62,951 nt of DNA, from the NCBI GenBank assembly GCA_020073005.1, contig JAIQFX010000017.1, positions 1 to 62,951 on the forward strand, given 5' to 3'. Under the pieces are notes generated by a model. That model searched no databases, was not told where the DNA came from, and saw nothing but the letters and a program-made list of their open reading frames with translations. The DNA comes from Terriglobia bacterium (GTDB taxonomy: Bacteria > Acidobacteriota > Vicinamibacteria > Vicinamibacterales > CAVVIG01). Each line of letters begins with the position of its first letter. Position 1 is the stretch's first letter. Made by a program: the position numbers and the translations under genes. Below are positions 1 to 62,951 of this stretch, piece after piece.

Positions 1-2871
1 AACTTCGCCGAAACGGTCACGGTCGCCGAGACGCCGCAGCTCCTGCAGACCACCGACGCGTCGATCGGCGCGGTGATTCCGCAGTCGCAGGTCGCCAACC
101 TGCCGCTCGCGATCCGCAACTGGGACGATCTCCTCGCGCTCGTGCCCGGCGTGCAGGGCGATCGCTATACCGAACAGGGCGGCGGCACGTCGTTCGGCCG
201 CACGGGCGGGATCAACGTCCACGGCGCGCGCGCGCTGCAGAACAACTTCCTGCTCGACGGCGTGGACAACAACAGCATCTCGGAAAACGTCCAGGAACTG
301 ACGACGCAGGTGTCGCGGCCGTCGGTGGACGCGATTCAGGAATTCAAGGTCGTCACGAGCCCGTACTCGGCCGAGTACGGCCGGTCGCCCGGCGCGGCGG
401 TCAGCGTGTCCACCAAGTCGGGCACGAATAACAACCGCGGGACCGCCTACGAGTACTTCCGCAACGATTCGTTCGACTCGAACGACTTCTTCTCCATCCG
501 CGCGAATGCGGCCAAGCCGAACAACAACCAAAACCAGTTCGGCGGCAACCTCGGCGGGCCGATCATGCCGAACCGCGCGTTCTTCTTCGGCGACTACGAA
601 GGGACGCGCATCACGCGCGGCGTGACGCGCCTGACGCGCGTGCCCACGGCGGACGATCGCAACGGCATCTTCGCGTCGGCGGTCAAGGATCCGCTCACGG
701 GCCTGAACTTCCCGAACAACACGATTCCCGCCGGGCGCATCGATCCGACGGCGGCCGCGATCCTGGCGCTCGTCCCGATGCCGAATCAGCCCGGCGCGAA
801 CAACTTCTTCCGCACGGGCGATCTGCTCGACAACGCGGACCGCATGCTCGGCCGCATGGACGTCAAGCCCAGCGCCGGCGACAGCATCTTCGGCCGCTAC
901 ATCTACTCGAACCGCACGCGGCAGATTCCCGGCGCGTTCGGCGGCGTCCTGGACGGCACGGGCACGTCGGCCTTCGGCAACCAGACGATCAAGACGAACG
1001 CCTTCGTCGGCGGATGGACGCGCGTCGTGTCCTCGTCGCTTCTCAACGAGTTCCGCCTGTCGTGGTCGCAGGCGACGTCCGACGCCGTGCATCAGGCGTT
1101 CGGCATCCAGCCGCCCGCGGCGGCGGTGATTCCCGGATCGGTCACGAATCCGCTCGTCGCCGGCGGCTTCCCGGGCATCACGATCGACGGCTACTTCGGC
1201 GGATCGGGCCTCGGCCGGATCGGGTCGCCCGACTTCCTCCCGAAGTTCCAGCACTCCAATCAGTACGAATTCCTCGACACGGTGACGTGGGTGAGCGGCG
1301 CGCACGCGGTGAAGGCCGGCGCGGACCTCATGATGCCGATGCAGAACCAGTTCATGGACGTGCCCGCGACGCGCGGCTCGGTGCGATTCCGCAACGCGTT
1401 CACCGGAAATCCGATGGCCGACTATCTGCTCGGGTACGTCTCGGACCTCCAGGAGTCGAACGTGTTCGTCGTCGAGCAGCGCCACCAGGCGGAGATGTTC
1501 TTCGTGCAGGACGACTGGAAGGTGAACTCGAAGCTGTCGCTGAACCTCGGCCTCCGGTACGACTTCATGACGCCGGCGCTCGAGGCCACCAACGCGCAGA
1601 CCAACTTCCTTCCGGCCGGGACGGGATCCCTGGTCTTCGCGACCGACGGCTCGCTCGCCGATCGCAGCCTGGTGAACCCCGACCGCAACAACTTCGCGCC
1701 GCGCGTCGGCGTGGTCTACAAGCTGGACGACAAGACGATCCTCCGCGGCGGCTGGGGCCTCTTCTACAACCTGTTCGATCGCGTCGGCAGCGAGGATCAG
1801 CTTGCGCTCAATCTGCCTGGCCTCGTGAACAAGACGATCACGCAGACGTCGGGCGCGCCGGTGTTCTTTCTCAAGCAGGGCTTCCCGTCCGGTTTCCTGA
1901 ATCCGCCGAATCTCAATCCCGCCGCGGGTCAGCTGACGGCGGTCCGCCTGCGCGCCGTCGATCAGAACGATCCCGCGACGATGATCGGCCAGGGAAGCGT
2001 CGGCCTGCAGCGCGATCTGCCCGGCGGGATGGTGCTGTCAGCCGACTTCATCTACTCGCGCGGCTCGAACCTCGCGACGCTGGTGAACCTGAACCAGCCG
2101 CTGGCGAACGCCGCCGGGAACAACGCGCTCGGCGCGCTACCCTATCCGAACTTCGGCTTCATCGAGTGGCGCTCGGACAACGGCACGTCCGAATACACAG
2201 GCATGGACCTCGGGCTCGAGCGGCGCTTCCGGAACGGCGTCGCGTTCGGCGTGGCGTACACGCTCGGCAAATCCCAGGACAACGCGTCCGAGCAGCTCAC
2301 GACGCAGGGATCGAACGCGTTTCCGCAGAACGCGCGCGACTTCGGTCCGTGGTACGGGCCGAGCGACTACGACGTGCGCCACCGTTTCAGCGCGAACTTC
2401 GTCTGGGCGCTCCCGCTCGGCGACAACATGATCGCGCGCGACTGGACGATCTCAGGGATCTACACCGCGCACACCGGCCATCCCTTCACGGTGAATCAGA
2501 GCGGCAACAACGTGGGCACCAACATGACGGGCCTGCCGAACATGGTCGGCGATCCCTCGGGCCCGCAGACCGTCGATCAGTGGTTCAACACCGCCGCGTT
2601 CCAGGCGGTCCCGTCCGGCACGTTCGGCAACGAGTCGCGGAACACGCTCACCGGCCCCGGGTTCCAGAACGTGGACCTCACCGTCCAGCGCCAGATTCGC
2701 CTCGGCGGACGCGCGGCCGCGACGCTGCGGTGGGACATCTTCAACGTCTTCAACACGGTGAACTTCGGTCTGCCGAACCGCGACGTCAGCAGCGCGGCCA
2801 CGCTGGGCACGATCTCGAGTCTGGCGAGCGATCCGCGCACGATGCAAGTGGCGCTACGATTCACGTTCTGA
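1..2871 (+). CDS. Oar-like TonB-dependent outer-membrane receptor, 5' truncated by window edge
   Basis: The frame is open from base 1, so the start codon and the N-terminal carboxypeptidase-regulatory-like domain lie outside the window; 956 residues are visible. The first visible residues (ETVTVAETPQLLQTTDAS) are the typical junction between the regulatory domain and the plug. The plug carries LLDGVDNN and SPYSAEYGRSPGAAVSVSTKSG, characteristic of Oar/CarboxypepD_reg TonB receptors. The rest is a long beta-barrel rich in aromatic and Asn residues, ending in an aromatic residue (MQVALRFTF), as outer-membrane barrels do. It probably imports or binds a large ligand at the outer membrane; the substrate cannot be read from sequence. 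The stop overlaps the next start by one base. Confidence 0.9.
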   Translation, partial: NFAETVTVAETPQLLQTTDASIGAVIPQSQVANLPLAIRNWDDLLALVPGVQGDRYTEQGGGTSFGRTGGINVHGARALQNNFLLDGVDNNSISENVQELTTQVSRPSVDAIQEFKVVTSPYSAEYGRSPGAAVSVSTKSGTNNNRGTAYEYFRNDSFDSNDFFSIRANAAKPNNNQNQFGGNLGGPIMPNRAFFFGDYEGTRITRGVTRLTRVPTADDRNGIFASAVKDPLTGLNFPNNTIPAGRIDPTAAAILALVPMPNQPGANNFFRTGDLLDNADRMLGRMDVKPSAGDSIFGRYIYSNRTRQIPGAFGGVLDGTGTSAFGNQTIKTNAFVGGWTRVVSSSLLNEFRLSWSQATSDAVHQAFGIQPPAAAVIPGSVTNPLVAGGFPGITIDGYFGGSGLGRIGSPDFLPKFQHSNQYEFLDTVTWVSGAHAVKAGADLMMPMQNQFMDVPATRGSVRFRNAFTGNPMADYLLGYVSDLQESNVFVVEQRHQAEMFFVQDDWKVNSKLSLNLGLRYDFMTPALEATNAQTNFLPAGTGSLVFATDGSLADRSLVNPDRNNFAPRVGVVYKLDDKTILRGGWGLFYNLFDRVGSEDQLALNLPGLVNKTITQTSGAPVFFLKQGFPSGFLNPPNLNPAAGQLTAVRLRAVDQNDPATMIGQGSVGLQRDLPGGMVLSADFIYSRGSNLATLVNLNQPLANAAGNNALGALPYPNFGFIEWRSDNGTSEYTGMDLGLERRFRNGVAFGVAYTLGKSQDNASEQLTTQGSNAFPQNARDFGPWYGPSDYDVRHRFSANFVWALPLGDNMIARDWTISGIYTAHTGHPFTVNQSGNNVGTNMTGLPNMVGDPSGPQTVDQWFNTAAFQAVPSGTFGNESRNTLTGPGFQNVDLTVQRQIRLGGRAAATLRWDIFNVFNTVNFGLPNRDVSSAATLGTISSLASDPRTMQVALRFTF

Positions 2872-3911
2872 TGATCGGGATCAGACGATACTCCCGCGTT
2901 CTGGCGGCGTGCGCGCTTCTGGCGTGCACGCCGCGCGTGAACGCCGCCTTCGAGCCGGGCACACGCGTCCTGCTCGACGCGCACAACTGCTATCCGTACA
3001 ACGGCCGATGGGCCGATCGCATCGACCGCGCGCTCTCCACCGGCACGCCGCTCGCCATCGAACAGGATCTTGTCTGGTTCGTCGATCCGGCGACCGGCAG
3101 GGGCCGATCGCTCGTCGCTCATGACGAGCCCGGAAAGCCGGCGCTCGGCCTCGGCGGTACCGAGCCGACGATGCGCGAGTACTTCTTCGAGCGTATTCGT
3201 CCGCTGGTCGAAGCCGCGCTGCGAGATGGACGGCGCGACACCTGGCCGATCGTCACGCTGAATCTCGATCTCAAGACCGAAGAGCCCGAGCATCTCGCCG
3301 CGATCTGGTCGCTGCTCCACGAATACCAGGCATGGCTGACGACGGCGCCGCATGGTTCTTCCATCACCGACGTGCAGCCGCTCACGGTTGGACCGGTGCT
3401 GGTCCTCACGGGAGAATCCGACGCGCAGCGCAAGGTCTTCTACGACGCGGTGCCGGCCGGACAGCCGCTTCTCGTCTTCGGCGCCGCGCGGCCGCGGATC
3501 CGTCAGGCGGGGACGCCGGCGCAGGCGCGCGTGCGAGCAGGAACAGAACTGCCGGACATCACGCCTGGCGCGCGCACGAACTATCACCGCTGGTGGAACA
3601 ACCCGTGGAGCGTCGTCGAGCTCGGCGGCCAGCGCAACGCCGGCGCGTGGACGGCTGAAGACGAGGCGCGGCTGCGCGGCCTCGTCCGATCCGCGCATGA
3701 CGCCGGCCTCTGGATCCGGTTCTACACGCTGAACGGTCACGATCCGCGCGACGAGTCCGGCGGCTGGTCGGCCGGCTACAACTTCGGATCGGAGGACGCG
3801 GCGCGGGAGCGGTGGCGCGCGGCGATTCGCGCGGGCGTCGACTTCATCGCCGTCGATCAGTACGAGCGCTTCGGCGAAACACTCAAGGCGATGCGTTCGA
3901 CGGCGCGTTAA
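2871..3911 (+). CDS. Exported PLC-like/glycerophosphodiester phosphodiesterase-like protein
   Basis: 346 residues, starting at an ATG that shares one base with the preceding receptor stop (TGATG), which implies translational coupling. The N-terminus is a signal peptide (basic start, hydrophobic ACALLACTP stretch, cleavage near VNA-AF). The segment LLDAHNCYPYNGRW followed by PLAIEQDLVW, and AHDEPG about 40 residues later, resembles the metal and substrate histidines and acids of PI-PLC/GDPD TIM-barrel phosphodiesterases. The C-terminal part (WIRFYTLNGHD, GVDFIAVDQYERF) also matches GDPD-like barrels. Likely acts in the periplasm on a phosphodiester, perhaps a lipid headgroup. The subfamily is not resolved. 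Confidence 0.7.
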   Translation: MIGIRRYSRVLAACALLACTPRVNAAFEPGTRVLLDAHNCYPYNGRWADRIDRALSTGTPLAIEQDLVWFVDPATGRGRSLVAHDEPGKPALGLGGTEPTMREYFFERIRPLVEAALRDGRRDTWPIVTLNLDLKTEEPEHLAAIWSLLHEYQAWLTTAPHGSSITDVQPLTVGPVLVLTGESDAQRKVFYDAVPAGQPLLVFGAARPRIRQAGTPAQARVRAGTELPDITPGARTNYHRWWNNPWSVVELGGQRNAGAWTAEDEARLRGLVRSAHDAGLWIRFYTLNGHDPRDESGGWSAGYNFGSEDAARERWRAAIRAGVDFIAVDQYERFGETLKAMRSTAR

Positions 3912-3925
3912 AGAGCGTCGCAGAA

Positions 3926-5263
3926 TCAGCGGCGAGGCTCGAGCGCGCGCAGCATCAACTGAAACAGATCCGTCTGGTCGATGACGCCGACCACGCCTGC
4001 GGCCTGCGGTCCCATCGCGGCGATCCGCAGTTGAGTGCCCGTGTGGTCCTGCGAGCGATGGTAGAGGTTCGTGCCGTACGACACGGTCAGCGGCGCGCGG
4101 TCGATGGTCAACAGCTCGCTGATGGAGCCTGTCGGATGATCGGTCTCGGTCGCCCTGCCGACGATCTGACTCGTGTGTGCATGGTCCGCCGTGACGACGA
4201 GCAGCGTGCCGGGATGCGCCTTCGCGTAGTCGATGCCGATCTTGATGGCGCGGTCGAACGCGATCGTCTCGCCGATCTGCCCGCACGGATCCGCGACGTG
4301 ATCCTGTTTGTCGATGGACGCACCCTCGACCTGCAGAAAGAATCCGGGACCCGCGCCGGGCCGATCGAGCAGCGCAAGCGCCGTCGTCGTCATCTGCGCG
4401 AGCGCCGGTTCGCCGGCGGGGCGGTGGTCCTCTGTGCATCGCTGCGGCGACCCGACGTTGGACGGATACGGTCGCGCCTCCTCGCCGCTCCACTCGGTCG
4501 TCATGTTTCCTTTCGCGAAGAGGCCCAGCAGTTTGCGTCCGCGCTTCGCGCGCTCGAGTCCGGCGGCATCGCGGATCACCTCGTATCCGTTCTTCGCTGC
4601 GTTCTGGATCGGGGTGCGCCCATCCTTCATCGCCTGCTCGAATCGTGCGGCGCCGCCGCCCATCAAGACGTCGACGTTGTGCGCGATTTCCTGCTCGGCG
4701 ATTGATCCTGGTCCGCCGGCGCTCTTCCTGTCCTGCGGGCACGCTGCCATGTCCGCCGGACCCTGACACGCGCGTCTGGCCACGTGCGCGGCCAGCACTG
4801 CGGGCGTCGCGTCGGTGAGCTCGGCAGTGGTCACATCGCCGGTCAGGTATCCGCGCTGCTGTGCGATCTCGAGGATGGTCGGCAGATCGCGATCGTCGCG
4901 CGCGCTCGTCGAGATGCGGCCGTTGCTCGTCTTGTGGCCGGTGGCCCACGCCGTGCCGGTCGACGCGGAGTCCGGCACGTAGTTGGGCAGCGACGGATCA
5001 TGCTCCTCGACGGCATACGTGGTGTACGCGCCGGTCATCGGCAGCGTGTCGAGCGCCAGTCGTCCTGCCGCGCCGACCGCGTAGTAGCGCGCGAGGGTGA
5101 TTTCCGCATCGCCCATCCCGTCTCCGATGAACAGCAGGATGTTCCGGGCCGTACCGCCGATTGCGGCGTCGCGGACGGCGCTCACCCGATCCGTGTTCTG
5201 CGCGCGAATGAAGACCGCGCCGAGGACAACTGAGACGGCTGTCAGTGCTCGTGAGTACCGCAT
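3926..5263 (-). CDS. phoA: Alkaline phosphatase, E. coli PhoA type
   Basis: 445 residues. The start was chosen at the ATG preceded by GGAG, directly before a signal peptide (RALTAVSVVLGAVFIRAQ). All PhoA landmarks are visible: the metal-binding GDGMGD at 47-50, the nucleophilic Ser99 in DSASTGTAWATGH, the phosphate-binding Arg164 equivalent before CQGP, IDKQDHVADPCGQIGET at about 317-333, TADHAHTSQIV at 358-368, and the late metal His407 in QDHTGTQLRIAA. Similarity to the E. coli enzyme is unusually close for this setting. It hydrolyses phosphomonoesters in the periplasm. The gene is convergent with the phosphodiesterase (14-bp gap), so the two together could release Pi from organic phosphodiesters. 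No Pho box was identified. Confidence 0.95.
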   Translation of the reverse strand: MRYSRALTAVSVVLGAVFIRAQNTDRVSAVRDAAIGGTARNILLFIGDGMGDAEITLARYYAVGAAGRLALDTLPMTGAYTTYAVEEHDPSLPNYVPDSASTGTAWATGHKTSNGRISTSARDDRDLPTILEIAQQRGYLTGDVTTAELTDATPAVLAAHVARRACQGPADMAACPQDRKSAGGPGSIAEQEIAHNVDVLMGGGAARFEQAMKDGRTPIQNAAKNGYEVIRDAAGLERAKRGRKLLGLFAKGNMTTEWSGEEARPYPSNVGSPQRCTEDHRPAGEPALAQMTTTALALLDRPGAGPGFFLQVEGASIDKQDHVADPCGQIGETIAFDRAIKIGIDYAKAHPGTLLVVTADHAHTSQIVGRATETDHPTGSISELLTIDRAPLTVSYGTNLYHRSQDHTGTQLRIAAMGPQAAGVVGVIDQTDLFQLMLRALEPRR

Positions 5264-5387
5264 GGTCTGCTCCGTGGAACGCGGTTGTACGCGGGACGCG
5301 TGACGATGCCGTGACGTGCGGCGCCAGCGGCCTCTATATATAAGGATGCGTGCAACTCGCGGCCGGCGGCCCAGAGACAATGTGCGC

Positions 5388-6056
5388 ATGCCGACTCTGC
5401 GTGCGCGCAACACGGCCGCGCTGCTCGCCGCCATACTGCTGGCGAGCTGCGCCCGCAACCCCGCCGTCACCACCGCCAGCCCCACGGTTCCGCTTCGGCT
5501 GCCGGCCGTCCTTGCCTCCAGCGCGGAAGCGCTGCCGCCCGGCGCGCCCGGCTTCGCGCGCGCGGACGTGCAGTCGGCGGTCAAGGCGCCCGGCCAAGGC
5601 AACGTCTCGCGCGCGATGGTGATCCAGCTGACGCAGGACATCCACGTGTTCCGCCTGTGGAGCGGGCCGGAGAAGAAAGACGCGAACGGCCGGACGAACC
5701 GCATCGGCTCCTGGTGGACCTACGACCCGCCGCGCGGCGCGGTCGATCAGTACCGCGTGGACTACGAAATCTGCCGCGCGTGGAACGACCTGAGCTGGGT
5801 CGCCACCTGCACGCTCAGGAAAGGCACCATCGTCGCGATCGGTCCCGGCAACTCGGTCAGCGCCGAGACGTGCGGCGACTCGACAGGCAAAGAACACTAT
5901 CCCGCCAACGAGCAGCACTGGCAGCTGTACGTGTACCGCGCGTTCGAGCGCATCGGTCCGGATAAGGAACTCGACTGCCCGGACGAGTCGCGCGATTACG
6001 AAGCCGATCCGCGCGACCTCGCGCGACCGTTGCCGCGGACGCGGCCCACGCCGTAG
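5388..6056 (+). CDS. Predicted lipoprotein of unknown function
   Basis: 222 residues from the ATG at 5388, which gives a compact lipoprotein signal (MPTLRARNTAALLAAILLAS followed by Cys; lipobox LLASC). An in-frame ATG at 5346 would add an Arg-rich leader unlike a signal sequence and is disfavoured. The mature protein has an alternating region with several Trp and Cys residues (CRAWNDLSWVATCTLRKG) and a Pro/Asp/Arg-rich tail. I recognise no family. It is divergent from phoA; the 124-bp gap contains an AT-rich TATATATAAG stretch (about 5333-5342) that could contribute a promoter. Role unknown, probably periplasm-facing and membrane anchored. Confidence 0.6.
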   Translation: MPTLRARNTAALLAAILLASCARNPAVTTASPTVPLRLPAVLASSAEALPPGAPGFARADVQSAVKAPGQGNVSRAMVIQLTQDIHVFRLWSGPEKKDANGRTNRIGSWWTYDPPRGAVDQYRVDYEICRAWNDLSWVATCTLRKGTIVAIGPGNSVSAETCGDSTGKEHYPANEQHWQLYVYRAFERIGPDKELDCPDESRDYEADPRDLARPLPRTRPTP

Positions 6057-6150
6057 GAGCGAGGCTCGGCAAATATCCTGCGCAAAGCCAGGGGATCGCG
6101 CGCAGCGCCGGCGCTAGGATCTGGGGACCTCAGCAAACAGGAGGAAGGTC

Positions 6151-6990
6151 ATGCGACGCACCGTACTGCTCATCGTCGCCGCGCTTCTCGTTCTCACGTT
6201 CGCCCGGACGCAGGCGATCACGGACGGCAAACTGGACGGCAACGCCCACCCCGCCGTCGTCCTGCTTCTCATGGAAGTCGGGGGCCAGCCTGCCTTCCGC
6301 TGCAGTGGAACATTGCTGTCCCCGACCGTGTTGTTGACGGCCGGGCACTGCACGGACGCCTTTCCCGGCAGTCCATTCACCGGCATGCGAGTGTTCACGG
6401 AGTCGAACGTCGAGGCCGGCATCGGCATCACGAACAACTATCCCTTCGCAGGACCCAACAGCGTCGAGGCGGTCTACTGGACCGCGCATCCTTTATATGA
6501 AACCGCGTCCTTCGTCGTTCACGACGTCGGCGTCGTCATCCTCCAGGCGCCCGGCGTCATCCTGCCGCCGTCGCAGTACGGCGTGCTCCCGAGCGCCAAT
6601 CAACTTGATGTCTTGAAGACGCAGCGCGGCCAGCAGGACGTCACGTTCACGGCGGTGGGTTACGGACTCCAGGAGAGCTTTCCGGACCCGGCGATGTTCC
6701 TGGCGACCAACTCCAGAACCCGGTACATGGCGATGCCGCACCTGCTGCAGATCAATGTCCCGGGCTTCACCGGCGATTTCTCCCTGTTGCTGTCGAACAA
6801 TCACAGCACCGGCGGGACGTGCTTCGGCGACTCGGGTGGCCCGAATTTCCTTGGCTCTGGACCCACTGAGACGAAAACGGTCGCCGGCGTGACGTCCTTC
6901 GGCATCAATGGAAATTGCGCCGGGACCGGCGGAGTCTTTCGCATGGATCGCCAGAACGTCCTGGACTTCGTCAGGAGCTTCTTGCCGTAG
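6151..6990 (+). CDS. Secreted trypsin-like (S1 family) serine protease
   Basis: 279 residues with a strong ribosome-binding site (GGAGGAAGG, 6 bases before the ATG) and a signal peptide (TVLLIVAALLVLTFARTQA). The S1 catalytic triad is visible: His66 in LLTAGHC, Asp125 in VVHDVGVVIL, and Ser228 in CFGDSGGPNF. Cys52/Cys67 would form the usual His-loop disulphide. Length and spacing fit an ordinary chymotrypsin fold with only a very short propeptide (ITDGKLDGNAHP). It stands alone in orientation with the cytochrome gene 40 bp downstream. Substrate unknown. Confidence 0.92.
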   Translation: MRRTVLLIVAALLVLTFARTQAITDGKLDGNAHPAVVLLLMEVGGQPAFRCSGTLLSPTVLLTAGHCTDAFPGSPFTGMRVFTESNVEAGIGITNNYPFAGPNSVEAVYWTAHPLYETASFVVHDVGVVILQAPGVILPPSQYGVLPSANQLDVLKTQRGQQDVTFTAVGYGLQESFPDPAMFLATNSRTRYMAMPHLLQINVPGFTGDFSLLLSNNHSTGGTCFGDSGGPNFLGSGPTETKTVAGVTSFGINGNCAGTGGVFRMDRQNVLDFVRSFLP

Positions 6991-7030
6991 CTCGCGTGCG
7001 CGGTACTAGAATTGAGCCCCCCAAACGAAA

Positions 7031-9091
7031 GTGAGGACAGGTGTGCGGATCCTCTTGTCGAGTGTCCTGCTGATCGTCGTTCTTCTGCTGTCCCGCGCGA
7101 CCACGATGTACTCGCGCGCGTACTACAGCCTCATGGAGAGCGAACCCGGGCGCGGCGCGGCCACGGTGTCCGCCGACGTCTTCGGCGATCAATACAAAGA
7201 GGTCAAGTATCTCGAGCAGGGATGGTCGCCCGCGGACAGCATGTGGTTCTACACGACGACGCAGGGATCGGATCTGCTGCCGTACGACTTCTTCCTCAAC
7301 GTGGAGCAGGAAAAGTCGCAGGAGCTGTTTCGATCTCCCGAGAACCAGAACCGCTACCGGTACCTGACGCAGAAGGCGACGCGCACCAACCCGGACGCGC
7401 TGCCGCTGGGGATGGTCGCCGACACGTATCGCGGCAAAACATACTTCGGCTACACGTGCGCGGCCTGCCACACCTCGCAGGTGAACTACAACGGCGTGGG
7501 CCTGCGCATCGACGGCGGGCCGGCCGCGTCGGACATGGACACATGGTTGAACGATCTGGCGGCATCGCTGGCCGCCACGAGCGCCGACGCGGCGAAGCGG
7601 CAGCGATTCGTCGCCGCGGTCCTGAAGGGCGGCAATTACTCGAACGAGAAAGACATCGTCGACGACCTGAAGATCTACGCGCTGCGGCTGCAGGCCTACG
7701 CCTTCTTCAACGACAGTCACGTGACGGACAAGGCCGGCCACGAGACGCCGGTCCCGTACGGATACGCGCGGCTCGATGCGTTCGGCCGGATCTACAACCG
7801 CGTGCTGGAGCACGTGGTGAATCCGGACGCCCTGCGTGAAGTCTTCACGGGCGCGCTGCCGCCCGCCGAGAGCCAGGCGCTGCTGGCGAACCTGAAGCCC
7901 GTGCTCACGGGCGAGAACCGCGATCACCTGATGGATCGCCTGGTGACGCTCTTGACGCCGGAACAGCGGCGCGTGATGCGCGATCGTCTGTTCAACTCGC
8001 CGAACGCGCCCGTGAGTTATCCGTTCACCTGGGATATTCCGCAGCATGACTACGTGCAGTGGAACGGCGTCGCCGCCAATGCCGGCATCGGACCGATCGG
8101 CCGGAACACGGGCGAGGTGGTCGGCGTCTTCGCCACGCTCGATTGGGAGCAGAAGAAAGGCTGGACGATCTCGTCGGTGCTGGGCGGGCAGGGATTCGGC
8201 GAGACGCACGTCAATTTCCAGTCCTCGATTAACGCGCACAACCTGCGGCAACTGGAAGACCGCCTGTGGACGCTGCAGTCGCCCCGATGGACGGATGCGG
8301 TGAAGCAGGCGGGACTGCCGCCCATCGACGAGAAGCGGAGCGCGCGAGGAGAGAAACTCTTCGATCAGTACTGCGTCGAGTGCCACGCGGAAATTGTTCG
8401 TGATAGCGCGAGCAGGAGAATTGTCGCGCACATGGACAAACTCTCGGTGGCGGGCACCGACCCGACGATGGCGAACAACGCCGCGGATTACACCGGCTAC
8501 AGCGGGATCATGCGGAACTGGTACGCGAAGACCGGCGTCGGCAACGTGCTGATGGACGCGAGGGCTCCCGCGCCGGCGATTGCCATGACGACGGGCGAGA
8601 ACGTCGTGCTGACACCGAGCCCGGACAAATGGTTCTTCACGCGGTGGGCGGAGTCGGCGGTGGACTTGATCAATGAGTACAAGGGGAATCCGATCAAGCC
8701 GTCACTCAAATCAGGGAACTACTCGCCTGACACGACCGCGGCGCCGTTCGAGTCGCTGCGCGCGTACAAAGGCCGCTCGCTGAACGGCATCTGGGCGACG
8801 GCGCCGTACCTGCACAACGGATCGGTGCCGACGCTCTACGATCTTCTGTTGCCGGCGGATCCGAAAGACGGCGATCCGGCGGGCACGGTGTACCGGCCGA
8901 AGCGATTCATGGTCGGCTCACGCGAGCTGGACGTCAGGAAAGTCGGCTTCAAGCACGGCGAGATGGAATACGCCGGCTTCCTGTTCGACACGACGAAGCC
9001 GTCGAACAGCAATGCCGGTCATGAGTACGGCACGCGGCAGATGTCCGACGAGGATCGCTGGGATCTCGTGGAGTACTTGAAGAGCCTGTAA
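7031..9091 (+). CDS. Exported dihaem c-type cytochrome, RoxA/dihaem peroxidase-like
   Basis: 686 residues from a GTG start. The N-terminus is a signal or anchor helix (VRILLSSVLLIVVLLLS). Two CXXCH haem sites are present: Cys143-Cys146-His147 (FGYTCAACHTSQ) and Cys448-Cys451-His452 (YCVECHAEI), about 300 residues apart. The C-terminal segment RSLNGIWATAPYLHNGSVPTLYDLL is the signature of the dihaem cytochrome c peroxidase/MauG/RoxA superfamily. Overall length and haem spacing suit rubber-oxygenase-like RoxA/RoxB members better than the roughly 350-residue bacterial CcpA. Possible activity: oxidative cleavage or peroxide chemistry on an external hydrophobic substrate; substrate not inferable. 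A TAGAAT hexamer lies at 7007-7012. Confidence 0.8.
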   Translation: MRTGVRILLSSVLLIVVLLLSRATTMYSRAYYSLMESEPGRGAATVSADVFGDQYKEVKYLEQGWSPADSMWFYTTTQGSDLLPYDFFLNVEQEKSQELFRSPENQNRYRYLTQKATRTNPDALPLGMVADTYRGKTYFGYTCAACHTSQVNYNGVGLRIDGGPAASDMDTWLNDLAASLAATSADAAKRQRFVAAVLKGGNYSNEKDIVDDLKIYALRLQAYAFFNDSHVTDKAGHETPVPYGYARLDAFGRIYNRVLEHVVNPDALREVFTGALPPAESQALLANLKPVLTGENRDHLMDRLVTLLTPEQRRVMRDRLFNSPNAPVSYPFTWDIPQHDYVQWNGVAANAGIGPIGRNTGEVVGVFATLDWEQKKGWTISSVLGGQGFGETHVNFQSSINAHNLRQLEDRLWTLQSPRWTDAVKQAGLPPIDEKRSARGEKLFDQYCVECHAEIVRDSASRRIVAHMDKLSVAGTDPTMANNAADYTGYSGIMRNWYAKTGVGNVLMDARAPAPAIAMTTGENVVLTPSPDKWFFTRWAESAVDLINEYKGNPIKPSLKSGNYSPDTTAAPFESLRAYKGRSLNGIWATAPYLHNGSVPTLYDLLLPADPKDGDPAGTVYRPKRFMVGSRELDVRKVGFKHGEMEYAGFLFDTTKPSNSNAGHEYGTRQMSDEDRWDLVEYLKSL

Positions 9092-9197
9092 ATCGACAGC
9101 GCGGGCTCTACCGCGCACTGCAGAAGCGGCCGATCGCGGGTCCTGTCCGCTTGACCGCGAGTCACATCAACCGCGGTACCACTGAAGAGAGGGCCGG

Positions 9198-9527
9198 CTA
9201 GCCGGCGAGTCCGAGAAACACGAGGACTGCACGATTGAGCCTGGCGACGTCTGGATCGTCGAGCCGGCCGATGCGATCGCGAATTCGTGCTCTTGGGACC
9301 GGGACGATCTTGTCGGTCATCACAAAGGACGGCTGCCGAAGACCATTCGCGGCGCCAGGTTCAATGCGAACCCGAAACAAGCGGGCCGACGTCGGGTCCG
9401 ACGTCAACGGACAGACCGTGATGGAGTCGGTGGCGTCGAAGCGGTCGTCCTGCAGGATGACGACTGGCCGCGGCTTCCCTGCATAGGCCTGACCGCCCGC
9501 GGCGGTCCAGACCTCACCGCGCTTCAC
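9198..9527 (-). CDS. mazF: MazF/PemK-family mRNA interferase toxin
   Basis: 109 residues, the usual MazF length. It begins with the diagnostic KRGEVWTAAGG and GKPRPVVILQDD (RGEVW...KPRPVVI), continues with DSITVCPLTSD and ends with the two-helix tail. The Arg of KPRPVVI corresponds to the conserved catalytic-region arginine. The GTG start overlaps the stop of the antitoxin gene by four bases (GTGA), the classic coupled order with antitoxin first. MazF toxins cleave RNA in the cytoplasm when free of antitoxin. The gene is convergent with the cytochrome gene; the 106-bp gap holds a small GC hairpin (9099-9116) but no T tract. Confidence 0.9.
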   Translation of the reverse strand: MKRGEVWTAAGGQAYAGKPRPVVILQDDRFDATDSITVCPLTSDPTSARLFRVRIEPGAANGLRQPSFVMTDKIVPVPRARIRDRIGRLDDPDVARLNRAVLVFLGLAG

Positions 9528-9748
9528 TCGTCATTCCATTCGGAAATAGCGTCGACGAACGCCTGATCGTCCGCTGCGTGCGGACTGCGCGCAACGGCAA
9601 GCGACTGCCGATGGGCTTCGCGTGCAAACGCCTTGGATCGGACGTCGGGCACCCAGATCTGAATCGGACGCAGCCCCTGCTTCCGCAGACGCTGTCGGTG
9701 GGCCCGCACTTTTTCGCGCGACGACTTGATCCGGCGTGTCGTGGGCAT
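9524..9748 (-). CDS. mazE: MazE-type antitoxin (DUF3018-like)
   Basis: 74 residues. An Arg/Lys-rich N-terminus (REKVRAHRQRLRKQGLRP) is followed by IQIWVPDVRSKAFAREAHRQ, the pattern of the short DUF3018 antitoxins that accompany MazF. The acidic C-terminus (VDAISEWNDE) would be the toxin-binding tail. It lies immediately upstream of mazF with a 4-base overlap. A perfect 14-bp palindrome sits 8-22 bases upstream of the start, consistent with autoregulation by the antitoxin or the complex. No convincing Shine-Dalgarno precedes the ATG. Confidence 0.85.
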   Translation of the reverse strand: MPTTRRIKSSREKVRAHRQRLRKQGLRPIQIWVPDVRSKAFAREAHRQSLAVARSPHAADDQAFVDAISEWNDE

Positions 9749-9756
9749 GAGTTTCT

Positions 9757-9770
9757 GGTTACATGTAACC
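9757..9770. promoter_or_regulatory. Perfect palindrome GGTTACATGTAACC, probable mazEF operator
   Basis: A 14-bp perfect palindrome lies directly upstream of the antitoxin start. On the minus strand a TTGGCG-like hexamer followed 18 bases later by TAGGTT would place a weak -10 over the palindrome, so binding there could block the promoter. Operator function is inferred from position and symmetry and from known autoregulation of mazEF systems. Confidence 0.55.
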
Positions 9771-9830
9771 TATCACACGCGCGCCCACGCCGCCAACCTC
9801 GTCGCGCGGCGTAGGGCATAATCGCCTTTC

Positions 9831-10598
9831 ATGGCACGGATCGTCGTCTCGGCCGACGACTTCGGCCTCTGCGCCGAGATCAACGACGCGATCTGCCTGC
9901 TGCACGGCCGCGGCATCGTCCAACGCACGTCGTTGATGGTGAACACGGATTGCTTCGAGGCGAGCGTCGATGCGCTCCGCCGCCGGCCTGCGCTCGAGGT
10001 CGGCGTGCACCTCAACCTGACCGACGGCCGGCCCGTGCTGCCGCCGCAGGACGTGCCCACGCTCGTCGACGGCAGCGGCTGCTTTCACGGCGGCCGGCAC
10101 TACGGCGTCATCGCGAGGATCGTCAGCGGCCGCATGCGCACGCGCGAGATCCATCGCGAGTGGCGCGCACAGATCGCCAAGGCGAAAACCGCGGGCCTCG
10201 CGCTTCGGCAATTGAACGCGCACGGTCATCTGCACCTGCTGCCGCAACTGCACGGCATCGTCGTCGACCTGCTGCGCGAATTCGACATTCCTGAAGTCCG
10301 GCTCGTGCGGTCGTTCGACTCGCTGCGAGGGATTCTGCTTCACCTGTGCTCGCTCGCGCTGATGCGCCGGCTGAGGCGGAATGGCCTGCCCGTGATGTGT
10401 CCGGATCGCACGCTCGGACTGAAGAGTCCGGGATCAGGTGATCAGCACATCCGCTTCCGCGATCTCGCGATCGGCGGCAGCGGCACAGTCGAGCTCATCG
10501 TGCATCCGTCGAAGGGCGCCAACGAACATCATCGCCGCTGGGGCTACGCCGGCGACGACGAGCTGAACTGGCTGCTCGGCGAGAACGGAGGCCGTTGA
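9831..10598 (+). CDS. YdjC/ChbG-HpnK family carbohydrate deacetylase
   Basis: 255 residues. Family landmarks: VVSADDFGLCAEIN (metal Asp9/Asp10), EVGVHLNLTDGRP (metal His), LRQLNAHGHLHLLPQL (metal or catalytic His pair) and a C-terminal ELIVHPSKG. ChbG-type enzymes deacetylate chito-oligosaccharides, and HpnK relatives deacetylate glycolipid headgroups. As the first gene of a run of seven that continues with membrane glycosyltransferases, a role in trimming an N-acetyl sugar of the glycan made here is plausible but inferred. Its stop shares a base with the next start. A CATAAT hexamer lies only 8 bases before the ATG, so the transcript may be nearly leaderless. Confidence 0.85.
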   Translation: MARIVVSADDFGLCAEINDAICLLHGRGIVQRTSLMVNTDCFEASVDALRRRPALEVGVHLNLTDGRPVLPPQDVPTLVDGSGCFHGGRHYGVIARIVSGRMRTREIHREWRAQIAKAKTAGLALRQLNAHGHLHLLPQLHGIVVDLLREFDIPEVRLVRSFDSLRGILLHLCSLALMRRLRRNGLPVMCPDRTLGLKSPGSGDQHIRFRDLAIGGSGTVELIVHPSKGANEHHRRWGYAGDDELNWLLGENGGR

Positions 10599-12919
10599 TG
10601 GCCTCGAGGCGACACGCCTGGTTGTGCGCGCTGATCATCGCGGCCGCCGCCCTCTTTCTCCATCACGAAGTGTTGTGGGGAGGGATGGTCTACCACATGG
10701 ACGATGCGGCCGACGGGTACTATCCGAGTCATGTGGCGGCGGCGCGAGCCATTCGCGACGGCGAGCTGCCGACGTGGGAGCGAGGCGCATGGTCCGGCTG
10801 GCCGCTGCTCGCCGACCCGTACTACGCGTTCTTCTACCCGCCCACGGCGCTGTTCTATCTGATCGGCCCGGTGAAGGGACTCGGCATCGTCATCTTCCTG
10901 CACGTTCTGCTCGCGGGCTTCGGCATGTTATGGCTCGGCCGGCGCCGCGGCCTCGACTGGGGGCCGGCGCTGCTCGCCGCAGCGTCGGTGGGTTTCTCGT
11001 CGTTCATGGTCGTCAGGATCCGGCACATCATCTTTCCGCAGTTCATCGCGTGGATGCCGATTCTTCTCGCGTCCATCGAAGGATGGCTGACGACCGGACG
11101 CCGCCGCGAGCTGGTCCTCACCGCGTGCGCCTGCGGAATGATCCTCGTGAGCGGCGCGATGCCTCTCGTGCCGTATCTCGCGATCCTGATCGCGGCGTAC
11201 GTGCTGCCTCGCGTGCTTCGTCGCGGAAGCGAAGAACGATGGCGTCAATCTGGAGGGTTGGCGCTGGCCGCCGCGATCGGCACGCTGATCGCGATGGCGC
11301 AGATCGTACCGACGCTGGCTCACCTGTCCGAATCGCCGCGCTCGCTCGGCGCGGATTATTCGTTCGCCTCCACGTATGCATGGCCAGACGTGAGTTATCT
11401 CGCGACGCTTGTCGCGCCGGATCTTCTGGGCACGGAAACGCAATGGTTCGGCGTATACAACCACTGGGAGATGGCCGGGTACTACGCCGGCGCGCTGACG
11501 ATCGTCCTGTCGCTGTTCGGTCTGCTGCGCCGCGGGCGCCCCGAGCGATGGACGCTGCTCGCCATCGCGCTGCTCGCGATTGGACTGGCGTTCGGCGATC
11601 AAGGACCGTTTCACGCGTCGTTCTTTCGGTACGTTCCGCTGTACGCCACGCTCCGCTGTCCGACGCGTGCGCTCGTCATGACGCTGATCGCGGTGCCGAT
11701 CCTCGCTGCGGATGGTTTGTCCTGGCTGTCCGCGCGCGCGGCTTCTTCACCACGCCGGACCGCAACACTGTTGATAGCGCTCGCACTGTCGGTGCTGACG
11801 CCGTTGTTGTGGTGGCACTTCACGCATGCGGGGTCGGGCTCGAACCCGCAGGACGCGCAGATGGCGAGCGCGCTTTCGCATCTCGTGCTCGTCTGTGGCG
11901 CCGGCGGCGCGATGCTCGCGCTGCTCGCGGGATCCTGGATTCCGCACCGAACCGGCGAATTCACCGTCGCGCTGATCGTGCTCGCGGACCTTCTCATCGT
12001 CGGGCGCGCGTCCGTGCAGCCCAGGCCGGAAGACTGGGCGGCCGGCACCGAGCGATACGCGGCCGTCGATTGGCTGCTCGAGCGGCGCCCTGCCGATCGT
12101 TTCGTCGCCGACGCGAATGGTCCATTTCGTCTCCACAATCTCGGGATGACCTACGGGCCGGCGCTCGAGAGCGCGTCGGGGTACGACTCGTTCGGCATCT
12201 GGCGCTATGTGAACTTTCTGTGGACCATGAACAACGGTGCTCCTTACCCGCATCGCACGCTGCAAGATGATCTCGCGGCGGGCCGCATCGCCAGGTTCGA
12301 CACGCCGTGGGTCGATTTTCTCGATGTGCGCTGGGCGATCGCGCCGTCTCCACCCGCCAGCCAATGGGTCGAGCGCTTCCGGTTGGCGCCGGACGCCGCC
12401 CCGCACGCGCGGTACGAAGCAGCCTGGGATCGTGTGCTCAAGGTTTACGAAAATCCAAACGCGTTGCCGAGAGCGTTCGTGGTCTATCGCGCGGCCGTGA
12501 TGGGGACCGACGATGAACAGGTGAGCGCGCTCGCTCGCACCGATCCCCGATCGATGGTCATTCTCGATCGCGCGCCCGCGGTAACGCCGATCGGCGACGG
12601 CCGACTGTTCACGCCGGCGACACGCGTGCAGGTGGATCGGCACACGTTCACCGTCGACGTCGAAAACGCGGCGCCCGGCATTCTCGTGATGAGCGAGCCC
12701 GCGTACCCCGGCTGGAGCGCGACGGTGGACGCCCGGCCAGTGCCGCTTCTGCGCGCCAACTACGCGTTTCGAGCCGTCGCTCTCGACCCGGGGCGGCATC
12801 TCGTCGAACTGCGTTTTCGCAGCCGGCCCGCGGAAGCCGGCCTCTTCCTTTCAGCCGTCGGAATCATGAGTCTTGTGGCGCTCAGCACACTCGGTCGCCG
12901 GCAACCTGGGCGCGCGTAA
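10598..12919 (+). CDS. YfhO-like multi-spanning membrane protein (GT-C superfamily-like)
   Basis: 773 residues. The start is the ATG overlapping the previous stop (TGATG), with GGAGG at 10587-10591. The N-terminal 450 residues contain about a dozen hydrophobic helices. The first loop carries MVYHMDDAADGYYPSHVAA, with a paired Asp in the place where GT-C enzymes keep their catalytic acid, then GELPTWERGAWSGWPLLADP, which is typical of YfhO-like proteins. The C-terminal 280 residues form a soluble domain ending in VMSEPAYPGWSATVDARPVPLLRANYAFRAV-type sequence, again the YfhO signature. YfhO proteins glycosylate teichoic acids in Gram-positives; here the acceptor is unknown. Confidence 0.8.
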   Translation: MASRRHAWLCALIIAAAALFLHHEVLWGGMVYHMDDAADGYYPSHVAAARAIRDGELPTWERGAWSGWPLLADPYYAFFYPPTALFYLIGPVKGLGIVIFLHVLLAGFGMLWLGRRRGLDWGPALLAAASVGFSSFMVVRIRHIIFPQFIAWMPILLASIEGWLTTGRRRELVLTACACGMILVSGAMPLVPYLAILIAAYVLPRVLRRGSEERWRQSGGLALAAAIGTLIAMAQIVPTLAHLSESPRSLGADYSFASTYAWPDVSYLATLVAPDLLGTETQWFGVYNHWEMAGYYAGALTIVLSLFGLLRRGRPERWTLLAIALLAIGLAFGDQGPFHASFFRYVPLYATLRCPTRALVMTLIAVPILAADGLSWLSARAASSPRRTATLLIALALSVLTPLLWWHFTHAGSGSNPQDAQMASALSHLVLVCGAGGAMLALLAGSWIPHRTGEFTVALIVLADLLIVGRASVQPRPEDWAAGTERYAAVDWLLERRPADRFVADANGPFRLHNLGMTYGPALESASGYDSFGIWRYVNFLWTMNNGAPYPHRTLQDDLAAGRIARFDTPWVDFLDVRWAIAPSPPASQWVERFRLAPDAAPHARYEAAWDRVLKVYENPNALPRAFVVYRAAVMGTDDEQVSALARTDPRSMVILDRAPAVTPIGDGRLFTPATRVQVDRHTFTVDVENAAPGILVMSEPAYPGWSATVDARPVPLLRANYAFRAVALDPGRHLVELRFRSRPAEAGLFLSAVGIMSLVALSTLGRRQPGRA

Positions 12920-12923
12920 CAGC

Positions 12924-14411
12924 ATGTCGACCGCCCTCGCGCGCGTCCTCCGGTGGGCCCTGATCGCAGCGACGCTGTGGTACGTCGGCGCGTACCTGAT
13001 CGTGGCCTGCCTACGCCTTCGATATCCGTTTGATCTGGAGTGGATGGAGGGCGGGTCCGTCGATCATGTCGCGCGCGTGCTGCGACATCAGAGCCTGTAT
13101 ATCTCGCCGCAGATCGCGTTCATTCCGTTCGAATACCCGCCGCTGTATTTCTATGTGTCCGCGCTCGTCGCGAAGATCGTCGGCCTTGGTTACTTCCCGC
13201 TGAGGCTCGTGTCGTTCGCGTCATCTTTATTGTGTTTCGCCTGCATCTACACGCTCGTCAAAGTTGAAACAAGGAGTGCGTTCCACGGTCTCCTGGCCAC
13301 TGGTCTTTTCGCCGCCACGTTTCGCGTCAGCGGCGCATGGTTCGATCTCGCCAGAGTTGATTCGCTGTTTCTGGCGCTGTTCCTCGTGGCGATCGTGATC
13401 ATCCGCTGCAAAGCGTCCAGCCGCTGGTACCTGCGTGCGGGCGTCGTGCTGTCGCTTTCCTTTCTCACGAAACAAACGGCTCTGGCTATGGCCGTTCCTG
13501 TCGTCCTCTATGCACTCCACGCACACCGCCGGCTCGGACTCTGGTTGACCGCGAGCCTGATCGCCGTCGTCGGGATCTCGACGGCCTTGTTTCATCTCGC
13601 CACTGATGGCTGGTACACGTTTTACGTCTTCGAGTTCCCGTTCAAACATGCATGGGCGCCGCCGGTCGCGGTCACGTTCTGGACGCAGGACATGTTCGCT
13701 CACCTGCCAATCGCATTCACGATCGCGGCGCTGCTCGTCGTGTGGCTGCTCGTTCGGCGGGAAGCGCTCTTCTGGCCGATGGTCTTCGTCGGCATGATCG
13801 GCGGCGCGTATCGATCGCGGCTGCAAACCGGCGGATACGACAACGTGCTGATGCCCGCGTATGCGATCGCGGCCATTCTGTTTGCCGTGGGCGTCAGCAG
13901 ACTGCTCGAGGCCGTTCGCGGCTCCAACATTACTTATAGGCGGTTCGCTGAAGTGGCGATCCACGCCGGCTGCCTCGTGCAAATGGCGCTGCTCGGCTAC
14001 GACCCCAGAAAGCAGGTGCCGCGCGCCGCCGATCGCGCGGCCGGCGAGCATCTTCTCCAGGTGCTCTCGAACGTTCACGGCGAGGTGCTGCTGCCGTACC
14101 ACGGCTATCTGCCGGCCGTCGCCGGCAAGCCGACCCACGCGCACCTCATGCAGGTGTTCGACGTGATGAAGATTCGCGATGCGCACAGCGAGAGTCTGGC
14201 GGCGCAATTCCGCTCGGCGATCCGGCACTCGGCGTTCGACGCGATCGTTCTGGACGACACGGTGAACTACCTGTTCATGCCTGACATCGAAGAGTCGTAT
14301 GTACTGCAGTCGAGAGTATTTTCAGAGCCAGATGTTTTCTTCCCGGTGACGGGAGGGGTGATCTCCAGGCCCGACTACGTTTATGTGCCCAAGACAACAC
14401 TCACACGCTGA
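12924..14411 (+). CDS. GT-C type membrane glycosyltransferase
   Basis: 495 residues. The start is the ATG 4 bases after the preceding stop. It has ten or more predicted transmembrane helices. The first periplasmic loop holds PFDLEWMEGGSVDHV, then IAFIPFEYPPLYFYVSALVAK, matching the acidic-loop and Tyr-Pro-Pro pattern of the PMT/ArnT-like GT-C superfamily, which uses polyprenyl-phosphate sugars. The soluble tail (last 110 residues) has no recognised motif. It is probably co-transcribed with its neighbours on both sides (gaps of 4 and 9 bases). Confidence 0.75.
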   Translation: MSTALARVLRWALIAATLWYVGAYLIVACLRLRYPFDLEWMEGGSVDHVARVLRHQSLYISPQIAFIPFEYPPLYFYVSALVAKIVGLGYFPLRLVSFASSLLCFACIYTLVKVETRSAFHGLLATGLFAATFRVSGAWFDLARVDSLFLALFLVAIVIIRCKASSRWYLRAGVVLSLSFLTKQTALAMAVPVVLYALHAHRRLGLWLTASLIAVVGISTALFHLATDGWYTFYVFEFPFKHAWAPPVAVTFWTQDMFAHLPIAFTIAALLVVWLLVRREALFWPMVFVGMIGGAYRSRLQTGGYDNVLMPAYAIAAILFAVGVSRLLEAVRGSNITYRRFAEVAIHAGCLVQMALLGYDPRKQVPRAADRAAGEHLLQVLSNVHGEVLLPYHGYLPAVAGKPTHAHLMQVFDVMKIRDAHSESLAAQFRSAIRHSAFDAIVLDDTVNYLFMPDIEESYVLQSRVFSEPDVFFPVTGGVISRPDYVYVPKTTLTR

Positions 14412-14420
14412 CGTCGCGCC

Positions 14421-16076
14421 GTGACAACCCGTCACGCCGCGCTGGTCCTGCTGCTCTGCTCGGGCCTCGCCCTGTTTGTCACCGGTCTGTACGGCATCGC
14501 GTCGCCGTTCGTCGCCGGGCACTACGGCTACCACGGCGGCGAGTACTCGACGCGCGCGCGCAACACGATCCGGCACGGATCGATTCTTCCCGTGAACGAG
14601 ATCACGTTCTCGGATCCCAAGCCGGAATCGCTTTACCTGCACCATCCTGTGTTGACGCACCACCTGGTCACGTTGACGATGACGCTGCTTGGGGATCACG
14701 AGTACTCAGTGCGCGCGGCAGGACTTCTGGGGTGCTTCGCCTGTTGTCTGCTGCTCGCTCGCGTGATGTGGGTGCACTGGGGACCGTTGCAGGCGGCGCT
14801 CGCCGCGGCGACGTTCGTGATCGTGCCGATCAACGTCTGGTTCGCCAATCACATCGATCCCGGCTATCCGTCGATCGCGGCGCTGCTCGCGTTCTTCCTC
14901 TTCTATCTGCGCTGGCTGAAGACCGCGCGGTGGCGCGATGCGGCCGGCGCGCTATTTTTCGCGGCGCTCGCAGGCGGCTTCGAATGGAGCCCGTATCTGG
15001 CGGCCGTCCCGATCTTTCTGCACGCGTTCTGGACCGGAATAGAACGGCGCGGCCGATTTCCGGCTTTCGTGCCGCTCTATTGTGTCGCGGTCGTGTTGCC
15101 GCTGGCTGCGCATGTGCTGATTGTCTGGAGGACCGGCCATATACCCGAGATGCTGGAATCGTACGGCGTTCGCACGACCGGTGGTCTCAGCCGGTCCTTC
15201 TACCAGCTCAGCTATGAACACGGCGTCGCGATGTTCGGGCAGCCGTTGCTGTTTGCCGGTGGACTCTGGCTGCTCCTCGTGATCGGCCGTCTCGTCTCGA
15301 AACGAGCGCAGGCCCGGGATCTCGTCGGCGTGTCCTTCGCATTCGCGCTCCTTGTGTATATCCACGTCTTTCGCCAGGGTGCTCTCATTCACGCGTATCG
15401 GTACCTCTACGGCGGCATCGTCTGCGCGATCGCGGTCTGCGATCTGACCGAGACACTCTCGAGCGTCGTCGCGGCGCGAGTTCGGGCCCGCGCTGTCGTC
15501 GTTCGCGCGGTCGTCGCTGCGGCGGTTGTCGTCGCGATCCTCGGCGCAACGTTGCCGCCTGCGTACAGCGCGTGGCTCGAAAGCCGGATGAAGAACGGCT
15601 CGCCGTTCCTGGAGCCCTACAATCCGGAGACGGAGAAAGTGCCGTTCGCCCAGCTCGCGCACGACCAGAGCCGCCCCGGCGACGTGCTCTACCTTCATTC
15701 GAGCTTCCCCTACTGGATGGAGACCGCGTACTACTTCGACCGCGACACGCAATCGGCGTCGCTGCCGGCGGTGGTGGCCTTGCCGCCGGAGAAGCGCATC
15801 CGCGCGCTCCTGATCTGCGTGCCCGCGGCGCTCTCGCAAGAGGATCGCCGGCTGCTTGCCGGACTGGCGCAGATCCATCCCGTCCGGCTGGTGTCCGGTT
15901 ATCTCCTGCTCGACTTGCGGCGGGCCGGCGGCGAGGTGCACGCCGAGGTGGCCGTGGCGCCGGAACACCGCACGATGATGACGCGCTATTTTGAAGGTCC
16001 GTATCCGCATATGCTGCGAGCGCCGGACCCGATGGCTGAAAAGCGGTACGCTGAGGAGTTTGGTGATCAAAGGTAG
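14421..16076 (+). CDS. GT-C type membrane glycosyltransferase (PMT-like)
   Basis: 551 residues from a GTG start 9 bases after the preceding gene. The first loop contains GYHGGEYSTRARNTIRHGS and later LYLHHPVLTHHLV, resembling the acidic first loop and the HPP/HHP-like motif of PMT-family enzymes. The FANHIDPGYPSIAALLAFFL region continues the pattern of alternating helices and short loops. About ten transmembrane segments are followed by a roughly 150-residue soluble C-terminus. The last 14 bases overlap the epimerase gene. Donor presumably polyprenyl-phosphate sugar; acceptor unknown. Confidence 0.75.
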   Translation: MTTRHAALVLLLCSGLALFVTGLYGIASPFVAGHYGYHGGEYSTRARNTIRHGSILPVNEITFSDPKPESLYLHHPVLTHHLVTLTMTLLGDHEYSVRAAGLLGCFACCLLLARVMWVHWGPLQAALAAATFVIVPINVWFANHIDPGYPSIAALLAFFLFYLRWLKTARWRDAAGALFFAALAGGFEWSPYLAAVPIFLHAFWTGIERRGRFPAFVPLYCVAVVLPLAAHVLIVWRTGHIPEMLESYGVRTTGGLSRSFYQLSYEHGVAMFGQPLLFAGGLWLLLVIGRLVSKRAQARDLVGVSFAFALLVYIHVFRQGALIHAYRYLYGGIVCAIAVCDLTETLSSVVAARVRARAVVVRAVVAAAVVVAILGATLPPAYSAWLESRMKNGSPFLEPYNPETEKVPFAQLAHDQSRPGDVLYLHSSFPYWMETAYYFDRDTQSASLPAVVALPPEKRIRALLICVPAALSQEDRRLLAGLAQIHPVRLVSGYLLLDLRRAGGEVHAEVAVAPEHRTMMTRYFEGPYPHMLRAPDPMAEKRYAEEFGDQR

Positions 16077-17028
16077 CCGTTGTCTCGTGACCGGCGGCGC
16101 CGGTTTCATCGGCCGTCACCTCGTTGACGAGCTACTCACACGCGGGGCCGACGAGATCGTCATCCTGGACAGCCTGCGCGCCGGCCGCGATGTTGCGATT
16201 GCGACGTCGGCCAGATGCAAGCACCTGACGTTCCAGCTGAGTCGGAACTGCCTCCCTGCGTTGCGGCCGCATCTGGACGGCGTCGATTACGTCTTCCATC
16301 TCGCCGCCGTCAAACACGCGCACGCTCTGCAGGATCCCGACGCCGCGCTGGATGCGAACATCGACGGCACGTACTGTCTCGCGCGAGCGGCAGGTGAAGC
16401 CGGCATCGAGCGAATGGTTTTTGCTTCCAGCCTGTACGTCTACGGCCGGATGCAGGGCCCTGCGTTCAGCGAAACCGAAACGCCGTCGCCGAGCACGATC
16501 TACGGGATTTCGAAACTGGCCGGCGAGCATCTGCTGAGACATTGCGCTTCTCGCTACGGCCTCGCGTACAACGCGCTGCGGTACTTCTTCACGTACGGAC
16601 CCGGATATTCTGCCGGCACCGGTTACTCGTCTGTCATCACCCGGACGTGTGAACGCCTGCTTCTCGGCCAGCCGCCTGTCATCAACGGCGACGGCGCTCA
16701 GGTGTTTGATTACTTGTATGTCGGCGACGTCGTCGACGCCACCATCGTTGCCGCCGAGAGCGCGGCGGTGAATGACGTCTTCAATGTCGGCAGCGGTTCA
16801 GGCACATCGATCGCTGACCTGGTCAGCGTGATCGCGACGATTGCCGGTCGTCACTTGCCGGCGATCTATGGCGAGCGCGACGAGACCTTCGGCTCGAGCC
16901 GCGTCGCGGATATTCGGAAGGCCGCCGAGCGGCTGCCGTGGCGACCGCGGACCAGCTTGATCGAAGGTGTGACGATGACGTACGAGTCGCTGACCTCGCA
17001 GAGGAAGCAGGCAACCGGTGACCGCTGA
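16063..17028 (+). CDS. NAD-dependent nucleotide-sugar epimerase/dehydratase (extended SDR)
   Basis: 321 residues from the GTG at 16063, preceded by GAGGAG at 16054-16059; this start overlaps the upstream gene by 14 bases and leaves the Rossmann strand near the N-terminus. The cofactor motif LVTGGAGFIGRHLVDEL is at residues 8-24. The catalytic YGISK (Tyr147, Lys151) is followed by LAGEHLLRHCASRYGL. ALRYFFTYGPGY and DYLYVGDVVDATI are typical of UDP-glucose 4-epimerase and dTDP-glucose dehydratase relatives. The exact sugar conversion cannot be read. It would supply an NDP-sugar to the glycosyltransferases around it. Confidence 0.88.
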   Translation: MIKGSRCLVTGGAGFIGRHLVDELLTRGADEIVILDSLRAGRDVAIATSARCKHLTFQLSRNCLPALRPHLDGVDYVFHLAAVKHAHALQDPDAALDANIDGTYCLARAAGEAGIERMVFASSLYVYGRMQGPAFSETETPSPSTIYGISKLAGEHLLRHCASRYGLAYNALRYFFTYGPGYSAGTGYSSVITRTCERLLLGQPPVINGDGAQVFDYLYVGDVVDATIVAAESAAVNDVFNVGSGSGTSIADLVSVIATIAGRHLPAIYGERDETFGSSRVADIRKAAERLPWRPRTSLIEGVTMTYESLTSQRKQATGDR

Positions 17029-19219
17029 GATCAGCGTCGTCGCGCCGTGCCTCAACGAGGCAGGCAACCTGCGCGAGCTGGTCAACAGGCTGCGGGCGAG
17101 CTTCCGGCGGCGGAATATTGCTGCCGAGATCATCCTGGTGAACGACGGCAGTCAGGATGCGACGCGCGAGGTCATCGCGGAGCTCGAATCGCGGAATCCC
17201 GACGTGCGCGGCATTCACCACGCGACCAATCTGGGCATTCCGGCTTCGTGGTCGTCAGGCGTCGCCGCTGCGAAGGGAACGTATGTCTGCCTGATCGACG
17301 CCGACCTGCAGTATCTGCCGGAGGATGTCTGCCGGCTGTACGACGAAGCGAAGCACTCCCACTTCGATCTCGTTCAAGGGTATCGAAGCTCTCTCAAGCG
17401 GCTCAAAGATTCACGGTACGTCCTCAGCAAGGGATTGAACTTTCTGCTCAATCTCCTTTTTCCACTTCACCTGAGGGACGCCAAATCGGGATTCGTGATC
17501 GCGCGCAGGCCGGTGATGGAGGACATCCTCGGCCGCAGGTATTCGTATCGATATTTTCAGACCTTCATCACCGTCTCGGCCGTTGCCAAGGGATACCGCG
17601 TACGCGAAATCGAAGTGCTGTTCGAAGACAGGCTCGTCGGCACGTCGTTCATGTCGCGCGTTCCGGTGCAGGTCATTTCCTGGTGCTTCGTCGATCTCGT
17701 CAAGGCTTTTTGCGAATTCAGATTGCTCCGCAGGCACTCCGACGTCGTCGCCGATTTTCTGGCGAGCAACCGTCCGCGCGAACATCAGCCCGTCCTTACC
17801 GGCGCGCGGAAGATGTGGTTCGACTTCTACCTGCGCCTCGCCCCGCTCCACAAGTGGATCATCCGTCGCACGGCCAGGATCCACTACGATCAACTTCAGC
17901 AGACGCAGTGGCTGACGCCCGATCAGGTGAAGCGACTGCAGGAGGCGAAGCTCGCCCGCGTCGTCCGGCACGCGTATTACCACGTGCCGTATTACCGCCG
18001 CCTGTTCGACGAGCACGCCATTCGTCCGGAAGACATTCGCACGCTCGACGACCTCCGCCGCATCCCGATGTTGTCGAAGGAGAGCGTCCGCGAGCACCTG
18101 TACGATTTGTTGTCCGACAACCACGACAAGAAACAGATCCTCAAGGTCACCACCAGCGGTTCAACCGGCGAGCCGTTCGTGTGCTTCGCCGATCGCCATC
18201 AGCTGGAGATCCGCTGGGCGGCCACCGTCCGCGGCCATGAATGGACGGGCTATCGCTTCGGCGATCGGCACGTGAGGCTCTGGCACCAGACCATCGGCAT
18301 GACGCGCCCGCAGGTGCTGCGCGAGAAGATCGACGCCTGGCTCAACCGCCGGCTCTTCATTCCGGCGTTTGAAATGTCGGATCGCACCCTTGAAGGGATT
18401 CTGCAGCGTATCCGCGCGCATCGTCCCGTGCTCGTCGACGGGTACGCCGAGTCGTTCAATCTTCTCGCGCAGTACCTATCGGCGCGCCACGTGGATGGAT
18501 CGGGACCGAAGGCCATCATGTCGTCCGCTCAGGCATTGCCGGATCACACGCGAAAAGTCATCGAGGACACGTTCCGCTGCCAGGTGTTCGACAAGTACGG
18601 CAGCCGCGAGTTCTCGGGAATTGCCTACGAATGCGACGCGCACGAGGGGCATCACGTCAGCGCGGAGAGTTACATCGTCGAGCTCATCAAGGATGGACGG
18701 CCGGCGCGGCCCGGCGAGATCGGCGAAGTCGTGATCACCGATCTGAACAACTTCTGCATGCCGTTCCTGCGTTATCGCATTGGCGACCTCGCAGAAGCGA
18801 TGGACGATGACGTGCCGTGCCGGTGCGGGCGGGGATTGCCGCGCATCGGGACGATCCAGGGGCGTGTCCAGTCCATCATCGTCGGCGGCAACGGACACTA
18901 CATACCCGGGACGTTCTTCGCCCACCTGTTCAAAGACTACGGCCACGTCGTCCGGCAATATCGGATCGTGCAGCACCAACCGGGCGAGATCGACCTGAGC
19001 GTCGTGCGCGCGTCGCGATTCAGCGACGAGATCTTTCAGGAAGTGCTCCGCTCCCTGAAGAGCTACCTTGGCGTGAACACGAAGATCGACGTGGAATTCG
19101 TCGATGAAATTCCGCTCGAGCGAACCGGCAAGCGGCAGGCCACGGTCTCGTACGCGCAGTTCGACTTCCAGACGCTGGACAGGGCGCTCGCCGCGCATCC
19201 CGAACGGGCGACTCGGTGA
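17018..19219 (+). CDS. Fusion: GT2 (DPM1-like) glycosyltransferase + CapK/PaaK-like adenylate-forming ligase
   Basis: 733 residues from a GTG start overlapping the epimerase by 11 bases. Residues 1 to about 240 are a GT2 domain: ISVVAPCLNEAGNLRELV, ILVNDGSQDAT, and the metal-binding LIDADLQYLPED (Asp94, Asp96), resembling polyprenyl-phosphate mannose/glucose synthases. Unlike membrane-anchored DPM relatives it has no clear C-terminal helix pair. From about residue 290 it continues in the same frame into a phenylacetate-CoA-ligase/CapK-like domain: LARVVRHAYYHVPYYRRLF, the nucleotide loop TTSGSTGEP at 378-386, DKYGSREFSG near 525-534, PFLRYRIGDLAE, and a GRVQSII/GKRQA C-terminal subdomain. I see no frameshift evidence, so the fusion looks genuine. 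Predicted cytoplasmic; combined activity unknown. Confidence 0.88.
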   Translation: MTAEISVVAPCLNEAGNLRELVNRLRASFRRRNIAAEIILVNDGSQDATREVIAELESRNPDVRGIHHATNLGIPASWSSGVAAAKGTYVCLIDADLQYLPEDVCRLYDEAKHSHFDLVQGYRSSLKRLKDSRYVLSKGLNFLLNLLFPLHLRDAKSGFVIARRPVMEDILGRRYSYRYFQTFITVSAVAKGYRVREIEVLFEDRLVGTSFMSRVPVQVISWCFVDLVKAFCEFRLLRRHSDVVADFLASNRPREHQPVLTGARKMWFDFYLRLAPLHKWIIRRTARIHYDQLQQTQWLTPDQVKRLQEAKLARVVRHAYYHVPYYRRLFDEHAIRPEDIRTLDDLRRIPMLSKESVREHLYDLLSDNHDKKQILKVTTSGSTGEPFVCFADRHQLEIRWAATVRGHEWTGYRFGDRHVRLWHQTIGMTRPQVLREKIDAWLNRRLFIPAFEMSDRTLEGILQRIRAHRPVLVDGYAESFNLLAQYLSARHVDGSGPKAIMSSAQALPDHTRKVIEDTFRCQVFDKYGSREFSGIAYECDAHEGHHVSAESYIVELIKDGRPARPGEIGEVVITDLNNFCMPFLRYRIGDLAEAMDDDVPCRCGRGLPRIGTIQGRVQSIIVGGNGHYIPGTFFAHLFKDYGHVVRQYRIVQHQPGEIDLSVVRASRFSDEIFQEVLRSLKSYLGVNTKIDVEFVDEIPLERTGKRQATVSYAQFDFQTLDRALAAHPERATR

Positions 19220-19944
19220 AATCGCAGACGAACTACGACGAGCAATGGCTGACGCTCGACGATTTCATCCGCTATAACCCTGGCGCCAGGCATCGGCGAC
19301 GAATCTGCAAACGGATCCTGCGGTCGCTGCGCTTTTCCTCCCTTCTCGACGTCGGGTGCGGCAACGGCACTTTGATCCGCGAGATTCTCGACCTCAGTCC
19401 CGCGAAGATCTCCGCGATCGGCGTGGATGTCGCCGCGTCCATCGTCGAAAAGAACAAAGCCAGAGTTCCGGATGCCGGGTTTCGCCAGCTCGACATCGAA
19501 GTCGAGGCGCTCGGCGAACACTTCGACATGATCGTCTGCAGCGAGGTGGTCGAGCATCTGAACGATCGCGGGCGGGCGTTCAGGAACCTGGCGACGATGC
19601 TCACGGCAGGCGGGCATCTTCTGGTGACGTGTCCGACCGGCCACGTGTACGACACGGAGCGTCACTTCGGCCACGTCAGTCATCCGACGATGGACGAGCT
19701 CGTTCATCTGGGGGGCGAGAACAACCTGTCGCTGGTCTTGTCGCAGAACTGGGGCTGGCCGGCCTACGCGCTGCTGAAGTTCGTCGGCAATCTTGATTCC
19801 GAATGGGCCCTCAAGGAGTTCGCCGGCGGCGGATACTCATGGCCGAAGAGAGTCGTGTGCCACGTTCTCTACCTCTTGAACTTCCTCAACGTGCCTGACT
19901 CAAAGCGGGGATGCCAACTGTTCGCGCTGTTCAGGAAGGAATAA
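19216..19944 (+). CDS. SAM-dependent class I methyltransferase
   Basis: 242 residues. The GTG start overlaps the fusion gene's stop by 4 bases (GTGA). Motif I is LLDVGCGNGTLIREIL near residues 43-58, motif II is IGVDVAASIVEKN, and the post-motif segment is FDMIVCSEVVEHLNDRGRAFRNL, as in UbiG/Methyltransf_11-like enzymes. These often methylate sugars or small lipids. It is the last gene of the plus-strand run that starts at 9831. Its 3' end overlaps the convergent membrane-protein gene by 45 bases. Confidence 0.88.
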   Translation: MKSQTNYDEQWLTLDDFIRYNPGARHRRRICKRILRSLRFSSLLDVGCGNGTLIREILDLSPAKISAIGVDVAASIVEKNKARVPDAGFRQLDIEVEALGEHFDMIVCSEVVEHLNDRGRAFRNLATMLTAGGHLLVTCPTGHVYDTERHFGHVSHPTMDELVHLGGENNLSLVLSQNWGWPAYALLKFVGNLDSEWALKEFAGGGYSWPKRVVCHVLYLLNFLNVPDSKRGCQLFALFRKE

Positions 19945-21447
19945 CGTCCTCCGCAGACTCGCGGCAGACACGATCACGCCGACCCCGAGTAGCCCGATAA
20001 TCATCCATCCCAGCGTCTGCGCCGCCGGCGTGCCCGCGAACCAATCCAATCCCCACCAGTCGAGCCGCAGCCGGGACCAGTGCGGCGACAGATCGAATCG
20101 CGCGTTCATCAGCAACTGCCATGGCGCGTCGCGGTTCAGATCCGGATCGTCACGGAGATAGTGGCGCAGCAGCCACCAGTGGCCGCTGATCGGCGAGAAC
20201 TGCGGCACGTAGTAGCCATCCGCGAGAAAATCCGGCGACCATGCCGCGCCTCCGGTCTGCTCCTGCACGGTGACGAGGATGCGGACGTAGTGGTCCCAGT
20301 AGAATGCCGCGCCAAGCAGCTGGACGCAGCAACCCGACGCGACGAGCAGCGCGAACGCGGCGCCGCGGAGCCACACGCGGCCTCGCGCGAGCGCGCCGGC
20401 GAGCCACGGCAATGCGAGCAACAGGACCAACGGCGTCAGTGGAACCAGGTAACGCGGCCCCCAGCTGTAGCCGCCGTGCCAGATCAAGTACTTGCCGCTG
20501 ATCAACATCACGGCGGCAATGATGGCCAGCAGACACGCGGTCTCGCCGCGCTGTCGCCGCCATGCCGTGCGAAGCCCCATGACGGCCAGGATGAGCGGCG
20601 GCGAATACAGGAACATGCTCTTCCCCGGCGAGAGCAGATATCCGTACAGCGCCGGAATGAGCTCGCCCGAGAACATGTCCTTGCCTTCGTCATAGCCGGT
20701 CTGAAACATCGATCCGGTCTTGACGACGTCGTGAAGAAGGACGAGCGCGACAAACGGCGCGAATGCCGAGACGGCGATGACGGCGCCGCGCGCGATGCGC
20801 GGCCACTCGCGTCGCGCCTGCCACTGCATCGCGATCACATGAACCGCCGCGATCGGCAGCACGACGGCGTACGCGAGCTTCGTGTTCAACAGCACGCCGG
20901 CCGCGACGCCGAGTCCGGCCATCCCTCCTCCTGTCATCACGGACCCCTGCGCCAGAGTACGTTCGACGAAGAAGAGCAGCGCCGCGGTCTGCAGCGCTTC
21001 GGAGTAAGGACTGCGCGCGTAGCAGAACGCGATCGTGGCGAGGCCCAGGACCAGCGTCATGATCACCGACAGCCGCTCGCTCGCGCCGCGGCGGCGGCAC
21101 AGGGAAAGGAAGAGGCCGCACGCGATCGCCATCAGCGCCGACGACGACAGATGCGACGTCAGCGCGAACAGTGGAAGATCCGGCACGTTCGGAATGTGGC
21201 GCAGCGCCTTGTAGGCGAGATAGCTGGGGACGTGCGCGATGGCATTGCCGAGCGCGGCAGGCCCGTACCGTCTTCCGTCGCGGACGGTGTAGAAGTACGA
21301 CGGCACGTTGGTGAAGATCTGGAGCTCGTGACGATCGACCAGCGCGCGCGTCGTGTCGTACGAGATCTGCGCGTCGCCCCACGGCGGTTCGCGGCTGGCG
21401 CCAAGCAGGAACAGGAAGAAGAGGAGAGCGATTACGCGACCGGTCAT
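19900..21447 (-). CDS. Multi-spanning membrane protein, GT-C-like
   Basis: 515 residues with a likely uncleaved first helix (VIALLFFLFLLGAS). It is followed by PWGDAQISYDTTRALVDRHEL, an acidic first loop like GT-C enzymes, then RRYGPAALGNAIAHVPSYLAY. About ten hydrophobic helices. ISGKYLIWHGGYSWGPRYLVPLTP is a motif I have seen in many bacterial integral membrane glycosyltransferase-like proteins (WHGGxxWGPRYL). It is coupled to the upstream gene by a 4-base overlap (21444-21447). The convergent 45-base overlap with the methyltransferase means neither gene can have its terminator outside the other's coding region. Confidence 0.72.
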   Translation of the reverse strand: MTGRVIALLFFLFLLGASREPPWGDAQISYDTTRALVDRHELQIFTNVPSYFYTVRDGRRYGPAALGNAIAHVPSYLAYKALRHIPNVPDLPLFALTSHLSSSALMAIACGLFLSLCRRRGASERLSVIMTLVLGLATIAFCYARSPYSEALQTAALLFFVERTLAQGSVMTGGGMAGLGVAAGVLLNTKLAYAVVLPIAAVHVIAMQWQARREWPRIARGAVIAVSAFAPFVALVLLHDVVKTGSMFQTGYDEGKDMFSGELIPALYGYLLSPGKSMFLYSPPLILAVMGLRTAWRRQRGETACLLAIIAAVMLISGKYLIWHGGYSWGPRYLVPLTPLVLLLALPWLAGALARGRVWLRGAAFALLVASGCCVQLLGAAFYWDHYVRILVTVQEQTGGAAWSPDFLADGYYVPQFSPISGHWWLLRHYLRDDPDLNRDAPWQLLMNARFDLSPHWSRLRLDWWGLDWFAGTPAAQTLGWMIIGLLGVGVIVSAASLRRTLFLPEQREQLASPL

Positions 21448-23006
21448 TTCGCGACCGCACTATTAACAAGGTCGCGATACGCCCCCGTGTTCATTTTCCA
21501 GATCTCGATCCAGCGATTCGTGTCGAACAGCGGGCCGCGCGTGATGAACGAGAGTCTGTCGTAGTAGATCGCGAGGTTCTTGTCGGCGATCCGGTTGTGC
21601 CCGGACGCCAGCGTCTCCAGATAGCCATCAGGCACTGCTCGTGTGAAATGGCCGACACGCCACCGGACGTCCGTCCTGGCCGGCAGTCTCGCCAGCAGAG
21701 GGTCGGCCAATCCCCATAGATCGACGACATGGACCTGCGGTCCAGCGTGGAACCCGAAGTAGCCGATATCTCCCCTCGTCACGAGCGGCACGCGCTTCTC
21801 CCGCGCCTGCAACCCTTCGATGGCCCAGGGATGACTGGAGATCGGCACATTCTGAAGGGCCCTGAGGAAACCGGCGTACGGGTAGTAGTACGCGCGTTCG
21901 TCGGCGATGCCGTTCGCGTCCATCTGAGGTGTGCCCAGCGATCCATACGCCGCCGTGCTCAGTGGAGGCGGATCAGATGCGCTGAATCCCACGATGAGGA
22001 CCACGACTGCGGCCGCCACTACCGGTATGCGTGACACCGGACGCCAACGCGAGAGCAGAACGACGGCGCCCAGCAACGGCGCGGCCATGAACCGGCCGGT
22101 GACGAAGTCGCCGCCGATCAACACCACATATATAAGGTAGGCGACGATTCCGCCGATCACCGGCAGGTCGCGAACGTCTTTCGACGACAGCGCGACCGCG
22201 ATCCCGCCGCCGATCGCCAGCAGCGTCACAGGATCGGTGCGCGCGGAATTCAACAAGTAGTACAACCCGTGCCGGGCCAGCTCGGCGACGCCTACGCCGG
22301 TGCCCAGCAACTTGGCATACGCGGTATTTGGAAACAGAAAGCCGTAATAGAAGAGCGAGAACGCCTCCCAGACGGCAAACGGTAAGAAGCCCGCAGCGAC
22401 GACGCCCAACCCTCGCACGCGTCGCACCTTGAGCAGAACGAATACGAGAACAGGCAGAAAGAGCAGGAGCGTATCCATCCTGTTCAGCACGCCAAGGGCG
22501 GCGATGAAGGACAGGAAATACAAACTGTCGAGATTCTCTTTGGAACGAAAGTAGACGACGAGGAACGACGCGAAGATGCCGTGCGTCAGCGGATTCTCTA
22601 ATCCTGATGTCGAGTAGTCGACGAAGGCTTTGGAAAGCGTCAACACCCCGATGCCGAGCGCGCCAGTCCAGATGGAACTCGCGGTCCCGAACACGAGCAG
22701 GAGTACAGCCGCGACGGACAGACCAACGGAAAGGCAAATGACGGTGTAGAACACGTCGTGGGTGAAGAAATAGAAGGCGGAGACGACGAACATCCACAAC
22801 GGATGCGTGTACGCCTGGACTCGCTCCGCCGTGTTCCACGTCAGGCCGTAGCCGTTGATGAAGTTGTCGACCGTTCTGAAGGTGATGTAGGCGTCGTCGT
22901 GGATCCACGCGCTCCGCAGGACGACGATCGCGAAGAGCGACGTGAACACGGCCGCCGTCAGACGCCCGCCGATCGTGTCGTGACTTGCACGCGGTACTTC
23001 GACCAC
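21444..23006 (-). CDS. GT-C type membrane glycosyltransferase resembling arabinofuranosyltransferase AftB
   Basis: 520 residues if started at the GTG at 23006. A TTG at 23051 would add 15 residues and overlap the divergent gene, so it is disfavoured, but the start is uncertain. The first loop, WIHDDAYITFRTVDNFINGYGLTWN followed by QAYTHPLWMF, is the diagnostic DDAYI...THPLW pattern shared with AftB-like and related GT-C enzymes (paired Asp as catalytic base). Further landmarks are TSGLENPLTH and a late RGDIGYFGFHAGPQVHVVDLWGLADPLLARLP segment, which also recurs in this family. About ten helices plus a C-terminal soluble part. Acceptor unknown. Confidence 0.8.
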   Translation of the reverse strand: MVEVPRASHDTIGGRLTAAVFTSLFAIVVLRSAWIHDDAYITFRTVDNFINGYGLTWNTAERVQAYTHPLWMFVVSAFYFFTHDVFYTVICLSVGLSVAAVLLLVFGTASSIWTGALGIGVLTLSKAFVDYSTSGLENPLTHGIFASFLVVYFRSKENLDSLYFLSFIAALGVLNRMDTLLLFLPVLVFVLLKVRRVRGLGVVAAGFLPFAVWEAFSLFYYGFLFPNTAYAKLLGTGVGVAELARHGLYYLLNSARTDPVTLLAIGGGIAVALSSKDVRDLPVIGGIVAYLIYVVLIGGDFVTGRFMAAPLLGAVVLLSRWRPVSRIPVVAAAVVVLIVGFSASDPPPLSTAAYGSLGTPQMDANGIADERAYYYPYAGFLRALQNVPISSHPWAIEGLQAREKRVPLVTRGDIGYFGFHAGPQVHVVDLWGLADPLLARLPARTDVRWRVGHFTRAVPDGYLETLASGHNRIADKNLAIYYDRLSFITRGPLFDTNRWIEIWKMNTGAYRDLVNSAVAK

Positions 23007-23034
23007 GTGTCGCAATATACCCGACGAACCGCAG

Positions 23035-23926
23035 ATGAAGGCGCTCCCCAAGGACGCGCAGCGCGAAATCCTCTACGCAATCGTGATGCTTGCGGCTGCC
23101 TGGCTGGCCGGCCAGGCAGGTTGGAACGGTCGTCCACGAACCGTCGCCTCCTCGCTGTTCTGGCCGTTTTACGTCGACACCTGGTTCATCCCGGCTGACC
23201 GCTGGTCATGGCGCGTGGTCCTGCCGCTGTTGACGATGGCCGGTCTCTGGTGGCCGCGGCCTGGGTCTATCACCTGTCGGTCGGGTTCGTGCCTTGTACG
23301 GCTTCGCGCGTGCGCTCGACGGCGAGGTGACGGGTGGAATCATCTGCGGGCTGGGCCTCGCGGCGGCGGCGCTGTGCAGCTTCCTCGCACTCACCCTGCC
23401 GCTCACCTGGGTCATCCTGCTTCTCACCCGGCGCCGGCACTGGCTGCCGTTGCTCGTCTCAGTGACCGTGTTCGCTGGTTTCTATCTGGTGCTCGCGCTC
23501 GGCTTCGGCTATCGGCCGCTCCACGTGCTGCGCGCCTCCACGACCGCGCTCGCCCATTCCGACGACATCAGGCGCTCGCGCGCCCTCGCGCTCGTCGGCA
23601 ATCCCATCGCCTTGTTCGGATCGCTCGGCGTCGCCTTCACCGGCCTCTCGCTGCGCGCGCTCTGCGTCTCATTCACGCGGCGCGACGCCACGGCCTGGCT
23701 GGTCTGGGCCGCGCTGGCGCCGGTCGCGCTCAGCACACTCGCCGGCCTGCCGCGCGGCGAGGTGGAGCGCATCTACATGCCCTTCATCCCGGCGTTGGCC
23801 ATCGCCGCCGCCGCCGCCGCCCGCCGTTGGTTCACCCGCGACGCCGCGTGGCTCACGCACGTGGCCGCGCCGCTCTGGGTGGTGCAATCGATCGTGATCG
23901 AGAGCCTGTACGAAACCTACTGGTGA
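23035..23926 (+). pseudogene. Broken GT-C-like membrane-protein gene (two frame shifts)
   Basis: The reading begins at ATG 23035 in frame 1 (MKALPKDAQREILYAIVMLA...) and is sensible to about 23243 (LPLLTMAGL). It then reads sensibly only in frame 3 (LVAAAWVYHLSVGF) to about 23290, and finally in frame 2 (LYGFARALDGEVTGG...) to the TGA at 23924-23926. Each step is explained by one missing base, near 23241-23250 and near 23288-23295. The repaired product would be roughly 298 residues of mostly hydrophobic helices, shorter than the 450-600 residues of its relatives nearby, so part is missing as well. It could be a decaying gene or two assembly errors. Confidence 0.65.
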
Positions 23927-24254
23927 GTCTTGCGGGCGGCGATGATGACGTGTGGGTGCGGCAGGATGTCGGGCACGCGTACGACGCGCACCTGAAAGCC
24001 CACCTCTTCCAATATCGTTTGCCATTCGCGATGGTGGCGATAGGCCAACTCCTCTGTCCGAAGTAGGCCGTCCACAAGCCGAAGCCGCAGCCCACATCCA
24101 GGATCCGCCCCTCGGACGGCAGCAGCAGATCCATCACCGCCAGCAGCTTGACGCGCAGGATCAGGAAGCGGATCAGCGCGTAGGTGCGCTCGATGAGCGG
24201 CAGCGCCCGCGCGATGCGCAGGAGCGCGCGTCTGTCAGAGATCTCGTCGGCCAT
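23917..24254 (-). pseudogene. Remnant of a SAM methyltransferase gene with internal deletion and frame change
   Basis: The N-terminal part from ATG 24254 reads MADEISDRRALLRIARALPL... to EGRILDVGCGFGLWTAYF, a clean motif I of a class I methyltransferase. Just after this (near 24060) sense is lost in that frame. A different frame carries a typical methyltransferase C-terminus, RTEELAYRHHREWQTILEEV then GFQVRVVRVPDIL, ending at the TAG 23917-23919. About 120 residues of the usual core (motifs II-VI) are missing between the two pieces. It abuts the broken membrane-protein gene tail to tail. Confidence 0.65.
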
Positions 24255-24301
24255 GGCGCGTCAGACGAAGTGCCAGCCGGGATTAGAATGAGCGCGGCGC
24301 A

Positions 24302-25636
24302 TTGACAACCTCCCGCGGGCCCGTCGTCATCTTTCTCATCGCCCTCGTCGTGTATGGCTTCGTCTCTGGCGGACGCTTGCGCGCGCAGTCGGCGGATCGG
24401 CATTTCGTCGCGCTTGCGTCCGCCTGGCTGCACGGCCGGCTCGATCTCGATCGGTGGCCCGACGGCGCCGACGACCCCGCCGTCGTGGAACACGTGGTCC
24501 TCGACGATGGCGGCATCGTTCGAGGCCGACGGCTGCTCACGCGTGACGCGTTTCGGATCGCAGGCGGCGAAGAAATTCCGATCGCGCGAATCCGCGCGTC
24601 TCGCGGCTTCGAGTATCACGTCGCGTTCCCGCCGTTCCCCGCGGCGGTCTTCGTGCCAATGGTCCTCGTCTTCGGACCCGCCGCCAACGACATCATCGCA
24701 ACCGTGCTCCTGGGCGCGCTGGTTCCCGCGTTGTTTCTGGTGGTGCTGCGTCGGCTGCGCGAGCGAGGCCTGTCGACGCGGTCGCCTGGCGATGAGCTGT
24801 GGCTGACGGTTCTGCTGTCGTTCGGCACCGTCCTCTTCTTCAGCACGGTGCAGGGCCGCGTCTGGTACACGGCTCACGTGATCGCGCTGGATCTCTCGCT
24901 TCTGTACGTGTGGGCCTCCATCGATGCGGGTCGACCGTTTCTCGCCGGCACATTTCTGGGGCTCGCCTTCCTGACGCGCGGCCAGTTGCTGTTCATGTTT
25001 CCGTTCTTCGTCGCGGAGATGTGGCGGACCGGCCAGCGAACCGAGCTTCGTCGATGGGCGGCGTTTGTCGCGCCCGTCGCCGTCTTAGGGTTGCTCGCAG
25101 CGTGGCACAATCACGCGCGGTTCGGCGAGATGACGGAGTTCGGCTACAGCTATCTCGCGGTCCGCCAGCAGCTCGACGTGGAGAGGTTCGGGCTCTTCAG
25201 TCTGCATTACCTGCCTCGGAATCTGTACGCGGCGTTCCTCCTTCTTCCCCAGCTGAGCGCTCACCCGCCATACGTCACGATCTCCGGCCACGGACTTGCG
25301 ATGTGGATCACGACGCCGCCGCTCGTCCTTCTCTTCGCATCGCGACCGCGAGGCACGTTCCACCGCGGTCTGTGGATCACCGCCGCCGCGGTCGGCGTCT
25401 GGCCGTTGTTCTATCAAAATACCGGATGGCTTCAGTTCGGTTACCGCTTCAGTCTCGACTACCTGGTGTTTCTGCTCCTGCTCCTCGTCGTCGATTCGCG
25501 TCCGCTGACGGCCTTCGCTCGCGGTCTGGTTGTCGTCGCCGTCGCTGTCAACCTGTTCGGCGCCGTGACCTTCGGCCGGTATCATCAGTTCTATCGAGCC
25601 GATGCCGCAGCCTACCGGGCCCTCGTCCACGACTGA
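24302..25636 (+). CDS. Multi-spanning membrane protein, GT-C-like
   Basis: 444 residues from a TTG start; there is no Shine-Dalgarno, and a TAGAAT hexamer lies 12 bases before the start, so the message may be almost leaderless. About ten transmembrane helices. The first loop has AQSADRHFVALASAWLHGRLDL, with one acidic residue in the place of the GT-C catalytic acid. Loops with FLTRGQLLFMFPFFVAEMW and YQNTGWLQFGYRFSLDYL resemble other membrane glycosyltransferase-like proteins of this locus. It is first in a tight run of five genes ending at 30567. Confidence 0.7.
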   Translation: MTTSRGPVVIFLIALVVYGFVSGGRLRAQSADRHFVALASAWLHGRLDLDRWPDGADDPAVVEHVVLDDGGIVRGRRLLTRDAFRIAGGEEIPIARIRASRGFEYHVAFPPFPAAVFVPMVLVFGPAANDIIATVLLGALVPALFLVVLRRLRERGLSTRSPGDELWLTVLLSFGTVLFFSTVQGRVWYTAHVIALDLSLLYVWASIDAGRPFLAGTFLGLAFLTRGQLLFMFPFFVAEMWRTGQRTELRRWAAFVAPVAVLGLLAAWHNHARFGEMTEFGYSYLAVRQQLDVERFGLFSLHYLPRNLYAAFLLLPQLSAHPPYVTISGHGLAMWITTPPLVLLFASRPRGTFHRGLWITAAAVGVWPLFYQNTGWLQFGYRFSLDYLVFLLLLLVVDSRPLTAFARGLVVVAVAVNLFGAVTFGRYHQFYRADAAAYRALVHD

Positions 25637-25645
25637 GCGGACGCC

Positions 25646-27373
25646 ATGAAGCGCGCTGATCCGATCATCGCGCTGGTCTTCGCCGCGATCGTCGCCTACT
25701 ACGCCGCCACTCCGGGAATCTTCGAAGGCAAAGCCTCCGGCGACGGCATCGACGGGTTCCTCTACCTGAAGGGAATTGTTTTCAACCACTCGCTCGACCT
25801 CGGCGTAACGGCGCCCGATCGCGCCGCGCATCTGGCGCTGGCGCCCGAGGTGACCGGACACGTCGCGAACCCGGTTCCGATCGGCGTCATTCCATTCTGG
25901 ATGCCGTTCTATCTGCTCGGGCTGGCGATCCAGGGTCTGCTCCGGATGCCGATCACCGGGCGGAGCACGATCGACTACTGGTTCGCCGGCGTCGGCGCGT
26001 TGAGCTTCGGTCTCGCCGGCGCCGCGCTGCTCTTTGCGCTGCTCCGCCGCCGCTTCGGTCTCGGCGCGGCGCGCTTTGGGACAACGGGCCTCCTCGTCGC
26101 CACGCCGCTCGCCTGGTATCTCGTGACACAACCGCTGTACCAGCACGCGACGGCGTTCTTCGCGGTCACGCTGCTGATCGAGCGATGGGACGCGTGGCGC
26201 GAACGGCCCAGCATCCGTGACGTCGTGCTGCTCGGCGCGATCGGCGGAATCGCCATGGCCGTCCGCATCCAGGCGGCGCCGTGGGCCGCTCTGGTCGGGA
26301 TCGATCTCCTGCTGCGCGCGCCCGACGTTCGTCGCGCGCTCCGGCTCGCCCTCGCCTTCGGAGCCACGGCGACGATCGCCTTTGCGCCGCAGATGCTGGT
26401 CTGGTACTGGCAGTTCGGCGCGGTGCGGCCGCCGCAGCCGCCAGGTCACATGCGGTGGAGCGATCCGGCGGTCGTGGAAGTGCTGTTCTCGACCCGCGCT
26501 GGACTTTTTCCCTGGTCGCCCGTCCTCTATCTCGCGATCCCCGGGATTCTCCTCGCCGGCCGGCGATGGCGCGCGCTCGCGGCCGTGACGGGCATCGGCT
26601 TCGCTCTTCAGGCGTTCATCAACGCATCGGCCTGGGATTTCCACGCGAGCTACACGTTCGGCGCCCGCCGCTTCGTCGACGGTGGGTTCGCGTTCGCGGT
26701 CGGCCTGGCCGCCGTGTACGGCGCAATGAGAGCGCAATGGCGGCGGAGCGCAACAGCGGCGCTGTGGCTCGCATGCATCGCTGCCGCAGTCCTCAACCTG
26801 ACGTTGATGGAAGCCGTCCGCACGCGGCGGCTGTGGGACTCTGCCGCCGTGGCCGCTCCGGCGTCGGAGTACGTGCGCCACCTGGGTGGGCCGCGCTGGC
26901 TCGCGGCCGCGCTCGGTCGAACGGGATATCCATTCGTCCAGCCGGCGGGCTGGATCTGGGCCGCGGTGCATCGCGCATCGCCGTCGACGTTCGAAGCCGT
27001 CGTGGGAAACTACATCGTCGACCGCGACTTCCGGATGCGGAACTTCCTGCTTCATCCGGCGGAGGTGCCCGTCGCACTCGGCAGTCCGTACCGGATAGAC
27101 GATGGCGGCGCGCGCGTGCGCGTGCTCTTCCCGATGCAGAACAGCGAGCCCCTGCGGCTTTCGATCGTGGGATCGTTTCCGCGCCACGATACGTGCCGGC
27201 TCGCGTGGAATGGACGGCCGCTCGACGCGCTTCCCAGAGTCTCTGCGTTCTCCGCGCGCGTCCCTGCGGATTGGGTACGGACGCGCTCGCGCACGAACGA
27301 ACTCACGATCGAGGGACTGGGCGAGGGAGCGACGCTCGATCGGATCGAAGTCGGAGTGGATCCGTGGCGCTGA
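25646..27373 (+). CDS. Multi-spanning membrane protein, GT-C-like, with C-terminal soluble domain
   Basis: 575 residues, starting 9 bases after the previous gene. The first loop reads GKASGDGIDGFLYLKGIVFN, an acidic motif at the usual GT-C position, followed by NHSLDLG. About ten helices cover residues 1-400. The last 170 residues are soluble, with a beta-rich ending (LRLSIVGSFPRHDTCRLAWN) that looks like a small carbohydrate- or ligand-binding sandwich. The helical part resembles the 24302 product in layout. Function in glycan transfer is inferred from architecture and context. Confidence 0.7.
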   Translation: MKRADPIIALVFAAIVAYYAATPGIFEGKASGDGIDGFLYLKGIVFNHSLDLGVTAPDRAAHLALAPEVTGHVANPVPIGVIPFWMPFYLLGLAIQGLLRMPITGRSTIDYWFAGVGALSFGLAGAALLFALLRRRFGLGAARFGTTGLLVATPLAWYLVTQPLYQHATAFFAVTLLIERWDAWRERPSIRDVVLLGAIGGIAMAVRIQAAPWAALVGIDLLLRAPDVRRALRLALAFGATATIAFAPQMLVWYWQFGAVRPPQPPGHMRWSDPAVVEVLFSTRAGLFPWSPVLYLAIPGILLAGRRWRALAAVTGIGFALQAFINASAWDFHASYTFGARRFVDGGFAFAVGLAAVYGAMRAQWRRSATAALWLACIAAAVLNLTLMEAVRTRRLWDSAAVAAPASEYVRHLGGPRWLAAALGRTGYPFVQPAGWIWAAVHRASPSTFEAVVGNYIVDRDFRMRNFLLHPAEVPVALGSPYRIDDGGARVRVLFPMQNSEPLRLSIVGSFPRHDTCRLAWNGRPLDALPRVSAFSARVPADWVRTRSRTNELTIEGLGEGATLDRIEVGVDPWR

Positions 27374-27392
27374 GTACAATGCCGGAGTCGGC

Positions 27393-28118
27393 ATGGCGCT
27401 GAGCCCTCGGTCTTTGTCGGTCGTCATTCCTGCCTACAACGAAGAGTCGGGCATTGAAGCGTGCGTCAGGGCTCTCGAGACGGTCCTGAAGGATCTCTGC
27501 GAGACGTTCGAAATCATCGTCGTCAACGACGGCAGCACGGATCGCACGGCGGCGATCCTCGAGGCGCTCAAGCAGTCGCGCGCCTACCTCGTCGTCGTCC
27601 ATCACGAGCGCAATCACGGACTGGGTCAGACGCTGCGTTCCGGCTTCAACCGATGCCGCAACGAGGTCACGTTCTATTCGGATGCGGACCTGCCGTTCGA
27701 CTTCTTCGAGCTCGGCCGCGCGCTGCGCGTGATGACGCTTAAGAACGCGGACCTCGTCGTCGGCTTTCGTCACGACCGCACTGACGAGGGCATCCGCCGG
27801 ATCGTCTATTCGTTCGCGTACAACTGGCTCATTCGCCTCCTCTTCGGACTCCGCATCAGGGACGTGAATTTCTCGTTCAAGCTCATCCGCACGTCGGCCC
27901 TCCGCAGGATGAATCTGAAATCTGAAGGCTCCTTCATCGACGCGGAGATGTTGATCAAGGCCGACCGGATGGGATTGTTCATCTGCCAGATCGGCGTCGA
28001 CTACTTCAAGAGGCGGTTCGGCAACTCGAATCTGTCGAGCCTGCGCACGATCGCGAAGATATTCCGGGAAATGGTGCGCGAGTATCCGACGCTCATCCGC
28101 ACGAGCAAGGAGTCGTGA
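27393..28118 (+). CDS. GT2 family glycosyltransferase, dolichol/polyprenyl-phosphate mannosyltransferase-like
   Basis: 241 residues. The start was placed at the ATG at 27393, with GGAG 5 bases upstream. The domain opens with LSVVIPAYNEESGIEACV, then EIIVVNDGSTDRTAAILEAL, FYSDADLPFDFFEL (metal-binding DAD) and NFSFKLIRTSALRRM. This is the single-domain DPM1 type without C-terminal helices, so it would work at the cytoplasmic membrane face to make polyprenyl-phosphate-linked sugar. That is the donor type the neighbouring GT-C proteins need. It overlaps the next gene by 4 bases. Confidence 0.88.
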   Translation: MALSPRSLSVVIPAYNEESGIEACVRALETVLKDLCETFEIIVVNDGSTDRTAAILEALKQSRAYLVVVHHERNHGLGQTLRSGFNRCRNEVTFYSDADLPFDFFELGRALRVMTLKNADLVVGFRHDRTDEGIRRIVYSFAYNWLIRLLFGLRIRDVNFSFKLIRTSALRRMNLKSEGSFIDAEMLIKADRMGLFICQIGVDYFKRRFGNSNLSSLRTIAKIFREMVREYPTLIRTSKES

Positions 28119-28897
28119 CCACGCTGCGACACGCCCGCGCGCGGCTTGCCGCCGCTGGACTCGTTCTTCTGGCGGGATGGGAAGTCGCGGTCCTCGTGGC
28201 GGCGCGGCGATCGGAGCCGTTGCCCGAGGACTGGAAGGCTGCCGCCGCCGCCATCCCCGCATCATCAGCCAACGATGCGCTCATCGTCTTCGCGCCTCGT
28301 TGGATCGATCCCGTGGGGCGGCTGTGGCTTGGCGATCGGATCTCGATCGGTCAAGCTGCGCGGATGGACGCGGTCCGCTACCGCGAAATCTGGGAAGTGT
28401 CCATTCGCGGCGCCTCGGCGCCGGAAGTCCGCGGCGAACCGGCGATCTCAGAGCAGAACTTCGGCTCGATTCGCGTGAGACGGTTCGTCCGCGACGCGCC
28501 CGCCGTCACGTGGGACCTCGCGAACGAGTCGCGCATCTGCGAAGTCGATTTCGAGCCGCGCCGCGGCGTCCTCCTCGAGCTCGGTCACGCCTATGCGCAG
28601 GCGCGGCGTGTGTTCCGCCAGGTGAACCTGGGCACGCAACTCCAGGTGTACGCCGGTCTGGCCGGCTATCGGACGCGTTCCGAGAATCGATCGACGGCAG
28701 CGATCCAGGCGATGGTCGACGGGCGCGAAATCGCGCGCGGCTTCGCCGGCAACGACAGCGGCTGGGTCGCGCTCCCGATGGCCGAGACGCTGCCGGGCCC
28801 GCACGACGTCGAGATCGTCGCGCGCGTCCAGGATCCGCGGGGACCGGTGCATCTTTCGGTCTGCGTCGCGGCTGAAGCGCGCACGAGGCGGCGCTAG
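28115..28897 (+). CDS. Membrane-anchored or exported protein of unknown function
   Basis: 260 residues from a GTG start overlapping the GT2 stop (GTGA). A single N-terminal hydrophobic helix (LAAAGLVLLAGWEVAVLVAA) anchors or exports a soluble domain. The soluble part contains an early DALIVFAPRWIDPVGRLWLG and a later beta-rich segment with YRTRSENRSTAAIQAMVDG and MAETLPGPHDVEIVARVQD, suggestive of an immunoglobulin- or NPCBM-like sandwich. I recognise no family. Its position between a GT2 and an ArnT-like gene suggests a periplasmic partner of the glycosyltransferases. One-base overlap (TAGTG) with the next gene. Confidence 0.6.
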   Translation: MTTLRHARARLAAAGLVLLAGWEVAVLVAARRSEPLPEDWKAAAAAIPASSANDALIVFAPRWIDPVGRLWLGDRISIGQAARMDAVRYREIWEVSIRGASAPEVRGEPAISEQNFGSIRVRRFVRDAPAVTWDLANESRICEVDFEPRRGVLLELGHAYAQARRVFRQVNLGTQLQVYAGLAGYRTRSENRSTAAIQAMVDGREIARGFAGNDSGWVALPMAETLPGPHDVEIVARVQDPRGPVHLSVCVAAEARTRRR

Positions 28898-30567
28898 TGG
28901 CCGTTCGCGATCGTGTGGCCGCCGGCGTGATTTGCGTTCTCGTCAGTCTCGTCACGCTCGGCTTCTCCACGCGGCAGGGGATCACGCGCGACGAGGCCTA
29001 TTACATGAAGGCGGGCGAGCGCTACACGCAGTACTACCTCGATGCGCTCGAAGGACGATTGCAGCGTCCGCTGTCAGACGAGTCGATCTGGCGGTACTGG
29101 GCGTACAACATCGAGCATCCGCCGTTGATGAAGACGCTGTATGGCGTCTCGTGGCGCGTGCTTCACCGCTGCACGTGCGCGGCCGACAACCTGTGGCATC
29201 CCGACGTCTCGCGCATCACCTCGGGACAACATCCGACGCTCGCCCTCCTGTCGGAGGTAACCGCCTTTCGTCTGCCCACGGCCGTGTTCTACGGTCTGCT
29301 GTGCGCTCTGGTCTATCTGTTCTTCCTCGAGGCGCTCGGATCTCGATGGGGCGCCTGGACCGCCGCGCTGCTCATGTTCGCGCAGCCGCGCGCCTTCTTT
29401 CACGCCCAGACGGCGGCGTTCGATCTCCCGGTGGCGACGCTGTGGTTCGCCACCGCCTTCGCGTACTGGCGCGCGCTCGGCGCCCGGACGTGGCGGCCGG
29501 CCATCGTCACCGGACTGCTCTTCGGTCTGTGTCTGGCGACGAAGCTGAACACCGTACTGCTTCCCATCGCGTTGACGCTGCACTGCGGATGGCTGATGTC
29601 GCATGGGAAGACAGGCGTCGCGCAGGCAGGCGTCAGATCGCTCTTGATGATGGCGATCATCGGGCCTGCCGTCATGTTCGTGATGTGGCCGTGGATGTGG
29701 CACGACACGCTCACGCGGTTGCTGGACTATCTCTCGTTTCACTGGCACCACGTCCACTACAACTTCGAGTACCTCGGCCGAAACTACAATCAGCCGCCGT
29801 ATCCCTGGCACGAACCACTCGGCATGCTCGTGCTCACGGCCCCGGTCATCTTGTTGGTGCTTGCCGCGGGAGGCATCCTGCTTCTCTGCCGGCCCTCGTC
29901 GCCGCTCCCCGCCGCCGGCGACCGCTCAACCCGGATGCTGATGCTGCTCGCGGGCACGATTCCGGTCGCGGTCTTCCTGGAAGGCACGCTGCCGATTTAC
30001 GGAGAGACCAAACACTGGCTGGCGACGATGCCGTTTCTCGCGCTGGCGGCCGGATATGCCTTCGATCGACTCCGCATCGCGCTGGCGCAAGAACTGCGGC
30101 TGGCCTCGTACGGTTGGCGCGAGGCGGCTGTGTCGGCAGTCCTTGTGCTGATCGTCTTCGTGCCGGCCGCGGCCGAGACGTTGCACTCGCAGCCGTACGG
30201 CCTCTCGGAGTACAACGCGCTCGCCGGCGGACCGCCTGGCGGCGCGGACCTTGGAATGAACCGGCAGTTCTGGGGTTATTCGGTCAAAGGTCTGCTCCCG
30301 TGGCTGAACGCGAATCTTCCGCGCGGCGCGAAGTTGTATCCGCACGATTGGAACAATGACTCATGGGAGCTCTACCTGCGTGAGCGGGAGCTGCGGCCCG
30401 ACATCATCGAGACTGGAGGCGTCGCTGACTCGGATGCGGCGCTCGTCATCCACGAAAAACACTTCAACGACTTCGACTATCAGATCTGGGAGACGTACGG
30501 TCACGTTCAGCCGGTGCAGGTGTTGACGCTGGATGGCGTTCCGCTCGTGTCGGTGTACATGCGCTGA
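28897..30567 (+). CDS. ArnT/PMT (GT39/GT83)-like membrane glycosyltransferase
   Basis: 556 residues from a GTG that shares one base with the preceding stop. The first loop QGITRDEAYYMKAGERY carries the Asp-Glu pair of PMT/ArnT enzymes, and YNIEHPPLMKTLYGVSWRVL carries the conserved HPP motif, the clearest such match in the locus. It has about eleven helices and a periplasmic C-terminus containing NALAGGPPGGADLGMNRQFW. It would transfer a sugar from a polyprenyl-phosphate donor to a protein or lipid outside the cytoplasm. Last gene of the second plus-strand run; it meets the next gene tail to tail with a 3-base gap. Confidence 0.85.
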   Translation: MAVRDRVAAGVICVLVSLVTLGFSTRQGITRDEAYYMKAGERYTQYYLDALEGRLQRPLSDESIWRYWAYNIEHPPLMKTLYGVSWRVLHRCTCAADNLWHPDVSRITSGQHPTLALLSEVTAFRLPTAVFYGLLCALVYLFFLEALGSRWGAWTAALLMFAQPRAFFHAQTAAFDLPVATLWFATAFAYWRALGARTWRPAIVTGLLFGLCLATKLNTVLLPIALTLHCGWLMSHGKTGVAQAGVRSLLMMAIIGPAVMFVMWPWMWHDTLTRLLDYLSFHWHHVHYNFEYLGRNYNQPPYPWHEPLGMLVLTAPVILLVLAAGGILLLCRPSSPLPAAGDRSTRMLMLLAGTIPVAVFLEGTLPIYGETKHWLATMPFLALAAGYAFDRLRIALAQELRLASYGWREAAVSAVLVLIVFVPAAAETLHSQPYGLSEYNALAGGPPGGADLGMNRQFWGYSVKGLLPWLNANLPRGAKLYPHDWNNDSWELYLRERELRPDIIETGGVADSDAALVIHEKHFNDFDYQIWETYGHVQPVQVLTLDGVPLVSVYMR

Positions 30568-30570
30568 CGC

Positions 30571-33273
30571 TCAACTGCTCCAGAGATCGAAGACGAAGTG
30601 CGCCCATGAGTCTGTCGCGCACGAGATCTCGATCCGGAGGCTGTGTTCACGGTCCGCGCTTCCAACCGGAATCGCCCAGCCGATCCATCCGCGGATTCGC
30701 GCGGCCTCCTGTTCGAACGCGGACCGGCCGTCGATCGAGACCTTGAACCGCACCGGCGCCGTCACGCCCAGGCCGGTCGCCTGCGCGACCGAAAAGTCCG
30801 TCAGGCCGAAGTACCCGCGCAGCAGATCGCCGACCCTCGCCGTGGACGTTTCGATGACGAGCGTCGTGCCGTTCTTCGGGTGCGCCCACACGCCGTCGCG
30901 CGCTTCACCGCCGCTGAACTGCCGAGTGACGCCGACCGCATCCCAGAGGAGCGGCCCGAGGGCCCACCGCCGGCTCACGGCGCCTTCTCCGCCGGGTCCT
31001 GTCGCTTCGTGCATGTCGCCGGCCGCGTAGGTGTGCCGTTCGCTCTGCGCGTCGATCCGCCGTTCGCCCTCGAGTCTGTACACCTGCAGTCGATCCACCG
31101 CGTCTTTGAGCGTGCGGCCGCCGGTGAGCACAACAGGACCGGACACATGCGACGCATCGCTGACAGAACGCGGCGCCGCTTGCGACGACGGATCCAGTCG
31201 AAACGCGAAATGGCGGCTCGTGTCTTTCGCGGTCGTGATCAGCATCACGACGTCCGCCACCTTCCCATCGAGGCTCGTCGTGTCGGCGGCGAGCTCCTTC
31301 CAGCCCGGCGTATTGGGGCAGGACGCGTCCATGGTCGGCGCGCCGTTCACGTAGAGGGTCAGGTTGACGTCCGCTCCCGACCGGAACATGAGACCGGAGT
31401 CCGCGATGCCGTACGCCAGACGCAGGCTCTTCTTCATCTCGAGCGCCGGGAACGCGACGACGAGGACCGACTGGTCCGCGGGATGCGCCGCGATCATGTC
31501 CTGCTCGACCGCCCCGCTGGACGTGCGTACTTCCTCGACGGCATCCCACTCCAGCGGTCCGAGCCTCCAGGATCCGCTCTCGCCGCGCTGGCTGATGAAG
31601 AGACGGCCTTCCCGCGCGACGCCATCGCTCTGAACTCTGGCCACCACTGCGTTGGCGAGCACCGGCGCTGCGCTCGCCGGCTTCGGCGCTTGTCGCAGCT
31701 CCTGGCGGGCCCACGCGACGATGGCGTCAGGCGAGGGATCGGGGGCGAGCCGTTGTTCCCGCGAGAAACCGTCGAGCTCGCCTCGCGTGAAGATGTCCGC
31801 GTGCGCGCCGAACACCGGCAACGTGGCCTTTCGATATTTGTGGTCCTCCAGGTACCGCGCGCGCAAGGACAACTCGTCGTTCCCGTATCGTTCGTGCGCG
31901 AGGAAGACGAAGTCCTGCGCGCGCTCGACTTCCTTCAAGAACTCCGCACGCGTCTCCGGGCCGAGCACGCGGACCCGCTGGAGCTCGGGCGCGAGGCCTC
32001 TCTGCAACGCGAGGAGGCGCGGGATTCCCATCGGAGAACCCGGCGGCATGTAGACCATCATCGACGGCCGATAGATCCGCGCGAGGCCGTCCATCAGCTT
32101 CGTCCACTCGGGATAGCGTTCGGGAAGCTTGTTCCACAGAAGCCAGAGCGATCCGGCAGCCACCGCAAGCACGAGCGCGGCGCGAAAACCGCGCGCGACG
32201 TCGGCGCCGATTCCGGTCAGGCGGCCCGACGGCAGCGCTCCGAATCCCCCGGTCGCCACGGCGATCCAGAGCAGCGGCAGCGTCCACACGAAATACCGAT
32301 CGCGCACATCCATCCGGGCGGCTGCGAGACCGATGCCCGCCAGCGGCAACAGGATCCACAGCGCGGCGATCACGCCCGTGCGCCGCCGCACGGCGGCGAG
32401 CCCCGCGATCGCGAGGACGCCAATGCTGCCGACATAGACCGCCGTCACGACCCGATCGCCGCGGCGCAGCAGTCCCCAGTCGGCATTCACGAACCAGAAC
32501 CAGCTCACGCGGTCCAGGAACGTCGGCGAAAGGCGTGGCAGAGATACTTCGGCCTGAAGCGGAATGCCGCTGCCAACGAGCGACACGAATCGGACGACTT
32601 GCGGAAAGACGAGGACCAGGACTGCAAGCGCCGCCAGGGCTGAGAGCATCAACGGTCGCCAGGCCTGCCTCGAGCGATCGGTCTGCAAGCGGCGCCGGAC
32701 TTCAAGCGACGCGTCGACGACCAACGGGATGAACAGGAGCGCCGTAATCAGGAACCCGACGAAATGCACGTACACGTTCAGGACGGAGAGAAGCGAGAGC
32801 GCGACCAGGTCACGCGGGCGCCGGCGATCGAGATAGCGCAGGACGAAAAGCAACGCGAGGACTGAGAGCAGGACCTGCAGCGAGTACATGCGACCGTACC
32901 GCACGAGCCACAGACTCGTTGGCGAAATCGCACCGAGGAACATGGCGGCGCCTGCGACGGCTCGCGAGCCCGAAAACGCCAATCCAAACGAATACGTCGC
33001 CACCAGGGTCATTGTGAGCAGCGCAGCGTTGAGGAATCGGACGGCGAAGGGGGATTCCCCGATGGTCCTGGCGCCGTGGAGGACGAGAAAGTACAGCGGC
33101 GACTGATCCGGCCACGGATTGTGGAACACGATGCTGGCGACGCTCTGCCGCGCGAACATCAGCTCGCTGGACAGCATGTCGTCGTGATCGTTGACGCCCA
33201 TTCGGTGAAGCCAGAAGATCCAGCCCACCGCAAGAATGGCGATGACGAGAACGTAATCGCGGCGTCCAGCCAT
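30571..33273 (-). CDS. Large GT-C-like membrane protein with two tandem C-terminal beta domains
   Basis: 900 residues. The start was taken at ATG 33273 because the next residues lead straight into helix 1 (YVLVIAILAVGWIFWL). An acidic first loop (GVNDHDDMLSSELMF) and NPWPDQSPLYFLVLHG fit a GT-C/PMT-like fold with about ten helices to residue ~390. A linker region of about 170 residues follows. Then two homologous soluble repeats occur at about 567-697 and 765-900. Each opens with WxLGPLxWDAV, has xxRxxSG and an AHP turn, and runs to a matching hydrophobic strand. They resemble carbohydrate-binding sandwiches such as NPCBM but I cannot assign the family. The gene is divergent from the proline-rich protein gene. 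Confidence 0.78.
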   Translation of the reverse strand: MAGRRDYVLVIAILAVGWIFWLHRMGVNDHDDMLSSELMFARQSVASIVFHNPWPDQSPLYFLVLHGARTIGESPFAVRFLNAALLTMTLVATYSFGLAFSGSRAVAGAAMFLGAISPTSLWLVRYGRMYSLQVLLSVLALLFVLRYLDRRRPRDLVALSLLSVLNVYVHFVGFLITALLFIPLVVDASLEVRRRLQTDRSRQAWRPLMLSALAALAVLVLVFPQVVRFVSLVGSGIPLQAEVSLPRLSPTFLDRVSWFWFVNADWGLLRRGDRVVTAVYVGSIGVLAIAGLAAVRRRTGVIAALWILLPLAGIGLAAARMDVRDRYFVWTLPLLWIAVATGGFGALPSGRLTGIGADVARGFRAALVLAVAAGSLWLLWNKLPERYPEWTKLMDGLARIYRPSMMVYMPPGSPMGIPRLLALQRGLAPELQRVRVLGPETRAEFLKEVERAQDFVFLAHERYGNDELSLRARYLEDHKYRKATLPVFGAHADIFTRGELDGFSREQRLAPDPSPDAIVAWARQELRQAPKPASAAPVLANAVVARVQSDGVAREGRLFISQRGESGSWRLGPLEWDAVEEVRTSSGAVEQDMIAAHPADQSVLVVAFPALEMKKSLRLAYGIADSGLMFRSGADVNLTLYVNGAPTMDASCPNTPGWKELAADTTSLDGKVADVVMLITTAKDTSRHFAFRLDPSSQAAPRSVSDASHVSGPVVLTGGRTLKDAVDRLQVYRLEGERRIDAQSERHTYAAGDMHEATGPGGEGAVSRRWALGPLLWDAVGVTRQFSGGEARDGVWAHPKNGTTLVIETSTARVGDLLRGYFGLTDFSVAQATGLGVTAPVRFKVSIDGRSAFEQEAARIRGWIGWAIPVGSADREHSLRIEISCATDSWAHFVFDLWSS

Positions 33274-33276
33274 GAA

Positions 33277-33305
33277 TTGATGATTTTCTGGGGCGGTTGT
33301 ATAGT
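33277..33305 (+). promoter_or_regulatory. Sigma-70-like promoter for the proline-rich exported protein
   Basis: TTGATG at 33277-33282 and TATAGT at 33300-33305 are separated by exactly 17 bases, four and five matches to the consensus hexamers. A start site near 33312 would give a leader of about 60 bases carrying AGGAGG before the ATG at 33373. It lies in the 99-bp divergent gap with the 30571-33273 gene. Confidence 0.6.
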
Positions 33306-33372
33306 ACCGTGCTTTCGTGTCGGATATCGGCACGCAGTGGCAGGTTCCCTCGCGGCATTCAGGAGGCTCGAG

Positions 33373-34254
33373 ATGAGGCGCCCGACAGCGCTATCGACGT
33401 TTGTGGTGACGGTCGTCGTGCTCGCGGTGATTGTCGCCGTCTCGCTGCGCAAGGCCGGCGCACAGGCGGACAAACCCAGCGGCGACTCGCCCATCGTCTA
33501 CCTTCCCGTCGCCGCGCTCACGCACAATGAGTCCGCGAGCGTCCACGTCGTGAACGTTTCGAAGGATCACAGCGCGCCGGCGCTCCGGTTCATGATCATG
33601 TTCGCCGACGCCAGAGGCGTGCTGCTCGGACCTGAGAAGGTGTGCGAGGCCCGCGCCAGCGAAACGTGCACCGTCGTCCTCTCGAGCGCCGATTGTCCCG
33701 CTGGATTCACGAGACCTGATTCCGATCGCGGCAGGGACAAGGATGCACGTCCTCAGCCTCAGCGCTGCGAATTCCGCGCCGTCGTCGTCGGCGAAACGCT
33801 GGCCTGCTCGTCCCCGTTCGCCGATGGGGCGGCCGAGTGGACGACGAATCTGGAACTGGTCGATCCGTCAGGCGGATCGAAGTTCGTCGCGGGCCCGAAC
33901 CGGGTGCTGAAGCTCCCGCGCGACTCGTCGTGCAGTGGAAACGACACCAGCGTTCCGCCTCCGGATCTCAGTCAACCTCTGGTCGATCTGGCTGGTCCTC
34001 CACCCCTGGTCGATCTCGCTGGCACTCCGCCTCCGGTCGATCTCGCCGGCACTCCACCGCCGGCAGATCTCGCTCAGCCGCCGGCGGATCTCAGTCAGCC
34101 ACCGGCCGATCTCAGTCAACCTCCGGCGGATTTGAGTCAGCCGCCGGCGGATCTCACTGTGATTCCGGATCTCAGCCTGCCTCCGCCAGATCTAACCGCT
34201 CCAGCAGGTTTCAGTCCGACGGCATTATCTCGTCCTCTTCGAGGACGAGAATAG
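33373..34254 (+). CDS. Exported protein with proline-rich PPADLSQ repeat tail
   Basis: 293 residues with a perfect AGGAGG 6 bases upstream of the ATG. A signal peptide or anchor (STFVVTVVVLAVIVAVSL) is followed by a soluble domain to about residue 190 with four or more cysteines (VCEARASETCTVVLSSADC). Residues 195 to about 276 are a low-complexity tail of 7-8-residue units, first of type PPLVDLAG(T) and then PPADLSQ, terminated by a degenerate PDLSLPPPDL. Such Pro/Asp/Leu tails occur on surface proteins as rigid spacers. I recognise no enzyme family. The last codons coincide with a hairpin that may end transcription. Confidence 0.7.
   Translation: MRRPTALSTFVVTVVVLAVIVAVSLRKAGAQADKPSGDSPIVYLPVAALTHNESASVHVVNVSKDHSAPALRFMIMFADARGVLLGPEKVCEARASETCTVVLSSADCPAGFTRPDSDRGRDKDARPQPQRCEFRAVVVGETLACSSPFADGAAEWTTNLELVDPSGGSKFVAGPNRVLKLPRDSSCSGNDTSVPPPDLSQPLVDLAGPPPLVDLAGTPPPVDLAGTPPPADLAQPPADLSQPPADLSQPPADLSQPPADLTVIPDLSLPPPDLTAPAGFSPTALSRPLRGRE
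33955..34200 (+). repeat. In-gene tandem repeat, 24-bp then 21-bp units (encodes PPxDL repeats)
   Basis: Roughly ten units. The first few are 24 bp and encode PPxVDLAG-type units; the later, more uniform ones are 21 bp and encode PPADLSQ (for example 34078-34140). Copies differ at third positions, so the array is not freshly duplicated. Confidence 0.8.
34228..34250. terminator. Perfect 10-bp stem hairpin between convergent genes
   Basis: TCTCGTCCTC (34228-34237), loop TTC, GAGGACGAGA (34241-34250). It overlaps the last codons of the proline-rich protein gene and lies 9 bases from the end of the convergent gene, so it could stop both transcripts. No U tract follows on either strand, so intrinsic termination is uncertain. 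Confidence 0.4.
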
Positions 34255-34258
34255 ATAC

Positions 34259-35983
34259 TCATGTGATGGCGCGGTCTTTCCGGCGAAGGATCGCGAACAG
34301 GCCGAGGAGAACCGGCAGAGCCACACCTGAGATGAAAGCACCGACGACGAACGTGCCCGGCCGGTAGTACACGGACAACGTGTAGCGGCCTGCCGGGGCC
34401 GCCACTGCGAGCCGGCCGCCGTCGCGATCGGCCGGCCACTTCTCGCCCCACTTGACGATCTCGCCGCGAGTGCTCTTCCAGTGCTCGTTCCAGTTCTGAT
34501 TGAACAACACCGTGGCGGGCTTCGACAGCGCGACCTCGACGTCGACGCGGTTGGGACTCCAGCTCGCCTCGCGCACGGTCCCGGCGCCGGCCTCTGACGC
34601 CGCGTCCAGCTTCACCTGCGGGCCCGGACCCTCGTCGAGCCGTGCGGCGCGCTGCAGCGGCGCTTCCTCGTCGCAGCCGATGACGCCGTGGCCCGCCATG
34701 ACGTCGCTCATCATCAACCGCCAGTCGCCCTTGACTTGATGGAAGGGCGTGTCGCGCCCGGCGACGATCATCTCCGTGTTGAACGTGTCGTGGAAGCAGT
34801 ACCAGTCGAAGGCCAGTCCGTCGAGCGCGGCCAGGACCACTATCGCCGTGGCCACCGGCCGCGCCCACGAGCGGGTCGCGAAACGCGCGCGCAGATCATC
34901 GAAGGCCGCGGCGCACAGCAGCGGAAAGGCGAGCGCGAACAGGATCGCATACCGCGACGGCACGCGCAGATCGCGGAAGAGCGGGAGCTGCTCGAGCAGC
35001 CACCACGGTCCGTACGGGATCGCGTCGCCGGCGACGATGGCGGCCCCGACGGCGGCGATGATCCACAGGCTGCGCGTCCGTTTCACGCGCAGCGACCACA
35101 CGATCAACGGCGGCGTCACGTACGACAGCCGCCAGCCGTATTCGTGGAACCAGTAGCGCTTTCCCGGCACCGGCTGCAGGCCGCGCCACCAGTAGCCGTC
35201 GCGCAGCATCTGCCAGATCGTCGTCGAGTCGGTCTCGAACTGGCGACGCGGGTGATCGATCGCGAACTGGAGCGCCGGCAGCAGCCGGAAAGCGGAGAAC
35301 GCGGCCGCGCTTAATCCGCCGAGGAAGAGCGCGAGGAAGGGACGCGCGCTGCGCAGTGCGATCGCGTCGATCACGGCGACACTCGCGAGCAGCACGGCAG
35401 CCATCGCAGGAGTCGACGTGCCGCCGTCGCACACGATCCAGGCCGCCACTGCGCCAAGCGGAATCGTCCAGGAGGCTTTGCCCTGTGTGGCAAGACGGTA
35501 GAACACGATCAAGTACGGAAACAGCGCGGCGGAGGCGAAGTTGGCGTGGCCTGACGAGATGTGCAGCGCCAGCCAGCCGCCGGCGCCGAACAGCACCGAC
35601 GCCAGGAGCGCGCCCGGAAGAGAGACCTGGTAGCTGCGCGCGAGGCGGTACATGCCGTCGAAGGCGCAGAAGTAATAGACGACCAGCGAGAGCTTGAGCC
35701 CGAGCGCGGTGCCGAACGCGAGCGGCAGAAACGCCAGCGGCGAGGCCACCATCGACTGCGGATTCGCCAGCAGCACCTCGCCGCCGCAGCCGTAGGGATT
35801 CCACAGCGGCACCTGATGGAACCACAGCAGCGAGCGCCGGCCGACTTCAATCCACGAGGAGAAATAGCGCCAGTCGTAGGACTGCGGGAACAGCCCGGGA
35901 TAACGGAACACCGGCGCCACTGCCGCGAACGCGAGCCCGAGGAAGACCAGCCACAGCCAGCGCTCGGTGCGGTGCCCGGACAT
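34259..35983 (-). CDS. YfhO-like multi-spanning membrane protein
   Basis: 574 residues. Helix 1 (LWLVFLGLAFAAVAPVF) is followed by FPQSYDWRYFSSWIEVG and HQVPLWNPYGCGGEVLLANPQS, the loop pattern of YfhO-like proteins (acidic residue, then PLWNP, then GGxxxxANPQ). LPLFRDLRVPSRYAILFAL is a second recurrent motif of this group. About twelve helices, then a soluble beta-rich C-terminal domain (VLFNQNWNEHWKS... APAGRYTLSVYYRPGTFVVGAF) and a last helix. It belongs by type to the 9.8-36 kb glycan locus. Substrate unknown. Confidence 0.78.
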   Translation of the reverse strand: MSGHRTERWLWLVFLGLAFAAVAPVFRYPGLFPQSYDWRYFSSWIEVGRRSLLWFHQVPLWNPYGCGGEVLLANPQSMVASPLAFLPLAFGTALGLKLSLVVYYFCAFDGMYRLARSYQVSLPGALLASVLFGAGGWLALHISSGHANFASAALFPYLIVFYRLATQGKASWTIPLGAVAAWIVCDGGTSTPAMAAVLLASVAVIDAIALRSARPFLALFLGGLSAAAFSAFRLLPALQFAIDHPRRQFETDSTTIWQMLRDGYWWRGLQPVPGKRYWFHEYGWRLSYVTPPLIVWSLRVKRTRSLWIIAAVGAAIVAGDAIPYGPWWLLEQLPLFRDLRVPSRYAILFALAFPLLCAAAFDDLRARFATRSWARPVATAIVVLAALDGLAFDWYCFHDTFNTEMIVAGRDTPFHQVKGDWRLMMSDVMAGHGVIGCDEEAPLQRAARLDEGPGPQVKLDAASEAGAGTVREASWSPNRVDVEVALSKPATVLFNQNWNEHWKSTRGEIVKWGEKWPADRDGGRLAVAAPAGRYTLSVYYRPGTFVVGAFISGVALPVLLGLFAILRRKDRAIT

Positions 35984-36081
35984 GCGTCGCGAGTCTAGCA
36001 GCCCCGGCGCCGGAATTGGCGGTCCGCCGACGTATGGGGTAATCTGCGTGGCTGTTCGTCACACATTCACGGAGGGTTTCC

Positions 36082-36651
36082 ATGAAGACAACTTTGCTTC
36101 TGATCGCCAGCCTCGCCGCCGCCGCTCCGGCGCACGCGCAGGACGTTCTCAAGACCACCAACATCCAGCGCTACTACATGCCGGTGCAGCTGGACCTGCT
36201 CGGCGCCGCGTCCGTGATGCCCGCCGAGAAATACGGCTTCAAGCTGGACCCGGCGCAGATGACCTTCGGCGAGTGGATCAACCACTCGACCGAACGGAAC
36301 TACCTCGACTGCTCGACGCTGCGCGGCGAGACGAACCCGATGCCGAAGGCCAAGACCGACCTGCTCAAGACGAAGGACGACATCACCAAGGCCCTGGCGG
36401 ACTCCTTCGACTACTGCGACGCGACGTTCGAGAGACTCAACGATCAGAAGATCCTCTCGTCGCCGCAGATGGTGGCGTCGTTCCTGCACACCACCGTCCA
36501 CAACAACGAGATCTACGGCAACGTCGTCGGCTACCTGCGCGCGAACCACATCCTCCCGCCCTCCACCGAGATGATGCAGGAGATGAGGAAGGGCACCAAG
36601 ACGGCCGCGCAGGTGATGAAAGAGATGATGGACAAGTACAAGAAGAAGTAG
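36082..36651 (+). CDS. Exported DinB-like four-helix protein
   Basis: 189 residues with GGAGG upstream and a clear signal peptide ending AAPAHA-QD. The mature part is helical with the histidine spacing of DinB-fold proteins: FGEWINHSTERN in the first helices and ASFLHTTVHNNEIYGNVVGYL in the last, giving a possible three-His metal site. A Lys-rich C-terminus (KEMMDKYKKK) follows. DinB-fold proteins include metal-dependent thiol transferases, but an exported version like this has no assigned function. It is convergent with the 36662-37321 gene (10-bp gap). Confidence 0.7.
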   Translation: MKTTLLLIASLAAAAPAHAQDVLKTTNIQRYYMPVQLDLLGAASVMPAEKYGFKLDPAQMTFGEWINHSTERNYLDCSTLRGETNPMPKAKTDLLKTKDDITKALADSFDYCDATFERLNDQKILSSPQMVASFLHTTVHNNEIYGNVVGYLRANHILPPSTEMMQEMRKGTKTAAQVMKEMMDKYKKK

Positions 36652-36661
36652 TCCAGCATCG

Positions 36662-37321
36662 TTACGGGCGCGTCGCCCGTTCGCCGGCGAACCTGCCGGG
36701 AAACTGCTTGACGATCCCGTCGGACAACGCATCCGACATCATGAGGATGTGCGCGTACACCGCGTCGAACGCGCGCGTGTCCGCGTCCCAATTCTTCGTC
36801 AACCGCGCCACGACCTCGTCCGTCGTCGTCGACAGGTGCGTGTTCATCATCTGGACGAGCACGGCGCGCGGCCAATTCGGATTCGCCTTGCTCAGGAAGT
36901 CGGCGATGTCTTCGCCGTTGCGCTGCCACTTTGCGCTCGCCTGCTGCTGCGACGCGCTGTCGCCGGCCTTGGCGAACTTGATGATGTCGACCGCGATCGC
37001 GATGTGCTCCTTGAGCAGCGCCGTGAGCTTGTCGCCGGCGGCCTTCCCGTAGTAACCGGCGACCGCGGCGCCGATGTCCTCCTGATTCTTCATCAACCTG
37101 CCGGCCGCGGCCTGCGCGTCCGGCTGGTCGCCGACCGCGGCGACGATGTAGTCGCGCGTCCAGATCACGTGGTCCGTCCACAGCTTCCGCAGGTCCTGCC
37201 GCAACGCGGCCGGACCGGAGGTCGTCGCGCCGTGGTGTTGCGGCGCAGGCGGCATACCGGCGGCCGCGGCCGTGTGGGCCGCAGCGAAAAAGACGACGAA
37301 CGCCAAACCGAGCTTTGTCAT
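36662..37321 (-). CDS. Exported helical-bundle protein, likely ECF-regulated
   Basis: 219 residues from the ATG at 37321, which has AAGGAG upstream and opens directly into a signal peptide (LGLAFVVFFAAAHTAAA). Two roughly 85-residue helical units appear, LRKLWTDHVIWTRDYIVAAV and LTALLKEHIAIAVDIIKFA early, then MMNTHLSTTTDEVVARLT and VYAHILMMSDALSDGIVKQF. This matches a four-helix-bundle protein family often found in soil bacteria, whose function I do not know. The regularly placed His residues could bind metal. It is divergent from an ECF sigma gene and its upstream region carries a mirror copy of the sigma gene's promoter elements. Confidence 0.7.
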   Translation of the reverse strand: MTKLGLAFVVFFAAAHTAAAAGMPPAPQHHGATTSGPAALRQDLRKLWTDHVIWTRDYIVAAVGDQPDAQAAAGRLMKNQEDIGAAVAGYYGKAAGDKLTALLKEHIAIAVDIIKFAKAGDSASQQQASAKWQRNGEDIADFLSKANPNWPRAVLVQMMNTHLSTTTDEVVARLTKNWDADTRAFDAVYAHILMMSDALSDGIVKQFPGRFAGERATRP

Positions 37322-37344
37322 ACGAATTCTCCTTCTCCACCAGA

Positions 37345-37373
37345 ACAGAGTGGCCGCAGCTCGAAAGGTGACA
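37345..37373 (-). promoter_or_regulatory. ECF-type promoter TGTCACC-N16-CTCTGT for the helical-bundle gene
   Basis: On the minus strand TGTCACC occupies 37373-37367 and CTCTGT 37350-37345, with 16 bases between. The same two hexamers and spacing occur on the plus strand 11 bp away, facing the sigma gene. This bipartite TGTCAC-type -35 is familiar from ECF promoters; the -10 assignment is inference from the duplication. Confidence 0.6.
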
Positions 37374-37383
37374 GAAACGGCCG

Positions 37384-37412
37384 TGTCACCTTTTACCGGC
37401 TCGCGACTCTGT
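37384..37412 (+). promoter_or_regulatory. ECF-type promoter TGTCACC-N16-CTCTGT for the sigma-factor gene
   Basis: TGTCACC at 37384-37390 and CTCTGT at 37407-37412, spaced by 16 bases. It mirrors the promoter of the divergent gene; the two -35 regions together form a perfect 10-bp inverted repeat (37364-37373 with 37384-37393). Initiation a few bases after 37412 would precede GAGGAG and the ATG at 37430. Suggests that the sigma factor activates its own gene and its neighbour. Confidence 0.6.
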
Positions 37413-37429
37413 ATAGTGAGGAGTACCCG

Positions 37430-38104
37430 ATGCCGGGAGCACACGCCGCCGTGATGAAGCCGCCAAGCGCGCTATCGGACGAGGAAATCGTCTCGCGCAT
37501 CCTCGAGGGCGAAACGCTGCTCTTCGAGGTGCTGATGCGGCGCCACAACCAGCGCCTGTATCGCTCGGCCCGGGCGATCGTCCGCGACGATCACGAGGCC
37601 GAGGACGTGATGCAGGAGGCGTACGTCAACGCCTACTCGCACCTGGCGCAATTCGACGGCCGGGCGAAATTCTCGACGTGGCTCACGAAGATCGCGGTGT
37701 ACGAAGCGCTCGCGCGCGCGCGCCGTCGAGGCCGCGACGAACCGCTGGACGACACCTCGCTGGAGACACTCATGCCGACAAGCACTTCGCCCGATCCGGA
37801 ACGGCTGGCCTTCGGGCGGGAGCTGGGCGCGCTCATCGAGTCGGCCGTGGACAAGCTCGGCGACGGGTATCGCGACGTGTTCATGCTCCGGCAGGTGGAG
37901 GGGCTGAGCACCGCGGAGACGGCGGACGCGCTCGGCCTCAGCGAGGATGTCGTGAAGACGCGCTTTTCACGCGCGCGCAGCGCGCTTCAGCGCGATCTGC
38001 TCGATCGCACCGACGCCGTCGCCACGACCGCGTTCACGTTCGGACAGGCCCGCTGCGATCGCGTCGTGGCGTCCGTGCTCCTGCGGATTGGCGCCGGCAG
38101 CTAG
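37430..38104 (+). CDS. ECF-subfamily RNA polymerase sigma factor
   Basis: 224 residues from ATG 37430 (GAGGAG at 37418-37423). Region 2 is visible as LFEVLMRRHNQRLYRSARAI, then DDHEAEDVMQEAYVNAYSHL and AKFSTWLTKIAVYEALARARR. Region 4 is seen as LGDGYRDVFMLRQVEGLSTAETADALGLSEDVVKTRFSRARSAL-type sequence, a complete helix-turn-helix. The tail after region 4 is about 35 residues long and contains one cysteine (ARCDRVV). No anti-sigma gene is adjacent, so control may be by another route. It directs polymerase to specific promoters, probably those described upstream of it. Confidence 0.93.
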   Translation: MPGAHAAVMKPPSALSDEEIVSRILEGETLLFEVLMRRHNQRLYRSARAIVRDDHEAEDVMQEAYVNAYSHLAQFDGRAKFSTWLTKIAVYEALARARRRGRDEPLDDTSLETLMPTSTSPDPERLAFGRELGALIESAVDKLGDGYRDVFMLRQVEGLSTAETADALGLSEDVVKTRFSRARSALQRDLLDRTDAVATTAFTFGQARCDRVVASVLLRIGAGS

Positions 38105-38106
38105 CT

Positions 38107-38412
38107 ATGAATTCAGACGCAACGACCCATCGTCGCCGTTTTCCCGGTCGGATGTTCGGGGCAGCGGCGGCGGCCTACAAGACGGAGACCGGTCACGTCG
38201 GCGCCGTCGGGACGGTCTACAGCGCGGGCAGCCAGGCGAGCATTCCGCTGGCGTTCAACGACGCCATCTGGGCCAAGTACCGGCTTGGCGAGTACACGGG
38301 GCGCACGGACGCGAACGGGAAGGCGTACACGCGGAACGTGTTCAACCAGCCGACGACCGGGGATCTGCATCTGTTGATGCAGGAGGCCGGCATCAAATAC
38401 AACCGTCAGTAA
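38107..38412 (+). CDS. Small protein, possibly truncated Tat-exported protein
   Basis: 101 residues, starting 2 bases after the sigma-factor stop. The N-terminus HRRRFPGRMFGAAAAA looks like a degenerate twin-arginine or signal sequence. The remainder includes SIPLAFNDAIWAKYRLGEYTG and KAYTRNVFNQP, segments that resemble the central part of longer Tat-exported proteins I recall from related bacteria (NDAIWAKY...R-NxWxQP). If so, this copy lacks the usual N-terminal 100 or more residues and the C-terminus. It might instead be a genuine small exported protein. Low certainty on family. Confidence 0.5.
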   Translation: MNSDATTHRRRFPGRMFGAAAAAYKTETGHVGAVGTVYSAGSQASIPLAFNDAIWAKYRLGEYTGRTDANGKAYTRNVFNQPTTGDLHLLMQEAGIKYNRQ

Positions 38413-38471
38413 GTCAGTCGGAGGGATTCAACGCCGGGGCCAGCCCGCTGGTCGGTCCCGGCTCTTCGTTT

Positions 38472-38852
38472 TCATTGCCCCTGGCTCTCGCTGGTGGATG
38501 GGCCCGTGCTCGTCGACGGGCCGAAGCCGCACCGCCCGCGCACGCCTTGACGAAATTTTTCCCGCTCCTCCGGGGTCATCTGTTCCAGGCGCTCGTCGAT
38601 GCGACGGTCGATGCGACGGCGGACAGTGGAGCCGGCCATACTGTTGCCTCCCCATCGGCCGAAGAGGATCCGGCTCAGCGCGAGAATTCCAAACGCCTGC
38701 CAGAAGGTCACCTCGCGCACCCCGAAGAGCGGCGGCAGCAGCCAGTTCCACAAGAGCTTCACGATTTCGCCGCCGATGAAGCCAAAGAGCAGAATCCCCA
38801 GAATCGCCGCCGGCGCGATGAAATACCAATGCTTTCTCATGCTCAGTGCCAT
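38472..38852 (-). CDS. Small membrane protein co-encoded with an ECF sigma factor
   Basis: 126 residues. GAGGG precedes the ATG at 38852; an in-frame ATG at 38840 is an alternative. One or two transmembrane helices (WYFIAPAAILGILLFGFIGGE, then FWQAFGILALSRILFG) are followed by a charged cytoplasmic-looking helix RRRIDRRIDERLEQMTPEEREKFRQ and a Ser/Thr/Pro-rich tail. Its position 10 bases after the sigma gene, in the place where anti-sigma factors usually lie, and the soluble helix make a sigma-regulator role possible, but no zinc-binding anti-sigma motif is present. Confidence 0.7.
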   Translation of the reverse strand: MALSMRKHWYFIAPAAILGILLFGFIGGEIVKLLWNWLLPPLFGVREVTFWQAFGILALSRILFGRWGGNSMAGSTVRRRIDRRIDERLEQMTPEEREKFRQGVRGRCGFGPSTSTGPSTSESQGQ

Positions 38853-38862
38853 GTTCAGACCC

Positions 38863-39435
38863 TCATGCTTTCGTCAATTCGTCGTAGATGCTTTGCAGTC
38901 GCTTGCGCAGATACCGCACCGCATAACGTTTGCGCGAGAGCAGCGTATTGACGCTCACGGTGTCCTGGCTTTCAGCGGCCATCTCCTTGAAGCTGCGCCC
39001 GTCCAGCTCGTGCGCCACGAACACCTCGCGCTGCTCTTCCGGTAATTCGTCGATCGCCAACTCGAGTTCGTCGAGCAGCACGTGGCGGGCGTACAGCGCC
39101 TCCGGTCCGGCATCGGGTGAAGGCAGCAGGTCTTCCCACCGCAGCAACTCGTCGTTCTCGTCGTGCCCACCTGCGACGGTGGCATCGCTGAAGGGCTCCG
39201 GCGTCTTCTTCCGGAAGAGATCGGCGATGCGATTGCGCGCCACGCGAAACAGCCAGCCGGTGACGTGATCGATCGGCATCAGCAGGCGGTTCGCTTCCAC
39301 GAGCTTGTAGAAGACGTCCTGCAGAATGTCCTCGGCGTCGCGCGGGTCTGGCACGCGCCGGCGAATGAAGTTGCGCAGCCGGGCCTGTTCCCGTCTGACG
39401 ACTTCGGCGATCCGGCGGTCCTGTTCGAGTGACAT
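38863..39435 (-). CDS. ECF-subfamily RNA polymerase sigma factor (second)
   Basis: 190 residues from the ATG at 39435, preceded by GGAG; a GTG at 39471 would add 12 residues. Region 2: EQARLRNFIRRRVPDPRDAE, DILQDVFYKLVEA, HVTGWLFRVARNRIADLFRK. Region 4: LPEEQREVFVAHELDGRSFK, EMAAESQDTVSVNTLLSRKR. Region 4 has an extra TVSVNTLLSRKRYAVRYLR ending, as in sigma factors that often pair with small membrane proteins. A TACAAT hexamer about 80 bases upstream (minus strand, 39518-39513) might be its -10, but no good -35 was found. Confidence 0.92.
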   Translation of the reverse strand: MSLEQDRRIAEVVRREQARLRNFIRRRVPDPRDAEDILQDVFYKLVEANRLLMPIDHVTGWLFRVARNRIADLFRKKTPEPFSDATVAGGHDENDELLRWEDLLPSPDAGPEALYARHVLLDELELAIDELPEEQREVFVAHELDGRSFKEMAAESQDTVSVNTLLSRKRYAVRYLRKRLQSIYDELTKA

Positions 39436-39546
39436 CCGCTCCGGGCGCTCCAGGCTCGCTGCGTTCTTCACCTACAGGTGTAGACGAATGAGGGGGTGCG
39501 GATATTGTAGGGGCGCTGAGTGGCTGAGGAGTCGAGCCGGTCGGCG

Positions 39547-42423
39547 CTACTTCGCTTCTGGCATGAGCGTGACCTTCACATGGTTCGCGGTGTTGAGATA
39601 GGTCTGCGCCGCCTGCTGAATCGCGTCGGCCGTCAGCGCCGCGATCTGCTGCGGGAGATTGACCACCGCCGCAATGTCCGCCGCATCGCCGTCCTCGTAG
39701 CGGCGCGAGATCTGACTGAGGAGATACCTGTTGTCCTGACTGTCTCTCTCGAACTCCCGCGTGAGCGCCTCGCGGATTCGGGCCATCTGATCCGATGAGA
39801 GCGGCGCGGCCCTGACGAACGCGATCTCCTCGAAGACGCGCTGCACGAGCGTCGCCGTGCGCGCGGGATCGCACGTCCAGTCGATCCGCACGCTGTATTG
39901 CGGCCGGGGCGCCTTGTCGACGTCGGGGTTGACAGTGATGCTGTACGTCCCGCCGAGCTCCTGCCGGATCGTGTCGAACAGCCGCGACTGCAGCACGAGG
40001 GTCGCCGTCCGCAGCGCCAGCTGGTGCGCATCGTCGTACTCGAACGGCCCGGAGAGGACGATCGCCACCTGGCTCTTGGGCGCGATGCCCTTCTCGATTG
40101 TTTTTTCGACGACTCCGGAAGGCGGTGCGATGCCGAGATCCCGCCAGGTCTCGTGCGCGTGCGTCGCCGGCAGGCTGGCGATGTAGGTCTCGACGAGCGG
40201 CTTGATGGCGTCCGGCGTGAAGCTGCCGACGAAGACGAACGTGAAATTGCTCGCGTCCGCGAAGCGCGCCTTGTAGAACGCCAGCGACGTCGCGAGATTC
40301 CATTGGTCCACCGTCGCAGGCGTGTCGGGCTGCCGCCGGGGGCTGTTCAGGCTGAGCGTGGCCTCGATGGCCTGGTTGAACACGACGTCGGGGCTCGCCA
40401 TCCGATTCGCGAGCAGCCCCCGGGCCTGCGACGCCATCGCCGCGAACGCGATCGGATCGGCGCGCGGCTGCGTGAATCGCAGGTACATGAGCTGGAACAT
40501 CGTCTCGAGATCCTGCGGCGTGCTCCCGCCGCCCATCCCTTCGTCGATCTCGTCGATGAACGGCGTGACGGCGAACGCCTTGCCGGCCAGGATCTTGTCG
40601 AGCGTCACGGCGCTGAACCGCCCGACGCCGCCCGCGGGGACGACGTCGTCCGCGACGCGAGCGGGAATGAAATCGGCGTCGGCCGCCAGCGATGTCCCAC
40701 CCGGTGCGACGGCGCGGAACAGGATCTGATCTTCCTTCAGCGTGGTCGGCTTGAGCACGACGGTGGCGCCGTTCGACAGCGTCCACTCCGTGATCCCGGC
40801 CTCCACACGGACGGTCGTCTTCACGATCGTGCCGCGGGGCGGCGGCGTGGCCATGAGCCTCTGGCCCGCGGCGGCGTCCACATACGCCTGGAGCCGCTTC
40901 GCCGAGGCGGCCTTGACGATCGCCGCGAGCTGCGCCTCATCGGGCAGGACCACGCCGGCCGTGTCCGGCGCGGACACGACGATGAGACGGTTCCGCTCGG
41001 GAAACCAATCTCCGGTGAGCGCGTTGACTTCGCCCAACGTGATCGTCGGGACGAACCGCCGGTGGAACGCGAGCTCCTGCCAGATCGTCGGCAGCGCTTC
41101 GTCCTCGAGAAAGTTCCGCGTGTACTCGTCGGCCCGGCTCGCGGACTCACGGTCCGGACTTTCCGTCACCACGCGCTCGGAGCCGAGCATCATCGCCTGC
41201 TTCGCGCGCGCGAGCTCGGTCGCGGTGAAGCCGAACCGCGCGACCCGCTGGAGCTCGGTCACGAGCGCGTCAAGACCGCGCGCCGCGCCGTCGTTCGAGA
41301 CGAGCGCCTGGAGAACCGCTTCGTCTCTCGTCCTGGGCGCCGGAAACAGCCCGCGGCCGGCGGCCGCCCTGAGAAACGGCGGATTGGCGCTCTGGCCGAG
41401 CTCGTCGAGCCTGGCGCCGAGCATGTCGGCGAACAACTGGTCGAGCATGATCTCGCGATAGCCGCCGACCGACCCCTGGTTGCGCGCCGGCCGAAGGTCG
41501 CTGATCTGCACGGCGGTCGCGGTCGTTTCCTTGTCGGTGACGACGGCGGTGCGCGTGCCGGGATGCTCCGGCACGTCGAACGCGGGCCGCGGCCGCTCGG
41601 GCGAAGGCGAGGACAGCGACGAAAAATGCTCCTTGATCATGGTGACGACGGCGTCGCGATCGACGTCACCCGCGACAATCACGGCCATCAGATCCGGACG
41701 GTACCAGTCGTGGTAGAAGCGCGTTAACGCCTCGCGCTGCGCGTGCTCGATGATGTCGGGCTTGCCGATGGGCGGCCGATCCGCGTAGCGCGATCCTTCG
41801 AGCTGCACGCGGCGGATCTTGTCCTGCGTGCGCTCGCCCGCGCCGAGGTGCATCCGCCATTCCGAGAGGACGATGGCGCGCTCGCGATCGATGCCGCTCT
41901 GATCGAACGAGGCGCCCTGCGCCCAGTCCTCGAGGACGAGCAGCGCGCGATCGAGCACGCCGGGCACGTCGGTCGGCACCCGCAGCGTGTATTGCGTGTC
42001 GTCGTAGCCCGTCGCCGCGTTCGCGTCCGGACCGATGCTCAAGCCGAGCGCCGACAGGAAGTCGACGATGCTCTGCTGCGGAAAGTGCCGCGTGCCTTCG
42101 AACTCCATGTGTTCGACGAAGTGCGCCAGCCCCTGCTGGTCGTCGTCTTCCAGCACCGAACCGGCCTTGACGACAAGGCGCAACTCGGCCCGGTTACCGG
42201 GTTTCTTGTTCGGGCGCACGTAATACCGCAAGCCGTTCGGCAGCGTGCCGACGACGACTTCCGGATCCACCGGCATCTGTCGCGAAAGGCCATAGGATGC
42301 GACCGACGCCGCGGACGTCTCCTGACCGGCGGGCGGCGTCTGGGCCGATGCGACAGCACCCGCGGCGGCAAGCGCGCAGGCGAACACACCGACAAAGGCG
42401 AGGCGAAGGCGCGGGAAGCTCAT
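39547..42423 (-). CDS. Exported M16-family (pitrilysin/insulinase-like) zinc protease, two-domain
   Basis: 958 residues with a signal peptide (AFVGVFACALAAAGAVASAQ). The inverted zinc motif HxxEH is His101-Phe-Val-Glu104-His105 (GLAHFVEHMEFEGT), with the downstream Glu region in DRERAIVLSEWR near residue 186. Length and a second, catalytically inactive M16 domain in the C-terminal half (RFADASNFTFVFVGSFTPDA, GIAPKSQVAIVLSGPFEYD) fit the full four-subdomain pitrilysin type. It probably degrades peptides in the periplasm. It stands between the second sigma gene and the tRNA with no operon partner. Confidence 0.93.
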   Translation of the reverse strand: MSFPRLRLAFVGVFACALAAAGAVASAQTPPAGQETSAASVASYGLSRQMPVDPEVVVGTLPNGLRYYVRPNKKPGNRAELRLVVKAGSVLEDDDQQGLAHFVEHMEFEGTRHFPQQSIVDFLSALGLSIGPDANAATGYDDTQYTLRVPTDVPGVLDRALLVLEDWAQGASFDQSGIDRERAIVLSEWRMHLGAGERTQDKIRRVQLEGSRYADRPPIGKPDIIEHAQREALTRFYHDWYRPDLMAVIVAGDVDRDAVVTMIKEHFSSLSSPSPERPRPAFDVPEHPGTRTAVVTDKETTATAVQISDLRPARNQGSVGGYREIMLDQLFADMLGARLDELGQSANPPFLRAAAGRGLFPAPRTRDEAVLQALVSNDGAARGLDALVTELQRVARFGFTATELARAKQAMMLGSERVVTESPDRESASRADEYTRNFLEDEALPTIWQELAFHRRFVPTITLGEVNALTGDWFPERNRLIVVSAPDTAGVVLPDEAQLAAIVKAASAKRLQAYVDAAAGQRLMATPPPRGTIVKTTVRVEAGITEWTLSNGATVVLKPTTLKEDQILFRAVAPGGTSLAADADFIPARVADDVVPAGGVGRFSAVTLDKILAGKAFAVTPFIDEIDEGMGGGSTPQDLETMFQLMYLRFTQPRADPIAFAAMASQARGLLANRMASPDVVFNQAIEATLSLNSPRRQPDTPATVDQWNLATSLAFYKARFADASNFTFVFVGSFTPDAIKPLVETYIASLPATHAHETWRDLGIAPPSGVVEKTIEKGIAPKSQVAIVLSGPFEYDDAHQLALRTATLVLQSRLFDTIRQELGGTYSITVNPDVDKAPRPQYSVRIDWTCDPARTATLVQRVFEEIAFVRAAPLSSDQMARIREALTREFERDSQDNRYLLSQISRRYEDGDAADIAAVVNLPQQIAALTADAIQQAAQTYLNTANHVKVTLMPEAK

Positions 42424-42507
42424 ACGTCAATCCTATCGGACAACGCGTGGGTCGTTGGACGTGAATGGGAAGTCGCTCGTCGCGAGGCCGACTGCAGGTG
42501 GTGAAAC

Positions 42508-42530
42508 AATTGGCTGGGAGGCAGGGATTC
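42508..42530. repeat. Copy of the tRNA-Gln 3' end (23-bp direct repeat, distal copy)
   Basis: Identical over 23 bases to 42618-42640, which is the T-loop to CCA end of tRNA-Gln; the two copies start 110 bases apart. The bases after this copy do not continue as a tRNA. Such a displaced tRNA 3' end is what an integrase attachment site or its scar looks like. Confidence 0.8.
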
Positions 42531-42617
42531 GAGCCAAGTCGCGGCGAGCGTGAGCGAGCCGCGCGATGCCCTAGAGACGCTGCCGAGCAGCCAACGAGCG
42601 AACGCGAGTGAGCGAAG

Positions 42618-42640
42618 TTGGCTGGGAGGCAGGGATTCGA
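42618..42640. repeat. tRNA-Gln 3' end (23-bp direct repeat, proximal copy)
   Basis: This copy lies inside the functional tRNA gene (3' acceptor arm, CCA and T loop). Between the two copies lie 87 bases that include two related GC-rich stretches of the kind gcgagcgtgagcgag and gcgaacgcgagtgagcga. Confidence 0.8.
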
Positions 42641-42692
42641 ACCCCGATACCGTGGTCCAGAGCCACGTGTCCTACCGTTGGACGACCTCCCA
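42619..42692 (-). tRNA. tRNA-Gln (anticodon CTG), 3' CCA encoded
   Basis: Read on the minus strand. The acceptor stem TGGGAGG pairs with CCTCCCA, with U1-A72 as is usual for glutamine tRNAs, followed by discriminator G and an encoded CCA. The D stem is GTCC/GGAC with loop AACGGTA. The anticodon stem CGTGG/CCACG encloses the loop CTCTGGA, giving anticodon CTG. The T arm has TTCGAAT. All arms fold without mismatches except one G-T pair in the T stem. Length 74 with CCA. Confidence 0.95.
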
Positions 42693-42752
42693 GTATCGGC
42701 TTGACCCGAGCGCAGTCAAGGGTGCGCGCCGCGCCGCCTGGCGGAAACTCCA

Positions 42753-42781
42753 ATTATATCGGACACGCAGGCGGGTCCGAA
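42753..42781 (-). promoter_or_regulatory. Candidate promoter of tRNA-Gln
   Basis: On the minus strand a perfect TATAAT occupies 42758-42753. A TTCGGA hexamer at 42781-42776 lies 17 bases upstream and is only a partial -35 match. Initiation near 42746 would leave a leader of about 54 bases before the tRNA, which would be removed by RNase P. Confidence 0.45.
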
Positions 42782-42792
42782 AGGGGGCGCCC

Positions 42793-43551
42793 CTACTTCG
42801 TCGCGTTGGCCACCATGGCGCGGAGTCCGGCGAGATGGTCGAAGCGCGAGTGGAACGGCGGCGTGTTCAGCTGGTAGCCGAGCTCGCTGAAATGATCGGC
42901 CGCCCACGTCGGCCCCATGAATCGCCCCCACGTCGCCGACGTCACGCTCACGACGCCGTCGTTGGGACGATCGGCGGCCGTCGGGGCGACGAATTCGATG
43001 TAATCGACCGCCGGCTTGAGAACCAGCGACTCGACGCCGACGCCGGCGTACGAGAAATACTTCACGCCAGGCGCATCGGGGTGCGTCGCGTTGAACTTCA
43101 CCGCCGATCCGGTGGTCAGCTCGCCGAGCGCCTCGAGGCGGATCTTCAGTTCGTCCAACGCGTGCGTCAGCATCTGATACGCGAACGCGCGCACGGCATG
43201 CCCGCCCGGATCCTTGCTGACGAGCAGATCGGCGATCGGACTGCCGCGATGCGGCGTCGAGATCGTCGACAGCGACTTGATCCGGCCGGACGAGCGGAGG
43301 CCGCGCAGGTCGCTGCTCAGCAGGCAGCGCGTGTCCAGGCCGCCCATGCTGTGCGCGATGACGTGGATGTCCCCCGCCGGAAACGCCTTGTCGATTTTCT
43401 CCGCCAGCACCGCCGCGCGGTTCGCGATCGTCTCCGTCGGCGGCACGACCGGAAAGATCGCGCCCGGAAACGCGGCGGCCGCGCCGCGGAAGTACTCCAG
43501 CCCCGCGAGATGATTCGGCACGAGGACGCCGGATGCGAAGACGAGGTTCAT
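42793..43551 (-). CDS. Alpha/beta-hydrolase, triacylglycerol lipase-like
   Basis: 252 residues with AAGGAG just upstream. No signal peptide is obvious, although residues 1-12 are hydrophobic. The nucleophile elbow is IHVIAHSMGGLDTR with Ser68 (AHSMG in place of GHSQG), followed by ISTPHRGSPIADLL, the second hallmark of family I lipases and related depolymerases. The Asp and His of the triad are probably in PNDGVVSV and WAADHFSEL. Lacks the disulphide and calcium-site features of secreted Pseudomonas lipases. A hairpin separates it from the upstream TPR gene. Confidence 0.8.
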   Translation of the reverse strand: MNLVFASGVLVPNHLAGLEYFRGAAAAFPGAIFPVVPPTETIANRAAVLAEKIDKAFPAGDIHVIAHSMGGLDTRCLLSSDLRGLRSSGRIKSLSTISTPHRGSPIADLLVSKDPGGHAVRAFAYQMLTHALDELKIRLEALGELTTGSAVKFNATHPDAPGVKYFSYAGVGVESLVLKPAVDYIEFVAPTAADRPNDGVVSVTSATWGRFMGPTWAADHFSELGYQLNTPPFHSRFDHLAGLRAMVANATK

Positions 43552-43571
43552 GGCGGACTCCTTCGACGGAA

Positions 43572-43613
43572 GGGGACGGGTCTCGGCGCCGCTTGTCTGG
43601 GAGACCCGTCCCC
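43572..43613. terminator. Long perfect inverted repeat (13-bp arms) between TPR gene and lipase
   Basis: GGGGACGGGTCTC (43572-43584) and GAGACCCGTCCCC (43601-43613) with a 16-base loop. It begins one base after the TPR stop on the minus strand, so it probably forms a strong hairpin at that transcript's end. There is no U tract; a dispersed intergenic palindrome is an equally good reading. Confidence 0.45.
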
Positions 43614-43614
43614 G

Positions 43615-44865
43615 TTACCTGTGCACGTGAAAATCGCTGTACCGCGGATTGATCTCGTTCACGCGCGCAAGCAGCCGCTGCGCGTCTTCTGACTGCCCCG
43701 CGTCGCGCGCGATCGTCGCGGCGTGAAAGTACACATGCGCGTCGGCCATTCCCGACGCGAGCGCGCGCTTCTCGGTCTCCATCGCCTCGGCGATCTCGCC
43801 GTGACGATACAGCGCCCACGCCAGCGTGTCGACCGCCGGGTACCCGTGGCGCAGCTCGAGATCCTTGCGCGCCCACTTGACGGCCTCTGCGCCGTCGATG
43901 CGGACATCCGAATAGAACGCGGCGAGGTGATGGAAGAACTGGACCTCGCCCCGGCCTGTCGACTCGAGATACCCGGCCAGCGCGCGATCGTGCCATTGCT
44001 TCGCCTCGCGCGGCTTGCGCGCAACCATGGAGAGATCACCGAGCTGCTGATACAGATCCGGCCGCGGCGCGCGCGCGATCGCCTGCTCGTAGAGCGCGAT
44101 CGCCTCGTCGAACTCCCGCTCCGCGCCCAGCAACTCCGCCGTGTACTCGTCGACGAGCCAGTAGCCGGAGTACGCGCGGCCCGCCAGGCGATAGTGGCTC
44201 GCGGCCTCGTCGTAGCGCCCGCGGCTGAACTGCGTCCACCCGCGCTGCACTTCGACCCACGCGTACGCGCGCATGTCCTTCGCGGTCAGATCGTCTTCGG
44301 CCTGCGCGTAGAGCCGATCGCCGCCATCGGTGTCGCCGCGTGCCGCGGTCAGGAACGCGAGCCGCGCGAGCGCGCTCCACATCGACGACGTCGGCGCGCG
44401 GCGAACCACCGCCTCGTACCGCTCGCGCGCGTCGTCGTACAACCCGTCCTGCAGATCGACGTCGGCGCGCATCAGCTCGGCGTCCGCATCGCCAGCGGGA
44501 ATCGGCGCGAGATCGCGACGCGTCGCGGCGAGCCGGTGGACGCGGAAGTCGAGCGCCGCGTTCAACAACGCGAGATCGATGTCAGGACGTTTGTCCGCGA
44601 GCGCTCGGGCCACGGCGCCACTGGTTTCGCTGAAATCGCCGGGACGGTTGGTCAGGGTGGCGCGCTGATAGAGGCGGAACGCGCGGCGCGTCGACGCCTC
44701 GGGCGTCGATCCCTCCGGCATCGAGGCGATCTCCACGGCCAGCCGCTTCAACTCGCGATCGAAATCCGTCGTCCGCGCCCAGAGGCGCGGCGCGACCCAG
44801 ATCGCGGCGACGATCGTGGCGAGGCCCGCGATCAGCGCGGCGCGGGCGTATACGAGTCGGGCCAC
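43615..44865 (-). CDS. Membrane-anchored TPR-repeat protein
   Basis: 416 residues if started at the GTG at 44865, which overlaps the upstream DUF4331 gene by 34 bases. An N-terminal helix (AALIAGLATIVAAIWVAPRLW) anchors it. At least six tetratricopeptide-like units follow, for example ADVDLQDGLYDDARERYEAVV, AWVEVQRGWTQFSRGRYDEA, AIALYEQAIARAPRPDLYQQ and ATIARDAGQSEDAQRLLARV. TPR proteins serve as scaffolds; no catalytic motif is present. Tight coupling with the DUF4331 gene suggests they work together. Confidence 0.8.
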   Translation of the reverse strand: MARLVYARAALIAGLATIVAAIWVAPRLWARTTDFDRELKRLAVEIASMPEGSTPEASTRRAFRLYQRATLTNRPGDFSETSGAVARALADKRPDIDLALLNAALDFRVHRLAATRRDLAPIPAGDADAELMRADVDLQDGLYDDARERYEAVVRRAPTSSMWSALARLAFLTAARGDTDGGDRLYAQAEDDLTAKDMRAYAWVEVQRGWTQFSRGRYDEAASHYRLAGRAYSGYWLVDEYTAELLGAEREFDEAIALYEQAIARAPRPDLYQQLGDLSMVARKPREAKQWHDRALAGYLESTGRGEVQFFHHLAAFYSDVRIDGAEAVKWARKDLELRHGYPAVDTLAWALYRHGEIAEAMETEKRALASGMADAHVYFHAATIARDAGQSEDAQRLLARVNEINPRYSDFHVHR

Positions 44866-46706
44866 GGGTCGGCCAGGTAGGGGAAGGTCGGGAGGAATTC
44901 CTTGTCGTTGACCAGCGGGTTCGGCGGCACCTTCGGTTCGAACGGCAGCGTGTCGAGCGCGGCCTGATTCTGGAGCGTCTCGATGTTGTACGGCGTGCCT
45001 TTGAAGTCCGCGCTCATGTCCAGGAAGATTGACAGGAAGCGCGTCGCGACCTGATCCTCGAGCCGCCGTCCGAACGGCCACGTGCCGGTCGTGTCCATGT
45101 CGATCGCGCACACGTTCGGCACGAACACCTCGTACGCGTGCCGGACCGGGATGTCGCTCCGGCCCTTGTTCCAGCTGTCATCGGGCATCGTCATCGGCTG
45201 GAAGAGCATCTTCTGCACTTTCAGGAACGCCGCGCCGATCTGACTCGCGTCGTACGTGCGCCACACGGACACCGGCGAGTTCTCGTGATCGAACGACGTC
45301 TTCAGGCCGAGCGCGCTGACCGACGGCGCGAAGCCCCACCCGAGATGCGCGAGCCGCAGGATGAAATGCGGCGCGAGCCAGAAATTGTTGGCGCCGACCT
45401 GACGCGCGTCCTCGCGCTCGTTCAGTCCGGCGTCAGCGAACGGCTGGCCGTCGGTGTCGACGAGCTTGTAGTTGCGCAGCTCGTCCGCCATCGACGCGCG
45501 CTCGAGCTCCGCGTGCTGGCCCGGCCGCGTCTCGTGCAGCAGCGCCAGTCCAACGCCGACGCTGACCATGACTACGCCGGCGACGACCTGAACTGGCCGG
45601 CGCGAGAGGAACGGCGCGCTGTGTCGTGGCCGCGTCGCGCCGTACAGCACCCAGAGGATGCCGACGGCGATCGCCGCGCCGCCGATGTACCGGGCATTCT
45701 CGGCCAGCGCACTCAGCGGCAGCATCGCGCCATCGTCGGGAATCGTCTTGATCTTGCCGGACGCCTTCAGCACCCAGCTCTCGCCCCACGCGTTCACGAT
45801 GCGATCGTTCTCCGGTGTCTTCGTGATGAAGTTGAGCGGCAGCTCGAGAATGATCGCGTTGACGTTCTTGCCGGCCTGCGCGTCGCGGCCGCTGTAGACG
45901 AAACGGTAGTTGCCGTTCTCGTCCTTCTTGAACTTGTTGCCGCTCCAGCCGAGCGGTCCCTGCGGCAGATCCTTCTTGACGCCCCGGCCGTGCAGCGGGT
46001 TCGCCGGATCGAAGTTGAACAGCGTGTTGCCGTCGAGCTCGAGAAGCGTCTTGGGAATCTTCAGCTCGCGCGTGTCCGCCATCGCCTGCGGGACTTTGTA
46101 GAACTGCGGCGCGTAGTTGATCGAGCGAAAGAATCCCGGCAGGTCGTTGAAGAACGCGTCGTCTCGTCCGCCGACGAAGACGTTGATCGTGGAGCCGTCC
46201 GCCGCCTTGACCTTCGTGGCGGTGTTGGCGTCGATCGTCTGCGAGATCGGGCCGCCGGGAAAATCGATGAAGTCGATCTTCACGCGGGTGTTCTGATCGA
46301 AGCGGACGCGAACCTCGGCCGGCTTCAGCCGCAGGTACTTGTCCTTCAGCGCGTCGAAGTACTTCAGCAGCGCGTTCAGGCTGTGGTCTTCGCCCATCGG
46401 CGCGACGACCCGCGGGTTGGGCGCGAAGAGGACGCGGTACAGCAGGTCGGGATCGAACTCGCCGGCCTTGGGCACGGCCGCGAACGTCAGCGCGACGACG
46501 ACGCGCTCGACGCCGCCGCTGTGATCGGTGCTGGGAAAACCGAACAGATCGTACAGGTCCGCGCCGTTCTGCGGGACGTCCCAGAAGATCGAATTGACCG
46601 CGTTCGGATCGTTGTGATCGGCCGGGCGCGACACGCTCGGTGTCAGCACGCCGGCGGCCACGACGAGAAGCACGAGGGCCAAGCGTGTCATCCGCATGCG
46701 CCGCAT
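44832..46706 (-). CDS. DUF4331-like exported protein with two internal transmembrane helices
   Basis: 624 residues. ATGs at 46706, 46697 and 46691 are all possible starts before the signal peptide (LALVLLVVAAGVLTPSVS). The N-terminal signature SRPADHNDPNAVNSIFWDVP and LYDLFGFPSTDHSGGVERVV is that of DUF4331. It runs to about residue 330 (FITKTPENDRIVNAWGESW). Two helices follow (YIGGAAIAVGILWVLYG; VVAGVVMVSVGVGLALL). A second soluble part of about 220 residues ends with NDKEFLPTFPYLADPWPDS, which again looks like the end of a DUF4331 domain. The helices thus seem to split or follow the domain in an unusual way. Function unknown. Confidence 0.8.
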   Translation of the reverse strand: MRRMRMTRLALVLLVVAAGVLTPSVSRPADHNDPNAVNSIFWDVPQNGADLYDLFGFPSTDHSGGVERVVVALTFAAVPKAGEFDPDLLYRVLFAPNPRVVAPMGEDHSLNALLKYFDALKDKYLRLKPAEVRVRFDQNTRVKIDFIDFPGGPISQTIDANTATKVKAADGSTINVFVGGRDDAFFNDLPGFFRSINYAPQFYKVPQAMADTRELKIPKTLLELDGNTLFNFDPANPLHGRGVKKDLPQGPLGWSGNKFKKDENGNYRFVYSGRDAQAGKNVNAIILELPLNFITKTPENDRIVNAWGESWVLKASGKIKTIPDDGAMLPLSALAENARYIGGAAIAVGILWVLYGATRPRHSAPFLSRRPVQVVAGVVMVSVGVGLALLHETRPGQHAELERASMADELRNYKLVDTDGQPFADAGLNEREDARQVGANNFWLAPHFILRLAHLGWGFAPSVSALGLKTSFDHENSPVSVWRTYDASQIGAAFLKVQKMLFQPMTMPDDSWNKGRSDIPVRHAYEVFVPNVCAIDMDTTGTWPFGRRLEDQVATRFLSIFLDMSADFKGTPYNIETLQNQAALDTLPFEPKVPPNPLVNDKEFLPTFPYLADPWPDSYTPAPR

Positions 46707-46848
46707 TATCGAGAGGGGCTCCAGGGGGTGTCAAGGAACGAACACGAAGACTGCGCAAGGCAGTTCGCCGGTTGCCTGCACCGGCCAACCGATTGGCCCG
46801 TCATCTTTCTTCTTGCGTCGGCCGCGAAGGACTGGCACCTTGCCCATC

Positions 46849-47952
46849 ATGAAACGCCGTTATTTCACAGCCGCCGCGCTGCTGATTCTGCTGTCCGGCG
46901 CAGCCCGCGCGCGCGCGCAAGGACCCACGATCGATCCCGCATTCATCGGCGACTGTCACGTCACCGTGCAAGTCGCCGCCGCCGGCGCGGCGGGAAGGAT
47001 CGACGTCAGCCTGAACAGGCATCTGTTGACGCGACAGGGCCTCGACGCGAACCGGCGGTCGATCGTCGTGGTCCTGAATGGACCGCTGCAGGACGGCGAC
47101 ATCGTGAGCGTGCGACTCGCCGCGGGCGCGTCGGCGAGCGCGGCGGCGATGCCGCGGCCCACCGCCACGGCACCGGAGTGCGAAGGGCCGCAGCGGCCGA
47201 CCTTCGACGATCGCGCGGCATTCGAAGCGAGCGCGTACTACGGCCGCTCCTTCGACAACTTCGCGCCTGATTCGATCGGCGCGTACATCAACTCCAGTCA
47301 GCTTGGCGACATCAAGTCGCGCTACATCGCGGGCACCGACGTGCAGTACCGTCTCCTCGGCAAGCCCACGTCTGACGTGCAACTCTGGCTGTCGGCGGAG
47401 ACGCTTCACGGCGTGCGCTCGGCTGATGTCGACTGCACCAATAGAAAGGACGGCATCTGCAGCGGCAAGACGACCGATCAGTACCTCGCGGTGCTGGCGG
47501 GAGCGACGAGCCTTGAAGCCTTCTTCGATCCGCGCCTCGAGCTCTTCACGCTGCAGCGGTCGTCGGACTTCCCCGTCAAGGGCTATCTCACCGCGAGGTT
47601 CGGCTTTGTCGACGTCGAGGGCGCGCCGAAGGTGTCGCGCGACGATCACGTCGGAGGCGGCCTCCTCGCGCCGACGGGGCCTTTCTCGGGCAGCAGCGCG
47701 GAAATCGGTTTCGGGCGGACCGCGTTGTTCGACAGCAGTCCGGGCTGGCATCGCATGAAGATCGACGCGACGCTCATGTTCGACCTGATGCCGGGGCTCG
47801 CCGATCGCGTGAACGTCTTCAAGCGCATGGGCGGCGCGACGCGAGGGTTCGTCGAAATCTACATCGACCGGAATCCGGGCGGATCGGCGCCCGACAGCGT
47901 GCAGACGTTTGTCGGCGTCTCGTTCGATTTCCGATCGGCCTTCGGGAAGTAA
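46849..47952 (+). CDS. Exported protein, probable outer-membrane beta-barrel
   Basis: 367 residues. The ATG at 46849 opens into a signal peptide (RYFTAAALLILLSGAARARAQ). A small N-terminal domain of about 100 residues (CHVTVQVAAAGAAGRIDVSLN, VVVLNGPLQDGDIVSVRLAAG) is followed by about 240 residues of alternating polar and hydrophobic strands (YYGRSFDNFAPDSIG, SRYIAGTDVQYRLLG, VQLWLSAETLHG, KGYLTARFGFVDVEG) ending in FVGVSFDFRSAFGK. This looks like a barrel. I recognise no family. It is first in a three-gene run with the phospholipase (12-bp gap) and the alpha-dioxygenase, and could carry their product or substrate across the outer membrane. Confidence 0.6.
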   Translation: MKRRYFTAAALLILLSGAARARAQGPTIDPAFIGDCHVTVQVAAAGAAGRIDVSLNRHLLTRQGLDANRRSIVVVLNGPLQDGDIVSVRLAAGASASAAAMPRPTATAPECEGPQRPTFDDRAAFEASAYYGRSFDNFAPDSIGAYINSSQLGDIKSRYIAGTDVQYRLLGKPTSDVQLWLSAETLHGVRSADVDCTNRKDGICSGKTTDQYLAVLAGATSLEAFFDPRLELFTLQRSSDFPVKGYLTARFGFVDVEGAPKVSRDDHVGGGLLAPTGPFSGSSAEIGFGRTALFDSSPGWHRMKIDATLMFDLMPGLADRVNVFKRMGGATRGFVEIYIDRNPGGSAPDSVQTFVGVSFDFRSAFGK

Positions 47953-47964
47953 GGGAGCAGGACC

Positions 47965-49755
47965 ATGCGATCGCTGCTGCTCTCCTCGTTGATCGTCGCG
48001 ACCGCCGCGCTGACCGTGGCCGGCGCGCCGCCGCCGCCGTGCGCCAACTGTCTGAACGCGAGAGTCTGGCCGGTCGATCCGGAAGACTTCAGGAAAACCG
48101 GCGACCCGCAATTTCCGGAGACCGCGCGTCTCGCCGAGATGACGAACCGCGTGGATCTCGGCATCGCGTTCTCGGGCGGCGGCACGCGGTCGGCGTCCGC
48201 GACGCTCGGCCAGTTGCGAGGACTCAGGCACCTCGGGTGGCTCGATCGCGTCCGCTACATTGCGGCCGTGTCGGGCGGATCGTGGGCGGCGTTGCCGTAC
48301 ACGTATTGGAAGGGCAGAGACGACGACCTCCTCGGCGTGTACGAGGAACCAGCGCAACTGGACCACGACAAAGTCCTGCTGACGCCGAACGGCACGCTCG
48401 CGAAGATCATCTCGGAATCGTCAATCGCTGGACCGGGACTGCGCGAAGCCGCCGGGGAGTTTCGAACGTTTGCGCTGCCGGAGAACGCCAACGCGTACAT
48501 CGACAAGGCGCTCAGCGCGCTCGACAAGAGCCGGCGTGAAGCGGGCCGGGCCAACAAGACGTACTCCCGGCTCCTCCAGGACAAGTTCATCACGCCGCTC
48601 GTCGGCAGCCAGTCCGGGCTGCGCGTCGGATGGGAGGAGCGATCGGTCGATCAGATCTCGACGGACAATCCGAGGACGCTGGGCGCGCACGAATTCATCA
48701 AGGTGCCCGACGGCCGGCCGTTCTTCATCGCCGGCGCGACGCTCGTGCCGCCGCATCCCGCGTTCTACTATCCGCCGCTCGCGCCGGTCGAGTACACGCC
48801 GCTCTACAGCGGCATCCGGCAGCAGTTCGGGGCGATCGGCGGCGCGTACATCGCGACGTGGGCGTACGACAGCGTCGACGTCTCGCCGGGCGAGGGCGGT
48901 CTGGTCCGCGTCCGTCCGGCGGCCGACGGCCGGACGTTCACGCCGGCCGACATCATCAGCAGCACCGGCGCCGCGCCGCAACTGACGCTGCTGCTCGGCG
49001 CGCGCGGCAAGGGCATGCTCAACAAGATCTTCGGGACGGCGTCCGGCTACTTCCCCGCCTACCATCCGATCGCGGTGCGCGCCACGGGTCCGGCGCTCGA
49101 CGCGGAAATCCCGCACGGCGACGGCGGCTTCATGGACTACTTCGGCATCATGCCGCTGCTCGCGCGCCACGTCCGCAACATCATCGTGTTCATCAATTCG
49201 AACAACGACTTCGATCAGAACGACGATCTCCATTCGCTGTTCTTCGAGGGCGCCAGGAACGACAGCGGCGACAAGTCGATGAATATCGTCTTCACGCCTG
49301 CGCGGTACCACGAGCTGATGACCAACCTGGCGCAGCGCCGGACCTCCGGCGCGCCGCCGGTCTATTGCGGCACCAACTGGGAAGTGGCGGCGAACGAGGC
49401 GTACAACATCCGCACGTACGGAGACCTCAACATCTGCTGGGTGTACAACCGGCCGACCGGGCAATGGAACGACACGTTGAAGGCGCCGATCAAGCAGATC
49501 ATGAGCGGCGACACGAAGACGCAGACCGATCTGGAGAAGAAAGCGGGCAGCTTCGCTGATTTTCCGTGGTACAAGACGTTCGAGCAGAAGCCGCCGTATG
49601 TCATCGAACTGTCGGTCGCGCAGGTGAATCTGTTGTCGAACCTGACCGCCTGGACCGTCGCCAACAAGGACAGCGCCGCGGCGCTGATGAACGCGCTCGG
49701 CCGCGCGTTCGGCGGCCGGCCGCCGGCCGTGCCGGCCGACGGAACACCCGACTAA
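47965..49755 (+). CDS. Secreted patatin/cPLA2-like phospholipase
   Basis: 596 residues with a signal peptide (LLLSSLIVATAALTVAGA). The acyl-hydrolase dyad is visible: oxyanion-hole loop AFSGGGTRSASATLG (residues 68-82), nucleophile Ser103 in IAAVSGGSWAALPY, and aspartate 386 in EIPHGDGGFMDYFG. The Ser/Asp spacing (about 280 residues) and the SGGSW elbow resemble cytosolic phospholipase A2 of eukaryotes more than the compact bacterial patatins. It would release fatty acids from phospholipids in the periplasm or outside. It lies 12 bases after a predicted barrel gene and 5 bases before a gene for an alpha-dioxygenase-like enzyme that uses free fatty acids. Confidence 0.85.
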   Translation: MRSLLLSSLIVATAALTVAGAPPPPCANCLNARVWPVDPEDFRKTGDPQFPETARLAEMTNRVDLGIAFSGGGTRSASATLGQLRGLRHLGWLDRVRYIAAVSGGSWAALPYTYWKGRDDDLLGVYEEPAQLDHDKVLLTPNGTLAKIISESSIAGPGLREAAGEFRTFALPENANAYIDKALSALDKSRREAGRANKTYSRLLQDKFITPLVGSQSGLRVGWEERSVDQISTDNPRTLGAHEFIKVPDGRPFFIAGATLVPPHPAFYYPPLAPVEYTPLYSGIRQQFGAIGGAYIATWAYDSVDVSPGEGGLVRVRPAADGRTFTPADIISSTGAAPQLTLLLGARGKGMLNKIFGTASGYFPAYHPIAVRATGPALDAEIPHGDGGFMDYFGIMPLLARHVRNIIVFINSNNDFDQNDDLHSLFFEGARNDSGDKSMNIVFTPARYHELMTNLAQRRTSGAPPVYCGTNWEVAANEAYNIRTYGDLNICWVYNRPTGQWNDTLKAPIKQIMSGDTKTQTDLEKKAGSFADFPWYKTFEQKPPYVIELSVAQVNLLSNLTAWTVANKDSAAALMNALGRAFGGRPPAVPADGTPD

Positions 49756-49760
49756 TAACG

Positions 49761-52523
49761 ATGGCGCGGCACGTGCGCGGTATCTGCGTGTCGTGCCTGT
49801 CCGCGCTGGCGCTGCTCGGCGCCGCCTGCAACACCGACCTCGGCGGCTGCGTCGACGAGGTGAAGACAGGTGCCCGCCGCATCGCGTCCACGCGCGACGC
49901 GCGGTTCCTCGGCAAGGTGCAGGAGGCCACGGCACGCTGCCGCGGCGGCGACGCCGCCGTCAGCTTTCGCGCGGCGCCCTGGGTGGACTGGTCGAACTAC
50001 TACGCGACCGGCGACACGGGATCGCGATCGTGGTGGCCGAGCAAGAACGCGCGGGGCGTCGGCGGCGCGCTCATCGATCTCGAGTACGAGCGCGTCGAGC
50101 TGATCAAGTTCAACCTGTTCGACAACGGCGGGACATTTCCTGGTTACGTGCGCGGCGCTGACGGCGTCGAGGGTCCGGCGATCAAGCAGTGGCCCGAGAT
50201 GCGCCTGCCGCCGGATCATCCGCGCTACGCCGACGTCGGCGGCGCCGGCGCGCAGCGCTGCTCGGGCGCGCTGATTCGCGGTCGCACGCTGACCGGCATC
50301 TGCAACGACCTCTTCAATCCGCTGATGGGATCGACGGGCACGCTCTTCGCGCGCAACGTCGAGTTCGAGTCGACGTTCCCCGACGCCGGCTTGAACGAGA
50401 TCGCGCGCAACCGGCATGGCGATCGCCTGTCGCTGCTGAAACCGGATCCGCAGGTGATCAGCCGCACGCTTTTCACGCGCGCGCAATCCGATCCTTCGGC
50501 GTGCAACGACGGCGCGGGCAAGCCGGGCTTCGCCATCGACGCGAACTGCGATTACAAGCCGGCGCCGTTCTTCAACGTGCTCGCCGCGTTCTGGATCCAG
50601 TTCATGACGCATGACTGGTTCTCGCACCTCGACGAGGGCCACAACGGACCGGAGTCCATGCCGATGGGCTGCACGCCGGCCGACGCGGCGCGCCTCGGCT
50701 GCCGGCCGGGTGACGCCATCGACAAAGCGATCGTCGCGCAGAGCGATCCGGCGCCGACGTTCGGCAATCCCGCGCGGCTCGCGCGCGCGCCGAAAACATT
50801 TCGCAACACGAACACGGCGTGGTGGGACGCGTCGCAGCTCTACGGGTACGACGAGCGCTCGCGCGAACGCGTGAAGCGCGATCCGGCGGATCGCGCGCGG
50901 CTGCTTCTCCCGCCTGTCGACGGGCGCCGCTCAGCTGGCGATCGTCAAGGCTATCTGCCGACGCTGGCGCCAGGCGATCCGATGAACGCCGAGTGGGCCG
51001 GGCAGGAAGCGACGGCGTTTCCGGACAACTGGACCGTCGGCACGAGCTTCTACCACAACCTCTTCGCGCGCGAGCACAACCTGTTCGTCGACGCGTTTCG
51101 CACGCGCGCGGCGGCGACGCCTGACGCCGACAGCGGACTCCGCGATCCGTCGACGCCGGCGCGCGTGATTCGCTATCGCGACGTCAGCGCCGACGAGCTC
51201 TTCGACGCCGCGCGCCTCGTCGTCGCGGCCGAGATCGCGAAGATCCACACGATCGAGTGGACGACGCAGTTGCTGTACGACGAGCCGCTGTACAAGGCGA
51301 TGAACGGCAACTGGAACGGACTGCTCGGCAGTGGCGGCGTCCTGCCCGATGCGCTGACGAAGACGCTCGAGCGTCTGGGCAGCGCGTCGAAGGCCGCGCC
51401 GGCCAACGAGCTGTACTCGGTGCTCGCGTCGGGCCCCGGCATCTTCGGCCTCGGGAGCCGCAAGCCAGGGTGGCAGCTCACCAATCCCGGCGATGTGAAT
51501 GGCGGCGTGAATCATTTCGGATCGCCGTTCAACTTCCCCGAGGAGTTCGTCACCGTCTACAGACTGCATCCGCTGGTGCCCGATCTCCTCGAGTACCGCG
51601 ACGCCGGCGATCCGGACGTCGTGCGCGCGAAGATCCCGGTCATCGAAACGTTTCGCGCCAAGGCGACGAGCGCCATGCGCGAGCGCGGCCTCGCCGCATG
51701 GGCGCTGACGCTCGGCCGGCAGCGGCTCGGGCTGCTGACGCTGAACAACCATCCGCGCTTTCTGCAGCACGTGCCGATGGGGCGCCTGAACAGCGCGACG
51801 AATCAGATCGATGTCGCGGCGCTGGACATCGTCCGCGATCGCGAGCGCGGCATCCCGCGCTTCAACGAATTCCGGCGCCAGTACGGCCTGCGCACGCTGG
51901 CGGGCTTCGATGACTTCATCGATCCGCATCTGGCCGCGGACTCCCCAGTGCGGCAGGAACAGATGAAAACGGCCGCGGCGCTGCGCGACGTCTACGGGCG
52001 GCATCGGTGCGACACGTCCAAGGTGATCACGCTTGCGCAGAAGAACGACGATGGATCGCCGATAGACGACTGTCTCGGCCACCCGAACGGATCGATGGTG
52101 GACAACATCGAGGATCTCGACACCGTGGTCGGCTGGCTGGCCGAGCCCGCGCGGCCGCACGGATTCGCGATTTCAGAAACGCAGTTCGTCGTGTTCATTC
52201 TGAACGCGTCGCGGCGGCTGTTCAGCGATCGCTTCTTCACGTCGAGCTTCCGGCCGGAGTTCTACACGGCGATGGGCGTCGGCTGGGTGAACAACAACGG
52301 GCCGGAGCCGATGTTCGAGCCGGGCGCGATCAACGGCCACGCGCACGAGCCGGTGTCGCCGCTCAAGCGCATCCTGCTGCGCGCGATTCCGGAGCTGGCG
52401 CCAGAGCTCGCGCACGTGATCAACGTGTTCGACCCCTGGGCGCGCGATCGCGGCGACTATTACAGTCTTGAATGGAAGCCGCGGCCGGACGCGACGGCCG
52501 ATAAAGCGTTCTCGAAGAAATGA
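49761..52523 (+). CDS. Fatty-acid alpha-dioxygenase-like haem protein (animal haem peroxidase superfamily)
   Basis: 920 residues with a hydrophobic export signal (VSCLSALALLGAACN, possibly a lipoprotein). From about residue 150 the order of motifs matches plant alpha-dioxygenases: a GRTLTGICNDLFNPLMGSTG segment, distal His284 in FWIQFMTHDWFSHL, NTNTAWWDASQLYGYDE, LFAREHNLFVDAF, AAEIAKIHTIEWTTQLLYDE, and proximal His603 with the radical tyrosine Tyr600 in EEFVTVYRLHPLVPD. Tyr three residues before the His is the cyclooxygenase/alpha-dioxygenase arrangement, not that of ordinary peroxidases. Plant enzymes make 2-hydroperoxy fatty acids. It follows the phospholipase gene by 5 bases. Confidence 0.88.
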   Translation: MARHVRGICVSCLSALALLGAACNTDLGGCVDEVKTGARRIASTRDARFLGKVQEATARCRGGDAAVSFRAAPWVDWSNYYATGDTGSRSWWPSKNARGVGGALIDLEYERVELIKFNLFDNGGTFPGYVRGADGVEGPAIKQWPEMRLPPDHPRYADVGGAGAQRCSGALIRGRTLTGICNDLFNPLMGSTGTLFARNVEFESTFPDAGLNEIARNRHGDRLSLLKPDPQVISRTLFTRAQSDPSACNDGAGKPGFAIDANCDYKPAPFFNVLAAFWIQFMTHDWFSHLDEGHNGPESMPMGCTPADAARLGCRPGDAIDKAIVAQSDPAPTFGNPARLARAPKTFRNTNTAWWDASQLYGYDERSRERVKRDPADRARLLLPPVDGRRSAGDRQGYLPTLAPGDPMNAEWAGQEATAFPDNWTVGTSFYHNLFAREHNLFVDAFRTRAAATPDADSGLRDPSTPARVIRYRDVSADELFDAARLVVAAEIAKIHTIEWTTQLLYDEPLYKAMNGNWNGLLGSGGVLPDALTKTLERLGSASKAAPANELYSVLASGPGIFGLGSRKPGWQLTNPGDVNGGVNHFGSPFNFPEEFVTVYRLHPLVPDLLEYRDAGDPDVVRAKIPVIETFRAKATSAMRERGLAAWALTLGRQRLGLLTLNNHPRFLQHVPMGRLNSATNQIDVAALDIVRDRERGIPRFNEFRRQYGLRTLAGFDDFIDPHLAADSPVRQEQMKTAAALRDVYGRHRCDTSKVITLAQKNDDGSPIDDCLGHPNGSMVDNIEDLDTVVGWLAEPARPHGFAISETQFVVFILNASRRLFSDRFFTSSFRPEFYTAMGVGWVNNNGPEPMFEPGAINGHAHEPVSPLKRILLRAIPELAPELAHVINVFDPWARDRGDYYSLEWKPRPDATADKAFSKK

Positions 52524-52596
52524 ACCACGGAGGACACGGAGGAAAGGAGGAACGTGGGAATGACGCCTCCGTGCGTTTCCGTGTCCTCCGTGGTTC
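52522..52596. repeat. 19-bp perfect inverted repeat, part of a dispersed-type intergenic repeat
   Basis: The left arm GAACCACGGAGGACACGGA (52522-52540) and right arm TCCGTGTCCTCCGTGGTTC (52578-52596) are perfect complements around a 37-base loop. The left arm begins inside the stop codon of the alpha-dioxygenase gene. The sequence to about 52640 (GCAGTTTCAGCGTGTTCTGC) belongs to the same style of repeat, which I recall from intergenic regions of many unrelated bacteria. It can also act as a transcript-end hairpin. The remainder of the 219-bp gap to 52742 holds no gene. Confidence 0.65.
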
Positions 52597-52742
52597 CATC
52601 TTCTTTCCGCAGTTTCAGCGTGTTCTGCGTTCAACGTCGTCCCGTACGTCTGTCCTGACAAGCTCTCGACGGCGCGCCAGGCGTTGCGGTGATGTGACAC
52701 GCTCGTCACTGCGCTGACACGCCGCCTCGATAGGTTCGGAGC

Positions 52743-53480
52743 GTGCCCGTCCTGCTCCTGACGCTTCTCGTCGCTCTGACCCCGGTCACCACGGATCCGG
52801 CCGACGGCATCACACGCACGCTGCGCGTGGCGCCGGGCGTTCGGGTGATGGTGAGCGCCACCGTCGGCGACATCACGATTGCCGGCTGGGATCGCCCGGA
52901 GGTCGAGATCGCGATCGCGAGACGCGCGCCGTCGAGCGATCGGCTGGCCGATATTTCCACGGCCATCGACGCCGGCGCGGAGGCGGTGCGGATCACGGTT
53001 GTGCAGCGGGACGGGCTGCGCGATGCGCGGCTGCGCGGCTCCGTCACGATTCACGCGCCCTTCGATCAGGCGTTCGGCGATGTCGAGCTTTTCGAAGGCG
53101 CGATCTCGCTCCGCGATCTCCGCGGCGGCATTCGCGCCAAAGTCGACCGCGGATCGATTGACGCCACCGCGCTGTCCGGCGCGATTCGCCTCGAGACGGG
53201 CATTGGCGACGTGCGACTCGATCGCGCCGAGCTCACAAATCGCGGCGCGATCCGCCTTCGGACCTTCAACGGCAACGTCGCCCTCGGCTTCGATGGAACG
53301 CCCGCCGACGCCAGGATCCTCGCGCTGTCGCTCGGCGGAACGATTCAATCCGAGATCCCACTCACGTTCAAAGCGCAGTTCGGACCGCGCTTCGGCGAAG
53401 CGACGCTCGGCCGGGGCGACCGTGTCGTCTCGATCGACGTCGTCCGCGGCGACATCCGCATCGCGCGCGGCGACATCTGA
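52743..53480 (+). CDS. DUF4097-like adhesin-type beta-helix protein, exported
   Basis: 245 residues from a GTG start, with a short signal peptide (VLLLTLLVALTPVTT). The body is a series of short beta rungs of the kind GDITIAGWDRPEVEIAI, GSVTIHAPFDQAFGDVELFE, GAISLRDLRGGIRAKVDRG and GAIRLRTFNGNVALG, each with Asp or Gly at turns: the DUF4097/DUF2807 single-stranded beta-helix pattern. Such proteins are common near envelope-stress ECF systems, but no role is established. Six bases separate it from the octahaem cytochrome gene. Confidence 0.7.
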   Translation: MPVLLLTLLVALTPVTTDPADGITRTLRVAPGVRVMVSATVGDITIAGWDRPEVEIAIARRAPSSDRLADISTAIDAGAEAVRITVVQRDGLRDARLRGSVTIHAPFDQAFGDVELFEGAISLRDLRGGIRAKVDRGSIDATALSGAIRLETGIGDVRLDRAELTNRGAIRLRTFNGNVALGFDGTPADARILALSLGGTIQSEIPLTFKAQFGPRFGEATLGRGDRVVSIDVVRGDIRIARGDI

Positions 53481-53486
53481 CCATCG

Positions 53487-55580
53487 ATGCGCGGCCTGGT
53501 TGCATTCGGCATCGCGGTCGCGTGCCTGACGGCGACGACCGCGATGGCAGGGCTCGGCCCGGCGCGCGCACGCACCGAACGCACGCATTCAGACGACGCC
53601 AGGGACGAACGCGCGTACGTGGGATCGGACGCGTGCCGGCGCTGTCACCAGGCCGTGTACGCGACGTGGAAGGCGTCGCTCCACGTCCAGATGACGAAGC
53701 CGATCGAGCGCGCATCGGTGAAGGGCGACTTCGCGCCGGACGCACCGGTCACGCAGCACGGCCGCACCTACGACATGCGCGCGGCGAACGGCGGCTATTC
53801 CATCGCCGTCACCCGCGGGTCCGCTCCGCCTGAAACATTTGACGTCCACTTCACGCTCGGCGCGAAACGGTTCCAGGGATATCTCTCGCGGCTGCCCGAC
53901 GGACGCATCTACGTCCTGCCGGTCTTCTGGAACGTCGAGTGGAAACGCTGGCTCGACTGGACCGAAATCACGCCGGTCCCGGAATCCGACGGCGACCTGC
54001 GTCAGATCTGGAACGTCAACTGCTTCAACTGTCATGCCACGAACATCCAGCGCAACGTCGACGCCGGCACGCGCACGTTCAAGACGACGGCCACGGAGAT
54101 GGGCGTGGGCTGCGAAGCGTGCCACGGTCCGGGCCGCGCGCACGTTGAGCTGACCACGGGGTGGGACACGCATCCCGACACGTGGCCGGACCTCGATTAC
54201 AGCCGGGCAAACCGGAACCTCGGCGCGCAGCTTCGGATCTTCTCCGCGCGCACCGCGGATCCGCGGCAGGTGTACGACGCGTGCGCCTACTGCCACGGCA
54301 ACAAGAAGAACTTCTTCACGAACTTCACGCCAGGCGATCGCCTCGAGAACGCCGCCGAGCTCGCGCTCATCAGCGATCCGGTGCCGGCGAGCGATCCGCA
54401 GGGCGAGTTCTGGCCGGACGGACGGCCGAGCCGCTTCAATCGTCCGCAGGCGCTCACGCTGTCGGGATGCTTTCGCAAAGGGAACGTGACGTGCACCGAC
54501 TGCCACGTCGCGCACGGATCGGTGAACGAGCACTCGTTGAAAGTCCCGATGGAAGAGAGCGATCGGCTGTGTGTTCAGTGCCACGCGAAGGCGGGTGGGG
54601 CGGGTGGGGCAGGGAAGGAAGAACACAGTCATCACGCGGAGGATTCGGCGGGCAGTCGCTGCGTGAACTGCCACATGAGCGACGTCAACTGGCGGCTGCT
54701 CACGCGGCGGCGCGATCACACGTTCGCGGCGCCGGTGCCCGAGATGACCGCGCGCTACGGCGTCCCCAACGCGTGCACGACGTGCCACGAGGATCGACCG
54801 CCGGAGTGGGCGGCGAAGACGATGGACGCGTGGTACGGCGACGCGACCAGACGTCGGGCGGCCGTGCGAACCGCGGATGCGATTTACGGCGCCGGCAGCG
54901 GTGACCGCGCGGCTGTTCCCGAGCTCGAGGCGCTCGCGCTCGATCGAAGTCAGGGCGCGCTGCTTCGCGCGAGCGCGGCTGGATTCCTGGGGCGCGCGAC
55001 CCTGACGGCCGGGCCGCCGGGCGTGTCGGGCGCGGCGAGCGCCCCGGGAACGACCGACGCGCTCACGCGCGCCACGAGAGATCCCGAACCGATGGTGCGA
55101 ATCGCCGCTGTGCGATCGCTCGGATCCACAGGCGCCGACGACAGCGGCCAGGTGGTCGCGGCGCTCGTCGCCCGGCTGCGCGATTCGGTCCGCGTCGTCC
55201 GCGTCAGCGCGGCGGAGGTGCTGCTGGATCTCGGCATCAGCCAGCTCGACGGCCCTTCAGGCGCCGCGTTGCGTGAGGCGCAGGACGAGTATGCGGAAAG
55301 CCTGCTCGCGTTTCCGGACGAGGCATCGCGCCAGACGTCGCTCGGCTGGCTGAGAGCGTCGCAGGGGCGGACCGATGAAGCCTCGCGGGCGCTGCGCCTC
55401 GCGCGGACGCTCGATCCGAACGACGCCAGGCCGCTCGTCTATCTCGGCGTCCTCGCGGCGCGGGCGGGCCGATACAACGACGCGATGGCGCAGTGGCGCG
55501 CGGCGCGGGAGATCAATCCGCGATATCCCAACATCGATCGGATGATTGATGAGGCGCGACGGCGAACGTCGCGACCCTAA
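53487..55580 (+). CDS. Octahaem c-type cytochrome with helical (HEAT-like and TPR) C-terminal repeats
   Basis: 697 residues with signal peptide (AFGIAVACLTATTAMA). Eight CXXCH haem sites start at residues 50, 179, 209, 266, 336, 362, 392 and 430, in the order expected for multihaem cytochrome-c554-type electron carriers or reductases. After the last haem, residues ~455-600 are alpha-helical HEAT-like repeats (AVPELEALALDRSQGALLRA, DPEPMVRIAAVRSLGSTGAD). The end carries TPR units (SLGWLRASQGRTDEASRALR, VYLGVLAARAGRYNDAMAQW). A Gly/Ala patch (AGGAGGAGKE) between haems 6 and 7 is encoded by a 9-bp tandem repeat seen elsewhere in the window. Its substrate is unknown. Confidence 0.9.
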   Translation: MRGLVAFGIAVACLTATTAMAGLGPARARTERTHSDDARDERAYVGSDACRRCHQAVYATWKASLHVQMTKPIERASVKGDFAPDAPVTQHGRTYDMRAANGGYSIAVTRGSAPPETFDVHFTLGAKRFQGYLSRLPDGRIYVLPVFWNVEWKRWLDWTEITPVPESDGDLRQIWNVNCFNCHATNIQRNVDAGTRTFKTTATEMGVGCEACHGPGRAHVELTTGWDTHPDTWPDLDYSRANRNLGAQLRIFSARTADPRQVYDACAYCHGNKKNFFTNFTPGDRLENAAELALISDPVPASDPQGEFWPDGRPSRFNRPQALTLSGCFRKGNVTCTDCHVAHGSVNEHSLKVPMEESDRLCVQCHAKAGGAGGAGKEEHSHHAEDSAGSRCVNCHMSDVNWRLLTRRRDHTFAAPVPEMTARYGVPNACTTCHEDRPPEWAAKTMDAWYGDATRRRAAVRTADAIYGAGSGDRAAVPELEALALDRSQGALLRASAAGFLGRATLTAGPPGVSGAASAPGTTDALTRATRDPEPMVRIAAVRSLGSTGADDSGQVVAALVARLRDSVRVVRVSAAEVLLDLGISQLDGPSGAALREAQDEYAESLLAFPDEASRQTSLGWLRASQGRTDEASRALRLARTLDPNDARPLVYLGVLAARAGRYNDAMAQWRAAREINPRYPNIDRMIDEARRRTSRP
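54591..54614 (+). repeat. 9-bp tandem repeat GCGGGTGGG inside the octahaem cytochrome gene
   Basis: Two full units and a partial one, encoding AGGAGGAG between haem sites 6 and 7. The same unit (as CCCCACCCG) recurs at 60088-60121 and 61431-61449. Confidence 0.7.
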
Positions 55581-55593
55581 AGGTCGCGCTACA
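55571..55593. repeat. Short palindromic element copy A (also convergent-gene hairpin)
   Basis: GCGACC (55571-55576) and GGTCGC (55582-55587) flank CTAAA, then GCTACA. On the minus strand it reads TGTAGCGCGACCTTTAGGGT. Both convergent genes end inside it: TAA at 55578-55580 and TAG at 55589-55591. It may serve as a bidirectional terminator. Confidence 0.65.
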
Positions 55594-57100
55594 ACTTCTT
55601 CCGCACGACTTCGGTGGAATCGAGGTAGCGCTTGCCGGCGACAACGGACACGTGCGCGGTCAGTTCGTAGGAGTCGTCCGGCGTCTTGACGGTCTCGTTG
55701 ACGTGCTCGACCTTCACCGACGCCGGGGACGGCCCGGTCCGCAGGCCTTCCTCGATCACGCGGCCCGTCATGGTCGGCGCCGGTCTCATCCCGAGCAGAC
55801 GCAGCAGCGTCGGCGCGACGTCGACGTTGCCCGTCGGCACGTCGCTCGTCGCGTGCTCGCGAAAGTCCGGGCCGGCGGCAATCAGCGTGTTGTGAATGTC
55901 CCACGCGCTCGACGCCCCATGACCGGCGACGCCGCCGTCCGTCGTCTTGCCAGGGAATCCTTTGTCGTTCTTCTCGCTGTTCCAGTTCGACGACACGAGA
56001 ATCTCGCCTGACCGCGCGTGATTCCAGTGCGCGACGTCGAACGACAGCGTGCCGGGCACGACGCCTTCCGTCCCGCCGCCAGGCGCCGGCCGCGTGAAGA
56101 TCGCGCCGACCTCGGGCCGCTTCTGAAGCGCGGCGACGATCGCGGCGACGCGCGCCGAATCCTTTCCCGACCGCAGATAGATCGCGCCCTCGGCGACGAC
56201 GATGTCCTTCGAGCCGTCGGGCATGGGCCTGGCGAACGGCTCGACGAGCGACGCGAGGCGGAATCCGCCCGCGTGCGTCGAGAAGCCGTGATCGGACGTG
56301 ACGATGATGTTCGTGCGATCGAGAAGCCCCTTCGCGCGCAGCGTGTCCTCGATGCGACCGATCCCACCGTCCACGAGCGAGAGGGATTTCGCGGTCAGCT
56401 CGGCGCCGATGCCGTTCGCGTGCGCGGTGCCGTCCGGATCGTTGAGCCACATGAAGGTCACGTCGGGATGGATCTCGTCGAGGCCGACCTTGAGGTACGC
56501 ATCGATCGCCCACTGGTTCTGGCCGTCGTTCGGCGTCGCGTGCGGCGGCGGCGGACCAATTACCGCTGCCGCATGCGCGCCGAGCGACGGCGGGTACGAG
56601 AACTCGTAGTGAATCGTCGCGCCTCTCTCCGACGTGTGGTTGAGGAGGAACGCCGAGCCGCTCGAGCCACTGCTGACGGCAAGGACTCTCTTCCCGGTCT
56701 GATCCAGAATTTCGCCGATCGTTGGCGCCGTCAGCAGCTTCGTTTCCGCGCGCTCAGCGGCTTCGAGATTCGCTTTCTCGCCGGTGTCCAGCCCCTTTGT
56801 GGCGTTCGCCTTCGGTATATAGATGTTGTTCCCCATCAGCCCGTGCGTCTCGGGATACGCGCCCGTGACGAACGACGGCGAGTTGACGCGCGTGACGGTG
56901 GGAAACACGGAATGGTGCGCGTTGAAGACAATGCCGCGCTGGCCCAGGCGGTACAGCCGCGGCATCACCTCTGGCGTCACGTAGTCGGGACGGAGGCCGT
57001 CGACGACGATCACCAGGTGCGCGTGCGGCGGCGGCTGCTGCGCACGCGAGCCCGCAACAATTGTCAGTGCTGCTACGACCGCCGCCAGTGCTCGTTTCAT
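55589..57100 (-). CDS. Exported type I phosphodiesterase/nucleotide pyrophosphatase-like enzyme
   Basis: 503 residues with GGGAG upstream and a signal peptide (LAAVVAALTIVAGSRAQ). NPP-family landmarks: VIVVDGLRPDY (metal Asp34), FPTVTRVNSPSFVTGAYPET (nucleophile Thr70, Asn73), FMWLNDPDGTAHANG (metal Asp and His), and VTSDHGFSTHAGG (metal Asp-His). The remaining metal His is probably in VAGHGASSAWDIHNTLI. These enzymes hydrolyse phosphodiesters or phosphonates; the substrate here is unknown. A copy of a short palindromic element lies in the gap before it, and another at its end. Confidence 0.88.
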   Translation of the reverse strand: MKRALAAVVAALTIVAGSRAQQPPPHAHLVIVVDGLRPDYVTPEVMPRLYRLGQRGIVFNAHHSVFPTVTRVNSPSFVTGAYPETHGLMGNNIYIPKANATKGLDTGEKANLEAAERAETKLLTAPTIGEILDQTGKRVLAVSSGSSGSAFLLNHTSERGATIHYEFSYPPSLGAHAAAVIGPPPPHATPNDGQNQWAIDAYLKVGLDEIHPDVTFMWLNDPDGTAHANGIGAELTAKSLSLVDGGIGRIEDTLRAKGLLDRTNIIVTSDHGFSTHAGGFRLASLVEPFARPMPDGSKDIVVAEGAIYLRSGKDSARVAAIVAALQKRPEVGAIFTRPAPGGGTEGVVPGTLSFDVAHWNHARSGEILVSSNWNSEKNDKGFPGKTTDGGVAGHGASSAWDIHNTLIAAGPDFREHATSDVPTGNVDVAPTLLRLLGMRPAPTMTGRVIEEGLRTGPSPASVKVEHVNETVKTPDDSYELTAHVSVVAGKRYLDSTEVVRKKL

Positions 57101-57110
57101 CGGTTCTCCC

Positions 57111-57135
57111 GCTCGGCTGAAAGCCTCGCGCTACA
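57111..57135. repeat. Short palindromic element copy B
   Basis: In the gap between the TonB-receptor stop and the phosphodiesterase start. The minus-strand reading TGTAGCGCGAGGCTTTCAGC, followed by CGAGC, matches the other three copies with a less perfect stem. Confidence 0.6.
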
Positions 57136-57141
57136 AGTCTT

Positions 57142-59985
57142 CTACCAGTCAAATTTCACGCCGAAGCGAACGATCCGCGGCGGAATCACACTCGACGGCC
57201 GCAGGTAGCTCGAACCCGATCCCCACGTGATGAAGTCTTCGGGATTCGAGTTGAGCAGGTTGTAGAAATCGAGCTGCGCGCTGATCTTCGACCGCGCCGA
57301 GAGCGTGAAGATGCGCTCGACTCGCGCGTCGACGATCGCGACGATATCCTGCGTCTGCGTGCCGAGCGGCTCGGCCAGCACCCGCTGGCTGCCGTAGTTC
57401 AACGCCGCCACGAACGTCCTGCCGAACGGCTGCCCCGCCTGCGCGCGCACGAGCGGCGAGAACTGCATGTGCCACGGACCCGGAATCACGGCGTGCACTT
57501 TCGCGTTCCACAGCGCGTAATGATACCGCCCGTCGTCCGCCGCGTTGATGAGATCGTTGGGGCTGAGGGGCGAGTCGGCCGAACGCACGGGGTTGGCCGC
57601 CGCGCCCGGCGACGCGAGATTTTCGCGATTCCACGTGATCGAGTAGGTCGCCATCAGCGACCAGCCCGCGTTCATGCGCCGGTTCCCGGTGATCTCCCAC
57701 GTGTAGTAGTCGTTCACGCCTGGCGCGTTCCGCACGAGGTTGTTCACCTGGCCCAGGTTCGCCGCGGCCAGATTGAACATCTGGATCAGGGGACCATCGT
57801 CAGAGGTGCCGGTCTTGCCGTCCGGACCGGGGTCGCGCACCTGGATCGGGACGTTGAATGCCTCGAACGGCTGCGACAGGTTCATCGTCTGGCGGATTTG
57901 ACGCTGGCCGCGCCACACGACGCCGGTCCGCAGCGAGAAGTTCGGCAGCAGCTCGTGATCCAGCCACGCGGCGAGCTCGTCGGTGTAGGTGTCTTCCAGA
58001 TTCGGATCGAGCACGGAGCCGACGCCGCCGACTTTCGACAACAGCCGGCCCTGTTCGGTCGGCTGGAACGTGCGGTCATGGTTCGGATCGGTCCACGCGT
58101 AGCGCTCGTACGCCGTGGCGATGTTGGCATTCACGCTCGACGCGACGTTGACGTCCGGATTCCACCAGTAGCGCCCCGCGTTGGCCTTGATCACGGTCTT
58201 GCCGGCCTGGTCGATCTTGAACGTCACGCCGACGCGCGGCGCCGGGAGGTTCCACGTCTTCACGTTGTCGATCGCGGCGAAATCCGCCGCCGTCGCGAAC
58301 TGGCTCGCCGGCCGCGACTGCGCGGGCAGGTACGATCGATAGTGATCCGTCCGCACGCCGAGGTTCAGATTCACGCGGCGGCCGACGTTCCAGCTGTCGG
58401 TCAAATACAGGCCGGCGGCGAACAGCCGGTTGACGGAATTCGACGGCTGATACTCGCGCAGCGCCTGCGCGATGCCGTTGTTGAACTCGAGCAGCAGACT
58501 GCCGGGATAACCGATCTGGTCGCGCTCCTGCGTGTCGCGATACAGCTCGAAGCCGGCCTTGAAGTTGTGCGTGCCGCCCCAGCCGTTCTTGAACGCGCTC
58601 ACCGATCCGAGCAGCTGATTGCGGTTCACGTTCTCCGTCCATCCCGTATTGCCACCCGTGACCTGCAGGTTGCCGACGTCCTCGCGGCGCGTGTCGTCGG
58701 AGTAGACGCCCGAGATCCAGGTGTAGCCGACGCGGCCCGCGCGGATTTCCGCGAACGCGGCGTTGCCGAGCACGCGGTCGTACTCGCCCTTCCAGACCCA
58801 GCCGTAATAGTCCTGGTTCGCCGTCGCGTCCTGGCTGCTGAACAGCGCGAAGCTGCGCGACCCGCCGGGTCCGCCGATGAGCGCCGTGTCCTGCCGGTAC
58901 GGCTGCAGCTTCTTGCCGCCCTGGCCGTACAGAATCAGCTTGTCCGCGGACGAGAGCTGATAGGTCGCCTTGCCGGTGTAGTTGGTCAGCTTCGTCTCGA
59001 ACGGGCGGATGGTGAAGTTCGGATAGCGCGCTTGCGAGCGCTCGTCGCGGTACGACGAGTACCACCACAGCTTGTCCTTCATCAACGGGCCGCCGGCGTC
59101 GGCGTTGCGATCGTAGAACTGATGCAGCCGGTTGTCGCTGGTGCTCGCGACGCCCTGTGCCAGCTGCGCCGCGTCGATGTCGTACGACTGGAGGTTCTCG
59201 TTCTCGTAGTTCGCCATCGCGCTGCCGTGGAACTGATTGCCGCCCGATTTGCTGATGAACTGGAACTGCACGCCCGGCATCGCCATGTCCGCGGAGTTGC
59301 CGGCCGCGTTGACCGAGACTTCCTGGAACGATCCGTAGTCGTAGTAGAACGTGACGGACCCGCCGGCCGAGCCTATCTGCGACATCAGCATGCCTTCGAT
59401 CATCGGCTGGTTCTGCGCGCGCGTGCCGTAGGTGACGAACTGCGACTGCGATCCCGCCGACGCGCCGCCGACGTCGACGACGGCCTGGCGGACGCCGGGC
59501 GAGGCGGCCATCAGTGACCAGATGTCGCGTGCGTTCGGAATCGACGCCAGCCGTTCGGCGGTGTAGTTCGTCTGAATGCGCGTGGCTGACGCGTCGACAA
59601 CGGGCGACGCGCCGGAGACGATCACGGTTTCCTGCACCGACGCAAGCGTCAGCTTCAGGTTGACGCTCGCGGTGAAGCCGACGAGAACCTCGATGTGCTC
59701 GCGCACCGCGGTCCCGAATCCCGCCAGCTCGTAGACGAGCCTGTATTCGCCGGGCGGCAGGCCCTGGAAGCGGTACGCGCCCCTGACGTCGGTCACCGTG
59801 GACACGACGCCCATCTGCGCGGGACCGGAAATGGCGATCGAGACGCCGGGCAGGAACGCATCGCTCTCGTCGGTCACCCAGCCGTTCACGGCGCCGGTGG
59901 TGACGCTGACAGTTTGGGCCGTCGTGGGACTGGCGGAGGCCAGCGGGAAGATCAGGCAGAGCAGTACCGCGAACCGAACGTTCAT
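57142..59985 (-). CDS. Oar-like TonB-dependent outer-membrane receptor with carboxypeptidase-regulatory-like domain
   Basis: 947 residues. The start was taken at the ATG at 59985, preceded by GAGGAGG. A signal peptide (RFAVLLCLIFPLASASPTTAQ) is followed by a CarboxypepD_reg-like beta sandwich (GAVNGWVTDESDAFLPGVSI to EVLVGFTASVNLKLTL), then a plug (SVQETVIVSGASPVVDAS, RIQTNYTAERLASIPN) and a barrel of about 700 residues that ends in FGVKFDW with an aromatic terminus. No TonB box was identified by eye. It is very similar in plan to the receptor at the left edge of the window. Ligand unknown. Confidence 0.92.
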   Translation of the reverse strand: MNVRFAVLLCLIFPLASASPTTAQTVSVTTGAVNGWVTDESDAFLPGVSIAISGPAQMGVVSTVTDVRGAYRFQGLPPGEYRLVYELAGFGTAVREHIEVLVGFTASVNLKLTLASVQETVIVSGASPVVDASATRIQTNYTAERLASIPNARDIWSLMAASPGVRQAVVDVGGASAGSQSQFVTYGTRAQNQPMIEGMLMSQIGSAGGSVTFYYDYGSFQEVSVNAAGNSADMAMPGVQFQFISKSGGNQFHGSAMANYENENLQSYDIDAAQLAQGVASTSDNRLHQFYDRNADAGGPLMKDKLWWYSSYRDERSQARYPNFTIRPFETKLTNYTGKATYQLSSADKLILYGQGGKKLQPYRQDTALIGGPGGSRSFALFSSQDATANQDYYGWVWKGEYDRVLGNAAFAEIRAGRVGYTWISGVYSDDTRREDVGNLQVTGGNTGWTENVNRNQLLGSVSAFKNGWGGTHNFKAGFELYRDTQERDQIGYPGSLLLEFNNGIAQALREYQPSNSVNRLFAAGLYLTDSWNVGRRVNLNLGVRTDHYRSYLPAQSRPASQFATAADFAAIDNVKTWNLPAPRVGVTFKIDQAGKTVIKANAGRYWWNPDVNVASSVNANIATAYERYAWTDPNHDRTFQPTEQGRLLSKVGGVGSVLDPNLEDTYTDELAAWLDHELLPNFSLRTGVVWRGQRQIRQTMNLSQPFEAFNVPIQVRDPGPDGKTGTSDDGPLIQMFNLAAANLGQVNNLVRNAPGVNDYYTWEITGNRRMNAGWSLMATYSITWNRENLASPGAAANPVRSADSPLSPNDLINAADDGRYHYALWNAKVHAVIPGPWHMQFSPLVRAQAGQPFGRTFVAALNYGSQRVLAEPLGTQTQDIVAIVDARVERIFTLSARSKISAQLDFYNLLNSNPEDFITWGSGSSYLRPSSVIPPRIVRFGVKFDW

Positions 59986-60087
59986 GTTGTCCCTCCTCAA
60001 GGGAGGAACAACGTAGCGGCGCGGCGTCTCCGCGCCGAGACGACGCGGTCACGCGATCGTAAATGTTACGTCGCGCCGGCGTATCTA

Positions 60088-60122
60088 CCCCACCTGCCCC
60101 ACCCGCCTCACCTGCCCCACCG
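60088..60122. repeat. 9-bp tandem repeat (CCCCACCTG/CCCCACCCG), four units, intergenic
   Basis: CCCCACCTG, CCCCACCCG, CCTCACCTG and CCCCACCG in a row. This lies in the 153-bp gap between the aminopeptidase stop and the TonB-receptor start, directly against palindromic element copy C. No gene or other signal is visible in the remainder of the gap. Confidence 0.75.
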
Positions 60123-60144
60123 ACCCTGAAGGGTCGCGCTACGG
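60121..60144. repeat. Short palindromic element copy C
   Basis: CGACCCT GA AGGGTCG is a perfect 7-bp stem (60121-60136), then CGCTACGG. The aminopeptidase stop codon TAG (60139-60141 on the minus strand) is formed by the element's GTAGCG end, as also happens in copy A. Confidence 0.65.
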
Positions 60145-61398
60145 TTCGGACGGCACCGTCCACTCGCCGCGGCGCATGAGCGGTTCGGCGCGGCCGTCAG
60201 GCAGCACGCCCTCGACGTCGAGCTCGCCTGAACCGATCATGAAATCCACGTGCGTCGCGCTGCGATTGCCCCCGGCCCGCGCGAACGCCTCATCGTCCAT
60301 CGTCTCGCCGCCGTCGAGCGTGAACGTGTACGCCGTGCCGAGCGCGACGTGGCTGGCGGCGTTTTCGTCGAACAGCGTGTTGTAGAACAGCAGGCCGGAC
60401 GCCGAGACCGGCGAGCTGTGCGGGACGAGCGCAATTTCGCCGAGCCGCGCCGCGCCTTCGTCGGTCTCGACGAGCTGACGCAGCATCGCCTCGCCGCGCC
60501 GAGCGGAGAGCTTGACGACGCGGCCGGCGTCGAACGTCAGGCTGAAGTCCTCGATCAACGTGCCGCCCCAGCTCAGCGGCTTCGTGGACCGCACATGACC
60601 GTCGACCCGATCCTTGTGCGGCATGGTGAAGACTTCCTCGGTCGGCAGATTCGGCGCGAACGGAATTCCTCCGCGGCTGGTCGATCGGCCGCTGACCCAC
60701 ACATGACCGGCCGGCAGCCCGATCGTCATCGCGGTGCCGGGCGCCGTGTACTTCAGCGCCGTGTACCGCTTCCGGTTCAATCGATCCCGGCGCGCCGCGA
60801 GCGCCGCGAGGTGCGTCTCCCAGGCCGCGATCGGATCGGGGCGATCGAGGCGGCACAGGCGGCCGATCGCGTTCCACAGCTGGCGCATCTGCTCGGCCGG
60901 GGGGCGCTCGGGAAACACCTTCGCGGCCCACGCCGCCTCCGCGGCCGCGGCCACGCACCAGTTGGTTGCGTTGCGCGAAATGCGCTCGCGGAAACCGCTC
61001 ACGTGCCGCGCCGTTGCGAGCTGTACGGCGCCGACGAGATCGGACGGCTGATGCGTCAGCTGATCGGGATCGTTGGCGTAGATGGAAAGGACGGCGTGTC
61101 CGGCGTCGACGTGCTCGACCAGCGCTTTGGGAAGCCACGCCGAATATTCGCCGAACGACTCGCGCGGCGCTTCGTTGAAGCGGATCGTCACCAGCGAGGC
61201 ATCGCCCCAGATGGCCTCGACCAGCGGCGAACCCATGCGGTACGCGGCCGCGGCCACGGATCGCACGAGGCCGGCCGCCTCGAGCGCCACGCCGCCGTTG
61301 GCCAGCGGTCCGATGACGAGCAGACGTTGACCCGGCCGCAGGTTGAGGCCGACCTTCACGATCAGGTCCGCGTAGGTTGCCAGTGCTTCGCCGGTCAT
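60139..61398 (-). CDS. M29-family (AmpS-like) metallo-aminopeptidase
   Basis: 419 residues from the ATG at 61398. The N-terminal domain contains LRPGQRLLVIGPLANGGVAL and a helical region. The C-terminal catalytic domain has PNLPTEEVFTMPHKDRVDGH (Glu and His metal ligands), FDAGRVVKLSARRGEAML, FYNTLFDENAASHVALGTAY and NRSATHVDFMIGSGELDV (His, Asp ligands): the full signature of M29 thermophilic aminopeptidases such as AmpS. It cleaves N-terminal residues in the cytoplasm; no signal peptide. It follows gltX on the same strand with a 32-bp gap that contains palindromic element copy D. Confidence 0.92.
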   Translation of the reverse strand: MTGEALATYADLIVKVGLNLRPGQRLLVIGPLANGGVALEAAGLVRSVAAAAYRMGSPLVEAIWGDASLVTIRFNEAPRESFGEYSAWLPKALVEHVDAGHAVLSIYANDPDQLTHQPSDLVGAVQLATARHVSGFRERISRNATNWCVAAAAEAAWAAKVFPERPPAEQMRQLWNAIGRLCRLDRPDPIAAWETHLAALAARRDRLNRKRYTALKYTAPGTAMTIGLPAGHVWVSGRSTSRGGIPFAPNLPTEEVFTMPHKDRVDGHVRSTKPLSWGGTLIEDFSLTFDAGRVVKLSARRGEAMLRQLVETDEGAARLGEIALVPHSSPVSASGLLFYNTLFDENAASHVALGTAYTFTLDGGETMDDEAFARAGGNRSATHVDFMIGSGELDVEGVLPDGRAEPLMRRGEWTVPSEP

Positions 61399-61402
61399 AT
61401 CG

Positions 61403-61426
61403 CTCGCCTGAAAGGCTCGCGCGACA
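61403..61426. repeat. Short palindromic element copy D
   Basis: Between gltX and the aminopeptidase gene. On the minus strand TGTCGCGCGAGCCTTTCAGG, then CGAGCG; one base of the GTAGCG arm is changed (GTCGCG). Confidence 0.6.
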
Positions 61427-61430
61427 CGTC

Positions 61431-62879
61431 TCACCCGCCCCACTTGCCCAGCCGCGCGTGCACTCTCTCGCGTCCGAGCAGCGCGAGGACTTCGAACAGT
61501 CCTGGGCTCGCGGTCTTGCCCGTCACCGCCACGCGGACCGCATGGATTAATGATGCGGCCTTCACGCCGCGCGCGTCGGCCAGCGATCGCAGCGCCGCTT
61601 CGGTCGACGCGGCGTCGAACGCCGGCAGCGCGGCGAATGCCTGATCGAGCGCGGCGAGATGCGCGGCCATGCCGTCGGCGCGCAGATGCTTCTCGACCGC
61701 CGCGGGGTCGTAGTCAATCGCGTCGGCGAAAAATAGCCGTCCCTGCGACGCGAAGTCGTCCAGCCGCGTCGCGCGCGGCTGCAGCAGCTCGAGAATCGCG
61801 ACGAACCACGCGCGGCGATCGCCGAGGTACGCGTCGCTCCACAGGCCCGCGGCCTCGAGCGACGGCTTGATCCGCGTCGCGAGATCGTCGGGCGAGAGCC
61901 GCATGATGTACTGCTGGTTGAACCAGTCCAGCTTCTCGGGATTGAAGACGGCGTTGCCGCCGCTGATGCCGTCGAGCGTGAACGCGGCCGCCAGCTCGTC
62001 GCGCGTGAACAACTCCTGATTCGTGCCAGGCGACCAGCCGAGCAGCGCGAGAAAGTTCATCATCGCTTCCGGCAGGAATCCCTGCCGCGCGTACTCCATG
62101 ACGGACGTCGCGCCGTGGCGTTTGCTCAGCCGCTTCTTGTCCGGCCCGAGAATGAGCGGCACGTGCGCGAACTGCGGGACGCCGGCGCCGGCGGCCCGGT
62201 ACAGCAGAATCTGCTTCGGCGTGTTGGAAATGTGATCGTCGCCGCGCACGACGTGCGTGATCTTCATCTCGACATCGTCCGACACGACCGACAGCTGGTA
62301 GGTCGGGTTGCCGTCCGATCGCAGGATCACGAAGTCTTCGATCGTCGCGCCGTCGATCTCGATCGGACCGTGGACGAGATCGTCGAAGCGCACGACGCCG
62401 GCCGGCACGCGGAAGCGCACGGCGCGAGGACGTTTGTCGCGCTCGCGCGCGGCGATCTCGTCCGCCGTCAGATGCGCGCACGTCCTGTCGTAGATCCAGC
62501 CTCCGCTCGCTTTCTCGCCGGCGTCGCGCCTGGCTTTGATTTCTTCGGGGGTGCAGTAGCAGTAGTACGCGCTGCCGTTCGCGACGAGTTGCGCGGCCAT
62601 CGCGCGATGGCGATCGATTCTCTGCGACTGAAAGTACGGCCCGTACGCGCCGCCCTTGCCTGGGCCTTCATCCCAGTCGAGGCCGAGCCAGCGCAGGCCG
62701 TCGAGAATGCCGCCGACCATCTCGTCCGACGATCGTTCGGTGTCGGTGTCTTCGATGCGGAGAACGAAGACGCCGCCGTGGCGCCGCGCGAAGAGCCAGT
62801 TGAAGAGAGCTGTACGCGCCCCGCCGACATGGAGGTAGCCGGTGGGAGATGGAGCGAAGCGGACGCGGGGGGAAATCAC
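61431..62879 (-). CDS. gltX: Glutamyl-tRNA synthetase
   Basis: 482 residues from a GTG start. The class I HIGH-type motif is PSPTGYLHVGGARTALFNWL at residues 10-30, and the KMSKS-type motif is KKRLSKRHGATSV near residue 250. LRIEDTDTERS, NPTYQLSVVSDDVEMKITHV and VRGDDHISNTPKQ are conserved GluRS segments. The C-terminal anticodon-binding helices complete a normal-length protein. It charges tRNA-Glu (and tRNA-Gln, if the organism uses the amidotransferase route; no glnS or gat gene is in the window). The last residues (GKWGG) are encoded by the 9-bp GC repeat. The 72 bases upstream to the window edge are AT-richer and hold no gene. Confidence 0.97.
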   Translation of the reverse strand: MISPRVRFAPSPTGYLHVGGARTALFNWLFARRHGGVFVLRIEDTDTERSSDEMVGGILDGLRWLGLDWDEGPGKGGAYGPYFQSQRIDRHRAMAAQLVANGSAYYCYCTPEEIKARRDAGEKASGGWIYDRTCAHLTADEIAARERDKRPRAVRFRVPAGVVRFDDLVHGPIEIDGATIEDFVILRSDGNPTYQLSVVSDDVEMKITHVVRGDDHISNTPKQILLYRAAGAGVPQFAHVPLILGPDKKRLSKRHGATSVMEYARQGFLPEAMMNFLALLGWSPGTNQELFTRDELAAAFTLDGISGGNAVFNPEKLDWFNQQYIMRLSPDDLATRIKPSLEAAGLWSDAYLGDRRAWFVAILELLQPRATRLDDFASQGRLFFADAIDYDPAAVEKHLRADGMAAHLAALDQAFAALPAFDAASTEAALRSLADARGVKAASLIHAVRVAVTGKTASPGLFEVLALLGRERVHARLGKWGG

Positions 62880-62951
62880 GGGCGGGCTAATTTGGTCATC
62901 GAGTCATCTGATTATCTAGTCATTGATGGGTTCATTTGCCCTCTTTCAAAT

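Follow-up and report, generated by a model that had tools for sequence, protein, structure and literature searches.

The locus at positions 46849–52523 of the window, i.e., the whole analyzed stretch of 62,951 nucleotides, raises the question whether a bacterium encodes an exported pair of enzymes in which a lipase supplies fatty acids to an alpha-dioxygenase (alpha-DOX). Three genes, separated by only 12 and 5 bases, were found in tandem on the plus strand, as claimed in a preliminary description of the locus. They encode a barrel-like protein of 367 aa that belongs to no Pfam family (46849–47952), a predicted cPLA2-like acyl hydrolase of 596 aa (47965–49755) and a haem protein of 920 aa (49761–52523), and all three products have N-termini that by sequence are export-like. 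The motifs reported for the locus (FSGGGTRS, VSGGSW, DGG, FMTHDWFSHL, NTAWWDASQLYG, KIHTIEWTTQLL and VYRLHPLVPD) were all found in the translations. Directly 3′ of the last gene lies a long hairpin of inverted repeat (52524–52605, plus strand), the 17-base arm of which is present in 37 copies genome-wide. A lipase gene had also been placed 3 kb away; the gene exists (42793–43551), but on the opposite strand and behind two other minus-strand genes, and this alpha/beta hydrolase was therefore dropped as a member of the module. Every Pfam match of its product was under the respective cut-off.

The haem protein matched An_peroxidase with 205.5 bits (cut-off 25). The rice and Arabidopsis alpha-DOXs were by far its best matches (E-values of 7.8e-57 to 1.5e-51), with 8s6c as the next peroxidase chain at 5.6e-4, and the similarity is far beyond chance. 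All catalytic and carboxylate-binding residues of CalDOX and OsaDOX, as tabulated in PMC8720084, are kept (H284, H496, W500, T501, F596, Y600, H603, F812, and R819). Among these are the distal haem histidine His284 (codon 50610–50612; H131 in CalDOX), the radical tyrosine Tyr600 (51558–51560; Y358) and the proximal haem histidine His603 (51567–51569; H361), all on the plus strand, while H496, T501 and R819 correspond to H311, T316 and R559 of OsaDOX, which hold the carboxylate and the alpha carbon. The tyrosine and the proximal histidine of the Y-x-x-H motif were each present in 105/105 DOX loci, and the distal histidine in 103 (one gap, one Arg). An AlphaFold model (pLDDT 88.5) was closest to rice alpha-DOX 4kvj (Z 33.3, 2.3 Å, 574 residues), compared to Z 26.2 for the next family (8s6c) and approximately 22 for COX. 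It is very improbable that the protein acts as a protective peroxidase or scavenger of lipid hydroperoxides instead of a dioxygenase: membership of the An_peroxidase superfamily and the catalase-related and (sub-threshold) DyP-like genes that adjoin some relatives would suit such a role, but the alpha-DOX radical and carboxylate residues Tyr600, His496, Thr501, and Arg819 are retained and the fold is closer to alpha-DOX than to peroxidases. Residues and fold also ruled out an ordinary haem peroxidase lacking the radical tyrosine. By every residue test made, the protein is predicted to be a fatty-acid alpha-dioxygenase, and residues, fold and tree support the plant type proposed for it.

The window protein falls into a clade of long alpha-DOXs that comprised 84 of the 105 loci, which were mostly chosen by similarity and many of which are metagenome-assembled contigs; Nitrosomonas europaea, Methylomonas and Halomonas are found among the records of this clade. 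Ten cysteine columns were conserved at ≥85% in the 84 clade loci, compared to one in the 21 divergent loci, and all ten cysteines are present in the window protein. A hydrophobic N-terminus was seen in 54/84 clade loci vs. 2/21 divergent loci; a clear one was missing from 30 clade loci, start calls being uncertain. In the window protein the N-terminus is lipobox-like (LLGAAC) and, judged by eye, resembles a lipoprotein signal.

For the hydrolase, the evidence leans to a cPLA2-like enzyme. It carries the cPLA2 signature set, i.e., GGG-x-R, the nucleophile Ser in SGG/SGS and a DGG-type Asp, with Ser103 (codon 48271–48273; VSGGSW) and Asp386 (49120–49122; DGG) as the predicted dyad and, in addition, Arg75 (48187–48189; SGGGTR), which aligned opposite residue 200 of human cPLA2. 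S103 and R75 were invariant and D386 near-invariant in an 11-row alignment. Patatin (PF01734) matched with 26.1 bits (E 1.2e-5), which is under the curated cut-off of 27.7, and no further Pfam domain was detected in the Pfam scan. A profile built from 11 relatives matched cPLA2-delta (E 1.4e-12) over approximately 100 residues spanning the nucleophile region only, and PLA2_B (PF01735) matched three of six rows at E ≤ 0.1 (best 4.7e-6) and not the window protein itself. The weak structural model (pLDDT 51.0, six sequences) was most similar to human cPLA2 1cjy (Z 18.6), followed by cPLA2-delta (Z 16.2–17.6) and PlpD (Z 11.6). A plain patatin was rejected on the sub-threshold Pfam score and on the profile and model, both of which point to cPLA2, in agreement with the preliminary description. 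The protein is thus best regarded as a predicted exported cPLA2-like acyl hydrolase. No description of a bacterial cPLA2 was found in the literature, as judged from titles and abstract openings among the matches listed.

The preliminary description made its reading depend on conservation of homologous gene pairs in other genomes, and this conservation was not seen. The window lipase was not found as a full-length match at any of 80 related DOX loci, five of which showed a short motif-level match only, and no DOX gene was found near relatives of the lipase at 11 loci, several of which are cut by contig ends. Conservation of the orthologous pair was thus absent from both sets. The barrel-like gene is a recurrent partner of the cPLA2-like gene: it lies immediately 5′ of it at three loci (L145, L146, and L147) and not at a fourth (L148). 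No DOX gene adjoins the pair at the three loci. Relatives of the barrel-like gene were present in 5/60 genomes, its own included, and four of these five also contained DOX, which was present in 7/60 (hypergeometric P 3.4e-4); little weight is given to this co-occurrence, since it comes from related genomes, two of which have the genes on separate contigs.

Lipases of other families do recur beside alpha-DOX, and the proposed lipase linkage is therefore supported in a wider form. Tle1-like, patatin, class 3 and ABHD18 lipases were found as immediate neighbors in purpose-made gene calls, a called gene being available upstream in 73 and downstream in 73 of the 80 loci. At rank 1, 12/133 genes (71 groups at 80% DOX identity) belonged to these families, which were chosen after the neighbors were seen, compared to at least 2 and no more than 5 of 150 control genes at ranks 6–7 (Fisher P 0.003 to 0.039). 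Two of the controls were Tle1-like and, the best 25 families being listed per set, Patatin, Lipase_3 and ABHD18 each accounted for at most one more. One further rank-1 gene (L101:3966–9617; one of 134) was too long for the batch and lies outside the 133; a separate scan revealed CHAT, DUF7379 and TPR-S domains together with a hydrolase match under the cut-off. A local HMM count, which was not dereplicated and included the window, gave a lipase share of 13/372 at ranks 1–2 vs. 8/908 further out (P 0.0016). In 40 genomes, five rank-1 patatin or Tle1-like genes were observed vs. 0.071 expected genome-wide, with match rows counted as listed (some genes being split) and placed on loci by coordinate arithmetic. 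On a quick DOX tree covering 70 of the 71 groups (L123 omitted), which was rooted at the midpoint, had SH-aLRT as its sole support measure and carried flags on several long branches, the lipase label required at least 14 changes, 11 of them forced by starred branches; it was carried by 16 rows, lipases at ranks 2 to 4 (L104, L122, L134, and L130) also being counted. Besides, the gene of CalDOX, the characterized relative from Calothrix PCC 6303, lies on a plasmid where genes for a GMC oxidoreductase and a patatin-like protein follow some kb downstream.

These counts bear on whether the adjacency in the window is accidental, with lipid-related gene neighborhoods in general accounting for what recurs at other loci. 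The barrel-like and cPLA2-like pairs without adjoining DOX, the Tle1-like genes among the controls and the fact that only 12/71 DOX groups have a lipase next door are consistent with this, but the five-base gap on the same strand and the excess over genome-wide expectation argue against it, and we regard it as unlikely.

Catalase-related, P450 and OYE genes were also recurrent beside DOX, though the Pfam scan detected none of these adjacent in the window. The catalase-related neighbor protein matched allene oxide synthase, and the three partner families fit handling of hydroperoxides. Further neighbors were FAD_binding_4 oxidases, cytochromes c and GMC oxidoreductases, the latter equally common beside DOX (2/133) and among controls (2/150), and genes with TPP-enzyme annotations were near DOX on two plasmids. 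The oxidases, oxidoreductases and cytochromes, together with TPP enzymes that could process aldehydes or 2-hydroxy acids, would suit a catabolic alpha-oxidation, in which environmental lipids are scavenged and fatty acids shortened by one carbon for food or for odd chains and aldehydes, no signal being made. With exported enzymes, however, any soluble product would escape if nothing held it back, and the absence of aldehyde dehydrogenase and acyl-CoA ligase families from the best 25 of 117 and of 190 families argues weakly in the same direction; this role seems rather doubtful, if worth keeping in view. Lipid warfare, in which lipase and alpha-DOX would harm membranes of competitors or form toxic fatty aldehydes or hydroperoxides, could be suggested by the Tle1-like family, which Pfam names after type VI secretion effectors, and by the consecutive barrel-like, cPLA2-like, patatin-like and Tle1-like genes at L145. 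We consider it quite improbable, as the window lipase has an export-like N-terminus of its own and no secretion apparatus or immunity gene was among the names met in a general, non-targeted scan of neighbors.

It thus seems probable, with considerable room for doubt, that the locus is a single transcription unit from which an exported lipid-oxygenating pair is made, i.e., lipase-fed alpha-oxygenation of fatty acids outside the cytoplasm. One transcript would carry all three genes, and the cPLA2-like enzyme would free the acyl chains of membrane lipids or of scavenged ones, perhaps aided at the outer membrane by its barrel-like partner. A lipid-anchored, disulfide-bonded alpha-DOX would receive the free fatty acid, the Tyr600 radical would take the alpha hydrogen, and addition of O2 would give a 2-hydroperoxy acid, which could yield CO2 and an aldehyde one carbon shorter, or a 2-hydroxy acid. 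These oxygenation steps follow the known chemistry of the alpha-DOX family. More tentatively, bacteria from seven or more named phyla may run an extracytoplasmic lipid-mediator cascade with interchangeable lipases, the exported disulfide-bonded alpha-DOX clade and finishing by catalase-related, P450, di-haem or OYE enzymes, of which the window would carry the most eukaryote-like form, with a cPLA2-like lipase beside an oxygenase of the cyclooxygenase superfamily. If the pair works as we infer, the cPLA2-plus-oxygenase type of lipase-fed oxygenation occurs in bacteria too, several lipase families having been recruited separately, and work on bacterial oxylipins would gain a defined set of genes open to testing; the exported DOX clade could also serve as biocatalysts.

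The pairing had been presented as not an established system, which holds only in part. Bacterial alpha-DOXs are already known and characterized (PMC8720084, where the family is put at about 1400 members), and bacterial oxylipin pathways exist via other enzymes (PMC5155153). No description of the lipase linkage was found in titles and abstract openings among the matches listed, with subscription papers outside the scope. According to PMC5155153, the Pseudomonas aeruginosa diol synthase pathway (PA2077/PA2078) is similar in that free fatty acids are oxygenated by haem proteins encoded together, but these belong to the di-haem cytochrome c peroxidase family and attack C10 of oleate; the paper (PMC5155153) contains zero words beginning with "lipase". 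Compared to plant and cyanobacterial alpha-DOX (rice 4kvj, Arabidopsis 4hhr, and CalDOX), the window DOX has the haem ligands, radical Tyr, carboxylate-binding His/Thr/Arg and fold in common, whereas its clade is longer (mostly approximately 880–1000 aa vs. 584 in CalDOX), shows the ten conserved cysteines, in many cases along with a signal-like N-terminus, and occupies its own side of the tree. The window hydrolase shares the GGG-x-R loop, SGG elbow and DGG-type Asp with human group IV cytosolic phospholipase A2, the closest chain by the weak model (14–17% identity over the aligned fold), but differs in being bacterial, in its export-like N-terminus and in that no further Pfam domain was found. 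In animals, cPLA2 feeds cyclooxygenase. Likewise, the window places a cPLA2-like hydrolase next to a protein that belongs to the cyclooxygenase-peroxidase superfamily, although alpha-DOX chemistry, predicted export and bacterial origin set it apart, and the likeness is one of logic only; together with the recurring lipase neighbors of DOX, it hints at a bacterial counterpart of human lipid-signal pathways.

The preliminary description had reported three tightly spaced genes, and these were indeed found on the plus strand with intergenic gaps of 12 and 5 bases: a barrel-like protein gene (46849-47952; 367 aa), a cPLA2-like hydrolase gene (47965-49755; 596 aa) and a haem protein gene (49761-52523; 920 aa). 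An alpha/beta hydrolase gene (42793-43551), a TPR protein gene and a DUF4331 protein gene (44832-46706), all on the minus strand, were located upstream of this set. Directly 3′ of the haem protein gene, a REP-like inverted repeat forms a strong hairpin (52524-52605; z -7.4), and its 17-base arm was present in 37 genomic copies (18 forward, 19 reverse; backward control 0). A DUF4097-like gene (sub-threshold Pfam match) follows the hairpin, and a multihaem cytochrome gene with eight CxxCH motifs and HEAT and TPR repeats (53487-55580) lies downstream of the gene set.

The haem protein matched Pfam An_peroxidase (205.5 bits), and a search of solved structures retrieved the fatty-acid alpha-dioxygenases (alpha-DOX) of rice (E 7.8e-57) and Arabidopsis (1.5e-51), followed by 8s6c (E 5.6e-4; entry title: cyanobacterial peroxidase). 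Its AlphaFold model (56 sequences, pLDDT 88.5, pTM 0.91) was closest to rice alpha-DOX (Z 33.3, 2.3 A, 574 residues), compared with Z 26.2 and lower for other peroxidases and about 22 for cyclooxygenases. The yardstick for residues was a Calothrix PCC 6303 gene carried on plasmid pCAL6303.01, taken to be the characterized CalDOX because it fits 13 of 13 CalDOX residue positions printed in the available text of PMC8720084. Mapping via this gene identified distal His284, His496, Trp500, Thr501, Phe596, Tyr600 and proximal His603, as well as Phe809, Phe812, Ile813, Ala816, Arg819 and Arg111. Thus, the proposed plant-type alpha-DOX was supported by both the Tyr600/His603 residues and the modelled fold.

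A scan of one genome per species (84,980 species) yielded 199 DOX relatives, the best 80 of which (55-70% identity) were kept and studied together with other loci (n=105). The tyrosine and the proximal histidine were conserved in all 105 loci and the distal histidine in 103. A split at 45% identity to the window protein placed 84 loci, mostly of 880-1000 aa, in the window's clade and 21 in a divergent set (16 of 558-640 aa, including CalDOX, and five of 944-1334 aa); this 84/105 share is no natural frequency, because similarity guided the choice of most loci. The branch separating clade and set had an SH-aLRT of 100 (quick tree, 70 groups). Going by record titles, the clade loci belonged to Pseudomonadota (35), Acidobacteriota (20), Nitrospirota (16), Thermodesulfobacteriota (4), Gemmatimonadota (3), Campylobacterota (1) and Myxococcota (1), four having no phylum name, and the named rows nearest to the window's DOX were mostly Acidobacteriota. 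Ten cysteine columns were conserved at >=85% in the clade versus one in the divergent set, and the cysteines following the lipobox cysteine in the window's DOX correspond to exactly these ten. A hydrophobic N-terminus was found in 54 of 84 clade loci versus 2 of 21 divergent loci. From these sequence features we infer that the clade is exported and disulfide-bonded.

The Pfam Patatin match of the hydrolase was sub-threshold (26.1; cut-off 27.7). The cPLA2-like assignment was supported by an 11-row family profile, which matched cPLA2-delta (E 1.4e-12) and cPLA2-alpha (3e-5) across roughly 100 residues surrounding the nucleophile, the patatin-like VipD trailing at 0.36. PLA2_B was matched by three of six family rows, the window protein giving no match. 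The weak structure model (pLDDT 51.0, pTM 0.62) was closest to human cPLA2 (Z 18.6, 313 residues) and cPLA2-delta (16.2-17.6), versus 11.6 for PlpD and 7.8 for patatin. Ser103 and Arg75 were invariant and Asp386 near-invariant in the family alignment. The hydrolase is rare: searching the phylum with a single query recovered it from 4 of 396 genomes, and a profile search matched it at nearly full length in 5 of 327, its own genome included in both. The barrel-like gene is its recurrent partner, overlapping by four bases the cPLA2-like genes (40-42% identical) in three other loci, L145, L146 and L147. In L145 (4137-10649, minus strand) the row continues with a patatin-like (sub-threshold) and a Tle1-like gene, an apparent operon of several phospholipase kinds without DOX. 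In another locus (L137:7512-10474), a divergent cPLA2-like gene is immediately followed by a Tle1-like gene.

A conserved lipase-DOX pair, for which a neighbourhood survey had been proposed, was not borne out. The window's lipase was absent from the other DOX loci examined, 5 of 80 showing a short match at motif level, and no DOX gene was present in any of 11 loci of lipase relatives, two of these genomes carrying a divergent DOX on another contig.

Genes were called in the 105 DOX loci, which were grouped at 80% identity (71 groups), and 133 of 134 immediate neighbours were scanned against Pfam. These included Catalase (7), Oxidored_FMN (5), P450 (5), Tle1-like (4), Patatin (4), DUF1569 (3), FAD_binding_4 (3), Lipase_3 (2), ABHD18 (2) and GMC (2). 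Lipase-family genes thus numbered 12 across 12 groups (11 of 131 genes without the window): Patatin in the window (below cut-off), L026, L050 and L063; Tle1-like in L028, L042, L078 and L100; Lipase_3 in L127 and L133; and ABHD18 in L097 and L099. The majority of DOX groups had no adjoining lipase-family gene. Rank 2 (123 genes) contained two Patatin genes, and control ranks 6 and 7 (150 genes) contained two Tle1-like, two GMC and at most one each of Patatin, Lipase_3 and ABHD18. With families chosen after the neighbours had been inspected, the rank 1 excess over this control gave Fisher P 0.003-0.039, a range set by the control counts of at most one, and in 40 of the 80 DOX genomes (129 Patatin and 18 Tle1-like matches) five adjoined DOX versus 0.071 expected (P 1.4e-8, simple Poisson model). 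The excess is therefore larger against whole genomes than against ranks 6-7. When lipase neighbours at ranks 1 to 4 were marked on the DOX tree (16 of 70 rows), the label needed 14 changes, of which starred branches forced 11. Shuffling gave counts this low in 206 and 214 of 500 trials, so the label was no more clustered than shuffled ones, which indicates repeated gain or loss of lipase neighbours.

Other neighbours fit hydroperoxide processing, namely catalase-related, OYE-type, RoxA-like and GMC proteins; none adjoins the window's gene set. In L102 (9974-18495), a long-clade DOX precedes genes for a catalase-related protein (matches among solved structures: 3e4w 4.7e-7; coral allene oxide synthase domain 3.5e-6), a protein of about 150 aa, one of about 434-470 aa (no Pfam), a DyP-like protein (sub-threshold) and a second catalase-like relative; this row recurs in L081, L084, L089, L073, L100 and L101, and parts of it in 18-24 loci. 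One minus-strand row in L104 (6943-11028) holds a divergent DOX, an OYE-type flavin oxidoreductase and a Tle1-like lipase. RoxA-like cytochromes occur near DOX in several loci, including L148 (508-12333), where a run of eleven plus-strand genes starts with a divergent DOX, includes two such cytochromes and a catalase-related protein, and ends with a barrel-like relative of the 46849 product. In Nitrosomonas, GMC oxidoreductase and large cytochrome c genes adjoin DOX in L088 (12935-17653), L051, L060, L079 and L090. Downstream of CalDOX, GMC oxidoreductase and patatin-like genes were found, with two hypothetical genes and one transposase gene between. Plasmid-borne DOX genes in L133 (1-5668) and L134 (2959-4667) lie near genes with TPP enzyme annotations (benzoylformate decarboxylase; TPP-binding protein), which may serve 2-hydroxy-acyl cleavage.

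The words 'lipase', 'operon' and 'signal peptide' were absent as word starts from the available main text of PMC8720084, and the portions seen of the review PMC9305512, of PMC13049297 and of PMC11719350 do not mention lipase-DOX linkage; among the literature matches listed, no description of an exported DOX clade or of recurrent lipase neighbours from several families was found. P. aeruginosa oxylipins come from another enzyme family (PMC5155153, in part). The view that this is not an established system was partly right: it appears to hold for the lipase linkage and not for the enzyme, which is of a known kind since bacterial alpha-DOXs, including those of Acidobacteria and Proteobacteria, are already described in the available part of PMC8720084. 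Lipase-fed DOX chemistry in the window is predicted, and compared with the known enzymes what appears new is a putatively exported DOX clade and the recurrence of lipase neighbours of several families.
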